The position numbers and the translations under genes were made by a program. Shown one piece after another: positions 1 to 64,000 of a stretch of DNA of 64,000 nt. Below the pieces are notes generated by a model. That model was not told the DNA's origin and ran no database searches. It saw nothing but the letters and a program-made list of their open reading frames with translations. Positions within the stretch are counted from its first letter, which is position 1; the number at the start of each line of letters is the position of its first letter. The stretch comes from Candidatus Nitrotoga fabula (GTDB lineage: Bacteria > Pseudomonadota > Gammaproteobacteria > Burkholderiales > Gallionellaceae), in NCBI RefSeq assembly GCF_905221025.1, contig NZ_CAJNBL010000026.1:1-64000 (forward strand). Direction: 5' to 3'.

Positions 1-70
1 GAACAGCCGGGTGGGAAGGTTCATAACGATCTCCGAAATTAAAATTGAAATTAAAAAATGCAACTATTTC

Positions 71-104
71 GCCTTTACCTCATCCACCTCGATGAGGTAA
101 AGGC
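71..104 (-). terminator. Hairpin overlapping the stop codon of the acyltransferase gene
   Basis: A 13-bp perfect inverted repeat (arms 71-83 and 92-104, 8-nt loop) overlaps the last codons and the stop of the leftward acyltransferase gene. On the minus strand a short T-run follows only about 12 nt later. It may act as a terminator, but the U-tract is displaced, so the call is weak. Confidence 0.35.
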
Positions 105-829
105 AGCAACATAAACAGGTCAGCCGTATTAAAATGAGAGTTCCATGCCGGTGCGCCGCAAACAAATGCCCCCTGACGCAGGAAATACTTTATTAATGGT
201 GGGATGCTGACATCCGTCAAATGCTTCGAAGAACCCAGTCGGTTCAATGAGCCCAACGGCAGCGGAAAATGTGGAAATACCCGATACTCAGGAGGTGCGG
301 CATATTGCTGGCGTATCTTGCAATATACGCTGGCGGCATAATGTCCTCCATCCCCCATGCTGAGATTGACACACCCAATCAGATATTGATGGCTATGGCC
401 AGTCATATAATGATTCAAGCCATTCCATAATTCAGTAATGGTTGCCCGATCCCGATAGCGATAATGGGAGCAGAAAAGGCTTACCTCCGCCATACGTGTG
501 CGTATCAAAGCCAGCCGGGACAAATCAAAATCTGTCTCTGTGAAATAGCTGCCCCGGGCTTGTGCCTGTTCGGGCGGTAAAATACGACAGGTGCTGACCA
601 TCTTGTTATCGTTATTATTGCGGACCAACAAATGCTCGCAATAGTAGTCAAACTGATCATAGTCCAATATGTCGTGCGCACCATGCCAGCTTGCGCCCAT
701 TTCTTCGCAGAATACCTGGTACCGCAAGCGCTGCACCTCTTCCAGTTCTGTTCCGGTTCTGGCCAGGCTGACGGTAAATTTGAGCTGGGTTTGCTGGGAT
801 TTCTGTGCTTGCAGGTTCAAATTCAGCAT
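80..829 (-). CDS. OlsB/COG3176-like GNAT N-acyltransferase
   Basis: A protein of 249 residues that reads as a COG3176 (hemolysin-like / ornithine lipid synthesis OlsB-type) acyltransferase. The N-terminal core has a RYQVFCEEMGA motif near residues 36-46, followed by D-x-D-x-FD and CEHLLV, the pattern shared by autoinducer-synthase-like GNAT folds. The C-terminal FNTADLFMLLPL is typical of the family. Known members move an acyl chain from acyl-ACP to an amine such as ornithine; the substrate here cannot be read from the sequence. The ATG at 829 has a purine-rich GGGAGAG upstream. A small gene ends 22 bp upstream on the same strand, so the two are probably co-transcribed. An exosortase-associated acyltransferase is a less likely alternative. 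Confidence 0.72.
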   Translation of the reverse strand: MLNLNLQAQKSQQTQLKFTVSLARTGTELEEVQRLRYQVFCEEMGASWHGAHDILDYDQFDYYCEHLLVRNNNDNKMVSTCRILPPEQAQARGSYFTETDFDLSRLALIRTRMAEVSLFCSHYRYRDRATITELWNGLNHYMTGHSHQYLIGCVNLSMGDGGHYAASVYCKIRQQYAAPPEYRVFPHFPLPLGSLNRLGSSKHLTDVSIPPLIKYFLRQGAFVCGAPAWNSHFNTADLFMLLPLPHRGG

Positions 830-850
830 GATAACTCTCTCCCGGTAGCG

Positions 851-1081
851 CTACAGTGGTCTCATCCAGTCACGAAGCGTGACAGGTAACAGTCGTTCAT
901 AAAAGCGGTTTAGCATGTCGCGGTCTATGTCTTCCCGGGTATGCCCCAAGCTGGTGACCATATCGAATGCAACCATCTGATATCTGATCCGATGGGATGG
1001 CTTCTTCACTTCAGCATTAATAGCCGCTGATAAAGCCTGTAAACTAGTTGATGATACAGATTGCCGGTTCAAGTCCAACAT
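851..1081 (-). CDS. Small hypothetical protein upstream of the acyltransferase
   Basis: A 76-residue soluble protein that I do not recognise. The start is placed at the ATG at 1081 because AGGAGAGG lies 3-10 nt before it; a longer frame to 1102 has no comparable ribosome site. The first residues (MLDLNRQ) resemble those of the downstream acyltransferase (MLNLNLQ). That may be chance or a duplicated translation-initiation region. The C-terminal half is charged and probably helical (REDIDRDMLNRFYERLLPVTL). The 22-bp spacing to the acyltransferase gene makes a two-gene operon likely. It could be a partner of that enzyme, but no motif supports a specific role. Confidence 0.6.
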   Translation of the reverse strand: MLDLNRQSVSSTSLQALSAAINAEVKKPSHRIRYQMVAFDMVTSLGHTREDIDRDMLNRFYERLLPVTLRDWMRPL

Positions 1082-1102
1082 GATCCTCTCCTGTAAAAAC
1101 AC

Positions 1103-1641
1103 GCTGCCAGAATAACGGCAGAATGTTTCAGGAAAATTACCAGAAAATTAATTATTTATTAAATTTGACCATCAGTTGTATCGGGAAATGTGGAAAACAG
1201 ATTCTCTTGAAGATTACCTGGGGCTAGCCTTGAATTTTTGCCAAGAGGCACAAAGCACAGACTATCCATTACCCACTACTTACCTACTACAGCAAAAAGG
1301 TTATCGCCAAGAATTTATTTCGAGCAAAACAAAAAACGGCAACGATAAACGTTGCCGCTAAAATTTTTACATGCGGCTATTTTTCGCAATGCCCTTGACC
1401 GCATATTTTCGACATTGCCTTAAATATCCCAGTACAACATCCAGCATTGAATATATTTCAAAATTGTCTGAACAGAAAGTTAATGGAAACCTTGATTCAG
1501 AAAAAATTAATTAATAATCTGAGTGTTATATGTCATCCCCCACATAACTTAATATCGGGTGACTGTCAGGTAAACTTAAACCATGCTGCATGCCACTGCA
1601 TATCAATTAACTGAGTATATTTTCATTCTAAATTGTTATAT
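1103..1641. other. Intergenic stretch without a convincing gene
   Basis: About 540 AT-rich bases lie between the small hypothetical gene and the 3' end of the porin gene. A 61-codon frame at 1176-1361 (+) has no ribosome site and ends inside a hairpin, so I do not call it. The only clear element is the terminator-like hairpin at 1337-1357. Confidence 0.6.
1337..1357 (-). terminator. Intrinsic terminator-like hairpin
   Basis: An 8-bp stem (CGGCAACG / CGTTGCCG) with a 5-nt loop is flanked on the plus strand by six A's on its left. Read on the minus strand it is a GC stem followed by a T-run, the form of a Rho-independent terminator. It could end the porin transcript, whose stop codon is about 285 bp upstream. 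Confidence 0.6.
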
Positions 1642-3147
1642 TTAATATGCCCATTGCGTACGGAGAGTAATCACATCCACATCGCCTGGCTGACCGCCAT
1701 TTAATGCTTTCACAGGAGAACCTACAATATCAAAGTTTCTGCTGTAATCTGCCATCAGCCGCACGTTTTGATTCAAATACCAGTTTAAAGCCAATGTCGC
1801 TCTTTTCTGACTGCCCCCATGAATATTCCGGTCACTCAAATCGTTCTGGTCATACCGAAATGCCAGTTCCCAAGCACCCCAACCAGATTTTCCCAGCTGA
1901 AATCTGGTTCCAGGTTTCAGACGCTTAAATTCTCCATCCGAACCTTTATAAGTACGGGACTCACCTGTCAAGGTCCATCCTGCCTGTACATAAAAAGCGT
2001 CAAAATCCAGTGAAGGCAGGCCATAATCACGCTTGATAGTTGTTTTTACATATTCACCTTGTAATGAGAAGGGACCATGCATAGCCGCCAGTTCCAATCC
2101 AAACATGTTGGCATTATGGATATCTGAAATATTGCCTGTATCGGTTAATTTCAGGTTGGACATGTGGGTGGTTTCATAACCGAAACTTGGACTGTTGTCG
2201 TTTAGTTCCCCTTTTCCATTTGTTGAACGGTAACCGGCAAACCCGCCAAGATGAATCACATCATCCTTGGTATTGATTGGCGCAATAGTCCAGCGTGTGG
2301 TAGCGCCAAAGCCTTCGTCAGCTTTACCGGAACCTTTATTACTATTGCTCCTGTTGGATTTCATCGAATCGCCATAAAACCCTAATTGCCCGGACCAGTC
2401 TTTATCTGATGTCTTGAAGTGCAAGCCGATAGCACGGTCAAACAGGGGACCCGTCAAGGAATTGACGAGCGAGCGCTCAGTAAACATAATGTCATTGGAA
2501 CTCTCCTGCAATTCCATGCTGATACTCTGCTTCTGGTGACCAACCGTAATTTCACCAAATTTCCAGCCAGTGTAATTCAGAAATAGATCTTTCATTCCTA
2601 CTTCATTATCGGCAAAGTCAGCTTCTGTCTGAAAATTGAAGTCATTCCACAGCTTGCCTCTAAAATCAATACGTGCACGGCGAATTTCCGTGCCATCGTG
2701 AGCTTCTAAAGGTTCGCCGCTTTTCTGAAATTTATCATTGTCATGCCAGGTAGCATCTGCATGCAGGCGACCGCCAATATTAAACTTAAACTGGCCATCT
2801 TCCGATTCAAAACCGACTCCATTTTGACCCAATTTGACCTTTGCATTATCAGCGTCAGCTGCAGAAGCCTGTTTTACAATAGAAGACTGTACCCTTGCAT
2901 TATCAGACCCTGCTGCAGAAGATTTTTGTGCTGTAACTGGTTGAAATACCCCCATTTTTACTCGATTCTGGCCTGGCTCTGAGAATATCTGCTTAGTGTT
3001 CTGATCAACATAAATCTCGAGATTTTGTGTATTTTCTGTAGCGAAAGCATGGGCAGGTAACGTACACAACAATGGAACGGCCACCGCAATTAGCTTCTTC
3101 GTGAAAACATCGGCATTCGGTAGGTTTTTTTTCATGGTATTTTTCAT
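1642..3147 (-). CDS. OprP/OprO-family outer-membrane porin
   Basis: 501 residues with a signal peptide: a lysine-rich start, then KLIAVAVPLLCTLPAHAFA with a cleavage site near residue 36. The mature protein matches the phosphate-selective porin O/P family (COG3746): FKFNIGGRLHADATWH, a RRARIDFRGKLW strand, many alternating aromatic beta-strands and a C-terminal aromatic residue (LRTQWAY). An N-terminal segment of about 80 residues carries an imperfect duplication (SDNARVQ / ADNAKVK). Family members form trimeric anion channels; the real substrate could be phosphate, polyphosphate or another anion. The nearby PhoX-like genes make phosphate plausible. A structured leader lies just upstream. An in-frame ATG four codons in (3135) is an alternative start. 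Confidence 0.85.
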   Translation of the reverse strand: MKNTMKKNLPNADVFTKKLIAVAVPLLCTLPAHAFATENTQNLEIYVDQNTKQIFSEPGQNRVKMGVFQPVTAQKSSAAGSDNARVQSSIVKQASAADADNAKVKLGQNGVGFESEDGQFKFNIGGRLHADATWHDNDKFQKSGEPLEAHDGTEIRRARIDFRGKLWNDFNFQTEADFADNEVGMKDLFLNYTGWKFGEITVGHQKQSISMELQESSNDIMFTERSLVNSLTGPLFDRAIGLHFKTSDKDWSGQLGFYGDSMKSNRSNSNKGSGKADEGFGATTRWTIAPINTKDDVIHLGGFAGYRSTNGKGELNDNSPSFGYETTHMSNLKLTDTGNISDIHNANMFGLELAAMHGPFSLQGEYVKTTIKRDYGLPSLDFDAFYVQAGWTLTGESRTYKGSDGEFKRLKPGTRFQLGKSGWGAWELAFRYDQNDLSDRNIHGGSQKRATLALNWYLNQNVRLMADYSRNFDIVGSPVKALNGGQPGDVDVITLRTQWAY

Positions 3148-3183
3148 CGGCTCTAAGCTAAATAATTAAACATCGTAAATGAA

Positions 3184-3254
3184 GCTTGCCTTCGGTGAGA
3201 TTTGAGCGAATCCGCTGAACTAACGGAGACCGAACTAACGACACCGCGGCAAGC
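3184..3254 (-). promoter_or_regulatory. Structured leader upstream of the porin gene
   Basis: On the minus strand GCTTGCC-g-CGGTG (3254-3242) pairs with CACCG-aa-GGCAAGC (3197-3184), a 12-bp stem with a small internal loop. The enclosed 44 nt contain two direct copies of CGTTAGTTC and a short AGCG/CGCT hairpin. It sits 37-107 nt before the porin start codon, so it is probably in the 5' leader. The regulatory role is inferred. Confidence 0.4.
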
Positions 3255-3694
3255 CCCTGCTTTTACTCATTCATTATGAGCATGCCCAGGATTATCCATG
3301 CCGAGTATTACAGGAATATTAAAATGATCAGGATTATGGAAATTAATTTGATTGGACACAGTCTCCCTTTATCGTTGGATAGACATGCCCTATAGAGTTA
3401 GCAAATAAAAAAAGGGAATGATTCCTGTTTCAATCAGGAAAGATCGGGCTTTCTCCAGGTTCATGGTATGAACGTGTTCTTGTAGATATACCCGTGCATC
3501 TTGCTTCAAATCTGAAGCTTATTTGATATAAATAATCAACTACCGTATTTTGGGCTTTTCGACATACGCACTTAAGCAATTAGCCCAAAGATGGTAGGGT
3601 TAATTTTCAATCTAAATTTCTGATCAATGCATTGAAAACATGCTCCCGGATAAAGAACCGCAAGCTGCATCAATTTGAGATGGAAAAAACTTAT
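3255..3694. other. Intergenic region between the porin and the first PhoX-like gene
   Basis: No gene is supported here. A small hairpin (TTCCTG/CAGGAA, 3422-3440) is followed on the minus strand, after about 8 nt, by seven T's (3407-3413). It may be a weak terminator for the PhoX-like transcript. The region presumably also holds the porin promoter, but I cannot assign hexamers. Confidence 0.5.
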
Positions 3695-5212
3695 TTATCC
3701 GCCATTAATTTTAAATCCGGTAATTTTGATGATGTCATCGGTGTGATAGTCATCCACCTCGGGCATATTGTCATCACGGGAATGCTGGAGCGAAACATAG
3801 GCTGTAGTCCCATCCGCAGAGAATATGAAACCCGTTAGTTCCGCTGTTGGGTCTTTTACAGAAAGCATCTTGACGCATCCGTCTGACTTAATATCGCGAT
3901 CCGTTCCATCTGGCAGGCAGGCAAATATATCGCCATTTTTATGGTCTTCAATCACGTACAAATTGCCCGTCTTTGGTTGAAATTCAAGGTTGTCAAAGGA
4001 GTTGAAATCGTCATCTCCCTCTATAAATCTGCTTACATCAACAATGCGATTATTTATTTTTGTATCTAGTGGATTATCGTCCACAGCGCACATTACTTCA
4101 GCAAAGTTAAATGCAATTTCGTTGCCAGTGTTAGCCCAGCAAAAACGGATTGCATTGGGATTGAGAGAATCAACGTAGGTCAAATCCTGATGCAAATCTT
4201 CTGGACGATAATAGCCAGTCGCACCATTTGCATGCGCTTCGGCTCTCGCGTTAGCTGGATTAACAATTGGCATCCAGGCTGCATTGCCAATTTCACATCC
4301 CTGGCCATATTGTTGCTTGTCGCTCGCGCATGAAACCTGCAGCGCATAAACGGTTCCCGAAGCTAACGGGGAACTGCCCAAGTCGCTGACTGGCAGATTT
4401 CCAACACGGGCTTTTTGTGGCACAAATTTAAATATGGTTCCGCCATCTTCATCTGCCCCTTCACTTTCAACGGCACCTGGCTGGGCAGTGCCCGGACGCA
4501 GTTCTTCTCCAGCGATTACCACACCGGATGGCAGAACTGCCAATCCTTCCCAAGCCATGGTCGGCAGTGCAGTGCGTTTGGCGATGTGAACTGGATCAGT
4601 CGTAACCCCTGCCGCTCGGTTCGTGACCGATTGATTAAGGACATTCAAGGGATCCATGATTTCATATGCTCCCCCGTCGATTCTTTCTTCCACAGCAAGA
4701 ATGGTATTCCATGGGGTCGTACGGATACCGCCACAGCCATCCATGCCACGCAAGATTGTCGAAACTTCTCCGGATACCAGGTTAATACGCTGTATGGACG
4801 GATTGAGTTTTCCTCCGCTTAGTTCCTGCCTATTTCCTTGCACGCAGGCAATCAAATGCGTGGGATTTTCTAACGGAAAGAAGGCCATCATGTCCGTCCT
4901 TTCTGCGGCATTACGGGTCAAGTATTGCACCTGCAGACCGTCCGCTGCCAGAACCTGGTCCATGGCTTGCTGTGCTGGACTACGATAGGCTTCGTCCTTC
5001 GATAATTCCGGTGCGGACTGATTTAGTGGCTGACCAAAGCCGAACAATATTTCAGACTGCATTTTCAGCATTTGCTCTACCGTTGCACCAAAATCCTTCT
5101 CTTTGGCCAAATTATCAGGATTATCTGCAGCTACTGCAATCAATATAGAGTTAGCAAAAAACACTGAAGTCAGGGCAATTGCAAATGTGGAAAACGAAGG
5201 TATATGACTCAT
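3695..5212 (-). CDS. Secreted PhoX/DUF839-family protein, copy 1
   Basis: 505 residues. The first 29 form a Sec-type signal peptide (FAIALTSVFFANSILIAVAA), and no twin-arginine motif is visible, unlike classical PhoX. The body is a DUF839/PhoX-type beta-propeller: WNTILAVEE, AWEGLAVLPSGVVIAGEELRPG, GTIFKFVP, YRPEDLHQDL and FDNLEFQPKTGNLYVIEDH are typical blade motifs with acidic metal-binding residues. PhoX enzymes are calcium/iron-dependent alkaline phosphatases, and some DUF839 proteins have no known activity. It is paralogous along its whole length to the product of 8320-9807. No strong ribosome site precedes the start. The phosphatase role is inferred from the family. Confidence 0.75.
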   Translation of the reverse strand: MSHIPSFSTFAIALTSVFFANSILIAVAADNPDNLAKEKDFGATVEQMLKMQSEILFGFGQPLNQSAPELSKDEAYRSPAQQAMDQVLAADGLQVQYLTRNAAERTDMMAFFPLENPTHLIACVQGNRQELSGGKLNPSIQRINLVSGEVSTILRGMDGCGGIRTTPWNTILAVEERIDGGAYEIMDPLNVLNQSVTNRAAGVTTDPVHIAKRTALPTMAWEGLAVLPSGVVIAGEELRPGTAQPGAVESEGADEDGGTIFKFVPQKARVGNLPVSDLGSSPLASGTVYALQVSCASDKQQYGQGCEIGNAAWMPIVNPANARAEAHANGATGYYRPEDLHQDLTYVDSLNPNAIRFCWANTGNEIAFNFAEVMCAVDDNPLDTKINNRIVDVSRFIEGDDDFNSFDNLEFQPKTGNLYVIEDHKNGDIFACLPDGTDRDIKSDGCVKMLSVKDPTAELTGFIFSADGTTAYVSLQHSRDDNMPEVDDYHTDDIIKITGFKINGG

Positions 5213-5591
5213 GGTGAAATTCTAATATTCCTTAAACTGACCATTAAAAAATGTGAATGCAATTTATTTAAATTGCTACCACTGATCCATTTTAATCACA
5301 GTTTGTTACAGAAATATTAAACTCATACCCTGGAACGAATAATCAGGTGAATCCTAAGAAAATTCCGGATTTAAACTTCAAGATCTATTTTTCCTTAACA
5401 GGTACTTAATTCTTGAAATCGACGTTTGCCTTTAACAAAAACTTAACATTCAGCTACCGATTAATGTTGGAAAATATGAAATCATGTTTATGCATAATGG
5501 TTTCGTTGCATTTTTTGTGTTAACGAAAAATCAATCAATAGAAATACCTACAATATGAAAAATAGCAAGCAAGAATTTAAACAGGACCTAT
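5213..5591. other. AT-rich divergent intergenic region
   Basis: About 380 bp separate the divergent PhoX-like gene and MFS gene, so both promoters must lie here. On the minus strand two CTGT-type half-sites occur 10 bp apart (around 5294-5310). This is close to, but not in phase with, the 11-bp period of a Pho box. No gene is seen. Confidence 0.45.
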
Positions 5592-6803
5592 ATGCATGAC
5601 GCGAATTTACCAGATGAAAATTTAAATAAGGGATCTAAAATTCACCCTGACGTCCTGAAACTTGGTCTCGCAAGTTTCTTGACTGATTTAGGTTCCGAGA
5701 TGATTTTTTCTGTATTTGCAGTTTACTTCACAATGATTGCGGGTGCCTCTGCTACTTTGCTGTGGGCAATTGAGGGATTTGCAGACTTGTTGGCTTCCTC
5801 GTTGAATTATTTTGCTGGCTGGTTATCCGACAGGAGTGGGAAACGAAAAGTTTTCGCCATTGCCGGACATGGAATTTCTGCCTTAGCTAAGATTATTCTG
5901 CTGTTTACCAGTTCAATTATAGGTCTCAGCATTTTTCGCATTATCGAACGTCTTGGTAAAAGCTTCCGTGGGCCACCACGAGACGCGTGGCTTTCTTCTG
6001 TAGCCAATATGGGCACAAGAGGCTATTCGTTCGGCGTTCACAAAGCAATGGATAAAACCGGTGCCATACTCGGACCATTGATAGCGTACAGCCTATTTTC
6101 ATGGCTGGGCGAAAAGGAATCAACATATGAGATTCTTTTCATGATTGCTCTTGTACCTGCTTTTCTTGGTGTTGTAATTCTTAGCCTGGTAAAGGACAAA
6201 CCCGGTGTCCCAATACCCCAAGAAAAAATAACTCAAACATGGAGTTTTATCAGCCTGGAATTTAAACGTTATCTCATTGTCGCTTCGATATTTTCTTTCG
6301 CCTACTTCAGCTTTAGTTTTTTATTATTACGTGCCTATAACATAGGTTTCTCAATCAAGGATATTGTATTGCTTTATGTCCTATTTAATATTTCCTGTGT
6401 CATCGCATCGCCACTGATCGGCAAATTGGGCGATCGATTGGGTCGTGCGTATATGATATTACTTGGCTACCTGATATATCTATTTATTTGCCTTGGATTT
6501 GCCTTCGCAACTACGCAATGGCAAATAATAGTTCTGTTTGTATTTTTTGGTATTTTTTATGGAATTGACGAAGCGCAAAGCAAGGCATTTGTTGTCGATC
6601 TTGAGCTGGATAGACGTGGCACAGCGATTGGACTGTTCAATTTCATAACTGGGATTATCCGTCTTCCTGCATCCATAATCGCAGGTGCATTGTGGTTAAT
6701 ACACCCGGATAATTCATTTCTTTTTGGTGCATTTCTGGCCTTTTTTGCATTATTAGCATTTTTATACCTTAGACCGGATCATAAGAAAATTGAAGTAAAA
6801 TGA
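5592..6803 (+). CDS. Major facilitator superfamily transporter
   Basis: 403 residues with about twelve hydrophobic segments. The N-terminal LGLASFLTDLGSEMIFSVFAVYFT and the loop-2/3 motif GWLSDRSGKRK match the MFS signature (G-x-x-x-D-R-x-G-R-R/K), repeated in the second half as GKLGDRLGRAY. Related subfamilies export drugs or small metabolites; the substrate here is not evident. AGGA lies about 7 nt before the chosen ATG. The gene is divergent from PhoX-like copy 1 and followed by decayed DNA with an IS5 remnant, so it looks monocistronic. Its low GC matches the surrounding accessory region. Confidence 0.85.
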   Translation: MHDANLPDENLNKGSKIHPDVLKLGLASFLTDLGSEMIFSVFAVYFTMIAGASATLLWAIEGFADLLASSLNYFAGWLSDRSGKRKVFAIAGHGISALAKIILLFTSSIIGLSIFRIIERLGKSFRGPPRDAWLSSVANMGTRGYSFGVHKAMDKTGAILGPLIAYSLFSWLGEKESTYEILFMIALVPAFLGVVILSLVKDKPGVPIPQEKITQTWSFISLEFKRYLIVASIFSFAYFSFSFLLLRAYNIGFSIKDIVLLYVLFNISCVIASPLIGKLGDRLGRAYMILLGYLIYLFICLGFAFATTQWQIIVLFVFFGIFYGIDEAQSKAFVVDLELDRRGTAIGLFNFITGIIRLPASIIAGALWLIHPDNSFLFGAFLAFFALLAFLYLRPDHKKIEVK

Positions 6804-7263
6804 CTATAATGCCCTTATTGACCTGTGTGATTAAATATGTCCTGAATAAGCATCAATTAAGCGTTCTGAATTTTTCTAAAATGCGGATTTTCCGGAGACT
6901 CCCTACCCTTTCGGGAGAATCACACCCATGATGACAGTAACGCTTTCCTGACCAAGCAAAAATTTCCCAGCGCAAACAACATGAACCAGTGCGCAGCATT
7001 CTTTTCCATGCCACTACAGCGCACCCTGATACAGCCAAACTGACGCTTCAACATCCTGATGCGGATACTCACGCATTGTGTGAAATTGCCTTATCACAAT
7101 GATTAAATCCATAAGTCCAGACATCAGACAGCTGATTAAATTTGCTCATTAAAAGCACGCGCTCGTTCAACTTCTCCAGACATCAATTCGACAAATTTTG
7201 ACATGCCAGATTCCTTAACGGGGATACCAACGACGATACGCGGCAAACTGCTCTAATGACCCA
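6804..7263. other. Decayed region downstream of the MFS gene
   Basis: No intact gene is supported. Short frames on both strands are interrupted by stops. One minus-strand stretch (about 7149-7250) reads through roughly 38 codons (GIPVKESGMSKFVELM) in a different frame from the adjacent IS5 remnant and could be a fragment of an old gene. I read the region as degraded mobile or accessory DNA. Confidence 0.4.
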
Positions 7264-7389
7264 CTCAATGTGCGCCTTCATGCCGAAGTACCATTGGTTG
7301 CCTATATTGATCTGTATCATCTCCGGATCACGTTTTCCCTTCCGGTTCCTGCTAAAAAGCGGAGCTGCAATTAGCATCGCATCAACGGT
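7264..7389 (-). pseudogene. IS5-family transposase remnant
   Basis: A minus-strand segment of about 42 codons reads TVDAMLIAAPLFS, then KGKRDPEM, then [12 protein letters not shown]. These blocks are the conserved centre of IS5-group DDE transposases, where the usual form is TVDATIIAAPSS-x-KN with [23 protein letters not shown]. After KAHIE the similarity stops, and neither end of the transposase nor terminal inverted repeats can be found. It is a short relic, not a functional element, and marks a past insertion between the MFS and carbonic anhydrase genes. Confidence 0.8.
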
Positions 7390-7440
7390 GGCACTCTGCC
7401 TAATTGGCTTTTGCGGCGTGAACTTTCAATATTCAAAATA

Positions 7441-7474
7441 ATGTCCCACTATGCAGATCAGCATAGTGGGACAT
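7441..7474 (-). terminator. 14-bp perfect inverted repeat, probable terminator of the carbonic anhydrase gene
   Basis: The arms ATGTCCCACTATGC (7441-7454) and GCATAGTGGGACAT (7461-7474) are perfect complements around a 6-nt loop. The hairpin lies 46 bp beyond the carbonic anhydrase stop and is followed on the minus strand by TATTTTG. A terminator is most likely. A relic of a mobile-element end is possible because the IS5 remnant is adjacent. Confidence 0.6.
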
Positions 7475-7520
7475 CACGCATACTTAACGCTCTGCTCTAA
7501 GAAACGACCAGTTAAGACTG

Positions 7521-8210
7521 TCACATATAATTTACCACGCCCACTAACCCGCCTGGCTCATTCCTGGAACAATCCAGAATCTCAGGGCGCTGATAAAACT
7601 CGATCATCCCCGTCTGGATTTCGTACATGCCGCCCACAATCGCAATCTGGTAATTTTCCAGCATCTCCCGCAGGACTGCGCTCCGATGTTTGATGTTGGC
7701 AATCGTCTGAAATACATTGGCCCTTGCAACATTTTCTACAAATTCTGAATTCTTGGAATTGCGATTGGTGGCGGGCTCACGAACCCGCGCCACGGCAGGT
7801 TTGAGTTTGCCAATCAAGCCGGTAAGATTGCCCAATGTAATGTTATCGCATGCCCCCTTGATCGCGCCGCAGCGGCTATGGCCCAGCACAACGATTATTT
7901 TTGCTCCGCTGATTTTGCAGGCAAATTCCATGCTGCCCAAAATATCGTCATTTACGATATTCCCTGCTATCCGGATACTGAAAAGGTCACCCAGGCCCTG
8001 GTCAAAGATCAATTCCGCAGACGTCCTGGAGTCTACGCAACTTAACACCACGGCAAACGGATATTGTTCTTCCGAGGTTTCATTCAGCTGTTGTAGCAGA
8101 TTGCGGTTGACTTTAAGGTTATTCGCAAAGCGAATATTTCCTTCCTTTAAAATCTGAAATGCCATTTCCGGGGTAAGAGAAGCTTGGGTTTCCTTGGTAT
8201 GCGCTTTCAT
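7521..8210 (-). CDS. Beta-class carbonic anhydrase, copy 1
   Basis: 229 residues. Zinc and catalytic residues of beta-carbonic anhydrases are all visible: CVDSR at residues 58-62 (Cys58, the Asp60-Arg62 dyad) and GHSRCGA at 110-116 (His111, Cys114). There is no signal peptide, so the enzyme should be cytoplasmic, catalysing CO2 plus water to bicarbonate plus a proton. It is a close paralog of the product of 36003-36632 but carries about 20 extra C-terminal residues (ending GGLVGVVNYM) that the other copy lacks. It is transcribed leftward with its own terminator, downstream of the second PhoX-like gene but separated from it by another terminator. Confidence 0.93.
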   Translation of the reverse strand: MKAHTKETQASLTPEMAFQILKEGNIRFANNLKVNRNLLQQLNETSEEQYPFAVVLSCVDSRTSAELIFDQGLGDLFSIRIAGNIVNDDILGSMEFACKISGAKIIVVLGHSRCGAIKGACDNITLGNLTGLIGKLKPAVARVREPATNRNSKNSEFVENVARANVFQTIANIKHRSAVLREMLENYQIAIVGGMYEIQTGMIEFYQRPEILDCSRNEPGGLVGVVNYM

Positions 8211-8276
8211 TTGGTTTCCTCTGATTCATTTTTTCAATCCACACATCCGGTCAGTTATGGGCAATTTGTGCAGAAA

Positions 8277-8300
8277 CAAAAGACCGCAAACTGCGGTCTT
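8277..8300 (-). terminator. Intrinsic terminator after the second PhoX-like gene
   Basis: A 9-bp stem AAGACCGCA/TGCGGTCTT with a 3-nt loop is followed on the minus strand by TTTG-TTTC. It sits 20 bp beyond the stop codon of the leftward PhoX-like gene and uncouples it from the carbonic anhydrase gene. Confidence 0.75.
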
Positions 8301-8319
8301 CTGAACAGGGCATATCGAT

Positions 8320-9807
8320 TTATTTTTTAATCTTGAACCCCGTGATCCTGATAACGTCATCGGTGTGATAATCATCCACCTTGGTCATGTTTCCATCATT
8401 CGAATGCTGGATTGAAACATATGCAGTAGTACCATCCCCTGTGAAAATAAAACCTGTTGGTTCCGCACTGGAATCTTTCACGGAAAGCATCTTCACGCAC
8501 CCGTCAGTCTTGATGTCACGATCCTTACCATCTGGCAGGCAGGCAAAAATATCGCCATTTTCATGATCCTCAATCACATACAGATTGCCGGTTTTTGGCT
8601 GGAATTCAAGATTATCAAAGGAATTGAAATCTGCATCTCCCTCAACAAACCGGTTTACATCGATCTGGCGGGCTGGCTTTGCTTCATCTTCTGCAGGATT
8701 GTCATCCACCCCACAAATCACCTCACCAAAATTAAACGCTCCTTCATTGCCAGTATTGGCCCAACAGAACCGGACAGACTCCGGATTGATGGGGTCTGCA
8801 TAGGATAAATCCTGATGCAGATCTTCCGGGCGATAATAGCCGGTCGCGCCATTTGCATTCGCTTCCGCCCTGGCCTGGCCTGGATCAATGATCGGTATCC
8901 AGTCTGCATTGCCAATTTCACATCCCTGGCCGAACTGCTGCTTATTGTTCACGCATGAAACCTGCAAGGCATAAACCGTACCCGCAGTAAGTGGAGAACT
9001 GGCCAGGTCGTTGATTGGCTGGTTTCCTATGCGCACCGTCTGCGGAACAAACTTGAAAATTGCACCGCCATCCGCATCATTGCCCGTACCTGTAGGAGTA
9101 CCCGGGCGCAATTCATCGCCAGCAATTACCACCCCGGACGAAAGAATTTCCAGCCCTTCCCAAGCCATGGTAGGAAGTGCAGTGCGCTTGGCAATATGCG
9201 CTGGGTCGGTCGTTGTTCCTGCACCACGATCCAGGACCGTTTGATTTACAACATTCAGCGGGTCAATGATTTCGTACGCTCCGCCCTGATCGTCTTCTTC
9301 GGTAGCCAGAATGGTATTCCAGGGAGTAGTGCGAATACCGTCGCAACTATCCAGGCCACGCAAGATCGTTTTCACTTCTCCTGATGTGAGATGGATGCTC
9401 TGGATGGATGGGTTGAATTTTCCTCCGCCCAAATCCTGACGTCCCCCCTCGACGCAGGTAATCAAGTGCGTAGGATTGTCCAACGGGTAAAACGCCATCA
9501 TGTCTGTTTTATCTGCGGCATTGCGTGTCAGGTACGTTGCATTAAGACCATCGGCAACCAAAACCTGGTCGATTGCCTGCTGAGCTGGAGAACGGTAGGC
9601 CCCTGTTGTTTCCGGCGCAGACTGGATGAGCGGCTGATTAAAGCCGAAAAGCGTTTCAGATTGTGCATTCAGCAATTGTTCTACCGTGACACCAAAATCC
9701 TTCTTTTTACCTGGATTTTCCCCTGCTTCTGCAACCAGAAATGATGTAGTAAAGAAAGCAGATGCAAGGGCAAGAGCAAGTGCGGTTCGTGAAGGCGTAT
9801 AGTTCAT
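8320..9807 (-). CDS. Secreted PhoX/DUF839-family protein, copy 2
   Basis: 495 residues from the ATG at 9807, chosen because CCAGGAG lies about 8 nt upstream and because the signal peptide (MNYTPSRTALALALASAFF) then starts at residue 1. A frame extending to 9885 adds 26 residues with no such site. The body is collinear with copy 1 at 3695-5212 and keeps the same propeller motifs (WNTILATEED, AWEGLEILSSGVVIAGDELRPG, YYRPEDLHQDLSY, FDNLEFQPKTGNLYVIEDHENGD). A Ca-dependent secreted phosphatase is the family-based guess. A PhoB-box-like repeat array lies about 100 bp upstream. The pair probably arose by duplication before the IS5 and MFS genes separated them. Confidence 0.78.
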   Translation of the reverse strand: MNYTPSRTALALALASAFFTTSFLVAEAGENPGKKKDFGVTVEQLLNAQSETLFGFNQPLIQSAPETTGAYRSPAQQAIDQVLVADGLNATYLTRNAADKTDMMAFYPLDNPTHLITCVEGGRQDLGGGKFNPSIQSIHLTSGEVKTILRGLDSCDGIRTTPWNTILATEEDDQGGAYEIIDPLNVVNQTVLDRGAGTTTDPAHIAKRTALPTMAWEGLEILSSGVVIAGDELRPGTPTGTGNDADGGAIFKFVPQTVRIGNQPINDLASSPLTAGTVYALQVSCVNNKQQFGQGCEIGNADWIPIIDPGQARAEANANGATGYYRPEDLHQDLSYADPINPESVRFCWANTGNEGAFNFGEVICGVDDNPAEDEAKPARQIDVNRFVEGDADFNSFDNLEFQPKTGNLYVIEDHENGDIFACLPDGKDRDIKTDGCVKMLSVKDSSAEPTGFIFTGDGTTAYVSIQHSNDGNMTKVDDYHTDDVIRITGFKIKK

Positions 9808-10165
9808 TTGAATGACTCCTGGCAAAATATTTAATAAATCGGTTAGCTGTCCAACCTCAACATCCATGAAACTTTCTGAAGTCAAACTGCAGGGCCAGTG
9901 TAATCAGCGAATATGACAGCAAAATTAATAAAATATGACAGTACGATTAATTTTGAAGGTTTTAGAAAAAATGCGAAATTTCATTTATAATGAAATAGGG
10001 AACTTGCCTCATTGCAACAAGCAGTAGCATTCTATGAAATGCAGAAGGAGACAAAACCTGGACAGGTTTCCCTTGTTCGTTGATGTCCATCGATATCCAT
10101 TGATTTGATTCTCCGGATATCCCGGATCCAGGAATATAATCGTATTATTGATAAATGGAGTGCAT
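9808..10165. other. Divergent intergenic region between PhoX-like copy 2 and the repeat-peptide gene
   Basis: No gene is supported. The region holds the PhoB-like box (9909-9941, minus strand). A TATAAT hexamer at 10135-10140 lies 25 bp before the repeat-peptide ATG, with no good -35 at standard spacing. Between these the DNA is AT-rich. Confidence 0.5.
9909..9941 (-). promoter_or_regulatory. Candidate PhoB box upstream of PhoX-like copy 2
   Basis: On the minus strand three consecutive 11-bp units read CTGTCATATTT, TATTAATTTTG, CTGTCATATTC. The outer two are near-perfect PhoB half-sites (consensus CTGTCAT followed by four A/T) and the middle one is degenerate. They keep the 11-bp phase that PhoB dimers require. 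The array lies about 100 bp upstream of the start of a PhoX-family gene. Regulation by phosphate starvation is inferred. Confidence 0.55.
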
Positions 10166-10342
10166 ATGTTAACTGCAAAAAATACATCGGTATTAGCACC
10201 ATACGGATCCATGAAACTCATCAGCCTGGCAACAAAGGTAGGAAATGGAAAAGTTCATTTGCCTTTATTGGCGCCATATGGTTCCGTGAAATTTATTCCA
10301 CTGGCTACCAAGCAAGCCAAGGTTCCATCACCTATTAAATAG
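10166..10342 (+). CDS. 58-residue protein made of two 15-residue repeats
   Basis: A small protein that I do not recognise. Residues 10-24 (LAPYGSMKLISLATK) and 35-49 (LAPYGSVKFIPLATK) share 12 of 15 positions. They are separated by a short basic, glycine-containing linker, with an N-terminal MLTAKNTSV and a C-terminal proline/lysine tail. There is no cysteine, signal peptide or membrane segment. Coding is supported by GGAG five nt before the ATG, and by the repeats differing mostly at third codon positions: about seven synonymous codon changes against three replacements. That is the mark of selection on the peptide. A small hairpin overlaps the stop codon. It stands alone between genes of the opposite strand. 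A repeat-bearing precursor peptide or a small beta-strand binding protein are both possible. Confidence 0.62.
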   Translation: MLTAKNTSVLAPYGSMKLISLATKVGNGKVHLPLLAPYGSVKFIPLATKQAKVPSPIK

Positions 10343-10661
10343 GCATTGGAAATGCCATTCTGCATGAATTGGGCCAGTTGAACATTCCAGAACTCAACTG
10401 GCCTGTGCTGAGTCGCCCCGGGTTGAACGGAGGCTCCATTTCTTGCGAGGATGAACCAATGAAAAAACCAAATCGATATCCCCGGATGGCAGGCTGAATG
10501 CAGGTGCACGATTCCGGACTCCGGTAAGGTCTGAGGTCAGCTGAATTAGGAAAGAGTTGCAATTACCCGATACACGGCAGAAAACCTTCCCTACCGGAAA
10601 ATCGTCAGCCCGAATACAGGCATCGAAGCGCAAACCGCCATGCCCATACTATACTATTGGC
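10343..10661. other. Intergenic region with a 10-bp stem hairpin
   Basis: No gene is supported. A hairpin (GGCCAGTTGA at 10372-10381 with TCAACTGGCC at 10394-10403, 12-nt loop) lies 30 bp after the repeat-peptide stop. It is not followed by a clear T-run. It could be a processed 3' structure or a weak terminator for either strand. Confidence 0.45.
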
Positions 10662-11423
10662 CTAATTTCTAATCTTATACCCGGTCTTGAATACCCACCA
10701 GACAAACGTCAGGCAGAGCACAAGAAAACCAGAGGTCATACCGAGGCTCAAGGCAACATCCACTTCGGCCATACCATAAAAACTCCAGCGAAAGCCACTG
10801 ATCAGATACACTACTGGGTTGAACAAGGTAATCTCCTGCCACAAAGGAGGCAGCATATGAATCGAATAGAATGCGCCCCCCAGAAAAGTCAACGGAGTAG
10901 CGATCAACATCGGCACGACTTGCAGCTTCTGGAAGCTATCGGCCCACAGGCCGATAATGAAGCCAAACAGACTGAAAGTCACTGCTGTGAGCAGCAAAAA
11001 AGCAATCATCCATCCAGGATGAACGATCTCATAGGGCACGAAAATACGGGCGGTACCCATAATGAGCAGACCTAGCATCACAGACTTGGTCGCTGCAGCC
11101 CCCACATAACCGATCAGCACTTCAATCCACGAAACCGGCGCCGAGAGCAGTTCGTAAATTGTCCCAGCCCACTTGGGCATGTAAATGCCGAACGAGGCGT
11201 TCGAAATGCTTTCATTCAGCAAATTGAGCATGATCAGGCCGGGAATGATGAAAGCGCCGTAACTGATGTTGTCAATTTGTCCCATACGCGAACCGATGGC
11301 CTTGCCAAAAACGATAAAATATAGCGAAGTGGTCAATACCGGCGCGATGATACTTTGCGACAGCGTGCGAAATGTGCGCGCCATTTCAAAACGGTAAATG
11401 GCGCGAATGCCATAAAGATTCAT
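10662..11423 (-). CDS. ABC-2 type transporter permease (YadH-like)
   Basis: 253 residues with six hydrophobic helices in the ABC-2 pattern. The N-terminus ([30 protein letters not shown]) and the centre ([12 protein letters not shown] and [17 protein letters not shown]) match COG0842 permeases such as E. coli YadH. The start codon overlaps the end of the upstream ATPase gene by 4 bp, so the two are translationally coupled and form one exporter. The substrate is unknown: YadGH-like systems are annotated as multidrug or polysaccharide exporters without firm proof. Confidence 0.85.
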
Positions 11424-12373
11424 GCCGCTTCCCCCCTGGATTGTTGAATCAAACTGACGAAAATGTCCTCCAGCGAACTTTCACTTGAGCGAAGATCCTT
11501 GAAGTCAATGCCGTGTTCTCCCAGCGTGCGCAACAGCTCTGGAATACCCGTCTCATCTTCCTGAGTATTGTAACGATAATCCACAGTATGCCCGCCTTCG
11601 GCAAGTATTAACGACCAGCTTTCCAGACCGGCAGGAAGGCTGTTGATGGGATGTCGCAAGGTCAGTGTAAGCTGTTTTTTGCCAAGCTTGCGCATCAGCA
11701 CTTCCTTGTCTTCCACCACAATCAGCTCTCCCTTGTTAATAACACCGATGCGGTCTGCCATGTCTTCGGCTTCTTCAATGTAATGCGTAGTCAGAATGAT
11801 GGTGGTACCCTGTGCTCGAAGTTCGCGCACCATACGCCACATGTCATGCCGCAATTCAACATCCACGCCGGCACTCGGCTCATCAAGAAACAGGATCAAT
11901 GGTTCATGCGCAAGAGCCTTGGCGATCAGCACCCGGCGTTTCATTCCGCCCGATAGCGTCATGACTTTTGCGTCCCGTTTGTCCCATAGCGTTAAATCGC
12001 GCAGCACTTTTTCCAGATAAGGTGCATTGGGCGCCTTACCAAACAGGCCCCGGCTAAAATTGACAGTAGCCCAGACTGTCTCGAACGCGTCGGTATGCAG
12101 TTCCTGGGGTACCAGGCCAATGGCAGCCCGCGCAGCACGAAAATCTTTTACGATATCCTGCCCGTCGACAGTGATGGTTCCGGAACTGGCATTGACAATA
12201 CCGCAAATGATGCTGATAAGAGTCGTCTTGCCTGCACCATTTGGCCCGAGCAGGGCAAATATCTCGCCACGCGCTATCTCCAGATGAATATTTTTTAACG
12301 CAAGAAAACCACCCGCATAGGTTTTGTTGACACCATGCGCAAAAATGATGGGGCTATTCTGATCCACAACCAT
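11420..12373 (-). CDS. ABC transporter ATP-binding protein (YadG-like)
   Basis: 317 residues. A full nucleotide-binding domain is present: Walker [10 protein letters not shown] near residues 43-51, the Q-loop region (GLVPQELH), the signature LSGGMKRR, Walker [14 protein letters not shown] and the switch His in TTHYIEEAE. About 80 residues follow the domain, ending in the DIFVSL motif common to CcmA/YadG-type export ATPases. It sits directly before the permease at 10662-11423 with a 4-bp overlap. The complex probably exports a lipid, drug or surface-glycan intermediate, but nothing nearby identifies the cargo. Confidence 0.88.
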
Positions 12374-12474
12374 AGTTACATCAGAAGGATCAGAAAATGA
12401 CTGGGCATGATTGCAAATATCCGCTGAGCTTTCATATCATGATTTTTTACAAACAATAACGACTCAACCCTATT

Positions 12475-12876
12475 TTACAGGTACACCCTGTCATGCACTG
12501 GAAAGGTCACCGGATTGTCCCCCGCCTGAAATATGAACAATCCAACAAAAAAACTGAGAACGGCCATAAAAATACTCGCGAAAAATGCAGTCCAAAAGCC
12601 GGATACCTTGAATCCTGGGACAATGGATGATACCAGCAAGATCATCAGCGCATTAATCACCAGCAGAAAAAAACCGAAAGTAATCAACGTAAGTGGAATG
12701 GTCAGCACAATCACGATGGGTCTGACAATAGCATTGGCGAAACCCAGCAACAACGCCGATACCAATATGGATTGCTTGCTGGAAAAAGAAATCCCGTGAA
12801 ACAGGAAACTCGCAACCCATAAGGAAAGTGCAGTGATGCTCCAGTGAACTAGGAATTCCATTAGGTTGTTCATCAT
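12475..12876 (-). CDS. YvlD/phage-holin-IV family membrane protein
   Basis: 133 residues with four hydrophobic helices. The pattern FANAIVRPIVIVLTIPLTLITFGFF is diagnostic of the PF04020 family (mycobacterial phage holin superfamily IV, B. subtilis YvlD). The name reflects similarity to holins, but the chromosomal members are ordinary small inner-membrane proteins of unknown role, in Bacillus linked to envelope stress. The start is placed at the ATG at 12876; a GTG five codons upstream (12891) is possible. It is transcribed toward the ABC genes, with about 100 bp between them, and no phage genes are nearby. Confidence 0.75.
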   Translation of the reverse strand: MMNNLMEFLVHWSITALSLWVASFLFHGISFSSKQSILVSALLLGFANAIVRPIVIVLTIPLTLITFGFFLLVINALMILLVSSIVPGFKVSGFWTAFFASIFMAVLSFFVGLFIFQAGDNPVTFPVHDRVYL

Positions 12877-13181
12877 AATCCGGGTGTCCACCCCACTGCA
12901 TTATTTTTTAACATTACCATGTTAATCCGCCGCCATAATTTTCCAGTATAAATTCATATTGATATATTTAATTTCAACATGATATTTTCAGTTTGCTGAA
13001 AATGAATACTCAAAGCGGTAATGATTGAACGCCATTTCACGCAGCTGCTGGGGAGTGCTTCTTGCACCTTAAACAGTGGGGAGACATTGTGGCCCGTGAT
13101 GCTAAAAATACTTCTTTTATTCCGGTCACCGTGCAAACTCGATGCACCGTCCCTTGAACTGTTATCTTGCGACAGCACTAT

Positions 13182-14231
13182 CTAGGCAAAAGGTAAATCT
13201 GCAGTTCCCGGGCCTATCGTGGCAATTTCATGTACTGCTTTTACAAATTCTGGTTGTTCGTGCAAATGCACCATAGAGTCTGGGTGAGGGCGGCCGCGCA
13301 TCTGAAGGAGTCGTGCTTTACTGGCTGCCGGCATTTCCCACTTTAACCGGGCTAGCAACTCGTCCGCCAGAGCCGGTTGATTGCACACCAGAACCATATC
13401 GCAACCAGCATCCAGCGCCGCCTCCGCGCGTTGCACGATATCCCCGGCTACGGTGGCCCCCTCCATACTAAGGTCATCACTGAAAATGCACCCCTCGAAA
13501 CCCAATTCGCGGCGCAGGATATCTTTTAACCATATTTTTGAAAAACCCGCTGGATGTTGATCCACTTTGGGATAAATCACATGTGCAGGCATTACCGCAG
13601 TCAAACCGAAATTCACCAGTTGACGAAATGGAATCAGGTCACACAACTCAATCTCGGTATAGCTGCGCTCATCTACCGGAACTTCCAGGTGTGAATCAGC
13701 ATGTACATAGCCATGCCCGGGGAAATGCTTGCCTACGGTAGGCATCCCCCCCTGTTTAAGTCCCAGCAGCAGGCTATGCGCCAGTTCTGAAATAGCCTGG
13801 GGCTCCGAATGAAAGGCTCGGTCGCCAATGACGCTGCTGCAACCAAAATCTATGTCCAGTACCGGGGTAAAGCTAAAATCCACGCCACATGCACGCAATT
13901 CCGCAGCCAATACATAACCCACCTGTCTCGCCAGATTCCTGGCACGAGACGGATGATCATCCCATATCCTTCCCAGCTCTCGCATCGCAGGTATACGCGT
14001 GAAACCTTCGGTAAAGCGTTGCACACGCCCTCCCTCATGATCCACAGAAATTAAAAGGGAGGGTGTACGCAAGCCATGGATGCTGGCTGTAAGTTCGGCA
14101 AGCTGTCCCGGAGATTCATAGTTCCGCGCAAACAAAATCACCCCACCAACCAGCTCATTCCGCAAACGCACTTCCTCTTCCGCAGTAAGTGCGAGTCCAG
14201 CAATATCCAGCATGCATGGGCCAAGTCCCAT
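13182..14231 (-). CDS. nagZ: Beta-N-acetylhexosaminidase NagZ
   Basis: 349 residues, glycoside hydrolase family 3. It removes N-acetylglucosamine from anhydro-muropeptides during cytoplasmic cell-wall recycling. The start at 14231 ([12 protein letters not shown]) matches the family N-terminus and has AGGAG seven nt upstream; the open frame continues 24 codons further without support. Diagnostic segments are [13 protein letters not shown] (near 80-92), [17 protein letters not shown] with the catalytic His of the NagZ loop, and [10 protein letters not shown] with the nucleophilic Asp. It stands upstream of acpS on the same strand, as in many betaproteobacteria, with a 210-bp gap. Confidence 0.95.
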
Positions 14232-14440
14232 CCAACTTCTCCTAAAGATTATTTTTCGCTTTTCAGAATGGTTTCCCTCAGGAATGAGGTCACCAATACA
14301 CACGCCACATCATAACTATTTCAACTGGATACACTTTATATTCCCTAGGATTGTTTCTGGAACAAAACAGCAAGATGGAAAGTTTGCACCATTGCCGCAA
14401 ATATTTCACAAAAAATCCTATTGCATCATTTCATCTTGTA

Positions 14441-14821
14441 TCAATTTTTTTCCAGAACCACAAACGCAACCGCTATACCATGATCATCGCTAATACTCAG
14501 ATGATGTTTTGTAACCCCCAGCTGCATAAGATGGGTGGCCAGTTCTTGATCAAATTCAAAAGCTGGTTTACCTGCACCATCATGTGTCACGCTAATTTTC
14601 TGCAAGGTCACCGGATAACGCAAGCCAGTGCCAGCCGCCTTCGCCAAAGCTTCCTTAGCAGCAAAACGCTTCATAAGAAATCGCACAGGATGGAGATGAG
14701 CACAATATTCTACCCACTCTTCCTGGCTCAAAACCCGTTTTGCAAAACGCTCACCATATTTACGGTGCACCGCATCAATGCGTGTATAGGCTACAATGTC
14801 CGTACCAATGCCCAAAATCAA
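14441..14821 (-). CDS. acpS: Holo-[acyl-carrier-protein] synthase AcpS
   Basis: About 126 residues. It transfers phosphopantetheine from CoA to apo-ACP. GIGTDIV at the N-terminus and FAAKEALAKAAGTG in the middle carry the magnesium-binding Asp and Glu. The start is unusual: no ATG lies near the family N-terminus. The most probable start is the TTG at 14821, giving a MILGIGTD-like beginning, with TTG at 14830 or 14860 as alternatives. GGAG lies 10 nt before the TTG at 14821. The longest form overlaps the end of pdxJ by 20 bp, so it is the last gene of a recO-pdxJ-acpS operon. Confidence 0.9.
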   Translation of the reverse strand: MILGIGTDIVAYTRIDAVHRKYGERFAKRVLSQEEWVEYCAHLHPVRFLMKRFAAKEALAKAAGTGLRYPVTLQKISVTHDGAGKPAFEFDQELATHLMQLGVTKHHLSISDDHGIAVAFVVLEKN

Positions 14822-14840
14822 AATACTCAAGCTCCATGGT

Positions 14841-15566
14841 TTATGTATGAGTACCTGCAAGCAATGATTTCATTTTTTTCACGGCCTGCTCCAAACCAAT
14901 GAACAATGCCTCGGCGATAATGGCGTGACCGATATTGAGTTCACTAATATTCGGAATCGCTACGATCGACTGTACATTATGATAATTTAAACCATGCCCT
15001 GCATTCACCTGCAACCCCAGAGCATGTGCATAAGCCACCGTGCGCTGAATCCGCTCCAATTCCTGTGCCTGATGCAGCACGCTAGGGGCATCTGCATACC
15101 TTCCCGTATGAATTTCTACGACCGGAGCTCCTGCAGCCTTGGCCGCATCCATTTGTTTCTCTTCTGCATCCACAAATAATGAAACCCGTATTCCAGATGC
15201 AGCACAACATTCGCATGCATGTTTTACACTATCAAAATGTCCTGCCACATCCAGTCCGCCCTCGGTAGTCAATTCTTCACGCCGCTCTGGCACAAAACAT
15301 ACATCATGCGGCCTGATCCGCAGGGCAATGGCCAGCATTTCTTCGGTTATGGCGCTTTCAAGATTCATGCGGGTTTGCAGCATATCGCGCAGTATTTCCA
15401 CATCCTTATCCTGAATATGACGACGATCTTCGCGTAAATGCAGAGTGATAATGTCTGCGCCAGCAGCCTCTCCAATTAATGCTGCCTGAATTACATTGGG
15501 ATAACGTGTTCCCCGCACCTGACGCAACGTAGCAACATGGTCTATGTTCAGTCCAAGCTTGATCAT
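14841..15566 (-). CDS. pdxJ: Pyridoxine 5'-phosphate synthase PdxJ
   Basis: 241 residues, a TIM barrel that condenses 1-deoxyxylulose 5-phosphate with 1-amino-acetone 3-phosphate in vitamin B6 synthesis. The N-terminal [13 protein letters not shown], the HLREDRRHI segment, and EIHTGRYA and [10 protein letters not shown] further on are family hallmarks with active-site His and Glu. Its ATG overlaps the last codon of recO by 4 bp and its 3' end abuts acpS. This recO-pdxJ-acpS arrangement is common in proteobacteria. Confidence 0.97.
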
Positions 15567-16306
15567 ATTCTTTGTAAATCCTTTATCAATTCACGCGTAT
15601 GCAAAACCTTACCCGCAAGATAATAATTCAATAACATTCGCATAAGCTGTTTGCTTTGTTGCGCACTGACTGCATCGCAGTAATTATCCGCAGCCATGTC
15701 CTGCAAGGATTTGCCCAGCATAAACAAACCCTCTGGCTCATCCAGTCTGGCCAGACTATGTGATGCAACAGGTACTGCACCAAGCTCAATCACATAACGA
15801 TAACCTGCTGCAGGGTTGATTGGCTCTCCACTATCTGCTTCCTGTACCAATTGCAGTGCGTACCCTAACTCCTGCAACAATTTTTTTTCAAAACTTCGCA
15901 ACGTTGCGGCATGGTCATCTTCATGAACCAATCGATGCAGGGTGTCCCGATAATGGTCAAACAACTGCTCATGAGGATCATCACGCACCATCAAATTGAG
16001 CAACAACTCATTTACATACAAACCGCACAACAATGCTTTTCCCTGCAATTGGGGCTGCCCTCCCTGCCATTCGGCACGATGCAAGGTTCGTAATTCATGT
16101 TTGCCAAACCAGCTTAGCACAAGTGGCTGAAAACTCATCAATAATCCACGTAGCGGTGACCTTGCACGACGTGCACCACGTGCAATCAGCGCCACGCGCC
16201 CATGCTGCCGGCTAAACACCTCCAGAATCAAGCTGGTTTCACGATAGGGATAACTATGTAAAACAAAAGCCAGTTCATCTTCCTGTCTATGTTTATGCAG
16301 CTGCAA
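15563..16306 (-). CDS. recO: DNA repair protein RecO
   Basis: 247 residues. RecO helps load RecA onto SSB-coated single strands in the RecFOR pathway. The N-terminal OB-fold reads [35 protein letters not shown], the characteristic RecO opening, followed by [15 protein letters not shown] and a helical C-terminal domain. The frame begins with a TTG (16306) preceded by AGGAAGAG, a good ribosome site. It is the first gene of the recO-pdxJ-acpS run, separated from era by about 150 bp. Confidence 0.95.
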
Positions 16307-16454
16307 TTTACTCTTCCTGGTCGTCCCCTGTCATGACAGAACAAAAAACATGCAGAACCTAACTACTTGATTTATCTTATACATTAAACGAAATGTCAGG
16401 ATTTCAATGATAAACCCAGTACCAGCGCGCTAAAAATGAAATTTACAGATACAC

Positions 16455-17345
16455 TTATTCATATCCCAAGCTCTTTAAAACTCGGGCATTATCGGCCCAT
16501 CCACTCCGTACTTTAATCCACACTTCAAGATAAACTTTCCCGTCAAAAAGTTCTTCCATGTCCAGGCGTGCTTGTGTTGCGATTTCTTTCAATTTTTCAC
16601 CATTCTTGCCAATCAGCATCGCCTTATGTGCATCTTTATCCACTAATATTGCAGCATGAATGCGGCGCAGCTTCCCTTCCATTTTGAACTGTTCAATGAC
16701 TACACTTACAGAATATGGAAGCTCTTCGCCGGTAAAGCGAAAAATTTTTTCACGCACCAATTCTGCTGCAAGAAAACGTTCATTACGATCGGTGATTTCA
16801 TCCTCTGGATAAATTTTCTCGCCCTCATGCAGGCATGGGCGTATCGCATCTAACAGGACATCAAGTTGCCTGTTTTGTTTTGCACTTACCGGAACGATGG
16901 CGGTAAATTCTCGTTCCTTGGCCATCACCTGTATGAAGGGCAACAATTCCGTTTTATTTTCAACGTGATCTATTTTATTGATCACAAGAAACACGGGTAT
17001 ATTTTGGGGTAACAGGTTTAATACCTGCCGATCCCGCTCATCGAAATGTCCAGCCTCAATTACGAATAACACCGCATTCACGCTACGCAAGCTATTCGTC
17101 ACTGCCCGATTCAAGCTACGATTCAGAGTATTTAGATACTTGGTCTGGAAACCTGGGGTATCCACGAATACAAACTGCGCATGATCCTCGGTCAATATTC
17201 CAGTAATACGATGACGGGTAGTTTGAGCCTTGCGGGAGGTGATACTTATTTTCTGACCGATCAGATGATTGAGTAGAGTGGATTTACCTACGTTCGGACG
17301 ACCAACAATGGCAATGAAGCCACTTCGAAACTGGCTTACGTTCAT
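16455..17345 (-). CDS. era: GTPase Era
   Basis: 296 residues. Era is an essential GTPase that binds the 3' end of 16S rRNA during 30S assembly. GRPNVGKST (P-loop, near 15-23), [16 protein letters not shown] (G3) and NKID (G4) define the GTPase domain. The C-terminal KH domain contains [21 protein letters not shown]. Its start overlaps the rnc stop by 4 bp (ATGA), so the two are translationally coupled. The order lepA-lepB-rnc-era-recO is classical. Confidence 0.98.
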
Positions 17346-18019
17346 GGTAAACCCTCAATTTTGCGGTAAGCAGCTTCTGCCGCTACCTGCTCAGCAGTAC
17401 GGCGGCTACTGCCTTCACCGCTGGTAAACAACTTCAATTGCTCGATTTGGCACTCGACCTGAAACAATTGTGCATGAGCCTCTCCTTGAGTGGCGACCAA
17501 AATATACCTTGGCAATGCCAAACGTTTTCCTTGCAGATATTCCTGTAACAGGGTTTTGTAATCTTTACCCAAAGTCTGCGCATCTGCACTAGCAATAAAA
17601 GGCACATACAGCTTGAGGATAACCTGTTCTGCAGCAGCAAAACCGGCATCCAGGAAAACTGCACCGAACAGTGCCTCCATCGTATCGGCAAGAATGGACG
17701 GCCGACGAAATCCGGCACTTTTACGTTCCCCCTCGCCCAGTAGTAATAATTCACCCAAACGCAACTGCTGGGCTAATTTGGACAAAGTTTGCTGATTTAC
17801 CAGATTTGAACGTAACCGGGACAAATCCCCCTCTGCCAAACCGGGATAAATTTCATATAAATGCTTGGCAACGACACAATTCAGTACGCTGTCACCCAGA
17901 AACTCCAAACGCTCATTGTGTGCTGAGCTGTAGCTGCGATGCGTCAGTGCACGCTGCAATAGTTGCGACTGTGCAAATACATGGCCAATCTGATCGCACA
18001 ACACATCTCGGTTCATCAA
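17342..18019 (-). CDS. rnc: Ribonuclease III
   Basis: 225 residues. It cleaves double-stranded RNA in rRNA precursors and some mRNAs. The signature [13 protein letters not shown] carries metal-binding acidic residues, and [15 protein letters not shown] supplies the second set. The C-terminal double-stranded-RNA-binding domain starts at [13 protein letters not shown] and ends at [11 protein letters not shown]. Two ATGs (18019, 18016) are adjacent. It overlaps era downstream. Unlike many betaproteobacteria, no DUF4845 gene stands between it and lepB. Confidence 0.97.
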
Positions 18020-18411
18020 TTATTTTCTGAATATCTTTTGAACTGCATTCAATTGGCAGGCAAACGCCAAAATTACTGGCCAGCGGGTATTTTACTTGAT
18101 ACTTGATACGCAATGATAGTCAACAGTCGTTACCCGATTTCTTGGAAACGACTTCAACAACAATTTTTTTATTGTTCGCCTTGGAAAAGACTCTGAAAGA
18201 ACTTATCAAATTGAAGACAAGGCTGATTCCAGACACATTCCACCTTGACATGAATGAACAATTTGCACTGGCACACATGAGCGAGTGCCGGAATTATCAT
18301 ATTGAGCTTCTAAGTAACTCTAGCCGTATTAATCCAGCGTAAAACCATACCATTCTGTACTTATTACCTTAAATATTAGCATCACCTATATCTATAGTAT
18401 TTACTACCGAT
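18020..18411. other. Gap between lepB and rnc without a gene
   Basis: About 390 AT-rich bases lie where many betaproteobacteria carry a small DUF4845 membrane-protein gene. All minus-strand frames are interrupted, and none shows the hydrophobic N-terminus expected. A 79-codon plus-strand frame (18103-18342) lacks a ribosome site and is not called. Confidence 0.5.
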
Positions 18412-19215
18412 TTAATCAATGGATAAGCCAATGCGTTTCAAATCGCCAAAATTCATCCAGATCATAAACGCCTTGCCAACGATCATGTTATCTGGAACAA
18501 ATCCCCAGTAACGACTATCCCGACTATTATCACGATTATCACCCAGCATGAAATAGTGACCTGCGGGAACCTTGCAACTTACTTCCTCTTCACTGTAAGT
18601 ACAATTTTCGCGGTGTGGAAATTCCGCCACCGCACCGAGATGTATATTCGGCGCATCCGGGTTGACAAGTATTGCATGACCTTGAACGGTTAACATTTCC
18701 CTGAAGCGCTCCGTATGCACAAAATTTAACGCTGTTTCTACATAATTATAGTCCCCCTCCGGCCTCTGTTCCTGCACCACATCATTCACAAACAATTTCT
18801 TGTTGCGGTAACGGATATGATCCCCGGGCAGCCCGACCACCCTTTTTATATAATCAAGCGATGGGTTTTCAGGGTAATGGAATACCATAACATCACCCCG
18901 GCTGGGGGAATTGACCTGGATCAGTTTCTTGCCTATGATCGGCAGGCGAATTCCATATGCAAATTTATTTACCAGAATAAAATCCCCAACCTGCAATGTG
19001 GGTATCATCGAACCGGACGGTATCTTGAACGGCTCAACCAAAAATGAGCGCAAGAGGAATACCACCAGAATTACTGGAAAAAAACTCTTGGAATACTCCA
19101 CCCACCAGGGTTCTTTTGCAGACTCATTACGCCTTCTCTGCAACAGAATGCGATCCAGTAACCATAAGCCACCAGTAATCAGCAGCAAAACAAACATAAT
19201 TAAAGCAAAGTCCAT
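18412..19215 (-). CDS. lepB: Signal peptidase I
   Basis: 267 residues. It cleaves Sec and Tat signal peptides at the periplasmic face. Two N-terminal membrane segments (residues 2-22 and about 50-66) precede box B, IPSGSMIPTLQVGDFILVNK, which holds the catalytic Ser. Box D, DYIKRVVGLPGD, contains the general-base Lys, and box E is GDNRDNSRDSRYWG. It lies 19 bp downstream of lepA, its usual operon partner. Confidence 0.97.
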   Translation of the reverse strand: MDFALIMFVLLLITGGLWLLDRILLQRRRNESAKEPWWVEYSKSFFPVILVVFLLRSFLVEPFKIPSGSMIPTLQVGDFILVNKFAYGIRLPIIGKKLIQVNSPSRGDVMVFHYPENPSLDYIKRVVGLPGDHIRYRNKKLFVNDVVQEQRPEGDYNYVETALNFVHTERFREMLTVQGHAILVNPDAPNIHLGAVAEFPHRENCTYSEEEVSCKVPAGHYFMLGDNRDNSRDSRYWGFVPDNMIVGKAFMIWMNFGDLKRIGLSID

Positions 19216-19234
19216 CCTGATTCCCGTCGTTACG

Positions 19235-21028
19235 TTATTTTTCGCTAACCTGCAAAATGGCCAAAAATGCTTCCTGCGGGATTTCCACGTTACCTACCTG
19301 CTTCATTCGTTTCTTGCCTGCTTTCTGCTTTTCCAGCAACTTGCGCTTACGTGAAATATCACCGCCATAACATTTGGCCAATACATTTTTTCGCAGGGCC
19401 TTGATATTCTCTCGCGAAATGATGTTCGAGCCGATGGCAGCCTGAATAGCTACATCAAACATCTGCCGCGGAATTAATTCGCGCATTTTTGCTGCCAATT
19501 CTCGACCGCGATACTGGCTGTTGCCACGATGCAAAATAACAGCCAGCGCATCTACCTTCTCGCCATTGATTAACATATCCACCTTGACCACATCTGCCGG
19601 CCTGTATTCCTTAAATTCATAATCCATCGACGCATAGCCACGCGAAATCGATTTCAGTCTGTCAAAAAAATCAAGTACGATTTCGGCCATAGGTATTTCA
19701 TACACCAGCTTTACCTGTTTACCGTGATAGCTCATATCCAGCTGAACCCCACGCTTCTGCGTACACAGAGTAATCACCGCGCCAACATATTCTTGCGGCA
19801 TATATAAATTAACCGTCACAATAGGCTCACGAATTTCCTCAATCCTGGATGGGTCGGGCATCCTGGATGGATTATCCACCTCAATTACCGTCCCATCTCG
19901 CTGAACCACCTCATAAATAACGGTTGGCGCAGTTGTGATCAGATCCATATTAAATTCTCGTTCCAATCGCTCCTGCACAATTTCCATATGCAGCAAACCC
20001 AGGAATCCGCAGCGAAAACCGAAACCTAAAGCCTGCGAAACTTCAGGTTCATACTGCAACGAAGCGTCATTCAGCCTGAGTTTTTCCAGAGAATCACGCA
20101 AAGCCTCATACTGATTGGATTCTACAGGAAACAGTCCTGCAAACACCTGGGGCTGCACTTCTTTAAACCCAGGCAGAGCCTCCGCGGCAGGCCTGCTTGC
20201 AAGAGTGATGGTGTCACCAACCTTGGCTGCCTTCAGTTCCTTGATGCCTGCAATAACAAAACCAACCTCTCCGGCAACCAGAACTTCACGCGACTGCGAT
20301 TTAGGTGTAAATACACCGATATGTTCCGTCAGGTACTGTGCCCCGGTAGCCATCAGCAATATTTTGTCTTTGGGTTTCAAAGAACCGTTGAAAATCCGTA
20401 CCAGCATGACCACCCCAACATAATTATCGAACCAGGCATCGATAATCAAGGCACACAACGGCGCTTCCGGGTCTCCCTCAGGCGCAGGTACCTTGGCAAT
20501 TAGAGCTTCCAACACATCCCGCACACCCTCGCCTGTTTTGGCCGAGCATCGTGTCGCATCATGGGCATCAATACCAATTACCTCTTCTATTTCCGCAATA
20601 GCGCTTTCTGGATTTGCAGATGGCAAGTCAATCTTGTTCAGAACAGGCACGACTTCCACGCCCAAATCAAGGGCGGTATAACAGTTCGCTACCGTCTGCG
20701 CCTCCACCCCCTGTGATGCATCTACTACAAGCAATGCACCCTCACAGGCAGACAGAGAGCGTGAGACTTCATACGAGAAATCCACATGACCAGGGGTATC
20801 AATCAGATTGAGGTTGTATGTCTGACCATCATTAGCCTTATATTGCAGAGCTGCGGTCTGAGCTTTAATGGTAATACCGCGCTCACGCTCCAAATCCATG
20901 GAATCAAGCACCTGTTCTTCCATCTCCCGGTCAGAAAGCCCTCCACACAACTGAATAATCCGATCTGCCAAAGTAGACTTGCCATGATCAATGTGAGCGA
21001 TAATGGAGAAATTACGAATATGTTGCAT
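19235..21028 (-). CDS. lepA: Elongation factor 4 (LepA)
   Basis: 597 residues. This ribosome-associated translational GTPase acts in initiation and ribosome rescue under stress. [13 protein letters not shown] (P-loop), ERGITIKAQ (switch I), DTPGHVDF and NKIDLP are all present. The C-terminal LepA domain includes [21 protein letters not shown] and ends [25 protein letters not shown]. An AT-rich palindrome lies 46 bp upstream of the start. Confidence 0.98.
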
Positions 21029-21073
21029 TCTGTTTTGAATTCCAAGATTGTCTAATTTAATTTACCAGCTCAT

Positions 21074-21107
21074 AACCTATTAAAAATAAAAATATTTTTA
21101 ATAGGTT
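21074..21107. repeat. 15-bp perfect palindrome upstream of lepA
   Basis: The arms AACCTATTAAAAATA (21074-21088) and TATTTTTAATAGGTT (21093-21107) are exact complements around four A's. They lie 46-79 bp before the lepA start. It could be an operator, or an AT-rich hairpin in the lepA leader. Confidence 0.65.
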
Positions 21108-21326
21108 TATAAAAATTCAATAAGTTAATCAGAGTTTGACATCAAAACAGAACTGGATTGAAAAAATTGAATCAATAATTTAAAGAGCTAGAATAAAGTA
21201 CACCTAAATTACAATTATACCTTGAAGATATAAAATCCTGCGGCATATACCCTGTATAACGCCAAAATTTCCCGGGGCAGTATTGCAGAAAACAGAAAAT
21301 AGAAAATTCAAAAATATGAATACCTA

Positions 21327-21360
21327 AATTAACAGGCTTATTGAATTAACAGGCTTATTG
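21327..21360. repeat. Two tandem copies of a 17-bp unit
   Basis: The unit AATTAACAGGCTTATTG occurs twice head to tail without mismatch (21327-21343, 21344-21360). The next bases (AAC) begin a third copy that fades. No function is evident. Confidence 0.8.
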
Positions 21361-21636
21361 AACAAATAACAAATACATGAAAAATTAATAAGATACAGGA
21401 AAACCCTCTATAGTTTGCAATAAATCTGGACTTCTGGTCCCATTTATACAGGACACACAATACTGGTACTGATTACTTTTTTTCCCACCCGCTACTACAG
21501 CAATTATCCCGGAGCAATTTAAGTTCAATTAAAACACTGCCATGCAATTTATCTTAGCGCATAAGCTTGTCCGGCGCTTGCCTTGTTCATAAATTTTGTA
21601 AACAATGGTCATGTACTTACATGGAGAAAATCATAA

Positions 21637-22104
21637 ATGCTAGACCAAGCTGTTGCCGATTTTACAATTCCTGCTACTGGCGGACAAACTTTTAATCTCT
21701 TTTCCGCACGCGGAAAACTCCTGGTAATTTTCTTCTACCCCAAAGATAATACTCCAGGCTGTAACACTGAAAATCAACAATTCCGTGACCTGTACACAGC
21801 ATTCAGGCAGGCTGATTGCGAAGTGGTCGGTATTTCACGGGACAGCATTCAATCACATGAAAACTTTAAGGCCAAATTCAATCTGCCTTTTCTTCTTCTG
21901 GCTGACACAGAAGAAACAGTATGCAAGCAATTTGGCGTAATCAAGCTGAAAACCCTGTATGGCAAGCAGGTACGAAGCATTGAACGCAGTACTTTCGTGA
22001 TTGACCAGGAGGGAATTCTCCGTGGCGAATGGCGCGGCGTAAAAGCCGATGGTCATGCCCAGGATGTACTGCAATTTATACAATCTTTACCCCGACCGAT
22101 TTAA
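21637..22104 (+). CDS. bcp: Thioredoxin-dependent peroxiredoxin (BCP/PrxQ)
   Basis: 155 residues. It reduces H2O2 and organic peroxides using thioredoxin. YPKDNTPGCNTE, near residues 34-45, holds the peroxidatic Cys in the BCP signature. The resolving Cys five residues later, present in E. coli BCP, is replaced here (CNTENQQF). A Cys in ADCEVVG, and another in EETVCKQFG, might serve instead. GGAG precedes the ATG. It lies 8 bp upstream of the PhoH-like gene and is probably co-transcribed with it. Confidence 0.92.
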   Translation: MLDQAVADFTIPATGGQTFNLFSARGKLLVIFFYPKDNTPGCNTENQQFRDLYTAFRQADCEVVGISRDSIQSHENFKAKFNLPFLLLADTEETVCKQFGVIKLKTLYGKQVRSIERSTFVIDQEGILRGEWRGVKADGHAQDVLQFIQSLPRPI

Positions 22105-22112
22105 GGAGCATC

Positions 22113-23528
22113 ATGCCTTCCCGTGATACACCGCCTGCAACTCATGCGACCAAATTATTCGTGCTGGATACCAATGTACTGATGCATGACCCAACCAGTC
22201 TTTTCCGTTTCGAAGAACACGACATTTACCTGCCGATTTTTGTTCTGGAAGAACTGGACAACAATAAAAAGGGAATGACAGAAGTTGCACGAAATGCCCG
22301 GCAAGCCAGCCGGTACATTGATTCACTGGTAAGCGACAGTAGTTATAACATTGATGCCGGTGTACCGTTACAATCCCTCGGCAACAGGGATGCTACTGGT
22401 CGCCTGTTTCTGCAAACCCGGTTCATCACCAACGAGCTCCCGACCAATATGGCAATCGGGAAAGCCGACAACGCAATCCTTGGCGTGGTAATGTTCCTCC
22501 ATAATCAGTATCCCAGCCGTTCCGTAATTCTGGTCAGCAAGGATATTAACATGCGCATCAAAGCGCGTGCACTGGGGCTGGATGCACAAGACTATTTTAA
22601 TGACAAGGTGCTGGAAGACACCGACCTGCTATATTCTGGAACTTTGGCTTTACCGGAGGACTTTTGGGAAAAGCACGGTTCAAACATTCAGTCCAGAGCA
22701 CAAGGCGAGCACACTTATTATACAATCCAGGGACCATTATGCCGGGATATGCTATTGAATCAGTTTGTTTATCAGGATTCAAACAATCAAGCTTTCTATG
22801 CTGTGGTTACAGAGCAAAATGGTGACATCGCCACGCTTCGCACCGTAACGAATTATACTCACAGTAAAAATACCGTATGGGGCATTACTGCACGCAATCG
22901 TGAACAGAGCTTCGTACTGAATTTGCTCATGAATCCTGAGATCGATTTTGTCACGCTCCTTGGGCAGGCTGGCACTGGAAAAACTCTGTTGACCCTGGCC
23001 GCAGGATTAGTGCAAATGCTGGAACACAAGTTATATTCTGAAATCATTATGACTCGCGTTACTGTCCCTGTTGGTGAAGACATCGGTTTTTTGCCCGGTA
23101 CTGAGGAAGAAAAAATGTCACCATGGATGGGCGCCCTGGACGACAATCTGGATGTTCTTAACACGCCAAGCGACGAAAGTGGAGAATGGGGTCGCGCTGC
23201 CACACGCGATCTGATCCGTTCACGAATCAAAATTAAATCCCTCAACTTCATGCGCGGACGCACTTTCCTGAATAAATTCCTGATAATAGACGAAGCTCAA
23301 AATCTCACCCCCAAGCAAATGAAAACCCTAATTACACGAGCTGGCCCTGGCACTAAGGTAGTATGCATGGGTAACATCGCACAAATTGATACACCCTATC
23401 TTACCGAAGGCAGCTCCGGACTGACTTATGTTGTGGATCGTTTTAAGGGCTGGAAACATAGCGGACATGTCACTTTACAAAGGGGTGAACGATCACGCCT
23501 GGCCGACCATGCAGCTGAAGTACTGTGA
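22113..23528 (+). CDS. PIN-PhoH domain protein (PhoH2 type)
   Basis: 471 residues. The N-terminal PIN nuclease domain (LFVLDTNVLMHDP, EELD and ILVSKD blocks of acidic residues) is fused to a PhoH ATPase domain with Walker A LGQAGTGKT near 303 and Walker B LIIDEAQN. This architecture (PhoH2/YlaK) is associated with RNA helicase and RNase activity. The start at 22113 follows AAGGAG; a longer frame inside bcp is rejected. The gene follows bcp closely. Confidence 0.93.
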   Translation: MPSRDTPPATHATKLFVLDTNVLMHDPTSLFRFEEHDIYLPIFVLEELDNNKKGMTEVARNARQASRYIDSLVSDSSYNIDAGVPLQSLGNRDATGRLFLQTRFITNELPTNMAIGKADNAILGVVMFLHNQYPSRSVILVSKDINMRIKARALGLDAQDYFNDKVLEDTDLLYSGTLALPEDFWEKHGSNIQSRAQGEHTYYTIQGPLCRDMLLNQFVYQDSNNQAFYAVVTEQNGDIATLRTVTNYTHSKNTVWGITARNREQSFVLNLLMNPEIDFVTLLGQAGTGKTLLTLAAGLVQMLEHKLYSEIIMTRVTVPVGEDIGFLPGTEEEKMSPWMGALDDNLDVLNTPSDESGEWGRAATRDLIRSRIKIKSLNFMRGRTFLNKFLIIDEAQNLTPKQMKTLITRAGPGTKVVCMGNIAQIDTPYLTEGSSGLTYVVDRFKGWKHSGHVTLQRGERSRLADHAAEVL

Positions 23529-23606
23529 ATAATTGTTATTACTACTGCCCGGCTTTACCTGATATTCACGTGCCGCCTGCATATTGATCAAATTAGCTAA
23601 GCATAA

Positions 23607-24011
23607 ATGAATATCATGAATAGAAAAATCCAGAAACCAGACTCTGAATGGCAGGAGGAATTAAGCCCGGAGCAATATAATATTTGCCGGCAATGCGGTA
23701 CGGAACCCCCTTTTACCGGGGAATACTGGGATTGCCACGACACCGGGTCATATCGCTGTATATGCTGCGGCAACCAGCTTTTTGATTCTGCTTCAAAATT
23801 CGAATCCGGCAGCGGCTGGCCAAGTTTTTGGGAGCCACATCAACCGGAGAGCATCACGATGCGCAAAGATTTCAGCCATGGCATGGAGCGTGTCGAAGTG
23901 CTTTGCAGCCAATGTGATGCACACCTCGGTCACGTATTCGAAGATGGTCCGGAACCAACCGGATTACGCTACTGCATCAATTCCGCTGCTCTGACACTAG
24001 ACCGGGGCTGA
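23607..24011 (+). CDS. msrB: Peptide-methionine (R)-S-oxide reductase MsrB
   Basis: 134 residues. It repairs the R epimer of methionine sulfoxide in proteins. [29 protein letters not shown], split by family blocks, leads to a first zinc Cys pair (CICCG) and a second (CSQCDAH); RYCINSAAL carries the catalytic Cys. The segment that in many MsrBs reads SGCGWPSF is SGSGWPSF here, so the usual recycling Cys is Ser. The enzyme probably uses another resolving Cys, and extra Cys occur in the N-terminal CRQCG. The start could be ATG 23607 or 23616. Confidence 0.95.
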
Positions 24012-24034
24012 GTTACCCTGCATAATTTAAACCC

Positions 24035-24577
24035 ATGAAACTGCTATTTGATCTATTCCCGGTTATATTATTCTTTGTTTCCTTTAAACTATTTAATGTT
24101 TATGTAGCCACTGCGGCAGCAATTGTTGCTACTATTGCTCAAATTATCTGGGTAAAATGGCGACATGGCAAAGTAGATGCCATGCTGTGGGTTAGCTTTG
24201 CCATCATTGCGGTATTTGGAGGTGCCACACTCATACTTCACGATGAGACATTCATTAAATTCAAACCCACCATTCTGTACTGGGTATTCGCCACCATATT
24301 GCTAGGCTCCAGCCTTTTCTTAAAAAAGAACCTGATACGTACCCTGCTGCATGAAAAAATTTCGCTTCCATCCAAGGTGTGGGGACAGCTCAATCTGAGC
24401 TGGAGCTTGTTTTTTGTCTTACTCGGCATTATAAATTTATACGTTGCATTCAATTTTTCTATTGATGTATGGGTAAATTTCAAACTTTTTGGTGCTACCG
24501 GAATAATGCTGGTATTCGTCCTGCTTCAATCCCTTGTACTGTCAAAATACATGCACGAAAAAAAGGAAATCAACTAA
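24035..24577 (+). CDS. yciB: Inner-membrane septation/intracellular septation protein A family (YciB)
   Basis: 180 residues with five hydrophobic helices. KLLFDLFPVILFFVSFKLFNVYVATAAAIVATIAQ and the C-terminal LSWSLFFVLLGIINLYVAFNFS match YciB (formerly IspZ). It is an inner-membrane protein linked to cell-envelope integrity and division. It leads a compact cluster yciB-yciI-bolA-ppiC, an arrangement widespread in betaproteobacteria. The stop codon directly abuts the yciI start. Confidence 0.95.
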   Translation: MKLLFDLFPVILFFVSFKLFNVYVATAAAIVATIAQIIWVKWRHGKVDAMLWVSFAIIAVFGGATLILHDETFIKFKPTILYWVFATILLGSSLFLKKNLIRTLLHEKISLPSKVWGQLNLSWSLFFVLLGIINLYVAFNFSIDVWVNFKLFGATGIMLVFVLLQSLVLSKYMHEKKEIN

Positions 24578-24880
24578 ATGATATATGCAATTATTGCAGA
24601 GGATGTGCCAGACAGCCTGACAAAACGTCTGGCAGCACGCCCTGCACACATAGCTCGATTACAAGCACTGCAGGAAGAAGGGCGCCTTATTCTTGCCGGC
24701 CCCTTCCCGGCCGTAGATGCAATTGATCCGGGTGCGGCAGGATTTACCGGGAGTCTGATAGTGGCAGAATTCGCAACATTGGAAGATGCCGAATCCTGGG
24801 CACAGACAGACCCGTATATTACTGCCGGTGTGTACGCACAAACCATAGTTAAACCATTCAAGAAGGTATTTCCCGTATGA
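24578..24880 (+). CDS. yciI: YciI-family protein
   Basis: 100 residues with a ferredoxin-like alpha/beta fold. The [24 protein letters not shown] segment contains the conserved His and the GP motif of the YciI/YCII family. Members are small dimeric proteins of uncertain enzymatic role, related to muconolactone isomerase-like folds. The gene starts immediately after yciB and overlaps bolA by 4 bp. Confidence 0.93.
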
Positions 24881-25164
24881 CCTCGTTTTCCAACAACTCA
24901 GGCAACCGCATCGAAAAGATAAAGGCTCTCCTTGCCCCCCTTCAGCCGACACATATGGATATTACCGATGACAGTCACAAACATGCAGGGCATGTCGGAG
25001 CACGTAGTGGCGGTGGACATTATCACCTCCTGATTGTTTCCCCCCAATTTGAAAACAAACCTATAATGACACGGCACCGCATGATATATTCTGCGTTAGA
25101 TGAAATGATGAAACATGACATTCATGCATTGACTATTACTGCCTGTACGCCAGAAGAACTGTGA
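24877..25164 (+). CDS. bolA: BolA-family protein
   Basis: 95 residues. [23 protein letters not shown], read in two blocks, and the helix [22 protein letters not shown] match the class II KH-like fold of BolA. The conserved His is in the HALTI segment. BolA proteins work with monothiol glutaredoxins in iron-sulfur trafficking and affect morphology and stress response. It overlaps yciI by 4 bp and is followed at 40 bp by the parvulin gene. Confidence 0.94.
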
Positions 25165-25203
25165 TTCTTAATATTATTTAATCTTTCCAACGAGGACAAA
25201 ACA

Positions 25204-26016
25204 ATGCTGAAATTTCAAAAACTTGCCACTGTTGCCTTATTTTCTGCATTTGCAATTAATCAGGTCCATGCGCAAGAAAATACTGCAGGTGCTACAGAAC
25301 CGGAAAAGCCTGTTGCCGTAGTGAATGGCATTGCCATTCCTCAAGCACACGTAAACATGCTTGTCAAAAATGCCTCTCAGCAGGGGAAACGAGACACTCC
25401 CGAGCTACGCGCTGCTATTAAGGATGAACTGATCAACCGCGAAATTATGGCACAGGAAGCAATAAAACAAGGTCTCGACAAGCAACCTGATACCATTAGT
25501 CAATTTGAACTGGCCAAAAAAAATGTTCTTGTCAGTGTGTTTTACCAAAATTATCTTAAAACCCACCCTGTTAGCGAAGATTCAATTAAGCAGGAATATG
25601 AGAATTTCAAAAAATCGACCGGGTCCAAAGAATACAATGTCCGGCACATTTTAGTAAAAACTGAAAATGAAGCAAAGACGATTGCTGCTCAATTAAAAAA
25701 GGGAGCAAAATTCGAAGATCTAGCGAAAAAACACTCCCTGGACCCAGGTTCGCGTGATAAGGGCGGGGATCTGGGTTGGGCTTTACCAGGTAATTTCATG
25801 CCAGCATTTGCAGATGCCCTTACAAGCCTGAAAAAAGGTGGGGTGAGCGCACCGGTACATGTTGATACTGGCTGGCATTTGATCAAGCAGGAAGGTGTAC
25901 GCGACTTTAAATTTCCAGATTATCGGGATGTAAAAGGAAATATCATGCAACGCCTGCAATTGCAATCTGTCCAGAAGACACTAAATGATTTGCGTACAAG
26001 TGCAAAGATAGAATAA
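25204..26016 (+). CDS. Periplasmic parvulin-type peptidyl-prolyl isomerase
   Basis: 270 residues. A signal peptide (residues 1-23, ending VHAQE) is followed by a SurA/PrsA-like chaperone N-domain (PEKPVAVVNGIAIPQ) and a PpiC/parvulin domain: EYNVRHILVKTENEAKTIAAQLKKG, then FEDLAKKHSLDPGSRDKGGDLGW and FGH-equivalent TGWHLIK. It assists folding of exported and outer-membrane proteins. GAGGA precedes the ATG. A strong terminator closes the operon. Confidence 0.93.
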   Translation: MLKFQKLATVALFSAFAINQVHAQENTAGATEPEKPVAVVNGIAIPQAHVNMLVKNASQQGKRDTPELRAAIKDELINREIMAQEAIKQGLDKQPDTISQFELAKKNVLVSVFYQNYLKTHPVSEDSIKQEYENFKKSTGSKEYNVRHILVKTENEAKTIAAQLKKGAKFEDLAKKHSLDPGSRDKGGDLGWALPGNFMPAFADALTSLKKGGVSAPVHVDTGWHLIKQEGVRDFKFPDYRDVKGNIMQRLQLQSVQKTLNDLRTSAKIE

Positions 26017-26032
26017 ATCTAGTATATCCACC

Positions 26033-26068
26033 GGAATAAAAAGCGGCCGTGAGGCCGCTTTTTATTCC
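26033..26068. terminator. Bidirectional intrinsic terminator between ppiC-like gene and purL
   Basis: A perfect 16-bp stem (26033-26048 with 26053-26068) and a GTGA tetraloop, with a GGCC core flanked by A5/T5 tracts on both sides. It can terminate the rightward ppiC-like transcript and the leftward-converging purL transcript. Confidence 0.95.
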
Positions 26069-26118
26069 AAATCATTTTATTCCTGATAGCCGCTGACAAA
26101 CCCAGACAACCAAAATAG

Positions 26119-29100
26119 TTAATTAACCCACTTACGCGCATTCTGGAACATGCGCAGCCATGCGCCGTTTACAGTCCATTCAGCTGGACGCCAGGAATAT
26201 TGCAAAGCCAGAAACAACCGTTCCGGGTGCGGCATCATAATATTGAATCTCCCATCCACCGAAGTCAATCCGGTAATACCCTGTGGTGAACCATTTGGAT
26301 TCAAGGGATAAATCTCTGTTGGTTGGCCATAGTGATTCACATAACGGAGCGTAATCAACGGTTGCGCCACGTTCAGGTGCTGGCCATTGCGGAAACGGGC
26401 ATATCCTTCACCATGTGCCACCACTATGGGCATGCGGCTTCCAGCCATCCCATCAAATAATATTGAAGGGGAATGCTGTACTTCCACCATCACGAAACGT
26501 GATTCAAACTGTTCCGAAAGGTTACGTCCAAAATGGGCCCAATGCTCGGCTCCAGGAATAATTTCATGCAAGTTACTCATCATCTGGCAACCATTGCACA
26601 CGCCCAAGGCAAACGTATTATCACGCTTGAAAAAAACCTCAAACTCATCCCGTGCCCGCTGGTTAAACAATATAGATTTTGCCCATCCTTCCCCTGCTCC
26701 CAACACATCGCCATAGGAAAAGCCACCGCATGCAGCCAGTCCGTGAAATTCCGCCAATTTCACGCGACCGGAAATAATATCGCTCATGTGTACATCCACC
26801 GATGCAAAGCCAGCCCGGTCGAACGCCGCGGCCATTTCAACATGTCCATTCACTCCCTGCTCACGCAATATTGCAATCTTTGGGCGCAATTTCAACAGTG
26901 CAGGCGCTACAATACTCACATTCAGGTCATATGTAAGCTGCACATGCAAGCCAGGATCGGCAGAATCCAGAATACAGTCATATTCCTGCTGGGCACAAAC
27001 CGGATTGTCACGCAATTTCTGCATGTGGAAGGTCGTTTCCGACCAGATACGTCTCAAATTGACACCCGTATCACTGAACAGCGTAGTACCCTGCTTCTGG
27101 ATACGAATCAAACCGCTTGTGTCCAGTGTAGCAATGGAATGTACCGCATCAAGACCAACGTTTTTACACATGGCCTGAATATAAAGAACGTCCTTGCGAT
27201 TTACCTGAATTACTGCACCCAACTCTTCATTGAACAGGCTACTCAGGACATCACCAGGCAGTCCATCCATTTGTATGGTCAGACCAACATGAGCAGCAAA
27301 TGCCATTTCACAAAGTGTAGTAAATAGTCCGCCATCGGAACGGTCATGATAGGCGAACAGCCTACCTTCACCATTCAGACGCTGGATAACATCAAAAAAG
27401 TTTTTTAATTTTTTGGCATTGTCCAGGTCGGGGCCGACATTCCCGGTCTGTTTATACACCTGTGCCAGTGCAGACCCGCCCATACGGTTCTTGCCTTCCC
27501 CCAAGTCAATCAATAACAGCACGGTATCTAAATTGACCACCAATTGCGGCGTTAAAGTGCGACTCACATCCACGCAAGGAGCAAACGCTGTCACAACGAG
27601 TGAAAGTGGGGCCGTTACTTCCTTTCTATCGAGGCCTTCCTGCCAGGCAGATCGCATGGACATGGAGTCCTTGCCCACCGGAATACTGATACCAAGCTGC
27701 GGACATAGCTCCATGCCAACTGCACGCACAGTATCAAACAGGGCGGCATCTTCGCCATTATGGCCGGCTGCGGCCATCCAGTTGGCTGATAATTTAATAT
27801 CACCGATTTTTTCAATATGCGCCGCTGCTATATTGGTTATCGCCTCCCCAACTGCCATTCTGCCAGACGAAGGAGCATTGAAAACCGCAAGAGGTGAACG
27901 CTCACCCAAAGCAAACGCTTCACCAAGTACAGTGTTAAAACCCCTCAGAACAACCGCCACATCCGCGACTGGAACCTGCCATGGACCAACCATCTGGTCA
28001 CGCGCACTCATCCCACCCACAGTGCGGTCACCAATGCTGACAAGAAAAGTTTTGTCAGCTACGGAAGGCAAGCGAAGAATGCGCTCAATTGCATCCTTGA
28101 GATCGATTTCTCTAGGATCAAATTCAGGAAGCTCGACAAGCCGGCGCTTCACATTACGTGTCATTCTAGGAGGTTTGCCTAACAACACCGACAAGGGCAT
28201 ATCCACTGCATTATTTTCAAATAACTCATCATGCACTATCAACTTATCCTCGGGAATCGCATTTCCCAGAATGGCAAACGGACAGCGCTCACGCTCGCAC
28301 AGAGCTTTAAATTCCGCCAAGCGACTCGAATCTATAGCGAGAACATAACGTTCCTGTGCTTCGTTACTCCAAATCTGCAATGGCGACATACCCTTCTCTT
28401 CAGAAGGAATAGCACGCAATTCAAAATAAGCACCCCGGCCTCCACCATGTACCAACTCAGGTAACGCATTGGAAACCCCTCCTGCGCCAACATCATGTAT
28501 GGACAGGATCGGATTATGTTCACCCAACTGCCAGCAACGGTCAATTACTTCCTGCGCACGGCGTTGCATTTCTGGATTTCCTCTCTGAACCGAAGCAAAA
28601 TCGAGATCTTCTGCATTAGCTCCCGTATCCATGCTGGATGCAGCTCCTCCGCCAAGCCCGATCAGCATCCCTGCTCCACCCAGCTGTATCAGCAACGCGC
28701 CTACAGGCAATGCCTGTTTGTGGGTATGCAATGCCGAAATACTGCCCACTCCGCCCGCCAGCATAATAGGTTTATGATAGCCACGTACTTCACCATTGAC
28801 AGTTTCTTCATAGGTCCGAAAATAGCCAGCCAGATTCGGGCGACCAAACTCGTTATTGAATGCGGCTCCACCGATCGGTCCTTCCAGCATGATCTGCAAG
28901 GCAGAGGCGATGCGGGAAGGCTTTCCGTAAACTGAAGGAGCTACATTTTCATCTTCATCTAAAGAAATGCCTGAATCAGCTCCTCCAGTCCTTTCCCATA
29001 ACTGCCCGAATCCTGGAATATTCAGATTAGACACTGAAAAACCGGTCAGCCCCGCCTTTGGTTTGGAGCCCACTCCAGTCGCACCTTCATCTCTTATTTC

Positions 29101-30078
29101 TCCCCCTGCACCAGTAGCAGCCCCCGCAAAGGGAGAAATGGCCGTAGGATGATTATGGGTTTCCACCTTCATCAGCGTATGCGTCAATTCCTCGCAATAA
29201 GCATACTCACCGCCGGCACAGGGATAAAATCGTTCGATGCATGCCCCCTCTATCACGGAAGAATTATCGGAATAAGCAACAACCGTACCTTCCGGGTGCA
29301 GCTTATGGGTATTGCGTATCATGCCGAAGAGCGAAATTTCCTGCGGTTCACCATCTATAACCCAATCCGCATTAAAAATTTTGTGACGACAATGTTCCGA
29401 ATTCGCCTGGGCAAACATCATCAATTCCACATCGGTAGGATTACGCCCCATCTGGATGAAATTTTCCAGCAAATAGTCTATTTCATCGGCGGATAATGCC
29501 AGCCCCATATCACTATTCGCCGTATCAAGTGCAGCTTTTCCACCATTCATAATATCGACTATGGATAGTGGCAATGGCTCACTGTGAAAGAAAATCTTTT
29601 TAGCCACCCCATCAAAGCCTGCCTGCAATAAAACATCAGGCCCCAACATGGATTCCGTCATCCGGTCATGCAACAATGGCTGCAACAGTTTCAACTCTGT
29701 TAGAGTCAGATTTTTATCATTCTCAACCCGAACAGAATACACAATGCCACGTTCGATGCGATCAACTGAATGCATGCCGCAATGATGCATAATATCCGTG
29801 GCCTTGGATGACCATGGAGAAATGGTGCCCAGTCGTGGCACAATTAATATCTGTGATATCTGATCTTCCTTCCCCTTCTCCAGCACGTTGTCCCCCAGCC
29901 CGAGGAGACTATCCAGCAGCATGATTTCAGCTGCAGACAACTCCTTGTTCAAAGAAACGAAGTACCAATGACATGCATTTTCTATGTGTACATCAGGTAT
30001 GGCCGTACCAACCAAAGCACGCAACTTTTCAAGACGGAAGGCAGATAACGCAGATTTTCCGGGGACAATGCGAAACAT
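26119..30078 (-). CDS. purL: Phosphoribosylformylglycinamidine synthase PurL
   Basis: 1319 residues, the large single-chain form of gammaproteobacteria and betaproteobacteria. It converts FGAR to FGAM in purine synthesis using glutamine and ATP. The N-terminal PurS-like domain is followed by FGAMS domains ([48 protein letters not shown]). The C-terminal glutaminase domain has the nucleophile in GVCNGCQM and MPHPER near the end. It lies alone, divergent from nnrD. Confidence 0.98.
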
Positions 30079-30158
30079 ATACAGGCTCTCAGGACTTTTA
30101 AAATCAGCTTATTATTATACTATGCAGCCTTACTGCCCACCCGGAAAGAAATATTTTT

Positions 30159-31022
30159 ATGCCAGCTTCACAACACGCTCCCAGCATTACCTCCAGACAG
30201 GTTTCTGCATATCTCTCACCAAGACCTCACGACAGCCATAAGGGCAATTTCGGCACAGCAGCCATTATTGGGGGGGCTCCAGGCATGATCGGCGCGGCAA
30301 TGCTGGCAGGACGTGCTGCACTCAAGCTCGGAGCCGGAACAGTACATATAGGTATGCTGGCAGAAAATACCATGAGTGTGGATATAAATCAGCCTGAATT
30401 AATGATACATAGTGCCCATACTGTACTGCACTTGCCCAGGCTGAGTGTTTTAGCCATAGGATGCGGAATGGGAAATGGCGAAACTGCCCAGCAAATTTTG
30501 CAGGACGTACTCCATCTTAATTCCGTACTGGTAATTGATGCAGACGGGCTTAACATTCTCGCTCTTCGCCCTGATTTACGCACGATGTTAATTTCACGTG
30601 ATCAGGATTGTGTGTTAACACCACATCCGGGCGAAGCTGCACGTCTGCTTGGTTGCTCAACGGAAGATGTGCAAACTTCACGCCTGGAATCCGCAAAAGA
30701 ACTCGCCAGTATCTATCGCAGCGCGGTTGTACTAAAAGGAGCAGAAAGCCTGTGCGTCACCCACGCTGGAACAGCTTATGTCAACAAAACCGGCAACCCT
30801 GGCATGAGCAGCCCTGGAATGGGCGATGCACTGACCGGCATGATCGCTGCCTTTGTCGCACAAGGATTAAATGCAGATCAAGCATTGTTGCTTGCGGTAC
30901 ATCTGCACGGATCAGCAGGAGATACATTGGCCAAACAGGGGATAACAATCGGCATGACCGCTTCTGAAGTTATCGAATGCGCGCGTAAGATACTGAACCA
31001 ATGGGTTAAACCCGGATATTGA
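30159..31022 (+). CDS. nnrD: ADP/ATP-dependent NAD(P)H-hydrate dehydratase
   Basis: 287 residues, ribokinase-like fold. It dehydrates the S form of NAD(P)H hydrate, repairing damaged cofactor. HKGNFGTAAIIGGAPGMIGAA, VIDADGLN, TPHPGEAARLLG, VLKGAES and the catalytic-Asp segment NPGMSSPGMGDALTG are family hallmarks. It is the dehydratase alone: the NnrE epimerase domain that is often fused N-terminally is missing. It is followed 63 bp later by a SpeE-like gene on the same strand. Confidence 0.94.
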   Translation: MPASQHAPSITSRQVSAYLSPRPHDSHKGNFGTAAIIGGAPGMIGAAMLAGRAALKLGAGTVHIGMLAENTMSVDINQPELMIHSAHTVLHLPRLSVLAIGCGMGNGETAQQILQDVLHLNSVLVIDADGLNILALRPDLRTMLISRDQDCVLTPHPGEAARLLGCSTEDVQTSRLESAKELASIYRSAVVLKGAESLCVTHAGTAYVNKTGNPGMSSPGMGDALTGMIAAFVAQGLNADQALLLAVHLHGSAGDTLAKQGITIGMTASEVIECARKILNQWVKPGY

Positions 31023-31085
31023 ACCTGTTAGTGTTTACACATGGAAAAACTTACTCTGAATATTTATTACGCATTAGGTTAAAAC

Positions 31086-31841
31086 ATGAGCATCCCGATT
31101 GATATCCGCGAGCAATCCGGAATCCGCACCCTGCACTTTGGCTCTGAATGGATCCAGGGCGCAATGCGCATTGCGCGCCCATGGAGCCTGGAACTGAATT
31201 ACACCAAAGAAATGATGGCGAGTTTACTACTGCGGAGGGAAAGTCACTTTCCCAGAAAAGTATTGCTGATTGGTCTTGGGGCAGCCTCTCTGACCAAATT
31301 TCTATATCGCAACTACCCACTGGCAAAACTTACCGTAGTGGAAATCGAACCTGCAGTCATTGCTGCTGCACGTCAGTTTTTCAAACTGCCGGAAGACCCG
31401 AAAAGATTAAAAATCGTGATTGAAGATGGTGCAGAATATATCCTTAAAAGCAAACAGACCTATGACCTGATCCTGGTCGATGGGTTTGACGCATATGCCC
31501 GGGCAGGTGTACTCGAAACCTTGCAGTTCTACCAGGTTGTACGCGCACATCTGAACAAATACGGCATTATGGCTGCCAATCTCTTAGGGCGCGAACGTGG
31601 TTTTAAAAAAACTGTGGAGCGGATTCATCAGGCCTTTGACGGCCGTGTTTTAATTTTACCTGCCTGCGACAGTGGAAACGCCATTGCATTTGCGGTCTCA
31701 GGCGAACCGATTTCCACCTCGATAGATGACCTGAAAGAACAGGCCGAAACATTGAAAAGAAAAACCGGCCTCAATCTGAAAGCAACCCTGGCACGACTGG
31801 AATATGCCCAAAATTACAGTGGAGGAATACTTGAGATATAA
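31086..31841 (+). CDS. Spermidine synthase-like methyltransferase-fold protein
   Basis: 251 residues with a Rossmann fold: VLLIGLGAASLTKFLYRNYP (motif I), VEIEPAVIAAARQFF, EDGAEYI and YDLILVDGFDAYA. This resembles SpeE-type aminopropyltransferases (COG0421). However, the GGGDGG loop of true enzymes is GLGAAS, and the DSSDP active-site motif is VDGFDA. I therefore expect a related transferase rather than a genuine spermidine synthase. No partner decarboxylase gene is nearby. Confidence 0.82.
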   Translation: MSIPIDIREQSGIRTLHFGSEWIQGAMRIARPWSLELNYTKEMMASLLLRRESHFPRKVLLIGLGAASLTKFLYRNYPLAKLTVVEIEPAVIAAARQFFKLPEDPKRLKIVIEDGAEYILKSKQTYDLILVDGFDAYARAGVLETLQFYQVVRAHLNKYGIMAANLLGRERGFKKTVERIHQAFDGRVLILPACDSGNAIAFAVSGEPISTSIDDLKEQAETLKRKTGLNLKATLARLEYAQNYSGGILEI

Positions 31842-32069
31842 CATTCAATATATCCTGCCAGTCGAAAGACGGGTTGGCATTATCCATGCGTACGCATTAC
31901 CCCGCCTCTATCCATACTTAAAAATAAGGTTTTTTACACCTTGAGAACGATCATTCATTAGAACGAAGAGGGAACAGATTGCCACAGGGCAATACAGCCC
32001 GCTCCCTCCGGACCTGCCAATTCTCGTATTTGCAATCCAGTTTAGCAACCTATTGATATTGATCGAGAA

Positions 32070-34460
32070 TTACCTACGGTTCTGTATAGAGCGCTCTGCC
32101 AGATACAACCATGTTTCAACTATTGTATCCGGGTTCAGCGAAATCGCTTCAACCCCCTGCTCAACCAGCCACTGGGCCAAATCTGGATAATCGGATGGAC
32201 CCTGTCCACAAACCCCAATATATTTATTGGCCCTGCGACAAGCCTGGATTGCCATCCGGAACAATTCTTTTACAGCCTGATTACGCTCATCAAAAGCTCC
32301 AGCCACCAAACCCGATTCACGGTCTATGCCAAGAGTAAGCTGGGTCAGGTCATTTGATCCTATAGAAAAACCATCGAAATATTCCAGAAATTGATCCGCC
32401 AATAACGCATTGGAAGGAATCTCGCACATCATGATTACGCGCAGACCATTTTCACCACGTCTCAGTCCATTGGCAGCCAATTCTGCGATAACCAGCCTGG
32501 CCTCATCGAGTGTGCGCACAAAGGGAATCATGACCTCAATATTAGTCAATCCGATTTCATCACGCACACGGCGTATAGCACGACACTCCAGTGCAAAGCA
32601 GCCACGAAAACTGTCCCATATATACCGTGATGCTCCCCGTACACCGATCATCGGGTTTTCTTCATCCGGTTCATATCTGGAACCTCCAAGCAAACGGGAA
32701 TATTCATTCGATTTAAAATCCGAAAAACGCACTATCACCGGTTTGGGAGCAAATGCCGCACCCAGCATAGCCATGCCTTCAACCAGTTTCTCGACATAAA
32801 AATCGATAGGCGAAGCATAACCTGCAGCCTTGATTTCCACCTGTTCCTTCAACTCCAAAGGCAAATTCGGATAATCCAGCACTGCATTGGGATGTACCCC
32901 TATCATCCGTGCAATAATGAATTCCAGCCGCGCCAACCCCACTCCAGCATTGGGCAGAAGGCAGGATTCAAATGCCAACTCCGGGCTCGCCACATTCAAA
33001 CTGAGTTTAATCGGCGGTACAGGCATTTGATCCAGCGCCAGATCCGACACATCAATGTCGAGCATACCCTCATAAACTTTGCCTATCTCGCCTTCAGCAC
33101 AGGAAACGGTTACTGCATTACCATGCCTAAGCGTCTGAGTTGCATCCCCACATCCAACCACAGCCGGAATACCAAGCTCGCGTGCAACAATAGCCGCATG
33201 ACAGGTACGCCCCCCCCGGTTGGTCACAATCGCAGCAGCACGCTTCATTACGGGTTCCCAGTCCGGATCTGTCATGTCCGTTACAAGCACATCACCTTTC
33301 TGGATCTGGTTCATTTGACTGGCATTCTCAACCACACAAACTGAACCGCTACCTATCCTTTGCCCAACAGCACGGCCACTGACCAGAACTTGAGACACAT
33401 CTCTTAACCTGTAACGTCTCACGCTGCCCTGAGCTTTATGCACCTGAACTGTTTCTGGTCTTGCCTGCAATATATATAACTTACCGTCCAAGCCATCCTT
33501 GCCCCATTCAATATCCATCGCACGGCCATAATGCTGTTCAATGAGCAAAGCATAACTTGCCAGTTCTTCCGCTTCAGCATCGGTAATGGAAAAACACCGG
33601 CTCTCTGCCTGAGGCACTTCCACAGTACGTACGGAATATCCTGTCTCCCTGGTCGCACCAAATATCATTTTGATTTCTTTGCTGCCAAGATTACGATTGA
33701 TCACTGCAGCTTTATTTTGTCTTAATGCCGGCTTGTACACATAAAACTCGTCCGGATTGACTGCTCCCTGCACTACCGTTTCACCCAGACCATAGGCAGA
33801 CGTGATAAGAACAACCTGGTCAAAACCGGTTTCAGTGTCCAGTGTAAACATTACGCCACTTGCACCCATATCGCTGCGCACCATGCGCTGAACACAGGCA
33901 GACAAGGCTACATCCTGATGCCTAAAGCCCTGATGGGTACGATAAGCAATAGCTCGGTCATTAAACAATGAAGCGAATACCATTTTGATGGCTGCAAGAA
34001 TCTGCTCCACACCATAAATATTCAGAAAAGTTTCTTGCTGTCCCGCAAAGGAGGCATCTGGCAAATCTTCCGCGGTAGCAGAAGAACGAATAGCCCAGGA
34101 AATATCTACCCCGGCATCAGCCTGCATTTTTCCGTATATATCGCGCACATCACTTTCAAGGCGCCAGGGCAGGGGCGCATCCATTATCCACTGGCGCACA
34201 CGGGCGCCTGCCGCAGCCAGCGCGGTCACATCATCCACGGCAAGATTGTCCAGCTCCAGCCAGATACGCTTGTCCAAATCATTCTGCGAAAGAAAATCAC
34301 GATATGCCGCGGCTGTAGTTGCAAAGCCACCCGGTACTCGCACACCCAGATGGGCAAGCTGATTGATCATTTCTCCAAGCGATGCATTTTTTCCACCGAC
34401 TGTAGCTACATCACTCATGCGCAATACTTCAAGCCAAACCACGTTTTGTTGCTGTGACAT
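32070..34460 (-). CDS. ppsA: Phosphoenolpyruvate synthase
   Basis: 796 residues, close to the 792 of E. coli. It makes PEP from pyruvate with ATP going to AMP and phosphate, feeding gluconeogenesis. The ATP-binding domain ([34 protein letters not shown]), the phospho-His motif [13 protein letters not shown] and the C-terminal PEP barrel ending in [10 protein letters not shown] with the catalytic Cys are intact. The ATG at 34460 is preceded by GGGGTGAAG; a frame starting 11 codons earlier lacks this. Confidence 0.97.
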
Positions 34461-34836
34461 TTCTTCACCCCACCATAATGGCTGCATAATCAAACCCTGG
34501 AATACAACATTAACTGCAATCCAGCATCAATCCCCTTCATCCCCCACATAACCCATTATATAAACCAGACAGAAATCCGTTGGTTAAAATTCATAATCCC
34601 ATACCTTCCATATCCCCATCCAGAATCAACCAAGCATGGCTCCACTCATGCAAAAAGCGAAATCGCGCCACTCCTGAATGGCTCAGTCCCAATAAAATAC
34701 CTTGCAAAAACAATAAATAACAAAAAATCCCCAACTAGGCTAATTTTTTCTGATTCCCTGATTCATAATTGACTTGACGAATGTGATCACTGTACCTTAT
34801 TGTTCAAATTAAGAAAATGCATCCATAGAGGTCTCG
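34461..34836. other. Divergent promoter region ppsA / universal stress protein gene
   Basis: No gene is seen. A candidate uspA promoter is TTGACT (34769-34774) with TACCTT (34793-34798) at 18-bp spacing. The perfect 8-bp palindrome GTGATCAC (34783-34790) lies within the spacer and could be a regulator site. The hexamers are only moderate. Confidence 0.4.
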
Positions 34837-35286
34837 ATGAACCCGCAAACAATAGTAGTGGCCATGCCCACAGAAGAAGCGTTCATGCCAAGTATTTCAA
34901 GATGGGGGCATGAATATTCCTGGACTCACAAGGAAGTACATTTCGTCCATGTCATTGAAAAATATGTACGCGTAAGCGACATGGGGATTGAAGACCTTCC
35001 GGACAGGAACACCGTTGAAATCCTGAAACGCAAAACGCTGGACTTTATCAAAAACAAGGCAAAGGAAATGATGCCGGCAACGGCTTTTAAAAAAGCACAC
35101 TTTGAAGTTATATTTGCACAGTCTCCTGCCGAACAGATTGCCGAATACGCAAGAGCAATCAACGCTGGTTTAATTGTAATCGCAACAAGAAACAAACATG
35201 GATTTTCTGGTCTGTTCCTGAGTTCATTCGCAGACCGGATCTTAAAACTATCATCCTGTGATGTTCTGGTTTTAAGGCAAAATTAG
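34837..35286 (+). CDS. Universal stress protein (UspA family)
   Basis: 149 residues with the alpha/beta Usp fold. TIVVAMPTEEAF opens it, and the C-terminal nucleotide-binding signature appears as GLIVIATRNKHGFSGLFLSSFADRILKLSSCDVLVL, close to G-x2-G-x9-G(S/T). In place of the second glycine-serine the loop has FLSSF, so ATP binding is uncertain. GAGG precedes the ATG. It lies upstream of the carbonic anhydrase-SulP pair but is separated from it by 700 bp. Confidence 0.9.
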   Translation: MNPQTIVVAMPTEEAFMPSISRWGHEYSWTHKEVHFVHVIEKYVRVSDMGIEDLPDRNTVEILKRKTLDFIKNKAKEMMPATAFKKAHFEVIFAQSPAEQIAEYARAINAGLIVIATRNKHGFSGLFLSSFADRILKLSSCDVLVLRQN

Positions 35287-36002
35287 TATTCCCGAAAAAT
35301 TCGGCTGGATATCTGGATATTCAGTCCTGTTTAAGGCCTTTTGCAAACGCATGGACCAATAAAAACTTCGCACAATATCTGTCCGGATACTACAAATGGA
35401 AACGACATCTCATTGCCCTTATCATGAGAGTTGCACGACTACCCCATTTACCAGAACATTCAACCGTTCTGTGTAAAATAACCATGCTCTTGATTCTATA
35501 TTAATTCTGTCAACCCGAATTTTACCGATGCGTTTTTAGAAAATATGAACAAGCTTTTGTTATAAACAACAATCCCCAGAAAAACGATAGGCTCTCCCAG
35601 GATTTTTCCGGGCAAGTTGCTGATAATGCAAAAACCGAAAACCAGATTTTTACCAGATTTTTATTAGAATTCATCAGGTAAAATAATAAAACTTCCAATC
35701 TCCTCTTAATTTGTATATCCATGCAAAATGGCCTCTTGGCGTTAATTTAATTGCATGACTTCCCAAAATACTCGGAAAAATATTTTGCACCCAAAGCAAT
35801 TGGCACCATCGCAAAACACATATACATTTCCAAAGCACAGCATTCAAAACTATTAAAAAATGCACCATAGTCAGCAACCTGAATTGTTTTTTGCCTGATA
35901 GTTTGTGACCAGAATGCGGGCATGCCCTGCTACAAAAAATATTTGCATCAATGTACCCATAAACATTTAGATCAATCCAACAGCCAAACGCGAGAAACTT
36001 TG
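35287..36002. other. AT-rich intergenic region before the second carbonic anhydrase
   Basis: About 715 bp hold no convincing gene; small frames on the minus strand (35522-35722, 35674-35877) have no ribosome site and low-complexity composition. A short tandem repeat (CCAGATTTTTA twice, about 35640-35665) is visible. The promoter of the carbonic anhydrase gene must lie here, but I cannot define it. Confidence 0.5.
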
Positions 36003-36632
36003 ATGAACTTCAATAATGCTAGTGAAGACCTGACATTGCTTACCCCAGAGACTGCATTGCAGGCACTCAAGGATGGCAATGAACGCTTTGTCAACAACCT
36101 TAAACTTAACCGCAACCTGTTACAGCAATTAAATGAGGCTTCGGAAAAAAAACTTCCATTTGCCGTAATTCTGAGCTGCATAGATTCACGCGCATCGGCC
36201 GAGCTGATATTTGACCAGGGATTTGGTGATCTCGTCAGCATTCGGGTTGCCGGCAACATCATCAATGAAGACATTCTTGGCAGCATGGAATTTGCCTGCA
36301 AAATTGGAGGGGCAAAAATCATAGTCGTACTAGGTCATACCCGTTGTGGAGCAATAAAAGGCGCTTGTGATGATGTGAAGCTTGGAAACCTGACCAGCCT
36401 GATCGCCAAAATCAAGCCTGCCGTTGCAAGCATCCGCGATCCTGCAACCAACCGTAACTCCAAGAACCCTGAATTTACAGAAAAAGTTGCCGAAGCTAAT
36501 GTACGACAGGTCATAGCCAGTATCCGGCACCGGAGCGAAATCCTGCGAGATATGGTGGAACATAATGAAATTACAGTAGTAGGCGGGATGTACGATATCC
36601 AGACCGGAAGCATCGAATTCTATGAAAACTAG
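36003..36632 (+). CDS. Beta-class carbonic anhydrase, copy 2
   Basis: 209 residues from the ATG at 36003; the open frame continues 27 codons upstream with a Cys/His-rich sequence unlike the paralog, so that extension is rejected. CIDSR (Cys59, Asp61, Arg63) and GHTRCGA (His112, Cys115) give the complete zinc site. It matches copy 1 at 7521-8210 along nearly its full length but stops at IEFYEN, without the 20-residue tail. The SulP gene follows on the same strand at about 180 bp, a pairing found where the transporter carries bicarbonate. The enzyme should be cytoplasmic. Confidence 0.93.
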   Translation: MNFNNASEDLTLLTPETALQALKDGNERFVNNLKLNRNLLQQLNEASEKKLPFAVILSCIDSRASAELIFDQGFGDLVSIRVAGNIINEDILGSMEFACKIGGAKIIVVLGHTRCGAIKGACDDVKLGNLTSLIAKIKPAVASIRDPATNRNSKNPEFTEKVAEANVRQVIASIRHRSEILRDMVEHNEITVVGGMYDIQTGSIEFYEN

Positions 36633-36809
36633 TGCAACAGTTTTAAGGGCTGTTCCCCTTGCCATACATTCAGCATGGATATGAAAATGAGCAGCAGACC
36701 GCCGGTTACACCCTATCAATCTGGTCAAAAATTTTTCACAAAATTCTTATACCTTTCATTATTGTCCATAATATAATTCTGTCCAGATAACTACTTAGAG
36801 GCGAAAATC

Positions 36810-38450
36810 ATGAGCCAACAACCGTTACAGTACTACTTACGGCATCTGAAGGATGACATTCCGGCAGGAATTGCCGTATTCCTGGTTGCTTTGCCCCTAT
36901 GTCTCGGTATTGCACTGGCATCCGGCGCACCACTTTTTGCCGGGTTGATCGCCGGAATGGTGGGAGGCCTGGTCATATCCTGGCTAAGCGGTTCACAACT
37001 TAGCGTATCAGGCCCGGCAGCCGGTTTAACCGTAATTGTATTTAACGCCATCGAAACACTGGGAAGTTTCCAGGGGTTTCTGCTTGCCGTTGTCCTGGCG
37101 GGCGTCATGCAGCTGATCGCTGGATTCCTGAAGGCCGGGGTCATTGGAGCGTTTTTCCCTTCGGCAGTTATTAAAGGCATGTTGGCTGCCATTGGCATCA
37201 TTCTGATCATCAAACAGATTCCTCATGCCACCGGTTACAACGAACATTTCGGAGGCCCTGAAGCTTACTCACACGAAGAAGTACACGAGTTTTTCTTCCC
37301 GATCATGGATGCATTCAGTTCTATTTCGCACGGAGTCATCATAATTTCCGCCGTTTCCCTGTTACTACTGGTAATCTGGGAAAAACCCTGGGTTAAAAGT
37401 CAAAAATTTCTAAAGCTGATACCCGGGCCATTAGTCGCGGTGATATGGGGGGTACTCTACAATTTATCCGCTGAACGCTGGTTCCCAGATTGGTCTGTCG
37501 ATTCAATCCACCTGACAAACGTCCCGATATCCAATAATATTGGCGAATTCCTTAATAACTTCTCTTCTCCGGACTACAGTTACTGGACTAACCCTCAGCT
37601 ATATATCATCGCAGCAACACTCGCGATTATTGGAAGCCTTGAAACTTTGCTAAGTCTGGAAGCGGTAGACAAACTGGATCCGCTTAAACGTACATCGCCA
37701 ACCAACCGTGAATTGAAAGCCCAAGGGGTTGGAAATATAGTTTCCGGATTGATCGGGGGATTGCCACTTACTGCAGTTATCGTGCGTAGCGCCGGAAATA
37801 TCAACGCAGGCGGTAAGACCCCAGTATCCTGCTTTGTTCATGGCGTGTGTATTTTAATCAGTACACTGTTCTTGGCCCGCTATATAAATTATGTTCCACT
37901 TGGCTGTTTGTCCGGAATATTGCTGCATACCGGCTTCAAACTGGCTAAACCCGCCTTGTTCAAGGAATTTTACCGCAAAGGATTGAGCCAGCTGCTACCG
38001 TTTGTACTTACTATATCTGCAATTTTAGCAACTGACCTCTTAATAGGAATGGCCATCGGCATCACCATAGGACTGTTTTTCGTCATCAAGGCGAACTTCC
38101 GCGCTGCTATTACACTTACCCAGGATAAGTCATTTTATATACTGACATTCAACAAAGATGTAGCCTTCCTGAATAAGGCGTTACTTCGAAAGCTTCTTTC
38201 ACATGTACAACCGAACAGTACCCTTACTATCGATGCCAGCAAATCTCATTTTATTGACCATGACATTATTGAGACAATTGACGATTTCATGGTAACCGCT
38301 CCAAACCATAATATTTCTGTTGAGATTTATGATCTTTACGGTAAAGAGAAACTGAAAAAGCATGAAGATTTTGTCGTGCTTAAAGACCATTATGATAAAA
38401 GCCAGTCCAGCAGAAAAATGATTATCGATAAAAAAATAATTGGGTTGTAA
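36810..38450 (+). CDS. SulP-family anion (probable bicarbonate) transporter
   Basis: 546 residues. DIPAGIAVFLVALPLCLGIALASGAPLFAGLIAG is the SulP entry motif. About 12-14 helices run to residue 430, including SLETLLSLEAVDKLDPLKR and GLIGGLPLTAVIVRSAGNINAGGKT. A shortened STAS-like domain (about 450-525, LTIDASKSHFIDHDII) ends the protein. SulP proteins import sulfate, bicarbonate or dicarboxylates. The carbonic anhydrase gene just upstream argues for bicarbonate. The ATG is preceded by GAGG. It is clearly distinct from the larger SulP fusion at 44017-46179. Confidence 0.88.
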   Translation: MSQQPLQYYLRHLKDDIPAGIAVFLVALPLCLGIALASGAPLFAGLIAGMVGGLVISWLSGSQLSVSGPAAGLTVIVFNAIETLGSFQGFLLAVVLAGVMQLIAGFLKAGVIGAFFPSAVIKGMLAAIGIILIIKQIPHATGYNEHFGGPEAYSHEEVHEFFFPIMDAFSSISHGVIIISAVSLLLLVIWEKPWVKSQKFLKLIPGPLVAVIWGVLYNLSAERWFPDWSVDSIHLTNVPISNNIGEFLNNFSSPDYSYWTNPQLYIIAATLAIIGSLETLLSLEAVDKLDPLKRTSPTNRELKAQGVGNIVSGLIGGLPLTAVIVRSAGNINAGGKTPVSCFVHGVCILISTLFLARYINYVPLGCLSGILLHTGFKLAKPALFKEFYRKGLSQLLPFVLTISAILATDLLIGMAIGITIGLFFVIKANFRAAITLTQDKSFYILTFNKDVAFLNKALLRKLLSHVQPNSTLTIDASKSHFIDHDIIETIDDFMVTAPNHNISVEIYDLYGKEKLKKHEDFVVLKDHYDKSQSSRKMIIDKKIIGL

Positions 38451-38636
38451 TCATTCCTACCCATAGGTGGAGACCAGCAAATTTTTTAAGGCAGCAGTGC
38501 AATCTGAAATTTTCTAGCTATCCAGAAATACAGTACCGCTGCCTATTGTTGCCTGAGAAACGGATTGTTGCATAACCGGTCTCCACTATCAGATTGTCAC
38601 GGATTCATCCGATGCTGCCCATGCCTTTCCTGGGAC

Positions 38637-39689
38637 TTATCTGCTTAGCGTTTTTTCTAAAGAACACGTCTCAATCAACGTTTCACTGGAATGGGCGACA
38701 GCCCTGCAACTGGCACGACGCATTCTGTCATTGATTGCATTCCACTCTTGGGTAGCAGGTGGAGCTTCAGCCAAAATCCAGTTAAAAATTCCGCAATCAA
38801 GGCCATGCAGCGTTGCATAAAGTTTCCGAGCATATTCGGCAGAAGAATCCGGCATACAAAAACAGGTAATCCCATCCATACCTAAATTTTCAGCATCTTC
38901 ATTACCCATATTAAGAACCGCGACCCTATAACCCATGCTTGCAAGCTGACGTGCACGGTGTATCAGTTCCTTTCCCGAACATGCTTCAAAAGGTATTCCC
39001 GGGGCATAATGAGAATCCAGCATCCCTGAAGCCCTCACTTTCTGGACACCAGATTGGACTAGCAAAATCTTTTGACCAAGAACCTCTTCTATAGCCTCGA
39101 CTGCAAGACCACCTGGCCGCAATAATGTAGGGGTTTCCTGCACAAAACTAACGATCGTAGATTCAACGCCAATACGACATGCGCCACCATCCAGTATCAT
39201 CCCAACCTGCCCCCCCAGCTTTTCATGCACATGCTGCGCGGTTGTTGGGCTGAGCTGCCCGAAGCGATTCGCTGAAGGTGCAGCAATTCCCCCACCAAAT
39301 TCATGCAAAAGTGCAGCTGCAACAGGATGATCTGGCGCACGTAATCCCACCGTATTTTGACCTCCGGTCACCGCATCCGGAACCAGAGCAGAACGTTCCA
39401 GAATTAACGTAAGCGGGCCAGGCCAGAATGTCTTGGCCAGTTGCCAAGCTGCATCTGGAATATTTTTAGCCCACCGAGTTAGTTCTGAACCTGCTGCGAC
39501 ATGCACAATCAATGGATGAAAAGATGGGCGACCCTTGATCGCAAAAATTTTCTGCACCGCAAATGGATTAGAAGCATCCGCACCTAATCCATAAACAGTC
39601 TCTGTTGGAAATGCAACCGTTCCTCCTGATCTGAGCAAAGCAGCAGCAGATCGTATTTCTTTATCATCCGGAATAGTATTGAATTTCAC
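38637..39689 (-). CDS. tsaC: L-threonylcarbamoyladenylate synthase (Sua5/TsaC long form)
   Basis: 350 residues. It makes threonylcarbamoyl-AMP for the t6A37 modification of ANN-decoding tRNAs. The YrdC domain reads TVAFPTETVYGLGADA, IKGRPSFHPLIVHV and APSANRFGQLSPTTA. The additional C-terminal Sua5 domain (about 230-340) is joined by the usual SGMLDSHYAPGIPFE linker. The frame starts with GTG. It is 15 bp downstream of psiE on the same strand. Confidence 0.94.
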   Translation of the reverse strand: MKFNTIPDDKEIRSAAALLRSGGTVAFPTETVYGLGADASNPFAVQKIFAIKGRPSFHPLIVHVAAGSELTRWAKNIPDAAWQLAKTFWPGPLTLILERSALVPDAVTGGQNTVGLRAPDHPVAAALLHEFGGGIAAPSANRFGQLSPTTAQHVHEKLGGQVGMILDGGACRIGVESTIVSFVQETPTLLRPGGLAVEAIEEVLGQKILLVQSGVQKVRASGMLDSHYAPGIPFEACSGKELIHRARQLASMGYRVAVLNMGNEDAENLGMDGITCFCMPDSSAEYARKLYATLHGLDCGIFNWILAEAPPATQEWNAINDRMRRASCRAVAHSSETLIETCSLEKTLSR

Positions 39690-39704
39690 GAACCATGCCT
39701 GAAT

Positions 39705-40151
39705 TTAATCCTGCGACCGCTCAGTGTGTCGCAGCTCTGCCAGAGATTCGTCACCCGAGTACGGGTAACGTACATGCCCGAAACGAATAAGGAAAACTGC
39801 CAGTGTCAGCAGCAGAATAGACAAGGTTATCGCAAGCATCCGCCAATTATCCATGGCTTTCATATCCAGAATCAGATAACGAGCAAGTGCAACCATGCCA
39901 ATATACAAAGGAAAGCGAACGGGCAGTTTCCCGGAATGGTAATAAAGACCAACCATGGCAAGCACTTCCAGATAAAGGAAAAGCAGCAAAAGATCGGTCA
40001 ATGTTACCTGTGCAGCTCTCACCATAGTCATAGTCTCGCTTACCATGGCAAATACCGTGGCTATTGCGATAACCAGAAGTCCTAAATGTTCAACCAGTGA
40101 AAGGAGTCTTTGATTGAATTTTCTAATGGTAGGTTTTTTAAAATCGCTCAC
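39705..40151 (-). CDS. psiE: Phosphate-starvation-inducible PsiE family protein
   Basis: 148 residues with four hydrophobic helices. LTDLLLLFLYLEVLAMVGLYYHSGKLPVRFPLYIGMVALARYLILD carries the family core. E. coli PsiE is induced by phosphate starvation, but its role is unknown. No Pho box is visible upstream here. The frame begins with GTG at 40151. It lies directly upstream of tsaC and is probably co-transcribed with it. Confidence 0.9.
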   Translation of the reverse strand: MSDFKKPTIRKFNQRLLSLVEHLGLLVIAIATVFAMVSETMTMVRAAQVTLTDLLLLFLYLEVLAMVGLYYHSGKLPVRFPLYIGMVALARYLILDMKAMDNWRMLAITLSILLLTLAVFLIRFGHVRYPYSGDESLAELRHTERSQD

Positions 40152-40760
40152 AGGTCTATCATGTTGAATAAGTCACTATGTAAAATGGATTCTACCAATT
40201 AAAACCCCATGCAGTAATCCAGCGCAGGAGGAATTCTGGTTACATACAATTCGTTGTATACCTCTTTATGCAAAACAAATACAGGACTGGTCTCCTGGTA
40301 TCCACATTTCTTTGCATGCATGATCCCATCGATTTCTTGACACATCATCGTACTTCTTTATCTTATGATTAAGTTATATACCTAATTTTAAACAGTAATA
40401 AAAAAACAACATCACAGACGGAAAGCCGTTCTTTCCGGTAATTGTGCGACCTACCCTGCCATTGCATGCAGAGCAACCCAGTAATCTCCCGATTCTTGAT
40501 AAGAAACTGATCAAAATTACAATATATTTTTGTACGCATCGGGCAGGCGTATCTTCATGAATGGAAAAGCAAGCCCAAAAAACGGGAAACATTCCCGATT
40601 CCCGCCCGACTCAATAATCCAGTCAAACAACATTGCATCCGATGAAGCACACGGATTACAGGAAATGCTTTGTCATATAAAGCATTTATTGGTTCCATCC
40701 TGTTTCCAGTAATCTAATTCGGTTTAAATCAGTTCAACTTAGGGTGCAGAAAACGAACCA
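40152..40760. other. Intergenic region upstream of psiE
   Basis: About 600 bp with no gene I can support; frames on both strands are short and overlap one another. A small hairpin (CGGGAA/TTCCCG, about 40583-40597) is the only structure noted. Confidence 0.5.
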
Positions 40761-41645
40761 TCACGCTTCCATCAGCAATTTCGCAGCCTCATGATATTTT
40801 TCTGCTGTTTTTTCAATCACATCAACCGGAATATCCGGCGCCGGAATTTTCTTGTTCCAGGCAGAAGATTCCAGCCAGTCACGTACAAACTGCTTGTCGA
40901 AACTGGGAGGGTTACTACCAACTTTATATTGATCCGCTGGCCAGAATCTCGAAGAATCAGGTGTCAATACTTCATCTATCAAATACATTTTTCCTGATGA
41001 ATCCACACCAAATTCAAATTTGGTATCTGCAATAATCACCCCCTTGGTAGCCGCATATTCCGCAGCCTGGGTATACAAAGTCAATGCTGCGTAACGTACT
41101 GCATTGGCACGCGGAGTACCTAACAATTTGACCGCCTGTTCAAAGGTAATGTTTTCATCATGTTCCCCGACCGCTGCCTTGGTTGATGGCGTGAAAATCG
41201 GTTGCGGAAGTTTTTGTGCTTCCTGTAAATCAGCAGGCAGTTTAATACCGCATACCATGCCTGTATTCTGGTACTCCTTCCATGCCGAACCGGACAGATA
41301 TCCACGAACAATCGCTTCAATGGGAACTGGCCTCAATCGTCTTACCACAAAAGACCGGCCAGCTATCTGTGCCCGTTCTTCATCAGAAGCAACCACTGAT
41401 TCCGGTCTGATACCAGTAAGATGATTCGGGAGAACCCGACCAAGCTTATCAAACCAAAAATCAGACAGCGCAGTGAGTATTTCTCCCTTCCCTGGCACTG
41501 GAGTAGGCAAAATAACATCAAAAGCCGACAGGCGGTCAGTTTGCACTATGAGCAGACGATCTTCATCCACTTCGTAAATATCACGAACCTTGCCTCGGTG
41601 CAGTAATGGCAAACTGGTCAGGTTTGATTCAAATAATACGGACAT
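40761..41645 (-). CDS. purC: SAICAR synthetase PurC
   Basis: 294 residues, the longer bacterial/yeast-like form. It joins CAIR and aspartate in purine synthesis. [56 protein letters not shown] and DTKFEFGVD are family blocks. It lies 9 bp downstream of purE, so the two are co-transcribed and catalyse adjacent steps. Confidence 0.97.
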
Positions 41646-41654
41646 GGCATTTTC

Positions 41655-42155
41655 CTATTCTGACTTTAATGATGGAAGCTTAGCCGCAGCAATCGCTTCC
41701 GCCTGTTGTTTACGAAATTCATCCAGTCGGTCAGCCAGTTGCACATCATTCATTGCAAGCATGGAAACGGCAAACAAACCGGCATTGGCAGCACCGGCTT
41801 CACCAATTGCAAACGTAGCCACCGGGATACCCTTGGGCATTTGCACAATGGATAGCAATGAATCTATACCCTTGAGATATTTGGAAGGAATGGGAATACC
41901 CAGTACAGGCAAGGTCGTTTGGGAGGCAATCACTCCTGCAAGATGCGCAGCCCCTCCTGCACCCGCAATGAAACACCGTACCCCCTGTTCGCACATTTCC
42001 CGAACGTAATTTACCAGAAGGTCTGGTGAACGATGTGCAGAAATTACCCGTGCATCATACGAAATTCCAAAATCCTGCAAGGAACGTGCAGCATGCTGCA
42101 TGATTTCCCAGTCATTTGCACTGCCCATCAAAATGGCAACCAGCGGCTTATCCAT
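41655..42155 (-). CDS. purE: N5-carboxyaminoimidazole ribonucleotide mutase PurE
   Basis: 166 residues, class I PurE. It isomerises N5-CAIR to CAIR. ILMGSANDWEIMQHAARSL, then VISAHRSPD with the active-site His, and GAGGAAHLAGVIAS are diagnostic. It is the first gene of purE-purC. A purK is not in the window. Confidence 0.97.
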   Translation of the reverse strand: MDKPLVAILMGSANDWEIMQHAARSLQDFGISYDARVISAHRSPDLLVNYVREMCEQGVRCFIAGAGGAAHLAGVIASQTTLPVLGIPIPSKYLKGIDSLLSIVQMPKGIPVATFAIGEAGAANAGLFAVSMLAMNDVQLADRLDEFRKQQAEAIAAAKLPSLKSE

Positions 42156-42776
42156 GTGTTTCCTTCTTTTAAAAAACAGTTAATCGGTTTACTACCTGTA
42201 CAATCGCAGTGACTAAAAAATAATTAATTTTCCACATCAGGAACTGCGATTTATCAGCAAAAATCGCAAAATTTCCAACGAATTCGTCCACTCAAATTTC
42301 TAGTCAGCATAGACCCGCCCGGCCTGACTAGCATTCACCATTTGCATGGCACCTGACGTGGACCGCTTCTGGGGTTGACCGGTTTAAACATGGGATCACA
42401 GGATAAAAACAGAGGATTCATGACCACAGCAATGACGCATATTTGCCAGAAATCACTCCGGATCCACTTAACAAATATAAAATTAATGCCTCAAATATAC
42501 CGGTGCAGCAAAATGCGCGCTCATATCCGAGGTACTTATAAGTTAGGCATGCTGTCAGTAAAAATATTTTCCAATGAATTAAACCAAGACTTAGTTCAAT
42601 GTCGCATGAAAATCATCACCATGTTTCACACGTCAGCCATCTCTTAAAATATTAAAAATTCGCTTTATGTAAGCAACATCCAATATACCTCACGGATTCT
42701 GCGGCACCAGATCCAGAACATGCTACGGGGATCAGCCTGAACATTACTGCAATCCCAGGCACCCTGATGATTTGTG
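42156..42776. other. Intergenic region between purE and the Cache-domain gene
   Basis: A 90-codon plus-strand frame at 42375-42647 has neither a ribosome site nor a recognisable composition, so I leave it out. Nothing else is seen in about 620 bp. Confidence 0.5.
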
Positions 42777-43274
42777 TTATTTTTTAAATCCTATCAGATA
42801 GATCCCAATGACCCTGCCACCTTTTTCTATAATCGGGTCGTAGCACGTATAATAAGATTTACCCAGGATATCGATATCCCCACAGTAAACCTCACCATTC
42901 ATTACGGCTTCATAGGCTTTATTATGAGCCAGCTTCGTTCCAACCCCACGTACCCCCTTGGGCGTTAGAACATTAGTACTAACACGAATGAAATCAGTAT
43001 TTTCTTTTACGAAAACGGTCGCATAAGCACCGGAAACCCTTTTAATTTCATCTACGACCGTGAAATTGTTATTGATTTTCTGATTCCCGAAATAGATAAC
43101 CGGGGCCATCACATTCCCAGATTTTTCAACTCCCTGAATCCTGGGCTCCCCCATCTTAACAAATTTTTGCTTGAGCTCCTCGACCGTTTTCCTGGGATCA
43201 TTCTTACCCGAATCATTTGCGCTCGCTGTACCAATAAATAACAATGATGCAATTAACACTATAATTTTATTCAT
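42777..43274 (-). CDS. Secreted single-Cache-domain protein
   Basis: 165 residues from the ATG at 43274, preceded by AAGGA. A signal peptide (MNKIIVLIASLLFIGTASA) leads to one Cache-type sensory domain: VFVKENTDFIRVSTNVLTPKGVRGVGTKL, then YEAVMNGEVYCGDIDILGKSYYTCYDPI and GGRVIGIYLIGFKK. This arrangement resembles the Cache3/Cache2 fusions of chemoreceptors. No membrane anchor, kinase or methyl-accepting region follows, so it is a free periplasmic ligand-binding domain. It must work through a partner or as a scavenger. The gene stands alone beside the carbon-uptake locus. Confidence 0.8.
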   Translation of the reverse strand: MNKIIVLIASLLFIGTASANDSGKNDPRKTVEELKQKFVKMGEPRIQGVEKSGNVMAPVIYFGNQKINNNFTVVDEIKRVSGAYATVFVKENTDFIRVSTNVLTPKGVRGVGTKLAHNKAYEAVMNGEVYCGDIDILGKSYYTCYDPIIEKGGRVIGIYLIGFKK

Positions 43275-44016
43275 AAATATGTGTCCTTTTTGAAACATCC
43301 AAATATCCAGTTATCAACATCCATCCTGATCAGATTCCAAATTTCAAGTCTCTCTAGAGAGCATATTAACAAATATTCTTCTACAAAAGTACCCTGGGTA
43401 GCGACTGCACTTTAACGTTATTCTATCAATTCAACCTTGCCAGAAATTGCTATTTCTTAATGATTATATATTAATATCAATAGGTTATACATTCAAGCAT
43501 GACAAAAAATTTTTAGAATGCCGAGATGTACACCTCAAAAAACCACACTAATTTCTGATCGAATGCGGTAACAATTTTATTGCATCCAGTAAATTTTAAA
43601 AACCACATTTCTTACCTCAGCATCCCTATAGCTTGTAAACCCCTTAAAATACATGCACCACATAACTATTCGATCCATCAAACAACAGCCCTGGCAAAGA
43701 ATATATAAAGCAGCAAACCAGACTACCCAAGCAAAAACGGGAAACTCTTTAAAAGAATACGGCACGCAAGACAACTATTTGTTGTCAATCAAAATAACCC
43801 GAAAATCATTTTGAAGCATGCCGACATCAAGCAACACTTCTGTAAATATCAAAGTGTCATAATGATTTCATTCAGAATCGGTTTGCAGAAATCTACAACT
43901 TCCGGGTATTTTTCCAAAATTTGCAGTATGCCTGAAAGCAATATGCTTATTTGGATTAACCCGGGGTTTTGAAAAACCCAGAACTTAATAATTTTCTGAA
44001 TTTATGTACTACTGGA
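43275..44016. other. AT-rich intergenic region before the Cache gene
   Basis: About 740 bp hold no supported gene; a 65-codon frame at 43577-43774 (minus) is not convincing. A tight repeat GGGTTTT/AAAACCC lies near 43964-43979, just past the end of the SulP-fusion gene, without a T-run. Confidence 0.5.
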
Positions 44017-46179
44017 TCACGATTTGCTTTTTTGATGATGCTTCATGAAATCCGCCTGCTGCAATTTCACAAGCGCATGAATATCTTCCCCAACAGGCTG
44101 GTATAGCGGCCGAACTTTTTTCACAACTATGCTGTTCGCCTCTTTAACATCCTCCATTCGCAACGCGGCTAATGCTGGCTTCAGACCCTCGTTGACAAAA
44201 CGATTCCGGTTATAAGCAAATTTTTCAGCAAGATTTCTTTCAGCAGGCGTAAGATGGTTTGCGAGATACGCATTCCAAGTTTTCTCTATCTCCATAATAT
44301 TCTCTTCAACCTGAGACACATTATGGCTGATAATTTCGGGCGTTGGAGTAACCAATGTTGCAGCAAGGGCAAGGCGGTTTTCCAGTAATAACACTTCAAT
44401 ATGCGCTACCTGTTCAAGTGGAATTGCCGAATCCTGCTGAACAATTTCCTGATCCGCTTTACTCATCCCGACGATCAGCAACGGTAAGGTACACAGCATC
44501 CCAAACAAAACCATCAACTGAGCGCGTCCGAAACCATTTACTATTAAAGGGCCGCGGACAACCGAAACAGAATCCTCTATAAAGGGTTTATATTCCTTGC
44601 TTATTTTACGCCCTGCCAGCGGATGATTGGAAAAAGGCTGGAATTTATCAAAGCCATTTATGATCACTGTACCGCCTGAATGAGCATACTCCTCTTCAAA
44701 ATGCTTGAGAAACTCCATGAAAGAATGATCAACCAGCCTGGCCCTGGAAAAATCCAGTTCCACTTTTTTCCCGGATTTGAATTGGTTAAATGCCTTTTTA
44801 AAACCCATCAGATTGGAAAAAATCGCAGCATCTTGGATAGATAATTTATATCCATCATTATTTTCTTTTAATGCATACCGTGCCTTGAACATGCCGCGCA
44901 GGGAGGCTCCGTTTACTAAATGGAAGAAAAATTTAACAAGAATGCCTGAAGCCACTCCGATCAACAAGTCCGTAGCGATCGTTGCAGCAATCGTAACCAG
45001 AAAAATTACCAGTTGCTCACTACCGATTTTATAAGTTTTATAAAACAAGGAAGGAGATGCAAGGACATAACCGACAAATATCAACATGGCAGCCAGTGCA
45101 GCATTCGGGATCATTTCAATCACGGGGATAATCAAAAGCATTGCGAGCAGCAAAAAGAAACCATGAAAGAAATTAGCCCAGGCAGTTCGACCCCCAAAAC
45201 GGGTATTGGCTGTGCTACGCGCTACCTCGGCTATCATCGGAAGCCCGCCCAGCAATCCAGAAATTGCATTTCCTGCGCCTACCGCAGTTAAATCCTTATT
45301 GAAATCCGACTGGCGTTTCCATGGATCCAAACCATCTATGGCCTTTACCGTTAGTATCGACTCCAGACTGCCAACCACCAGGAACATGAACACATACTTC
45401 CAGAAAACAAAGCTGTTAATTGCGGAAAAATCTGCGTTATATCCTATTGAACTCCAGAAATCACCGATATGAACCAGTATATGTCCCGGTTGAGTTGTCT
45501 TAAAGTCCATGATCAGTGACGCCGGAATTGCCAGCAGCAATACAAGCATTGGCGCCGGAATTTTCTTCAGAAGATCGCTTCTTATTTTTGGCATGCTGAA
45601 CAAAATGATCAAACTAGCCATACCAATCAGTGCAACCGGCTGGTTGGCCTGCATGACAGAATCCGGAATACGCCCTAAAAGACCCACCGGATCCAGCCCT
45701 TTTAGTGTGGCAGGATCAATACCCAGCAAAATATGGATTTGCTTGGAGAAAATAATGATCCCGATTGCAGCCAGCATTCCATGCACGGCTGAGTGCGGAA
45801 TAAAATCACTCAGCGAGCCTGCTTTCAGAAACCCCAGAACAATTTGAATCCAAGAAGCCACTACAATTGCACCCAAAGCCAGGTGCCATCCTTCTATTCC
45901 CCCACCCAATTCAGTCACACAGCCGGCACAGATTGTTATCAGACCAGCCGCAGGGCCTTTAATGGTCAATCGCGACCCGGCAAAAAAACTGACAAAAATC
46001 CCGCCAATCATGGCGGTTAACACCCCCATCGCAGGCGGAAATTCGCTGGCCTTTGCAATACCCAGACTGAGTGGCAAGGCCAGTAGGAACACAAGGAAGC
46101 CTGCTATAAAATCGGATCGAAAATTTTCTTTTAATCCGGCAATACCGTCTTTGGGTATAAATGATTGACTGACACTCAT
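44017..46179 (-). CDS. SulP-STAS transporter fused to a chemoreceptor-type four-helix sensor domain
   Basis: 720 residues in three parts. Residues 1-430 are a SulP permease (FIAGFLVFLLALPLSLGIAKASEFPP, SLESILTVKAIDGLDPWKR, ARSTANTRFGGRTAW). About 440-545 are a STAS domain (VELDFSRARLVDHSFMEFL). Residues 552-573 are one extra membrane helix, and 576-720 match the ligand-binding four-helix bundle of Tar-like chemoreceptors (VAHIEVLLLENRLALAATLV, VEENIMEIEKTWNAYL, LTPAERNLAEKFAYNRNRFV, VKKVRPLYQPVGEDI). No second helix, HAMP or signalling domain follows, so the bundle should lie in the periplasm at the C-terminus. It lies downstream of dabA-dabB on the same strand (258 bp). Bicarbonate is the likely cargo by context. 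Confidence 0.85.
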   Translation of the reverse strand: MSVSQSFIPKDGIAGLKENFRSDFIAGFLVFLLALPLSLGIAKASEFPPAMGVLTAMIGGIFVSFFAGSRLTIKGPAAGLITICAGCVTELGGGIEGWHLALGAIVVASWIQIVLGFLKAGSLSDFIPHSAVHGMLAAIGIIIFSKQIHILLGIDPATLKGLDPVGLLGRIPDSVMQANQPVALIGMASLIILFSMPKIRSDLLKKIPAPMLVLLLAIPASLIMDFKTTQPGHILVHIGDFWSSIGYNADFSAINSFVFWKYVFMFLVVGSLESILTVKAIDGLDPWKRQSDFNKDLTAVGAGNAISGLLGGLPMIAEVARSTANTRFGGRTAWANFFHGFFLLLAMLLIIPVIEMIPNAALAAMLIFVGYVLASPSLFYKTYKIGSEQLVIFLVTIAATIATDLLIGVASGILVKFFFHLVNGASLRGMFKARYALKENNDGYKLSIQDAAIFSNLMGFKKAFNQFKSGKKVELDFSRARLVDHSFMEFLKHFEEEYAHSGGTVIINGFDKFQPFSNHPLAGRKISKEYKPFIEDSVSVVRGPLIVNGFGRAQLMVLFGMLCTLPLLIVGMSKADQEIVQQDSAIPLEQVAHIEVLLLENRLALAATLVTPTPEIISHNVSQVEENIMEIEKTWNAYLANHLTPAERNLAEKFAYNRNRFVNEGLKPALAALRMEDVKEANSIVVKKVRPLYQPVGEDIHALVKLQQADFMKHHQKSKS

Positions 46180-46437
46180 AATTTGACGCTCCTATCGAAT
46201 GGACAGAAAATTTCCTGTTTTATAAAAACCTGGTTGTCATGATTAAAAATCATCATCGGTAACCCATACTCAGACGGCCGGATAATCAAGCGCCGATAGA
46301 AAATCCGGGTTGTCCGTCCATGCATCTGAAGCCCAGCTACCGATAATTCTTAATTTGTTATATAAATCAATTTTCTACACAACGTTTAATCCACAGAAAT
46401 TTCTTAACCGTCCACTTCAACGATTGTTCATTGCCCA

Positions 46438-48318
46438 TTAGGCAGATTTATTCGGGGTTGCGTGATACGTCTTCACATGAGGCCCCAGGAAAATTCTGGC
46501 GTATATCCTGATCAATGAAATCCCAGACATGACATAACTTAAAGCAGTGAAGATAATCAGACTGGCCTGATCCTTATGAATATGGGTCAATATCAATTCC
46601 ACCCCAATAAACGTTGGGGTCATCGGGAACGCCATAAGACCCAGACAAGCCAGCATGAAAATAAATGCCAATTTCGGATATTCGTAGGAATGCCCCTGAA
46701 AGCGACTCAAACTTATATCCTGTTCACGAGATTTAAGTTCATTCAGGCAGGCATAGCCCAGCACACCCGAAATGATTACTCCGCTGAGATAAAGGATAAT
46801 TTCATTGGTATTGATATCCCCGTTCAGCGAGATGGCAAGGGTTCTATAGAGATGCATCACAATGACCAGAACCCAGCTTAAGAGAACATCCTTTCTTTCT
46901 GAAAAAGATTTCAACAGCATTGCCAAGCCTGCAAATGCGAACAATACGGGCAGATATTTGCATATTTCCGGATGAATCAGGCTCTGATTGAAAAGACACA
47001 TCAGACCAACCGAAAAAATCACGGCTGACAGGACAATAACGCTTTTCCCCGATAATACATTCAGCTTTCTTCCACACCACTTAAGGGGATTCCAGAAAAA
47101 ACGGTAGACGAAATTATCCAGATGAAATTCTTTCAGACATAACAAATAGATCGAGTACTCGAGCTTCTTGAATACCGATTTTTTATCGACATAGTGAAGC
47201 GGAACAAAATTGAAAAACTGTTCTCGGATCATGTAACTGACAGCAGAAGGGGAAACCAGCAGCTGATAGGTCCTTAAAAAAGCGTTTCCAGCAAAATGAA
47301 TCAGCGCAAGCGCGTGGTAGCCCAAAGCAATTTCAATGAAAATAATCCCGATTTGCGCAATCGAAGCATAGGCGATTTGCGTTTTAATGGAAGACTGGAC
47401 CCGGGCAATCCCTGTTGCCACGATACTGGTAAGCAGCCCTACGATTACCACCGTCGTTACCATTGAAGAAATATTTTCCCAGAATGGATACGTCCTTAAT
47501 AAAAGAAACACACCCAAATGGACGGAAAGTGAGCCATAAAAAATTGCACTGGATGGCGTGGGTCCTTCCATTGCTCTCGGCACCCATGAAGAAAAGGGAA
47601 GCTGACCTGATTTCACCGCAGCCGCAAGCAGTATCAACAGTGAAATCAACACTCCAAAAAGCGGATGGTTCTGAAGATGCTCACTAATAAACTGTTTATC
47701 CGCCAGCTCTGTAAAAGTAATATTTTTGTGCCACAGATAATGATTCATCCACATCACGATAAGCAAACTCATGTCCGCTATGCGAAATACCGTGAAAACC
47801 TTGAGCGCATTCTTGACAGGTAAATATCTGTCCCGGTAAAACCCGATCAGCAGGAAGGAAGAGAGGCCCAGTATTTCCCATCCGACGAAAAGGGTTTCAA
47901 AGTTCCCTGAAAATATAATGATGTTATAACCAACATAAAAGAAGAGGATGATGTTAAAGAAACGCTTGTAACCACTTTCACGGTGAAGATACCAGCGGCA
48001 ATATTGCGCGATCAGGAATGTCAGGACTGCACCCACAAACAGATATACCGCGCTGATCCGGTCAAAGTAAAATGAAACCAGAAACTGGTAATCTTTTGTA
48101 TTAAACAGAACGATGCCGGTTTTCTCCAGCACTGGATGACCATGGGACAACCATATGGCCAAAAAAACCAGAACAATCAGTAAATGGCTGCCAATCGTGC
48201 AAAAAACTGTCCGTGAAACGGCATTCTCCATTTTTTCCGGAATACACAGACTTAACAGAAACCCTGCCAAAGGAATCAATATAAAGAATTGCAGCATTGA
48301 AGTAAGGTAAGGAATCAT
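46438..48318 (-). CDS. dabB: DabB, membrane subunit of the DIC (CO2/bicarbonate) pump
   Basis: 626 residues with about 14-16 helices, homologous to NuoL/MrpA antiporter-type subunits. WEILGLSSFLLIGFYRDR and the proton-channel segment AAVKSGQLPFSSWVPRAMEGPTPSSAI with its conserved Lys are typical. DabB is thought to channel protons or sodium ions to drive DabA. There are no complex I genes nearby, and the DUF2309 gene dabA ends 9 bp upstream. That pairing makes DabB rather than NuoL the right call. Confidence 0.93.
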   Translation of the reverse strand: MIPYLTSMLQFFILIPLAGFLLSLCIPEKMENAVSRTVFCTIGSHLLIVLVFLAIWLSHGHPVLEKTGIVLFNTKDYQFLVSFYFDRISAVYLFVGAVLTFLIAQYCRWYLHRESGYKRFFNIILFFYVGYNIIIFSGNFETLFVGWEILGLSSFLLIGFYRDRYLPVKNALKVFTVFRIADMSLLIVMWMNHYLWHKNITFTELADKQFISEHLQNHPLFGVLISLLILLAAAVKSGQLPFSSWVPRAMEGPTPSSAIFYGSLSVHLGVFLLLRTYPFWENISSMVTTVVIVGLLTSIVATGIARVQSSIKTQIAYASIAQIGIIFIEIALGYHALALIHFAGNAFLRTYQLLVSPSAVSYMIREQFFNFVPLHYVDKKSVFKKLEYSIYLLCLKEFHLDNFVYRFFWNPLKWCGRKLNVLSGKSVIVLSAVIFSVGLMCLFNQSLIHPEICKYLPVLFAFAGLAMLLKSFSERKDVLLSWVLVIVMHLYRTLAISLNGDINTNEIILYLSGVIISGVLGYACLNELKSREQDISLSRFQGHSYEYPKLAFIFMLACLGLMAFPMTPTFIGVELILTHIHKDQASLIIFTALSYVMSGISLIRIYARIFLGPHVKTYHATPNKSA

Positions 48319-48327
48319 TTTTTTATG

Positions 48328-50862
48328 CTAATGCATCAGGTAGACAGGCAGATTTTCTTTGGTGGCTTCCACGATCTGGATCGATTCTGCGGCTTTCACA
48401 GTCTCTATCAGGCTAACCACATCCGATATCGAATCCAGGGATCGGGTCAAAGGCCGGTATAGGGTAAAACGACCATCCCTGAATACTGATAACTCACGCG
48501 TCTCGGGATGAACTGCAACCAGCCGGACCCACTCGTGGATATAAAATTCATAAGTCGCAGCTTGCTGACTGATCGCACCCAGAACAATTTCAGGAAGTTG
48601 TTCAACAATGACCAGAAGACGCACCGGATCATGCACTTCAATCATCTGGCTTGGCAGGCCCGGCCTCAGGTCTCCATCGCTCCCATTGGCGACCCCGATC
48701 AGCCCCATCACATTGTGGGGAAGCTTGGTACCTGCTCCGAGTCTGTAGTTATCAACTCGCGAAAAGAAATACTCCAGATTGATCCCGCCCATAACCGGAG
48801 CGATCGGTTTCATCACATTCGCCAGATATTTTCCATCCGGATCCAGCTGATAATCGTAGGAATTCATGGACGATCGCCTGTCCAGATAAATATTCTTCGA
48901 TAAATCGCGCCTGCCTACAAAACAGATTGCATTGGTTGAATGATTCAGCTCCTGCCTGGGTTCAAACAGGGAAACGGATCTTCTGAGAATTTCCTTATGA
49001 ATCTTCTCGGCGCTCAAGGTCGTATCGATCGATACCAGTCTTCTGGATCTCTCTTTTGCATTAAAATCCAGTGCCTGTATGAATACTGGTTTGTTTTTCT
49101 GATGATTTGCCGAATTTACCGGAGAAAGAAAATTTTCATCAAAATACGTGATTTCATCACGCGTCGTATCATGAAGGCAGGCAAGAAACTGCGTCTCCTC
49201 CGGGATAACCAGTCCTCTCCTGCCCAGCTCCTCCCGGACCAAAGGATGATTTGCCATGAAACAGAATACTTTTGCATTGACTGAACCGGGCCGGCCGCCG
49301 CACGCTCCACAGTCATAAGCGCAATAGTGAGGGTTATTGATACTGGTTGCACCATGCCCGACGATATACACAATAGATGCAAAATCTTTTACCAACCCGA
49401 TGCTTTTTAATATCGCATCGACTCGTTGAACCATTTCTTCAATCGTAAATCCGATTTGAAGATTGCGTTCCCTGTGATTGAGATTCTTGTTTTCAATGGT
49501 CAGCCTGGATGTTTTGTCCATATGCGCACTGGACGAGGCCATGGCAGGCATGGCTGAAGGCCTGAATACGTTCAACGCCAGCTTGAACCCGGACAACAAC
49601 CCGAGTGTCTGGGTGATAAACCACCCCCGAAAAAGAGAATGCGACAACTTTGAAAAATAGGCCTCTTTATTTTGCTTTCTTCTGCTTCCTGTCTCTTTGA
49701 TCAAATAATTGGGTGTAACTGGAGCGGGGCAGCATTTTGTATAAAATTTCCCGTGCTCGGGCTGAAAGAAAAATTCAACCCCAAAAAACCCCGGCGTGGC
49801 AAACGTCTCGCACTCAGGGTCAATTCGTTCCAGATAACGGCGGAAAGACAGTTCACGATCGTCTATACAGGTGACGACCTGAAAGCTTTTATGGAATGGG
49901 GGAACGGGGTCAATCTCCCCCTGCAACTGAATCGCTGCCAGCACTTGATCGTAATAGGACCATTCAAAAGCGTCCTGCCAAATAGAGAGGACCTCATCCA
50001 GTTCTGTTTGCGGAACCTCGTCAAAGAGACCGTCAGGCCTGCCTTTTAATTTACTTCCAACGGGCAGCCATTTCTGCCCGAACTGGGAATCCAGAGTGTC
50101 AATCTCCAGCAAGAGTTCCAGAACAATCAAGTCATGAATAGAAATTTTTTTCTGATTCAGCAGAGACTGTGGATGATCCTCAATCGTCGAAACCATGCCT
50201 GACCAACCCTGGTGAGCAAACTGCTGGTCAAACAAATATTGCTTATACAGAGCTTCGTCTCCAACCACGATCTTCAGCAAATCTTCAACTTTGCAGTTTC
50301 CACCCAACAGCAGGTTCCTGGCCCGCTTCCCCTTGAAAAAGCTTGTAAAGCTGTTTTTTTCAATCTCTTTTACGGATGCAAGAAATCCCTCATGCCCGAC
50401 GGGGAAAGACCATATCGAAATTCCCTGATCCAGGTAACTGCATAAAATTCTGAAAAGATAAGGATGAACCAGCGAATCCAGATTCAAATGGTATTTTCTT
50501 TCCCAGACAGATCTTAAAAGACCGATTCTGGGCGATACGGAAGTATCATATTTCTTACCGATTGCCTTTTTCATCCACTCATTTAAATGCTCCACCCCCT
50601 TTCTCTCGGCAATAATCCTTTTAAGGATGTTTTCCCGGATACGCTTGGAAATATATAGTGCCCTGTAATCTTCCAGCTGGAGGGAAACAAAATAACCAAA
50701 AATCTTGGATGCACTGCGAATTCCATCGTAAAATTTCTGATCCTGAAATGCATGCAATGTATTATGGTGAACAAAATCCTTGAGGGGAGCCTGACTGGGT
50801 AAATAATGTTTCAATTCCTTTAACACTTCCTGCTCATTAAAAATTGAATTATTTGAATGCAT
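48328..50862 (-). CDS. dabA: DabA, carbonic anhydrase-like subunit of the DIC pump (DUF2309)
   Basis: 844 residues from the ATG at 50862; a TTG 6 codons upstream is possible. The zinc site of DabA proteins is visible: Cys332 and Asp334 in TCIDDRELSFRRYLE, His503 in VGHGATSINNPH, and Cys518 in CAYDCGACGG. The spacing is within two residues of that in the Halothiobacillus protein (known: C351, D353, H524, C539). With DabB it hydrates CO2 to bicarbonate in an energy-driven, one-way reaction at the cytoplasmic membrane face. It is first in the leftward dabA-dabB pair and divergent from a LysR gene. Confidence 0.95.
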   Translation of the reverse strand: MHSNNSIFNEQEVLKELKHYLPSQAPLKDFVHHNTLHAFQDQKFYDGIRSASKIFGYFVSLQLEDYRALYISKRIRENILKRIIAERKGVEHLNEWMKKAIGKKYDTSVSPRIGLLRSVWERKYHLNLDSLVHPYLFRILCSYLDQGISIWSFPVGHEGFLASVKEIEKNSFTSFFKGKRARNLLLGGNCKVEDLLKIVVGDEALYKQYLFDQQFAHQGWSGMVSTIEDHPQSLLNQKKISIHDLIVLELLLEIDTLDSQFGQKWLPVGSKLKGRPDGLFDEVPQTELDEVLSIWQDAFEWSYYDQVLAAIQLQGEIDPVPPFHKSFQVVTCIDDRELSFRRYLERIDPECETFATPGFFGVEFFFQPEHGKFYTKCCPAPVTPNYLIKETGSRRKQNKEAYFSKLSHSLFRGWFITQTLGLLSGFKLALNVFRPSAMPAMASSSAHMDKTSRLTIENKNLNHRERNLQIGFTIEEMVQRVDAILKSIGLVKDFASIVYIVGHGATSINNPHYCAYDCGACGGRPGSVNAKVFCFMANHPLVREELGRRGLVIPEETQFLACLHDTTRDEITYFDENFLSPVNSANHQKNKPVFIQALDFNAKERSRRLVSIDTTLSAEKIHKEILRRSVSLFEPRQELNHSTNAICFVGRRDLSKNIYLDRRSSMNSYDYQLDPDGKYLANVMKPIAPVMGGINLEYFFSRVDNYRLGAGTKLPHNVMGLIGVANGSDGDLRPGLPSQMIEVHDPVRLLVIVEQLPEIVLGAISQQAATYEFYIHEWVRLVAVHPETRELSVFRDGRFTLYRPLTRSLDSISDVVSLIETVKAAESIQIVEATKENLPVYLMH

Positions 50863-50978
50863 TAGCCATTTTCCCGACAAAAAGTGAATTACAGTGGTTG
50901 CGAATATAAATTGTTATCTGAACCAAAGACAAACGATTTTTATTGGACATTAATATCGATTTATCCGATACTTGTTTT
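50863..50978. promoter_or_regulatory. Divergent dabA / lysR control region
   Basis: The 116 bp between the two divergent starts must carry both promoters and, by the usual LysR pattern, the regulator binding site. A short dyad, ATAA-attg-TTAT (about 50905-50916), is the only symmetry seen. The exact site is not determined. Confidence 0.45.
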
Positions 50979-51839
50979 ATGGACATTGATCAAATCAGGA
51001 CTTTCCTGGGGGTGGTTGCCAATGGCAGCTTTCTTGAAGCAGCCAACAGGCTGCATGTAACCCAATCCACTGTCAGTACGCGTATTCAGCGGCTGGAAGA
51101 CTATTTTGGCGTAACCCTGTTTGTGCGCAATCGCTCCGGAGCCACGCTCACGCTCGCCGGACAACGTTTTTTCCGCCATGCAAAATCTCTTTTATTAACG
51201 CTTGAACAGGCGCGCCATGATATCCGGCTGCCCAGCCGGTTCCACGCCAGCATCACCGTTGGCGCCCGAATCGCATTGTGGGAAGAGCTGTTGCCCCGCT
51301 GGGTTGGCGCGATGCGCGTTCTGGTACCGGATATTTCCATTCGTAGCGAAATCGGTTTTGAAGAAGACTTGATCCGGGGGCTGATTGAAGGCAGGATGGA
51401 CGTAAGCATGATGTACACCCCGCAGCAAAGCCCCGGCCTGCAGATTGAATATTTGTTTGATGAAACCCTGGTGCTGGTGACTACCGATAAAAACAAAGCC
51501 TGGCCCAATGAGGATTACATCTATGTAGACTGGGGGCCTTCATTCTACGAAATGCATAACAAGTATTTTCCTGAAATGGATCGCCCACCCCAGGTCGTAA
51601 ATATCGGCTGGCTGGGAGTCCAGTTAATTATCAGCAACGGTGGTTCATGTTTCCTGCCCATGCGCATAGCCGAACCCATGATCCAGGAAAAAAAACTATT
51701 CCTGGTACCGGACAGCCCGTTGTTCAAATTGCCTGCATATATGGTTTTCCCGCGCGATAGCGATTCTGTCGTCCTGAAACAGGTACTGGAGAGCTTGCGT
51801 TCCCTGGCTGAAATGGAACGGCAAAAATCCCAGAATTGA
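50979..51839 (+). CDS. LysR-family regulator of the dab locus
   Basis: 286 residues from the ATG at 50979; a TTG at 50943 extends the frame without support. The N-terminal helix-turn-helix reads MDIDQIRTFLGVVANGSFLEAANRLHVTQSTVSTRIQRLE, in two blocks, followed by a substrate-binding domain (ITVGARIALWEELLPRW, GGSCFLPMRIAEP). It is divergent from dabA with only 116 bp between them, so activation of dabA-dabB under carbon limitation is likely by analogy with CbbR/CcmR-type regulators. The inducer cannot be predicted. Confidence 0.9.
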   Translation: MDIDQIRTFLGVVANGSFLEAANRLHVTQSTVSTRIQRLEDYFGVTLFVRNRSGATLTLAGQRFFRHAKSLLLTLEQARHDIRLPSRFHASITVGARIALWEELLPRWVGAMRVLVPDISIRSEIGFEEDLIRGLIEGRMDVSMMYTPQQSPGLQIEYLFDETLVLVTTDKNKAWPNEDYIYVDWGPSFYEMHNKYFPEMDRPPQVVNIGWLGVQLIISNGGSCFLPMRIAEPMIQEKKLFLVPDSPLFKLPAYMVFPRDSDSVVLKQVLESLRSLAEMERQKSQN

Positions 51840-51955
51840 ACTGCATCCTTACCACAAATCCAGATGCATTCCAGGACAATCCCTCCATCATTCCGGCCTG
51901 TACCTGAAATACTTTTTGGCCGGAATGAAATTTTAAAAATGGAACCTGCCGCAGC

Positions 51956-52444
51956 ATGCCTACCAAAATAACCATCCGTTTTGCGGAAAAACAGGATGCG
52001 CCTGTTCTTATTCATTTCAATCGGGCCATGGCGCTGGAAACAGAACAAAAAGAACTGCTACCCGAAGTGATCTCGAAGGGGGTGGAAAGACTTTTCACCA
52101 GCCCGGAACTCGGTTTTTATGTAGTTGCCGAATGCAGCAAACAAATTGTCGGATCACTCATGATCACCACGGAGTGGAGCGACTGGAGAAACCGTATGTT
52201 CTGGTGGATTCAAAGCGTTTATGTGCTTCCGGACGAACGCCGCAAAGGCATCTACACCCGACTTTATCAATTCATCCAGGAATCCGCCAGTAACAATCCG
52301 GATATTTGCGGTTTTCGTCTGTATGTGGAAAAAAACAACCTGCTGGCCAAAAATGCCTACAGCGCGCTTGGAATGAACCCGACTCAATATGAGATCTACG
52401 AACATTTAAAACCGGGAACCCGTTTCTGCACTGGCAGATCCTGA
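51956..52444 (+). CDS. GNAT-family N-acetyltransferase
   Basis: 162 residues. The acetyl-CoA motif A appears as SVYVLPDERRKGIYTRLYQFIQE, with the R-x-x-G-x-x pattern in altered form (RRKGIYTR), followed by a GFRLYVEKNNLLAKNAYSALGM motif B. It resembles RimI/phosphinothricin-type acetyltransferases that modify amines. Its substrate is unknown. It follows lysR by 116 bp on the same strand and may be co-transcribed with it. Confidence 0.87.
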   Translation: MPTKITIRFAEKQDAPVLIHFNRAMALETEQKELLPEVISKGVERLFTSPELGFYVVAECSKQIVGSLMITTEWSDWRNRMFWWIQSVYVLPDERRKGIYTRLYQFIQESASNNPDICGFRLYVEKNNLLAKNAYSALGMNPTQYEIYEHLKPGTRFCTGRS

Positions 52445-52840
52445 TTCACCGCAAATCGCCCACCACGTCTTCCCTGCCAATTTCTGATGACCACACCCAC
52501 ACGGTTTTCAGGGTACGCCGGGTTCTTCACCATTGAACGAACAGCCATCCATTCAATCCGACAAATCAATTGGAATGATCCATATATACTTTAAAAAATA
52601 ATACAATTTTAATCCCGTCACTCCGCATTCACCCGGTGCACCCTGCATTCCAATATTCCGGGCATAACAAATCCTGCCCGGAAATAAAAGCTGTTGTACA
52701 ATCATTTTGAAAAACCCTTGGCCAGTCAGCATATCCCGGCATGTCATCCATAGGAAACAACCATCGGGAAAAACCGGCTTGCCCATCCAGAATTCAGGAA
52801 GCATTTTTTCCCTGTCCAGGCATCAAAAGAGGGGCTTTAA
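52445..52840. other. Intergenic region with a 9-bp hairpin
   Basis: About 395 bp hold no supported gene. An inverted repeat TTCCGGGCA (52656-52664) and TGCCCGGAA (52675-52683) with a 10-nt loop could form a hairpin; there is no T-run, so terminator function is uncertain. Confidence 0.5.
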
Positions 52841-53617
52841 ATGAACACAACCCATTTTGATCAGGCGTGGTTCAACCTGCCTAATTTGCCAACGCCCGTC
52901 AAAGCGCTTTTTGTCGGATATCTTCTTGCCATCGGCCTTGGCCTGTGCATGGCCGGCCTGCAGATCATGCAAACCCACGGCAAGGCAGACGGCAAGGCGG
53001 GGCTTTCCCTGAATGACATTATTTACAGTTACTACGGAAACCGGAGCGGGAGCAAACTGGAAAGCAAGCTTAACGGATCCATGAAAACCATGAGCACGCC
53101 AGAATCCAGAATGCAGATCATTCAATGGGTGCGCAACGGATCCTCCAGAACAGAGTGGGATCAACAACTGAACAAGATCTTCCAACAGGAATGCACACAT
53201 TGTCATGGTCCTGAATCTGCAATGGGAGATTTTTCCCGGTTCGACAACGTCAAAAGGCTCGCTGAAACTAACGAAGGCGCCAGCATCCAGGCGCTTATCC
53301 GGTCATCGCATATTCATTTATTCGGGATCAGCTTTATTTTCTTTTTTCTGGGGTTCATTTTCAGTTTTGCCGTTGGCGTACCCGGATGGTTGAAAATTTC
53401 AGCCATCCTTACCCCATTCTGCTTCCTGATCGCAGATATTCTGTCATGGTGGCTTACCAAATGGAGCCCGGGGTTTGCTTGGCTCACCCTGATCGGAGGC
53501 ATCGGCTACAGCATTGTCGCAGGCATCATGTGGATCATTTGCATGTATCAGATGCTGATTCTGTCACGCAATAAAAAACTGTACGGCAATGCCTGGCAGG
53601 CAGACCTGGAACCGTAA
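52841..53617 (+). CDS. Membrane-bound c-type cytochrome of unknown function
   Basis: 258 residues. One N-terminal helix (about 20-43) is followed by a hydrophilic loop of about 120 residues that contains a single heme c site, CTHCH near residue 124, with HGPESAMGDFSRFD after it. Four helices (about 155-245) complete the protein. The heme should face the periplasm. No distal heme Met is obvious: Met in PESAMGDF is the nearest candidate. I do not recognise the family. It may pass electrons between quinol and periplasmic carriers. GAGGGG precedes the ATG. The next gene is recJ. Confidence 0.75.
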   Translation: MNTTHFDQAWFNLPNLPTPVKALFVGYLLAIGLGLCMAGLQIMQTHGKADGKAGLSLNDIIYSYYGNRSGSKLESKLNGSMKTMSTPESRMQIIQWVRNGSSRTEWDQQLNKIFQQECTHCHGPESAMGDFSRFDNVKRLAETNEGASIQALIRSSHIHLFGISFIFFFLGFIFSFAVGVPGWLKISAILTPFCFLIADILSWWLTKWSPGFAWLTLIGGIGYSIVAGIMWIICMYQMLILSRNKKLYGNAWQADLEP

Positions 53618-53764
53618 CCCCCACCTGCGCCGGCACAGACCCATGGCATGCGGAACCAGTCCCCAATCCGGCACGCTTTCATGATATGGTACACCTTCGC
53701 CTACGGGCTCTGACCCCTATTCGGGTGAATTTCTTTTAATTTTTCCGGCACCATTACAGACTGC

Positions 53765-55462
53765 ATGATCAAAACAAGCCAGCGCCCTTATGCCGCCGAA
53801 TCTGCGCGACAACTTGCAGAAATGGGCATAGAACCGCTTCTCGCGCGAATATACGCAGCCCGGGGCATACACAGTCCAGCACAGCTACAATCCGGCCTGC
53901 AGCATCTTCTCCCCTTCACCCAGCTAAAAAACGTGCAGCAGATGGCAAGCATTCTGGCGGATGCCATCGCCGCACAGCGCAAGATTCTGATTGTGGCGGA
54001 TTACGATGCGGATGGCGCCACTGCATGCGCGGTAGGCATGCGTGGCCTGCGCATGCTGGGGGCAAAAGTCGATTTCATCGTCCCCAACCGGTTTGAATAC
54101 GGCTATGGATTGACCCCGGAAATTGTCCGCTTGGCTGCGCAACATGCGCCTGACATTCTGATTACGGTGGATAACGGCATTTCCAGCGTGGAAGGGGTGG
54201 CCGAGGCCAACCGGCTTGGCATGCAGGTATTGATCACGGATCACCATTTGCCCGGAGACGCTTTGCCGGATGCACTCTGCATCGTTAATCCCAACCAGCC
54301 GGGTTGCAGTTTTCCAAGCAAGAACCTGGCCGGGGTGGGTGTCATTTTCTATGTATTACTCGCGCTGCGTGCCGAATTACGGGCTCGCGGCGCATACACG
54401 GATCAGGCGGAACCCAATCTGGGCAACCTGCTCGACCTGGTCGCGCTCGGAACGGTTGCAGACGTAGTCAAGCTGGATGACAACAACCGCATTCTAGTAC
54501 ATCAAGGGCTGTTGCGCATCCGCGCCGCGCGAACCTGCTGCGGCATCCACGCCTTGTTGCAGGTAGCGGGGAAGCATCCGGCGAGCGTCTCTACTTTTGA
54601 ACTGGGGTTTATCGTAGGACCACGGCTCAATGCCGCCGGAAGAATGGAAGACATGAGCCTGGGGATTACCTGCCTGATTACCGATGATGCTTCCGAAGCG
54701 GCGGAAATCGCGGCAAGGCTCAATACGCTGAACGACGCGCGAAAAAACATCGAAACTGAAATGCAGCAGACAGCGCTGGCCTCGCTGGAACACATCACGC
54801 CAGCCGATGCCTTCAGTCTCACGCTCTTCGATGAATCCTGGCACCAGGGGGTAATCGGGATTCTCGCCTCTCGCCTCAAAGACCTCTACCATCGTCCCGT
54901 CATTGTTTTTGCCCGGTCACCGGACGGAGAACTAAAAGGCTCCGGACGCAGCATCCACGCACTGCATTTGCGTGATGCGCTGGATCTGGTTTCCAAACGC
55001 CACCCCCACCTGCTGCAAAAATTTGGTGGCCATGCGATGGCTGCAGGCCTGAGCCTGCGTGAAGAACATTTCGATGAGTTCAAGGCCGCTTTCGAAGCGG
55101 TTACGCAAAGCCTGCTCTCCCCTGCTGATCTGACACAAATCATTGAAACGGATGGTCAACTCGCACCGCCGGAATTCTCCCTCAACACCGCCCGGAAACT
55201 GGATCAGCAGGTATGGGGGCAAGGCTTCCCCCAGCCGTTATTTGAAGGAGACTTTACCGTCAGGAGCCAGCGCATCATCGGCGAAAAACATCTGAAACTG
55301 CAACTCGCCAGCTCAGACGCCACATACAGCGCCATCTGCTTTTTCCGTGCCGAACCGATGCCACCCAGCATACAGGCGGTTTTCAACCTGGCAGTCAACG
55401 AATACAATGGCAATGCCAGCTTGCAGCTGATTGTCCGACACTGGCAACAAGCCGCCCTGTAA
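53765..55462 (+). CDS. recJ: Single-stranded-DNA exonuclease RecJ
   Basis: 565 residues. It degrades single strands 5' to 3' in recombination and mismatch repair. The DHH motifs are intact: VADYDADGATA, ITVDNGISS, ITDHHLPG and GTVADVV. The DHHA1 domain carries KFGGHAMAAGLSL, and an OB-fold ends the protein. From about here the DNA becomes visibly richer in GC than the left part of the window. Confidence 0.97.
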   Translation: MIKTSQRPYAAESARQLAEMGIEPLLARIYAARGIHSPAQLQSGLQHLLPFTQLKNVQQMASILADAIAAQRKILIVADYDADGATACAVGMRGLRMLGAKVDFIVPNRFEYGYGLTPEIVRLAAQHAPDILITVDNGISSVEGVAEANRLGMQVLITDHHLPGDALPDALCIVNPNQPGCSFPSKNLAGVGVIFYVLLALRAELRARGAYTDQAEPNLGNLLDLVALGTVADVVKLDDNNRILVHQGLLRIRAARTCCGIHALLQVAGKHPASVSTFELGFIVGPRLNAAGRMEDMSLGITCLITDDASEAAEIAARLNTLNDARKNIETEMQQTALASLEHITPADAFSLTLFDESWHQGVIGILASRLKDLYHRPVIVFARSPDGELKGSGRSIHALHLRDALDLVSKRHPHLLQKFGGHAMAAGLSLREEHFDEFKAAFEAVTQSLLSPADLTQIIETDGQLAPPEFSLNTARKLDQQVWGQGFPQPLFEGDFTVRSQRIIGEKHLKLQLASSDATYSAICFFRAEPMPPSIQAVFNLAVNEYNGNASLQLIVRHWQQAAL

Positions 55463-55777
55463 TCCGGTTGTTACGAATTTCGGCTTGATATGGCGGTGCA
55501 TGTTTTCGTTCGTGCGACTGCGCGAGCACAGCGTGGAACAAAGAGCCGCGGTCACCGCAGCACTGCTGCTAGACTACAGACAAACGTTATGCACGGCTTG
55601 TAGCGGCGCACATGCCTGCGAGCATGGAACGTCAAACCCTGAATTAGTCGATCATGACCGCTGAAAGGCTTACTGCAAATGCGGTTAGGTCCGGTGCTGC
55701 TGGCTGCGCTTTAGCCCATTGCGAGCAGGGCAGCGGAACGGTAGGTAATAGGCTGCGCTGCACATAACCTGTCGCAG
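55463..55777. other. GC-rich non-coding tract beside the foreign-looking gene
   Basis: No gene is supported. Imperfect inverted repeats are present (GGTTAGGT near 55684 with ACATAACC near 55761). They resemble the paired core sites of integron attC elements only in part and in the wrong relative order. I record the tract as probable recently acquired DNA. Confidence 0.4.
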
Positions 55778-56653
55778 CTACTGCCGAGTCGGTACTGCGC
55801 TCGCGACATCGACGCAGATCGGATGTGCTCTTGCCTCATCAATGCGCGCCGGATTCCACATCAGATACTGCTCAAGCTGGTAGGCAAGAATGCCCGTGCC
55901 AGGCTTTTTGAATAGGAACAGCACACCGTGAAGCGTATTCCGAATGTGCGCATACTTGGTCGCTAGGTCGTGGACGCGTTGCGGGTACTCTGCCTTGTCT
56001 GCTTGGAACAAGCCCAAGACCTGCCTGCGATAGACCTCTTCAACGCTAGGGTCACCGAGGGTTGCAAGCATGCAGTCATGAACGTCAATTGTGCCTAAGA
56101 TGCTGTCCGTGGCATCTACGACGACCACGTTTACCGCATTGAGGGCAGTCGAGAAGAACTTAGTCGGGTTGCCGTGCTTGTCTTGAACCTTGCTCAGCAC
56201 CGTGTTCTGAATGCGGACGACCTCATCTTGTTCGCCCTGTCCCCCCATAACGACACGGTACATCTGACACTTCTGCAACTGTGCCTTGATTGAGTCTGTG
56301 ATGGACAGCGTTTGCTGTAGGAGGCGAAGCTCGAAGTAGACTTTGTCACCGCCCGATACCTCACGCAGAAAGTCGATAGAACTTTTGTGCTGTGCGTACT
56401 GCTTGACCTCGTATGTCAATTCGAGACCTTGTGCCTCGAATTGATAGGCGAAGTTGGCCTCAAGCACTAGCGCGAGGAAGTTGCTCTTGTCGTTGGCTTT
56501 GAAGAGCTGCTTCAACAGCAATCCATATCGCCCCGTTTTTTTCAAGCAATCTAGCTTCGCCCACAGAGCATCGGCTTCGTCCAGCGCGCTCTGCTTACCG
56601 CCTGACCGGCCTATCGCATCGATGAGTGCCTGCTTGTCCAACTGAACTCCCAT
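55778..56653 (-). CDS. Unidentified protein next to tRNA-Ser, probably acquired
   Basis: 291 residues from the ATG at 56653. The open frame runs on through the tRNA-Ser gene to 56779, and that part is simply translated tRNA. I do not recognise the family. There is no signal peptide or membrane segment. A central stretch, LEANFAYQFEAQGLELTYEV then SSIDFL then VYFELRLLQQ, has the order acidic residue, SxxDF, E-x-R. This recalls PD-(D/E)XK nuclease folds, but the match is weak. The codon use and base composition differ from recJ on one side and the Bax-inhibitor gene on the other. Its position against a tRNA suggests an integrated element or cassette remnant. No integrase is present. Confidence 0.6.
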   Translation of the reverse strand: MGVQLDKQALIDAIGRSGGKQSALDEADALWAKLDCLKKTGRYGLLLKQLFKANDKSNFLALVLEANFAYQFEAQGLELTYEVKQYAQHKSSIDFLREVSGGDKVYFELRLLQQTLSITDSIKAQLQKCQMYRVVMGGQGEQDEVVRIQNTVLSKVQDKHGNPTKFFSTALNAVNVVVVDATDSILGTIDVHDCMLATLGDPSVEEVYRRQVLGLFQADKAEYPQRVHDLATKYAHIRNTLHGVLFLFKKPGTGILAYQLEQYLMWNPARIDEARAHPICVDVASAVPTRQ

Positions 56654-56695
56654 AGCTGCTTTCAGAACCGTGACAAGCCGGATGTACTGAGAATG

Positions 56696-56785
56696 TGGCG
56701 GTGGGTCAGGGATTCGAACCCTGGAAGAGGTTACCCCCTTGCTAGTTTTCAAGACTAGTGCCTTCAACCGCTCGGCCAACCCACC
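56696..56785 (-). tRNA. tRNA-Ser(UGA)
   Basis: A complete class II tRNA of 90 nt including an encoded CCA. The acceptor GGTGGGT pairs with ACCCACC, the D-arm has GGCCGAGCGG, and the anticodon stem CTAGT/ACTAG encloses the loop CTTGAAA with anticodon TGA. The long variable arm and the GGTTCGAATCC T-arm are intact. The acceptor differs from the GGAAGCG form seen in the nearby fragment at 56900-56940. Confidence 0.97.
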
Positions 56786-57167
56786 GTTTCTGTGATGTGC
56801 TAGTAATCCGCTAAATAGCGCAAGCTACAGCGCCAGGTTGAACATACTAACACGTTGTTTTGATTATATTTTTACTGCTATCGTGCCGCCTGAATATAAG
56901 TTTTCAAGACCGGTGCCTTCAACCGCTCGGCCACGCTTCCTGTTGACTGCTTCAAGACTACTGGTCCAGGCCATTACTGGAATCCTTTTACGCATGAACC
57001 ATGCATGCAACCCGAATCTTGCAAGGGCATACATGATACCCGAAATCCGGCGCGGATTTAAGTCGCTTTGCAGGAAATGCATCCCGGATACCACACAAGG
57101 TTGCAACTTTTCCCGTGCTTCGATACTCTTACGGTTGTTGTTCAACCCGATCCACTGGAGGAAACCA
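56786..57167. other. Region between tRNA-Ser and the Bax-inhibitor gene
   Basis: About 380 bp contain the tRNA-Ser fragment at 56900-56940 and otherwise no supported gene. The open frame of the downstream gene extends to 56838 but lacks a ribosome site and would be translated through the tRNA fragment, so it is not coding. Confidence 0.6.
56900..56940 (-). pseudogene. tRNA-Ser(UGA) 5'-half remnant
   Basis: On the minus strand 41 nt begin GGAAGCG-TGGCCGAGCGG and run through the D-arm to the anticodon loop CTTGAAA. This is the 5' half of a canonical bacterial tRNA-Ser(UGA) with a CCGGT anticodon stem. The sequence then diverges at once: the 3' stem ACCGG is ACTTA, and no T-arm or acceptor follows. 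Positions 56900-56933 repeat 56745-56778 of the intact tRNA with two differences. Confidence 0.85.
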
Positions 57168-57851
57168 ATGCAATACCAAACCATTTCGCACCCGGGTACG
57201 CTTGGGCTGGCCCAAAACAGGGTGCTGCGCAACACCTACATGATGCTTGCTCTCACCATGATTCCTACCATCATGGGTGCTTTTGTCGGTCTTTCCATGA
57301 ATTTCTCGTTCATGGCACAAAGTCCGATCATGGCTCCGTTGCTGATGTTCGCAGTGATGATGGGGATGCTGTTTGCGGTTTCTGCGTTGCGAAACAGCAC
57401 GTGGGGCATTGCCATTCTACTGGGTTTTACCTTTGTCGCCGGCGTATTTCTGGGACCGATATTGCAGCACGCGCTGCACCTGCGCAATGGCGCCCAGCTG
57501 GTTGGCCTGGCTGCCGGTGGCACCGGAGCGATTTTCTTCAGCCTGGCAACCATCGCAACGGTTTCCAAAAAAGATTTCAGCTTCATGGGAAAATTCCTGT
57601 TCATCGGCCTGATTCTGCTGGTCCTGGCTTCGCTGGCGAACCTCTTTTTTGCGATTCCGGCTTTATCGCTGACCATCTCGTCCATCGCCGTGCTGCTTTT
57701 CTCCGCATACATCCTGTATGACGTCAGTCGCATCGTGCATGGTGGCGAAACCAACTACATCATGGCAACCATGACGTTGTTCCTGAACATTTACAACCTG
57801 TTCGTCAATTTGTTAAGCCTGCTGATGGCTTTCAGCGGCGAACGCGATTAA
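57168..57851 (+). CDS. Bax inhibitor-1/YccA family membrane protein
   Basis: 227 residues from the ATG at 57168, preceded by GGAGG. Seven helices are evident, with LALTMIPTIMGAFVGLSMNF at the start, FAVMMGMLFAVSALRNSTWGIAILLGFTFVAG in the centre and LFSAYILYDVSRIVHGGETNYIMATMTLFLNIYNLFVNLLSLL near the end. This is the BI-1/YccA (UPF0005) pattern. E. coli YccA modulates the FtsH protease. It is followed by a strong terminator. Confidence 0.93.
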   Translation: MQYQTISHPGTLGLAQNRVLRNTYMMLALTMIPTIMGAFVGLSMNFSFMAQSPIMAPLLMFAVMMGMLFAVSALRNSTWGIAILLGFTFVAGVFLGPILQHALHLRNGAQLVGLAAGGTGAIFFSLATIATVSKKDFSFMGKFLFIGLILLVLASLANLFFAIPALSLTISSIAVLLFSAYILYDVSRIVHGGETNYIMATMTLFLNIYNLFVNLLSLLMAFSGERD

Positions 57852-57869
57852 AACCCGGAACCCGGCCAG

Positions 57870-57897
57870 AAAAAAGGCAGCGTAAGCTGCCTTTTTT
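57870..57897. terminator. Bidirectional intrinsic terminator
   Basis: A 12-bp stem AAAAAAGGCAGC/GCTGCCTTTTTT with a GTAA loop, flanked by A and T tracts. It lies between the convergent Bax-inhibitor gene and the DUF455 gene and can serve both. Confidence 0.95.
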
Positions 57898-57933
57898 CAT
57901 GGGTCATGCTCATGGCGGATCATTCGAGTGCAG

Positions 57934-58749
57934 TCATTTGAGTACTGCCAAAGCCGCCAGCTCTGGTTCCGTAAACCCTGCCGCCCTTCTTGCCTCGATA
58001 TTGAATGGCCCGCGCAGGACCGGCGCCTGGTAGGCTTCCGCAAGCCACGCATACGTCGCCACGGGCTCGATGCCGCGTTTCCCGCAGATCCAGTTGTACC
58101 AGCGATTGCCTGTCCTGACATGGCCAATCTCATCTGCCAGAATGATGTCGATGATTTCGGCCGCCGCAGTTTCCCCAGCCTGGGCCAGCTTAGCACGCAG
58201 CAAGGGGGAGGCATCCAGGCCGCGTGCTTCCATGGTGCGTGGCACCAGTGCCATCCGGGCGAGCACGTCGTCCGCCGTTTTTTCAACCATGTCCCATAGC
58301 CCGTTGTGCGCGGCAAAATCTCCATAGGCATACCCCCGGGTACCCAGATGTTCAGAAAGCAGGGAAAAATGCCGGGCCTCCTCTGCTGCAACGGTTAGCC
58401 AGTCTCCATAATATTCGCGCGGCATGCCCGGAAAACGCCAGACCGCGTCCAGTGCAAGATTGATCGCGTTGAATTCAATGTGGGCCAATGCATGCAGCAG
58501 AGCCGCGCGTCCTTCCCCTGTGCGCATGGATCTGCGCGGCAGGGCAAGGTGCGAAACCAGTTCTGGCCGAGATGGCCGGCCGGGGATGGGTTGCAGGACT
58601 TGCAGGAGACGCTCTGTCTCCAGGCTCATTTCGCCCTGCTCCCATGTTTTCCGCAGGGCGATCACCCCTGCCGGTTTCAGCAGCGGATCCGGCTCTGCCA
58701 GCCAGTGCAGTGCGGCCTGCCGCAGCTCTTTGGGAACGACGGCAGGCAT
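57934..58749 (-). CDS. DUF455 ferritin-like protein
   Basis: 271 residues, COG2833. HALAHIEFNAINLALDAVWRF, then EEARHFSLLSEHL and DEIGHVRTGNRWY are the Glu and His helices of a ferritin-like di-metal site, together with the MEARGLDASP loop. The family is uncharacterised but probably an oxygen-activating or metal-storage enzyme. Its ATG lies 3 bp after the rlmD stop, so it is co-transcribed with that gene. Confidence 0.92.
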   Translation of the reverse strand: MPAVVPKELRQAALHWLAEPDPLLKPAGVIALRKTWEQGEMSLETERLLQVLQPIPGRPSRPELVSHLALPRRSMRTGEGRAALLHALAHIEFNAINLALDAVWRFPGMPREYYGDWLTVAAEEARHFSLLSEHLGTRGYAYGDFAAHNGLWDMVEKTADDVLARMALVPRTMEARGLDASPLLRAKLAQAGETAAAEIIDIILADEIGHVRTGNRWYNWICGKRGIEPVATYAWLAEAYQAPVLRGPFNIEARRAAGFTEPELAALAVLK

Positions 58750-58752
58750 GGG

Positions 58753-60078
58753 CTATGCCTGCGCCTTTTCAAACAGCGCAATGGATTCGACGTGCGAAGT
58801 ATGCGGAAACATGTTCATCACGCCAGCCGCCTTGAGCACATAGCCCTTCAGATGTACCAGTACCTGCGCATCCCGCGCCAGCGTGGCCGGGTTGCACGAA
58901 ACATACACGATACGCTCTGGTGCATCCCCGCCCAGCGCCTTGACCAGCTCGATCGCGCCATCCCGGGGCGGGTCGATGAGCATTTTATCGAAATGCCCCA
59001 ACTGCTCCAGTGCCGCTTCATCGATTTCAAACAGGTTCATCTCCCTGAACCGGGCATTGGCTGCCAGGTTATTCAGCTCGGCATTCTCTCCGGCGCGCCG
59101 CACCAGCGCGGCACTGCCCTCGATGCCCACAACCTGTGCTCCGCGCCTGGCTATGGGCAGGGTAAAATTCCCGAGCCCGCAGAACCAGTCCGCAATCCGT
59201 TCATTCCGTTGCGGGTCGAGCAGTCGCACTGCCCGGCTTACCATTACGCGGTTCATTTCCGCATTTACCTGGGTAAACTCGGTTGGCGCAAACGGCATGG
59301 TAATTCCGAATTCCGGCAAACTGTAGCTCAGCGGGGGCGCATCCAGCGGATAAAACGGCGCCGCAGTTTCCGGGCCTTTTGTCTGCAGCCAGAACTGCAC
59401 GTGATGAAGATCAGCAAAATTCCGGATGGCTTGTTCATCTGCCAGCGAAAGTGGCTGCAGAATGCGCAGCACCAGGACATCGACATGCTCCCCGACCGCC
59501 ACCTCGATTTGCGGCAATGCATCGCGTATGGAAAGGCTTTGGATTAGCTCCCCCAGCAGTGGCAACAGCCGGGCGATTTTGGGCGTCAGGATTTCGCAGT
59601 ACTCCAGATCTGCCACATATCGGCCCTTCTTTTCGCGGAAGCCCACCAAGGTCTTGCCCTTTTTCTCTACATGGCGCACGGACAGCCGCGCACGCTGGCG
59701 GTATCCCCACGTCTGCCCGTGTACCGGTGAAAGAACCGTCTGCGCTTTTACCCTGCCGATGTGCCACAGATTGTCTTCCAGGATGCGCTGCTTGGCGGCA
59801 ACCTGCGCGCAGGCATCCATATGCTGCATGGAGCATCCCCCGCAAATGCCGAAATGCCGGCACTTGGGGGTTACGCGCATGAAACTCGGCCTGCGTAGCT
59901 GACCAAGGTGAGCGACTTCAAAACTGGGTTTTTTCCGGTAGGAGGAATACGAGACGCGCTCCCCGGGGAGCGCGCCTTCGATAAAGATCACCTTCCCGTC
60001 CGCATGCGCGATCCCGCGGCCTTCATGATCCAGCGACTCGATCACCACCCAGTCTGCATTCCCTGATTTCTCTGCCAT
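58753..60078 (-). CDS. rlmD: 23S rRNA (uracil1939-C5)-methyltransferase RlmD
   Basis: 441 residues from the ATG at 60078. An N-terminal TRAM domain ([15 protein letters not shown]) is followed by the 4Fe-4S Cys set ([15 protein letters not shown]). The SAM-dependent methyltransferase domain has [35 protein letters not shown], and [12 protein letters not shown] with the catalytic Cys. A GTG start at 60117 would add 13 residues; I prefer the ATG, though neither has a strong ribosome site. Confidence 0.96.
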
Positions 60079-60325
60079 TCTGCCCGCAACTCTAAAATAT
60101 TTAATTTTGGCATCCACGCTTCCGCCACCCCCGGATGCCTGAAACCATTGCTCCCGCTATACAAGCAAGCCATTCTTCGCATTCGCGAACAAAAATCTGT
60201 TCAGCCGCTTTTTCCTCCGTCCCGCAACAAGAACATAAGCTGCACGCAGCCCAGCCATTGGTCCCGAAAGAAAACGGAATCATGGTGATTCCTGCCGTAG
60301 GCAATGTCAGCCAGCCGGCGCGAAA

Positions 60326-61114
60326 TCATTGCCCTGGGGATGGCCAGCTGGCAAGGTATTCCACCCAGTGGGATTCGGAGGATTTGCCCAGGCTGCTACG
60401 CACAAGGTCACATTCCTGCCTGTAACGGGCTGGAGTGAACTGGCCGCGCATCAGCTGAAAACGCGCATACACCAGATAGGTATTCACCACATCGGTTTCG
60501 CAATAACTGCGGATTTCATTCAGCCTGCCCTGCTGGTAAGCCTCCCAGACCTTCCCGCCATCCATCCCCAGCTTGCCCGGAAACCCGATCAGCCTGGCCA
60601 GTTCATCCAGAGGGGCATTGGCACGGGCAGTATACAGGGCAAGCAGATCCATCAGGTCAAGGTGGCGGGCATGATACCGGCTGATATAGTTATTCCATTT
60701 GAAATCCTTGTCGTCCTCGCCCATATCCCAGTAACGGGCACACTGCACCCCGTGAATCAGGCTGCGATAGTGCAAAACCGGCAAGTCAAAACCGCCGCCA
60801 TTCCAGGAAACCAGTTGCGGGGTGAATTTTTCAATGCCATCGAAGAAACGTTGAATCAGGGTCCCCTCGTCGTCTTCCAGGTTCCCCAGAGACCATACGC
60901 GAAAACTGTCACCCTCGCGCATCGCACAGGAAATCGCCACCACGCGATGCAAATGGTGCTGCAGGAAATCCCCGCCGGTCTTCTGGCGGCGCATCTGGAA
61001 AGCCATTTCCGCGACATCCCGGTCACTTACTTCTTCCCGGTCCAGCCCATGCAGCACCCGCAGGCCGGCAATATCAGGAATGGTTTCAATGTCAAAAACA
61101 AGAACAGGAGCCAT
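60326..61114 (-). CDS. Predicted 3'-5' exonuclease related to PolB proofreading domains
   Basis: 262 residues. VFDIETIPD near the N-terminus (ExoI, the DxE motif), LVSWNGGGFDLPVL (ExoII) and YCETDVVNTYLVY (ExoIII, YxxxD) show a DEDDy-type exonuclease of the DNA_pol_B_exo2 family (COG3298). Such stand-alone exonucleases occur widely in proteobacteria, but their role is not settled. It lies about 250 bp from rlmD on the same strand. Confidence 0.92.
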   Translation of the reverse strand: MAPVLVFDIETIPDIAGLRVLHGLDREEVSDRDVAEMAFQMRRQKTGGDFLQHHLHRVVAISCAMREGDSFRVWSLGNLEDDEGTLIQRFFDGIEKFTPQLVSWNGGGFDLPVLHYRSLIHGVQCARYWDMGEDDKDFKWNNYISRYHARHLDLMDLLALYTARANAPLDELARLIGFPGKLGMDGGKVWEAYQQGRLNEIRSYCETDVVNTYLVYARFQLMRGQFTPARYRQECDLVRSSLGKSSESHWVEYLASWPSPGQ

Positions 61115-61369
61115 GAATTCTGGTGAATTGATTTATACCGGGAAAAAGTAGAAATCTGGGCCCCCATCTACAGGATAAGCCAGTTTACTCCGGGGAAAGC
61201 ACTGGAAATCTCAATTTCCAGAAAACACATTGGGAAAACCTGCTTTCCCCATGCAGCCAGAACGCAACGATTGCATATCCTGTTGCATGACATTATGCCT
61301 TCCAGAGATTTCCTGACAGGCTTTTCTGCTCATGCAATGAGGGTTAGTCCGCTTCCCTGGCCTTTTTCT

Positions 61370-61786
61370 CTATTTCTTTTTCCAGGAGCCGCCGATCTGC
61401 ACCCACCAGCCCGCCTGGGCACGCTGTATCCAGCGTTGCGCGAAGGTATTGCGGATATCCCCCTCCCATTCAGGATGGCCATTCGCCCGCGCAATCTCGG
61501 CATACAAAGCCTTGCGATCCTGATTTTCCGCAGCAACCAGTCCATTCACCTTCTGGCGTGCCGCCAGCGGAACGGCACTGGCATCGCGCACGGCAATCAT
61601 GCCATCAGAAGTCAGCCCGACTGCCCCATTGCCATAAAACTCGGCCAGCTGGGAATGACGGTCATGCATGGATTGTTTCAATGCAGATACTCCCGGGGTA
61701 TTGATTTCGATATTGACCTGCGCCGATGCAACATTCACTGAAAATAAAACCAACCATGCAACACAAAATTTGATCAGGGCGTTCAT
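61370..61786 (-). CDS. ydbL: YdbL-family periplasmic protein (DUF1318)
   Basis: 138 residues with a signal peptide (residues 1-22, ending ASA). RHSQLAEFYGNGAVGLTSDGMIAVRDASAVPLAARQKVNGLVAAENQDRK, broken into blocks, is the DUF1318 core. In E. coli YdbL modulates the YdbH-YnbE envelope bridge. It overlaps ynbE by 4 bp, completing the operon. Confidence 0.93.
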   Translation of the reverse strand: MNALIKFCVAWLVLFSVNVASAQVNIEINTPGVSALKQSMHDRHSQLAEFYGNGAVGLTSDGMIAVRDASAVPLAARQKVNGLVAAENQDRKALYAEIARANGHPEWEGDIRNTFAQRWIQRAQAGWWVQIGGSWKKK

Positions 61787-61995
61787 ATCGATTTCTCCTT
61801 TTGGTTAACCGGGACAGCAGGAGCGGGAGCACCAGGTTTCGTGGTCGTATCCGGACTCTTTGTTCCCTGCCAGACTTCGTCAATGATTTTGTCTGCCGCT
61901 TTTTCTGCTGCAGCAGCAGGAAAATAGATGTTGACGGTGACGCATGCGCTCAGTACAACCCCTGCCAGAGGTAGTGCTACCCAGTTCTTTTTCAT
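61783..61995 (-). CDS. ynbE: YnbE-like outer-membrane lipoprotein
   Basis: 70 residues. The lipobox is LSAC near residue 18. The following VTVNIYFPAAAAEKAADKIIDEVW is the YnbE core, and a proline-rich tail ends the protein. YnbE stacks with YdbH to span the envelope for phospholipid transport. AAGGAGG precedes the ATG by 6 nt. It is 12 bp downstream of ydbH. Confidence 0.93.
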   Translation of the reverse strand: MKKNWVALPLAGVVLSACVTVNIYFPAAAAEKAADKIIDEVWQGTKSPDTTTKPGAPAPAVPVNQKEKSI

Positions 61996-62007
61996 CCGAT
62001 TCCTCCT

Positions 62008-64000
62008 TTATTTGACCACTGCCTGCATATTCTCCTGCATGACCCGTTCCAGCCGGGAGAGCAGCTCTGTCCAATCCACCTTTCTATTGTAGCCCATCAC
62101 AGTGATGGCGGGAATGCCACCGCCCTGCACGATGGTATATATCTCGCCTTCCCCATCCACTCCGGACATGGTGCAGATCTCATTGTGCAACTCGCAACCT
62201 AGCCCAATACGCTCATAACCAAAGCTCTCGAATATACGCAGAAAGCTGCGCTGCAGAGCTGCCCCTGCTCCGGACCCACCCAGGGCGGTAATATTTTCCA
62301 CTGCCTTCTGGCTGATTCTCTTACGATACTTTCCCGGGCTGCTTGCCACTCTGGCATCAAAACGTGCCGGTCGCCAATTCACAAGTTCCAGGTTGCCCAC
62401 CGAAAGGTCAATGCGTCCCTGAATATTGCCAAATGAAAATGTGTTCGTTAACAGATCCAGATCCAGATCACGCATGTCCAGATTACCCGATAGCCGCGGA
62501 GCGCGCCCGAATGGATCGTACAGTTCCAGATGGTCCACCTCTGCCGTTCCATCAAATACTCTGAATAAAAGCGTACCATCCGCCCGGATCAGTTTATCCT
62601 GGTAGCTCACCCTCGGAACATAGCCCGACAACGTGCCATGCATCTGCGGCCAGTACAGCACTGCACTGAGCTTGTCCATGGAAATGGGCGTCAGCGTATT
62701 GGAAAAATTCCATTGCCAGTTGCCATCTTTCTGATGCAAATGAAAATCGGTGATTTCCAGCTTCCCGTCCAGTACCGGCAAGGAAGCTGCCGGCATGACA
62801 AAATCTTTTCCTTGCATCTGGATTTTTAACTTCGACGCACCCAGAGGCAACTTCATCAGTTCACTGTCTGCAAAGGAAACTTGCGCTACGCTACGCGCCC
62901 GGGCATGCCACGGGATATCCGCATTGATCCCGTTCAGGGAAAAGCGTCCCTCGGCATCCGCAACCGAAACATTGCGCAACTTAAACAACAATGCCTCGGT
63001 CGCATTCTTGCGGTACCGCCATTCCAGATCGGCATGCCCTTTCAGCTCTGTCTTTGCCAGCGCCGTATTTTCCAGAAAAGGCCTGGCATAATTGGCAAAA
63101 CCAGCTGCCAGCGATAACTGCTTTCCGGAAAGACGGCCATCCAGCAGCTTACTATTGCTAATATCCCACAGAGCGCTCAGTTTAACCTGGCCCACATCCG
63201 GCAAGGTAGCCACGGCCTGCGTTGCCTGAATTTGGCCATCCTGCCACTTGCCAGAAGCCTGCAAGGCATGCCCCGCTCGTAAATACAACGGTTGCCAGAA
63301 CAGTTCCCCATCCTGCCAGTCAATCGTTCCGCTCCAATCCCATATCCGCCCTGTGCGGGTGGCTTGAGCCTGTAGCTTGCCATGGATTTTTTCTGCAGCA
63401 TGCAAGCCGCTGGCATCCGACACTGCCCAGTCGTCCAGCTGCAAATCCGCATTGAACTGCCGCACCCCTTGTTGATCGCCTTTTATCGCCAGCGTGCCAT
63501 TCAAACCACCCTGCGAAGGCAATGGGCCGTCAGGCGGGAGCAAACCTGAAAGGCGGATGATCCGGGCATTGCGCAATCGTACGGAAGCATGCCAGGGTTG
63601 CGCCCGTAAATCCGCGTTTAACTGCCAGGACTCGTCTTTTTTCCCGGTAAGCCGTAACTCCAGGCGCTGCGGTTTAACTCTATAATTCAGAAATACGGAC
63701 AAACCGGGTAAGGAATCCAGTTTCCCGTTCAGGCATCCGATTTGCTCCGTGCTAAGCAGGAATTCAGCACAATGCAGGTGCAACCCGTGCAGGGTTCTGT
63801 CTGCAAAACCCAATTCAGCAATACTGAACTCTGCCGAGCCGTTTTGCGCCAATACCGCCTTGATTCCCCTGGCTGAAAATCCCGGAGCAGCCACATCGGC
63901 AATGTTCAATGTCACTTGCAGTGCCCAAAGCGACCCGGGCAGGAACAGCAGACAAAGACCCAGCAGACCGGTCAGGAGCTGACCCGGTATGCGTATCCTG
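62008..64000 (-). CDS. ydbH: YdbH-like AsmA-family phospholipid transport protein (5' end beyond window)
   Basis: At least 664 residues remain in the window; the frame stays open to the right edge. Its visible N-terminal part there reads LLTGLLGLCLLFLPGSLWA, a membrane anchor or signal. The first in-frame start inside the window is the GTG at 63915, but the hydrophobic stretch before it shows the gene begins further right. The C-terminal DUF2125/YdbH-type domain contains DLLTNTFSFGNIQGRIDL and ERIGLGCELHNEICTMSG. With YnbE it forms an inner-to-outer membrane bridge for lipids, redundant in E. coli with TamB and YhdP. Confidence 0.88.
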   Translation of the reverse strand, partial: RIRIPGQLLTGLLGLCLLFLPGSLWALQVTLNIADVAAPGFSARGIKAVLAQNGSAEFSIAELGFADRTLHGLHLHCAEFLLSTEQIGCLNGKLDSLPGLSVFLNYRVKPQRLELRLTGKKDESWQLNADLRAQPWHASVRLRNARIIRLSGLLPPDGPLPSQGGLNGTLAIKGDQQGVRQFNADLQLDDWAVSDASGLHAAEKIHGKLQAQATRTGRIWDWSGTIDWQDGELFWQPLYLRAGHALQASGKWQDGQIQATQAVATLPDVGQVKLSALWDISNSKLLDGRLSGKQLSLAAGFANYARPFLENTALAKTELKGHADLEWRYRKNATEALLFKLRNVSVADAEGRFSLNGINADIPWHARARSVAQVSFADSELMKLPLGASKLKIQMQGKDFVMPAASLPVLDGKLEITDFHLHQKDGNWQWNFSNTLTPISMDKLSAVLYWPQMHGTLSGYVPRVSYQDKLIRADGTLLFRVFDGTAEVDHLELYDPFGRAPRLSGNLDMRDLDLDLLTNTFSFGNIQGRIDLSVGNLELVNWRPARFDARVASSPGKYRKRISQKAVENITALGGSGAGAALQRSFLRIFESFGYERIGLGCELHNEICTMSGVDGEGEIYTIVQGGGIPAITVMGYNRKVDWTELLSRLERVMQENMQAVVK

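Follow-up and report, generated by a model that had tools for sequence, protein, structure and literature searches.

The window, by which we mean the whole 64,000-nucleotide stretch of DNA from the nitrifying bacterium Candidatus Nitrotoga fabula analysed here, contains a small gene with two repeats of the pattern LAPYGS..K.I.LATK. Its features are as follows.

10166-10342, plus strand: two-unit LAPYGS peptide gene, 58 residues, ATG start and TAA stop; proposed RiPP precursor
10157-10160, plus strand: Shine-Dalgarno-like GGAG, 5 nt 5' of the ATG of this gene, identified from the sequence
10193-10237, plus strand: 15-residue repeat 1, LAPYGSMKLISLATK
10268-10312, plus strand: 15-residue repeat 2, LAPYGSVKFIPLATK
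10193-10243, plus strand: unit 1, LAPYGSMKLISLATKVG
10268-10318, plus strand: unit 2, LAPYGSVKFIPLATKQA, off consensus beyond the conserved Lys

The original prediction had described a gene with two 15-residue repeats sharing 12 identities and preceded by a ribosome site, and the sequence bears this out (12 of 15 residues are identical). The repeat codons had also been said to differ mainly at synonymous positions. When repeat 1 is compared with repeat 2, five of the 15 codons are identical, seven differ synonymously and three non-synonymously, in agreement with that claim. The 13 nucleotide differences are distributed 3/1/9 over codon positions 1/2/3, and 13 randomly placed changes kept at least 12 residues in 4 of 20,000 trials. 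Asp and Glu are both absent from the window peptide. Searches of Pfam and NCBIfam returned nothing meaningful for this peptide or its relatives.

An ABC transporter encoded beside the peptide gene (window 10662-12373) was considered as a possible exporter. We did not adopt this assignment because 14 relatives of the genus (L093-L106) have the same conserved gene pair but not the peptide. In the two relatives inspected, another gene (QueD-like by eye) is found at the 3' end of the ABC pair, the position of the peptide gene in the window; this difference is a lineage-specific rearrangement. PhoX-family paralogues (PF05787; window 3695-5212 and 8320-9807) flank carbonic-anhydrase-like and MFS genes near the peptide gene.

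The window gene, the only one described in the original prediction, does not stand alone. A search of its own genome (2.3 Mb, 44 contigs) revealed a family of nine genes carrying 11 units, with a profile E-value of 1e-16 within the genome. The members are listed by contig and position, the strand being given where it is minus.

C26:10166: the window gene, two units
C2:22586: one unit and a Pro-rich tail; first of the C2 tandem
C2:22844: two units; second of the C2 tandem
C2:23084: one unit and a Pro-rich tail; third of the C2 tandem
C22:30917: stand-alone, one unit, 32 residues
C3:30231, minus strand: 46 residues with a Pro-rich tail
C22:4446: one unit, then a Peptidase_S74 domain
C22:5467, minus strand: one unit, then a Peptidase_S74 domain
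C3:9745, minus strand: one unit, then a Peptidase_S74 domain

A purine-rich site is present at the same place before the start codon in all nine genes. LAPYGS and the Lys within ATK are both invariant in 11 of 11 units, and each LAPYGS position is encoded by two to five different codons. The pairwise differences per site within LAPYGS amount to 0.12, 0.03 and 0.59 at codon positions 1, 2 and 3, respectively, without any residue change. Judged from these sequences, the third codon positions are saturated and selection acts on the amino-acid sequence; the purifying selection claimed in the original prediction is thus clear from 11 paralogous units. Across the paralogues, LAPYG and one Lys are invariant and the C-termini are variable, which meets the expectation for a RiPP precursor of a conserved recognition part and a variable rest. 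The closest relative of the window peptide is the two-unit peptide at C2:22844-23032 (58% identity). Short upstream strings are shared by some members, ATATACTTGAAAAA by C3:30231 and C22:5467 and TTGATAAATGGAG by the window gene and C3:9745; these are perhaps promoter or duplication traces. The 46-residue gene on C3 lies downstream of genes for a LodA-like quinoprotein oxidase (PF17990, PF18417) and its flavoprotein partner (L028, C3:30091-33649). LodA itself matures through a post-translational modification.

The three tandem genes on C2 are situated 0.4-1.1 kb downstream of a gene (C2:21100-22143) encoding a 347-residue protein, P0001. This protein matches TIGR04267, the aKG-HExxH-type peptide beta-hydroxylase model, with 77.4 bits against a cut-off of 40 (E 1.3e-21), and a profile of its family matches ChlH, a RiPP enzyme of known structure (8s5f, E 2e-16). 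Residues H224, E225, H228, H265, R254 and R258 are invariant in 16 relatives; the HExxH and the downstream His and Arg residues required of this enzyme class are thus present, and they align with ChlH (8s5f). Divergent from the P0001 gene are the genes for P0002, a 623-residue ATP-grasp protein whose best NCBIfam and PDB matches are cyanophycin synthetases, and, near it, P0003, a 2OG-Fe(II) oxygenase (PF13640). The motif is found in one of 158 genomes of the taxonomic family and a TIGR04267 HExxH enzyme likewise in one of 158, and it is the same genome; P0002 is found in one of 19 genomes of the genus. The C2 cluster contains neither an exporter nor a leader protease. A decayed-looking LAPYGS unit, LHCYGSMGFRMIPLAIWGW, was noticed between the ATP-grasp and HExxH genes (L024:4900-5000, C2 near 20,930). 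Its score reaches only the 95% level of shuffled sequences, and it was not counted as a family member.

Homologues in other families provide an independent test. A search profile built from the units of the window's genome alone, blind to neighboring genes, was used to scan 399 genomes of the order. It found G1023 (E 8e-9) and G1028 (E 7e-8), which belong to two other families; the G1023 peptide is MQNQAPLAPYGALRFTPISTKVGGGKGLDKPA and that of G1028 begins with MTKKYTAPLLAPYGSLQNLALAAKVGGGKGG. Both genomes carry, in this order, a divergent ATP-grasp gene, the LAPYG peptide gene and the HExxH gene, and the ATP-grasp proteins are 35-36% identical to P0002. Because the neighbors were absent from the profile, this gene order represents a prediction that was met. 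The three LAPYG-linked HExxH enzymes form one clade (support 95/95). A peptide gene linked to genes of modifying enzymes, as expected for a RiPP precursor, is therefore found at the C2 locus, in G1023 and in G1028, and the linkage rests on these three loci. Absence of homologues from related genomes had been named as a result that would refute the original prediction. This absence is real within the genus and the family, but it is outweighed by the paralogues and the two homologues in other families. The site of LHCYGSMGFRMIPLAIWGW on C2 is the one at which G1023 and G1028 carry an intact peptide.

Two further matches of the order-wide search (f25) were dropped (E 0.007, stop inside), and weak family-level matches in other genera, including G044 (stop inside), were dropped as chance. 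Motif searches of viral contigs and of GTDB r220 contigs gave pattern matches and zero confirmed relatives. In the G1023 locus, a protein of 1105 residues (L118:10714-14031) matches P0002 over its C-terminal half and appears AMP-binding-like by eye at its N-terminus; it is possible that it represents a fusion within the RiPP locus.

Twelve other HExxH loci were compared, all taken from whole genomes within the class and the phylum. In nine of them, a small ORF lies 10-140 nt upstream of the HExxH gene and carries a leader with K[LM][LYF]G or NLLG that fits the pattern [IV]xL[DN]xx[KN][LM][LYF]G; the rest of these ORFs is Lys-rich and often repeated (e.g., GAKIGKAP, LKMGGK). A P0002-like ATP-grasp is also present in two of these loci. 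A different protein of ~320 residues is common to seven of the 12 loci, and an AMP-binding protein occurs in one (L089). No homology between the LAPYG unit and the KLLGF leaders was detected by hhalign. What the two kinds of peptide have in common is their place, their partner and a K[IV]G stretch seen by eye. More widely in Pseudomonadota, aKG-HExxH clusters (L070-L075, L085-L089) have small precursor-like ORFs with a KLLGF leader and repeated GAKIGKAP or LKMGGK cores, usually beside the undescribed ~320-residue protein, which has no Pfam match; these clusters look like an undescribed RiPP group. A frameshift divides the ATP-grasp gene of one cluster (L071:4592-6414, G231) and may be natural or a sequencing error.

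We propose that the window gene is a two-unit RiPP precursor, one of nine dispersed in the genome, matured in trans by the system encoded on C2, and we put the probability of this reading at about 80%. The gene, its family, the selection, the linkage in three genomes, the enzyme clade and the conserved catalytic residues are observed, and our confidence derives mainly from the prediction met in G1023 and G1028. The original prediction of a real, perhaps undescribed small protein is supported; for its function, a modified peptide precursor or a binding module had been offered. Since HExxH and ATP-grasp enzymes flank the two homologues in other families, the first is favored over the second. Trans maturation itself is inferred, the window gene being unlinked to the maturases, and the modification of its peptide, the residues modified, the cleavage, the chemistry and the role are likewise inferences made without translation, modification or product data.

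In the proposed mechanism, the window peptide would comprise two tandem units, each with a recognition part and a core. The maturation system would be encoded once in the genome, with P0001 as the hydroxylase, P0002 as the ligase and perhaps P0003. The invariant LAPYG(S) is most likely the enzyme recognition site, or it may be hydroxylated at its invariant Pro, and LATKVG(G)GK with its invariant Lys would be the likeliest core. Among known aKG-HExxH enzymes, the residue hydroxylated is His, Asp, Phe, Gln or Pro (PMC13060819, PMC12636437); candidates here would be the invariant Pro of LAPYG and the frequent Phe. For the P0002 ligase, either the invariant Lys or the C-terminus is a possible target. 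The window gene would be a dispersed copy, closest to the two-unit C2 peptide.

The system resembles known aKG-HExxH RiPP systems (ChlH/ChlBH; PflC/PosC, PMC12636437; PesO nitrilobacillins, PMC13060819; BpmH) in having a TIGR04267 hydroxylase beside small precursor genes, and the metal-binding residues of P0001 are the same as in those enzymes. Unlike them, it has a cyanophycin-synthetase-like ATP-grasp as the partner, and neither a radical SAM nor an MNIO nor an asparagine-synthetase-like partner was seen. In addition, the precursor motif is new and the precursors are scattered, some being fused to S74. An ATP-grasp partner and multi-unit precursors are also features of graspetides, i.e., microviridins and their relatives (PMC5934393, PMC8939145). 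However, P0002 is most like cyanophycin synthetase and does not qualify as a graspetide-type ligase, and the acidic core residues that graspetides need are missing from the window peptide. Without Asp or Glu, a graspetide-type side-chain lactone or lactam is impossible there. Prochlorosin-type systems employ one maturase for many unlinked precursors. The present family is similar in its many dispersed paralogous precursors and single maturation locus, but the enzymes and chemistry are different, and its conserved part is a short N-terminal unit rather than a long leader.

In the open-access literature we did not find an HExxH plus ATP-grasp RiPP, and for LAPYG none of the matches listed was relevant; subscription papers were outside the scope of both searches. 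Neither the precursor family nor the pairing of an aKG-HExxH enzyme with a cyanophycin-synthetase-like ATP-grasp was found in Pfam, NCBIfam or the open literature. The precursors are spread over a 2.3-Mb genome, and genome mining that relies on clusters would recover only three of them. A self-cleaving domain of phage type is joined to some of the precursor units. Both the enzymes and their substrates are small, which makes the system directly testable.

Several points count against the precursor reading: the window gene is unlinked, the C2 cluster lacks an exporter and a protease, the LAPYG and KLLGF peptides are not detectably homologous, the C2 peptides follow the HExxH gene instead of preceding it, and unit 2 of the window gene is divergent. 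The first and last of these would fit a situation in which working substrates are confined to the C2 peptides and the window gene is a dispersed duplicate that is translated with another function or is decaying. The gene lies on another contig, its unit 2 has QA where the consensus is VG, and the weak relic-like stretch near the C2 cluster suggests that copies may decay. We nevertheless consider this improbable. Both window units retain every invariant residue and differ mostly synonymously, the gene has an ATG, a ribosome site and an intact frame, and conservation is just as strong in the dispersed single-unit copies.

The S74 fusions bear on a second alternative. Two of the three score above the PF13884 gathering score of 22 (26.1 and 29.0 bits) and the third just below it (20.1 bits). 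Alternatively to a precursor function, the motif could be a structural or docking peptide, such as an N-terminal adhesive or trimer-stalk for S74-type fibers, with the short genes truncated and the HExxH linkage incidental. The unit is fused to S74 in three of the nine genes, and the Pro-rich tails of several short copies resemble spacers of S74 proteins in other genomes of the family. Conversely, in G1023 and G1028 the unit is free of S74 and lies between an ATP-grasp gene and an HExxH gene; S74 relatives in other genomes lack the unit; and the motif and the HExxH enzyme occur together in three of three genomes. A structural role is therefore very improbable. That the window gene is a chance ORF or a non-coding repeat, as its small size and lack of a Pfam or NCBIfam match might suggest, is already refuted by its homologues (1e-16 in the genome, and 1e-8 in two other families, where the gene order is conserved); the synonymous saturation also counts against it.

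Within the precursor reading, the S74 domain is an attractive but untested candidate for a built-in device releasing the peptide. S74 domains cleave themselves before a Ser, the partner of which is a Lys at +5 (S587/K592 in MyRF, S911/K916 in endoNF; PMC8326128). This Ser-Lys dyad is kept, with the same spacing, in all three fusions (SDIRFK, SDIRCK, SDARCK), and the SDxRxKK form seen in C22:4446, C22:5467 and C3:9745 resembles the endoNF and MyRF domains (PMC8326128). In contrast to those, the domain here is ~95 residues long and follows a ~31-residue peptide rather than a tailspike or transcription factor. Cleavage before the Ser would yield peptides of 32, 31 and 31 residues; the peptide at C22:30917, which stands alone, is 32 residues long. 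The S74 domain would accordingly trim the three sister precursors to 31-32 residues. A speculative and rather doubtful extension is a self-releasing RiPP, in which S74 trimerizes, cuts itself off and frees a modified peptide of 31-32 residues, so that one dispersed precursor family, served by a single HExxH/ATP-grasp pair, would have two processing routes.

Within the family, the S74 type of the fusions is restricted to this genome, where all three copies carry the unit; five other genomes have distant relatives of it. The nearest S74 relative in the contig scan, from a Nitrosomonadales MAG (L051), lacks the motif. On a Rhizobium etli plasmid (L061), a short S74 'tail fiber domain' protein is encoded directly after the gene for a caspase-family protein, and similar S74 relatives are present in over 70 rhizobial plasmid records.
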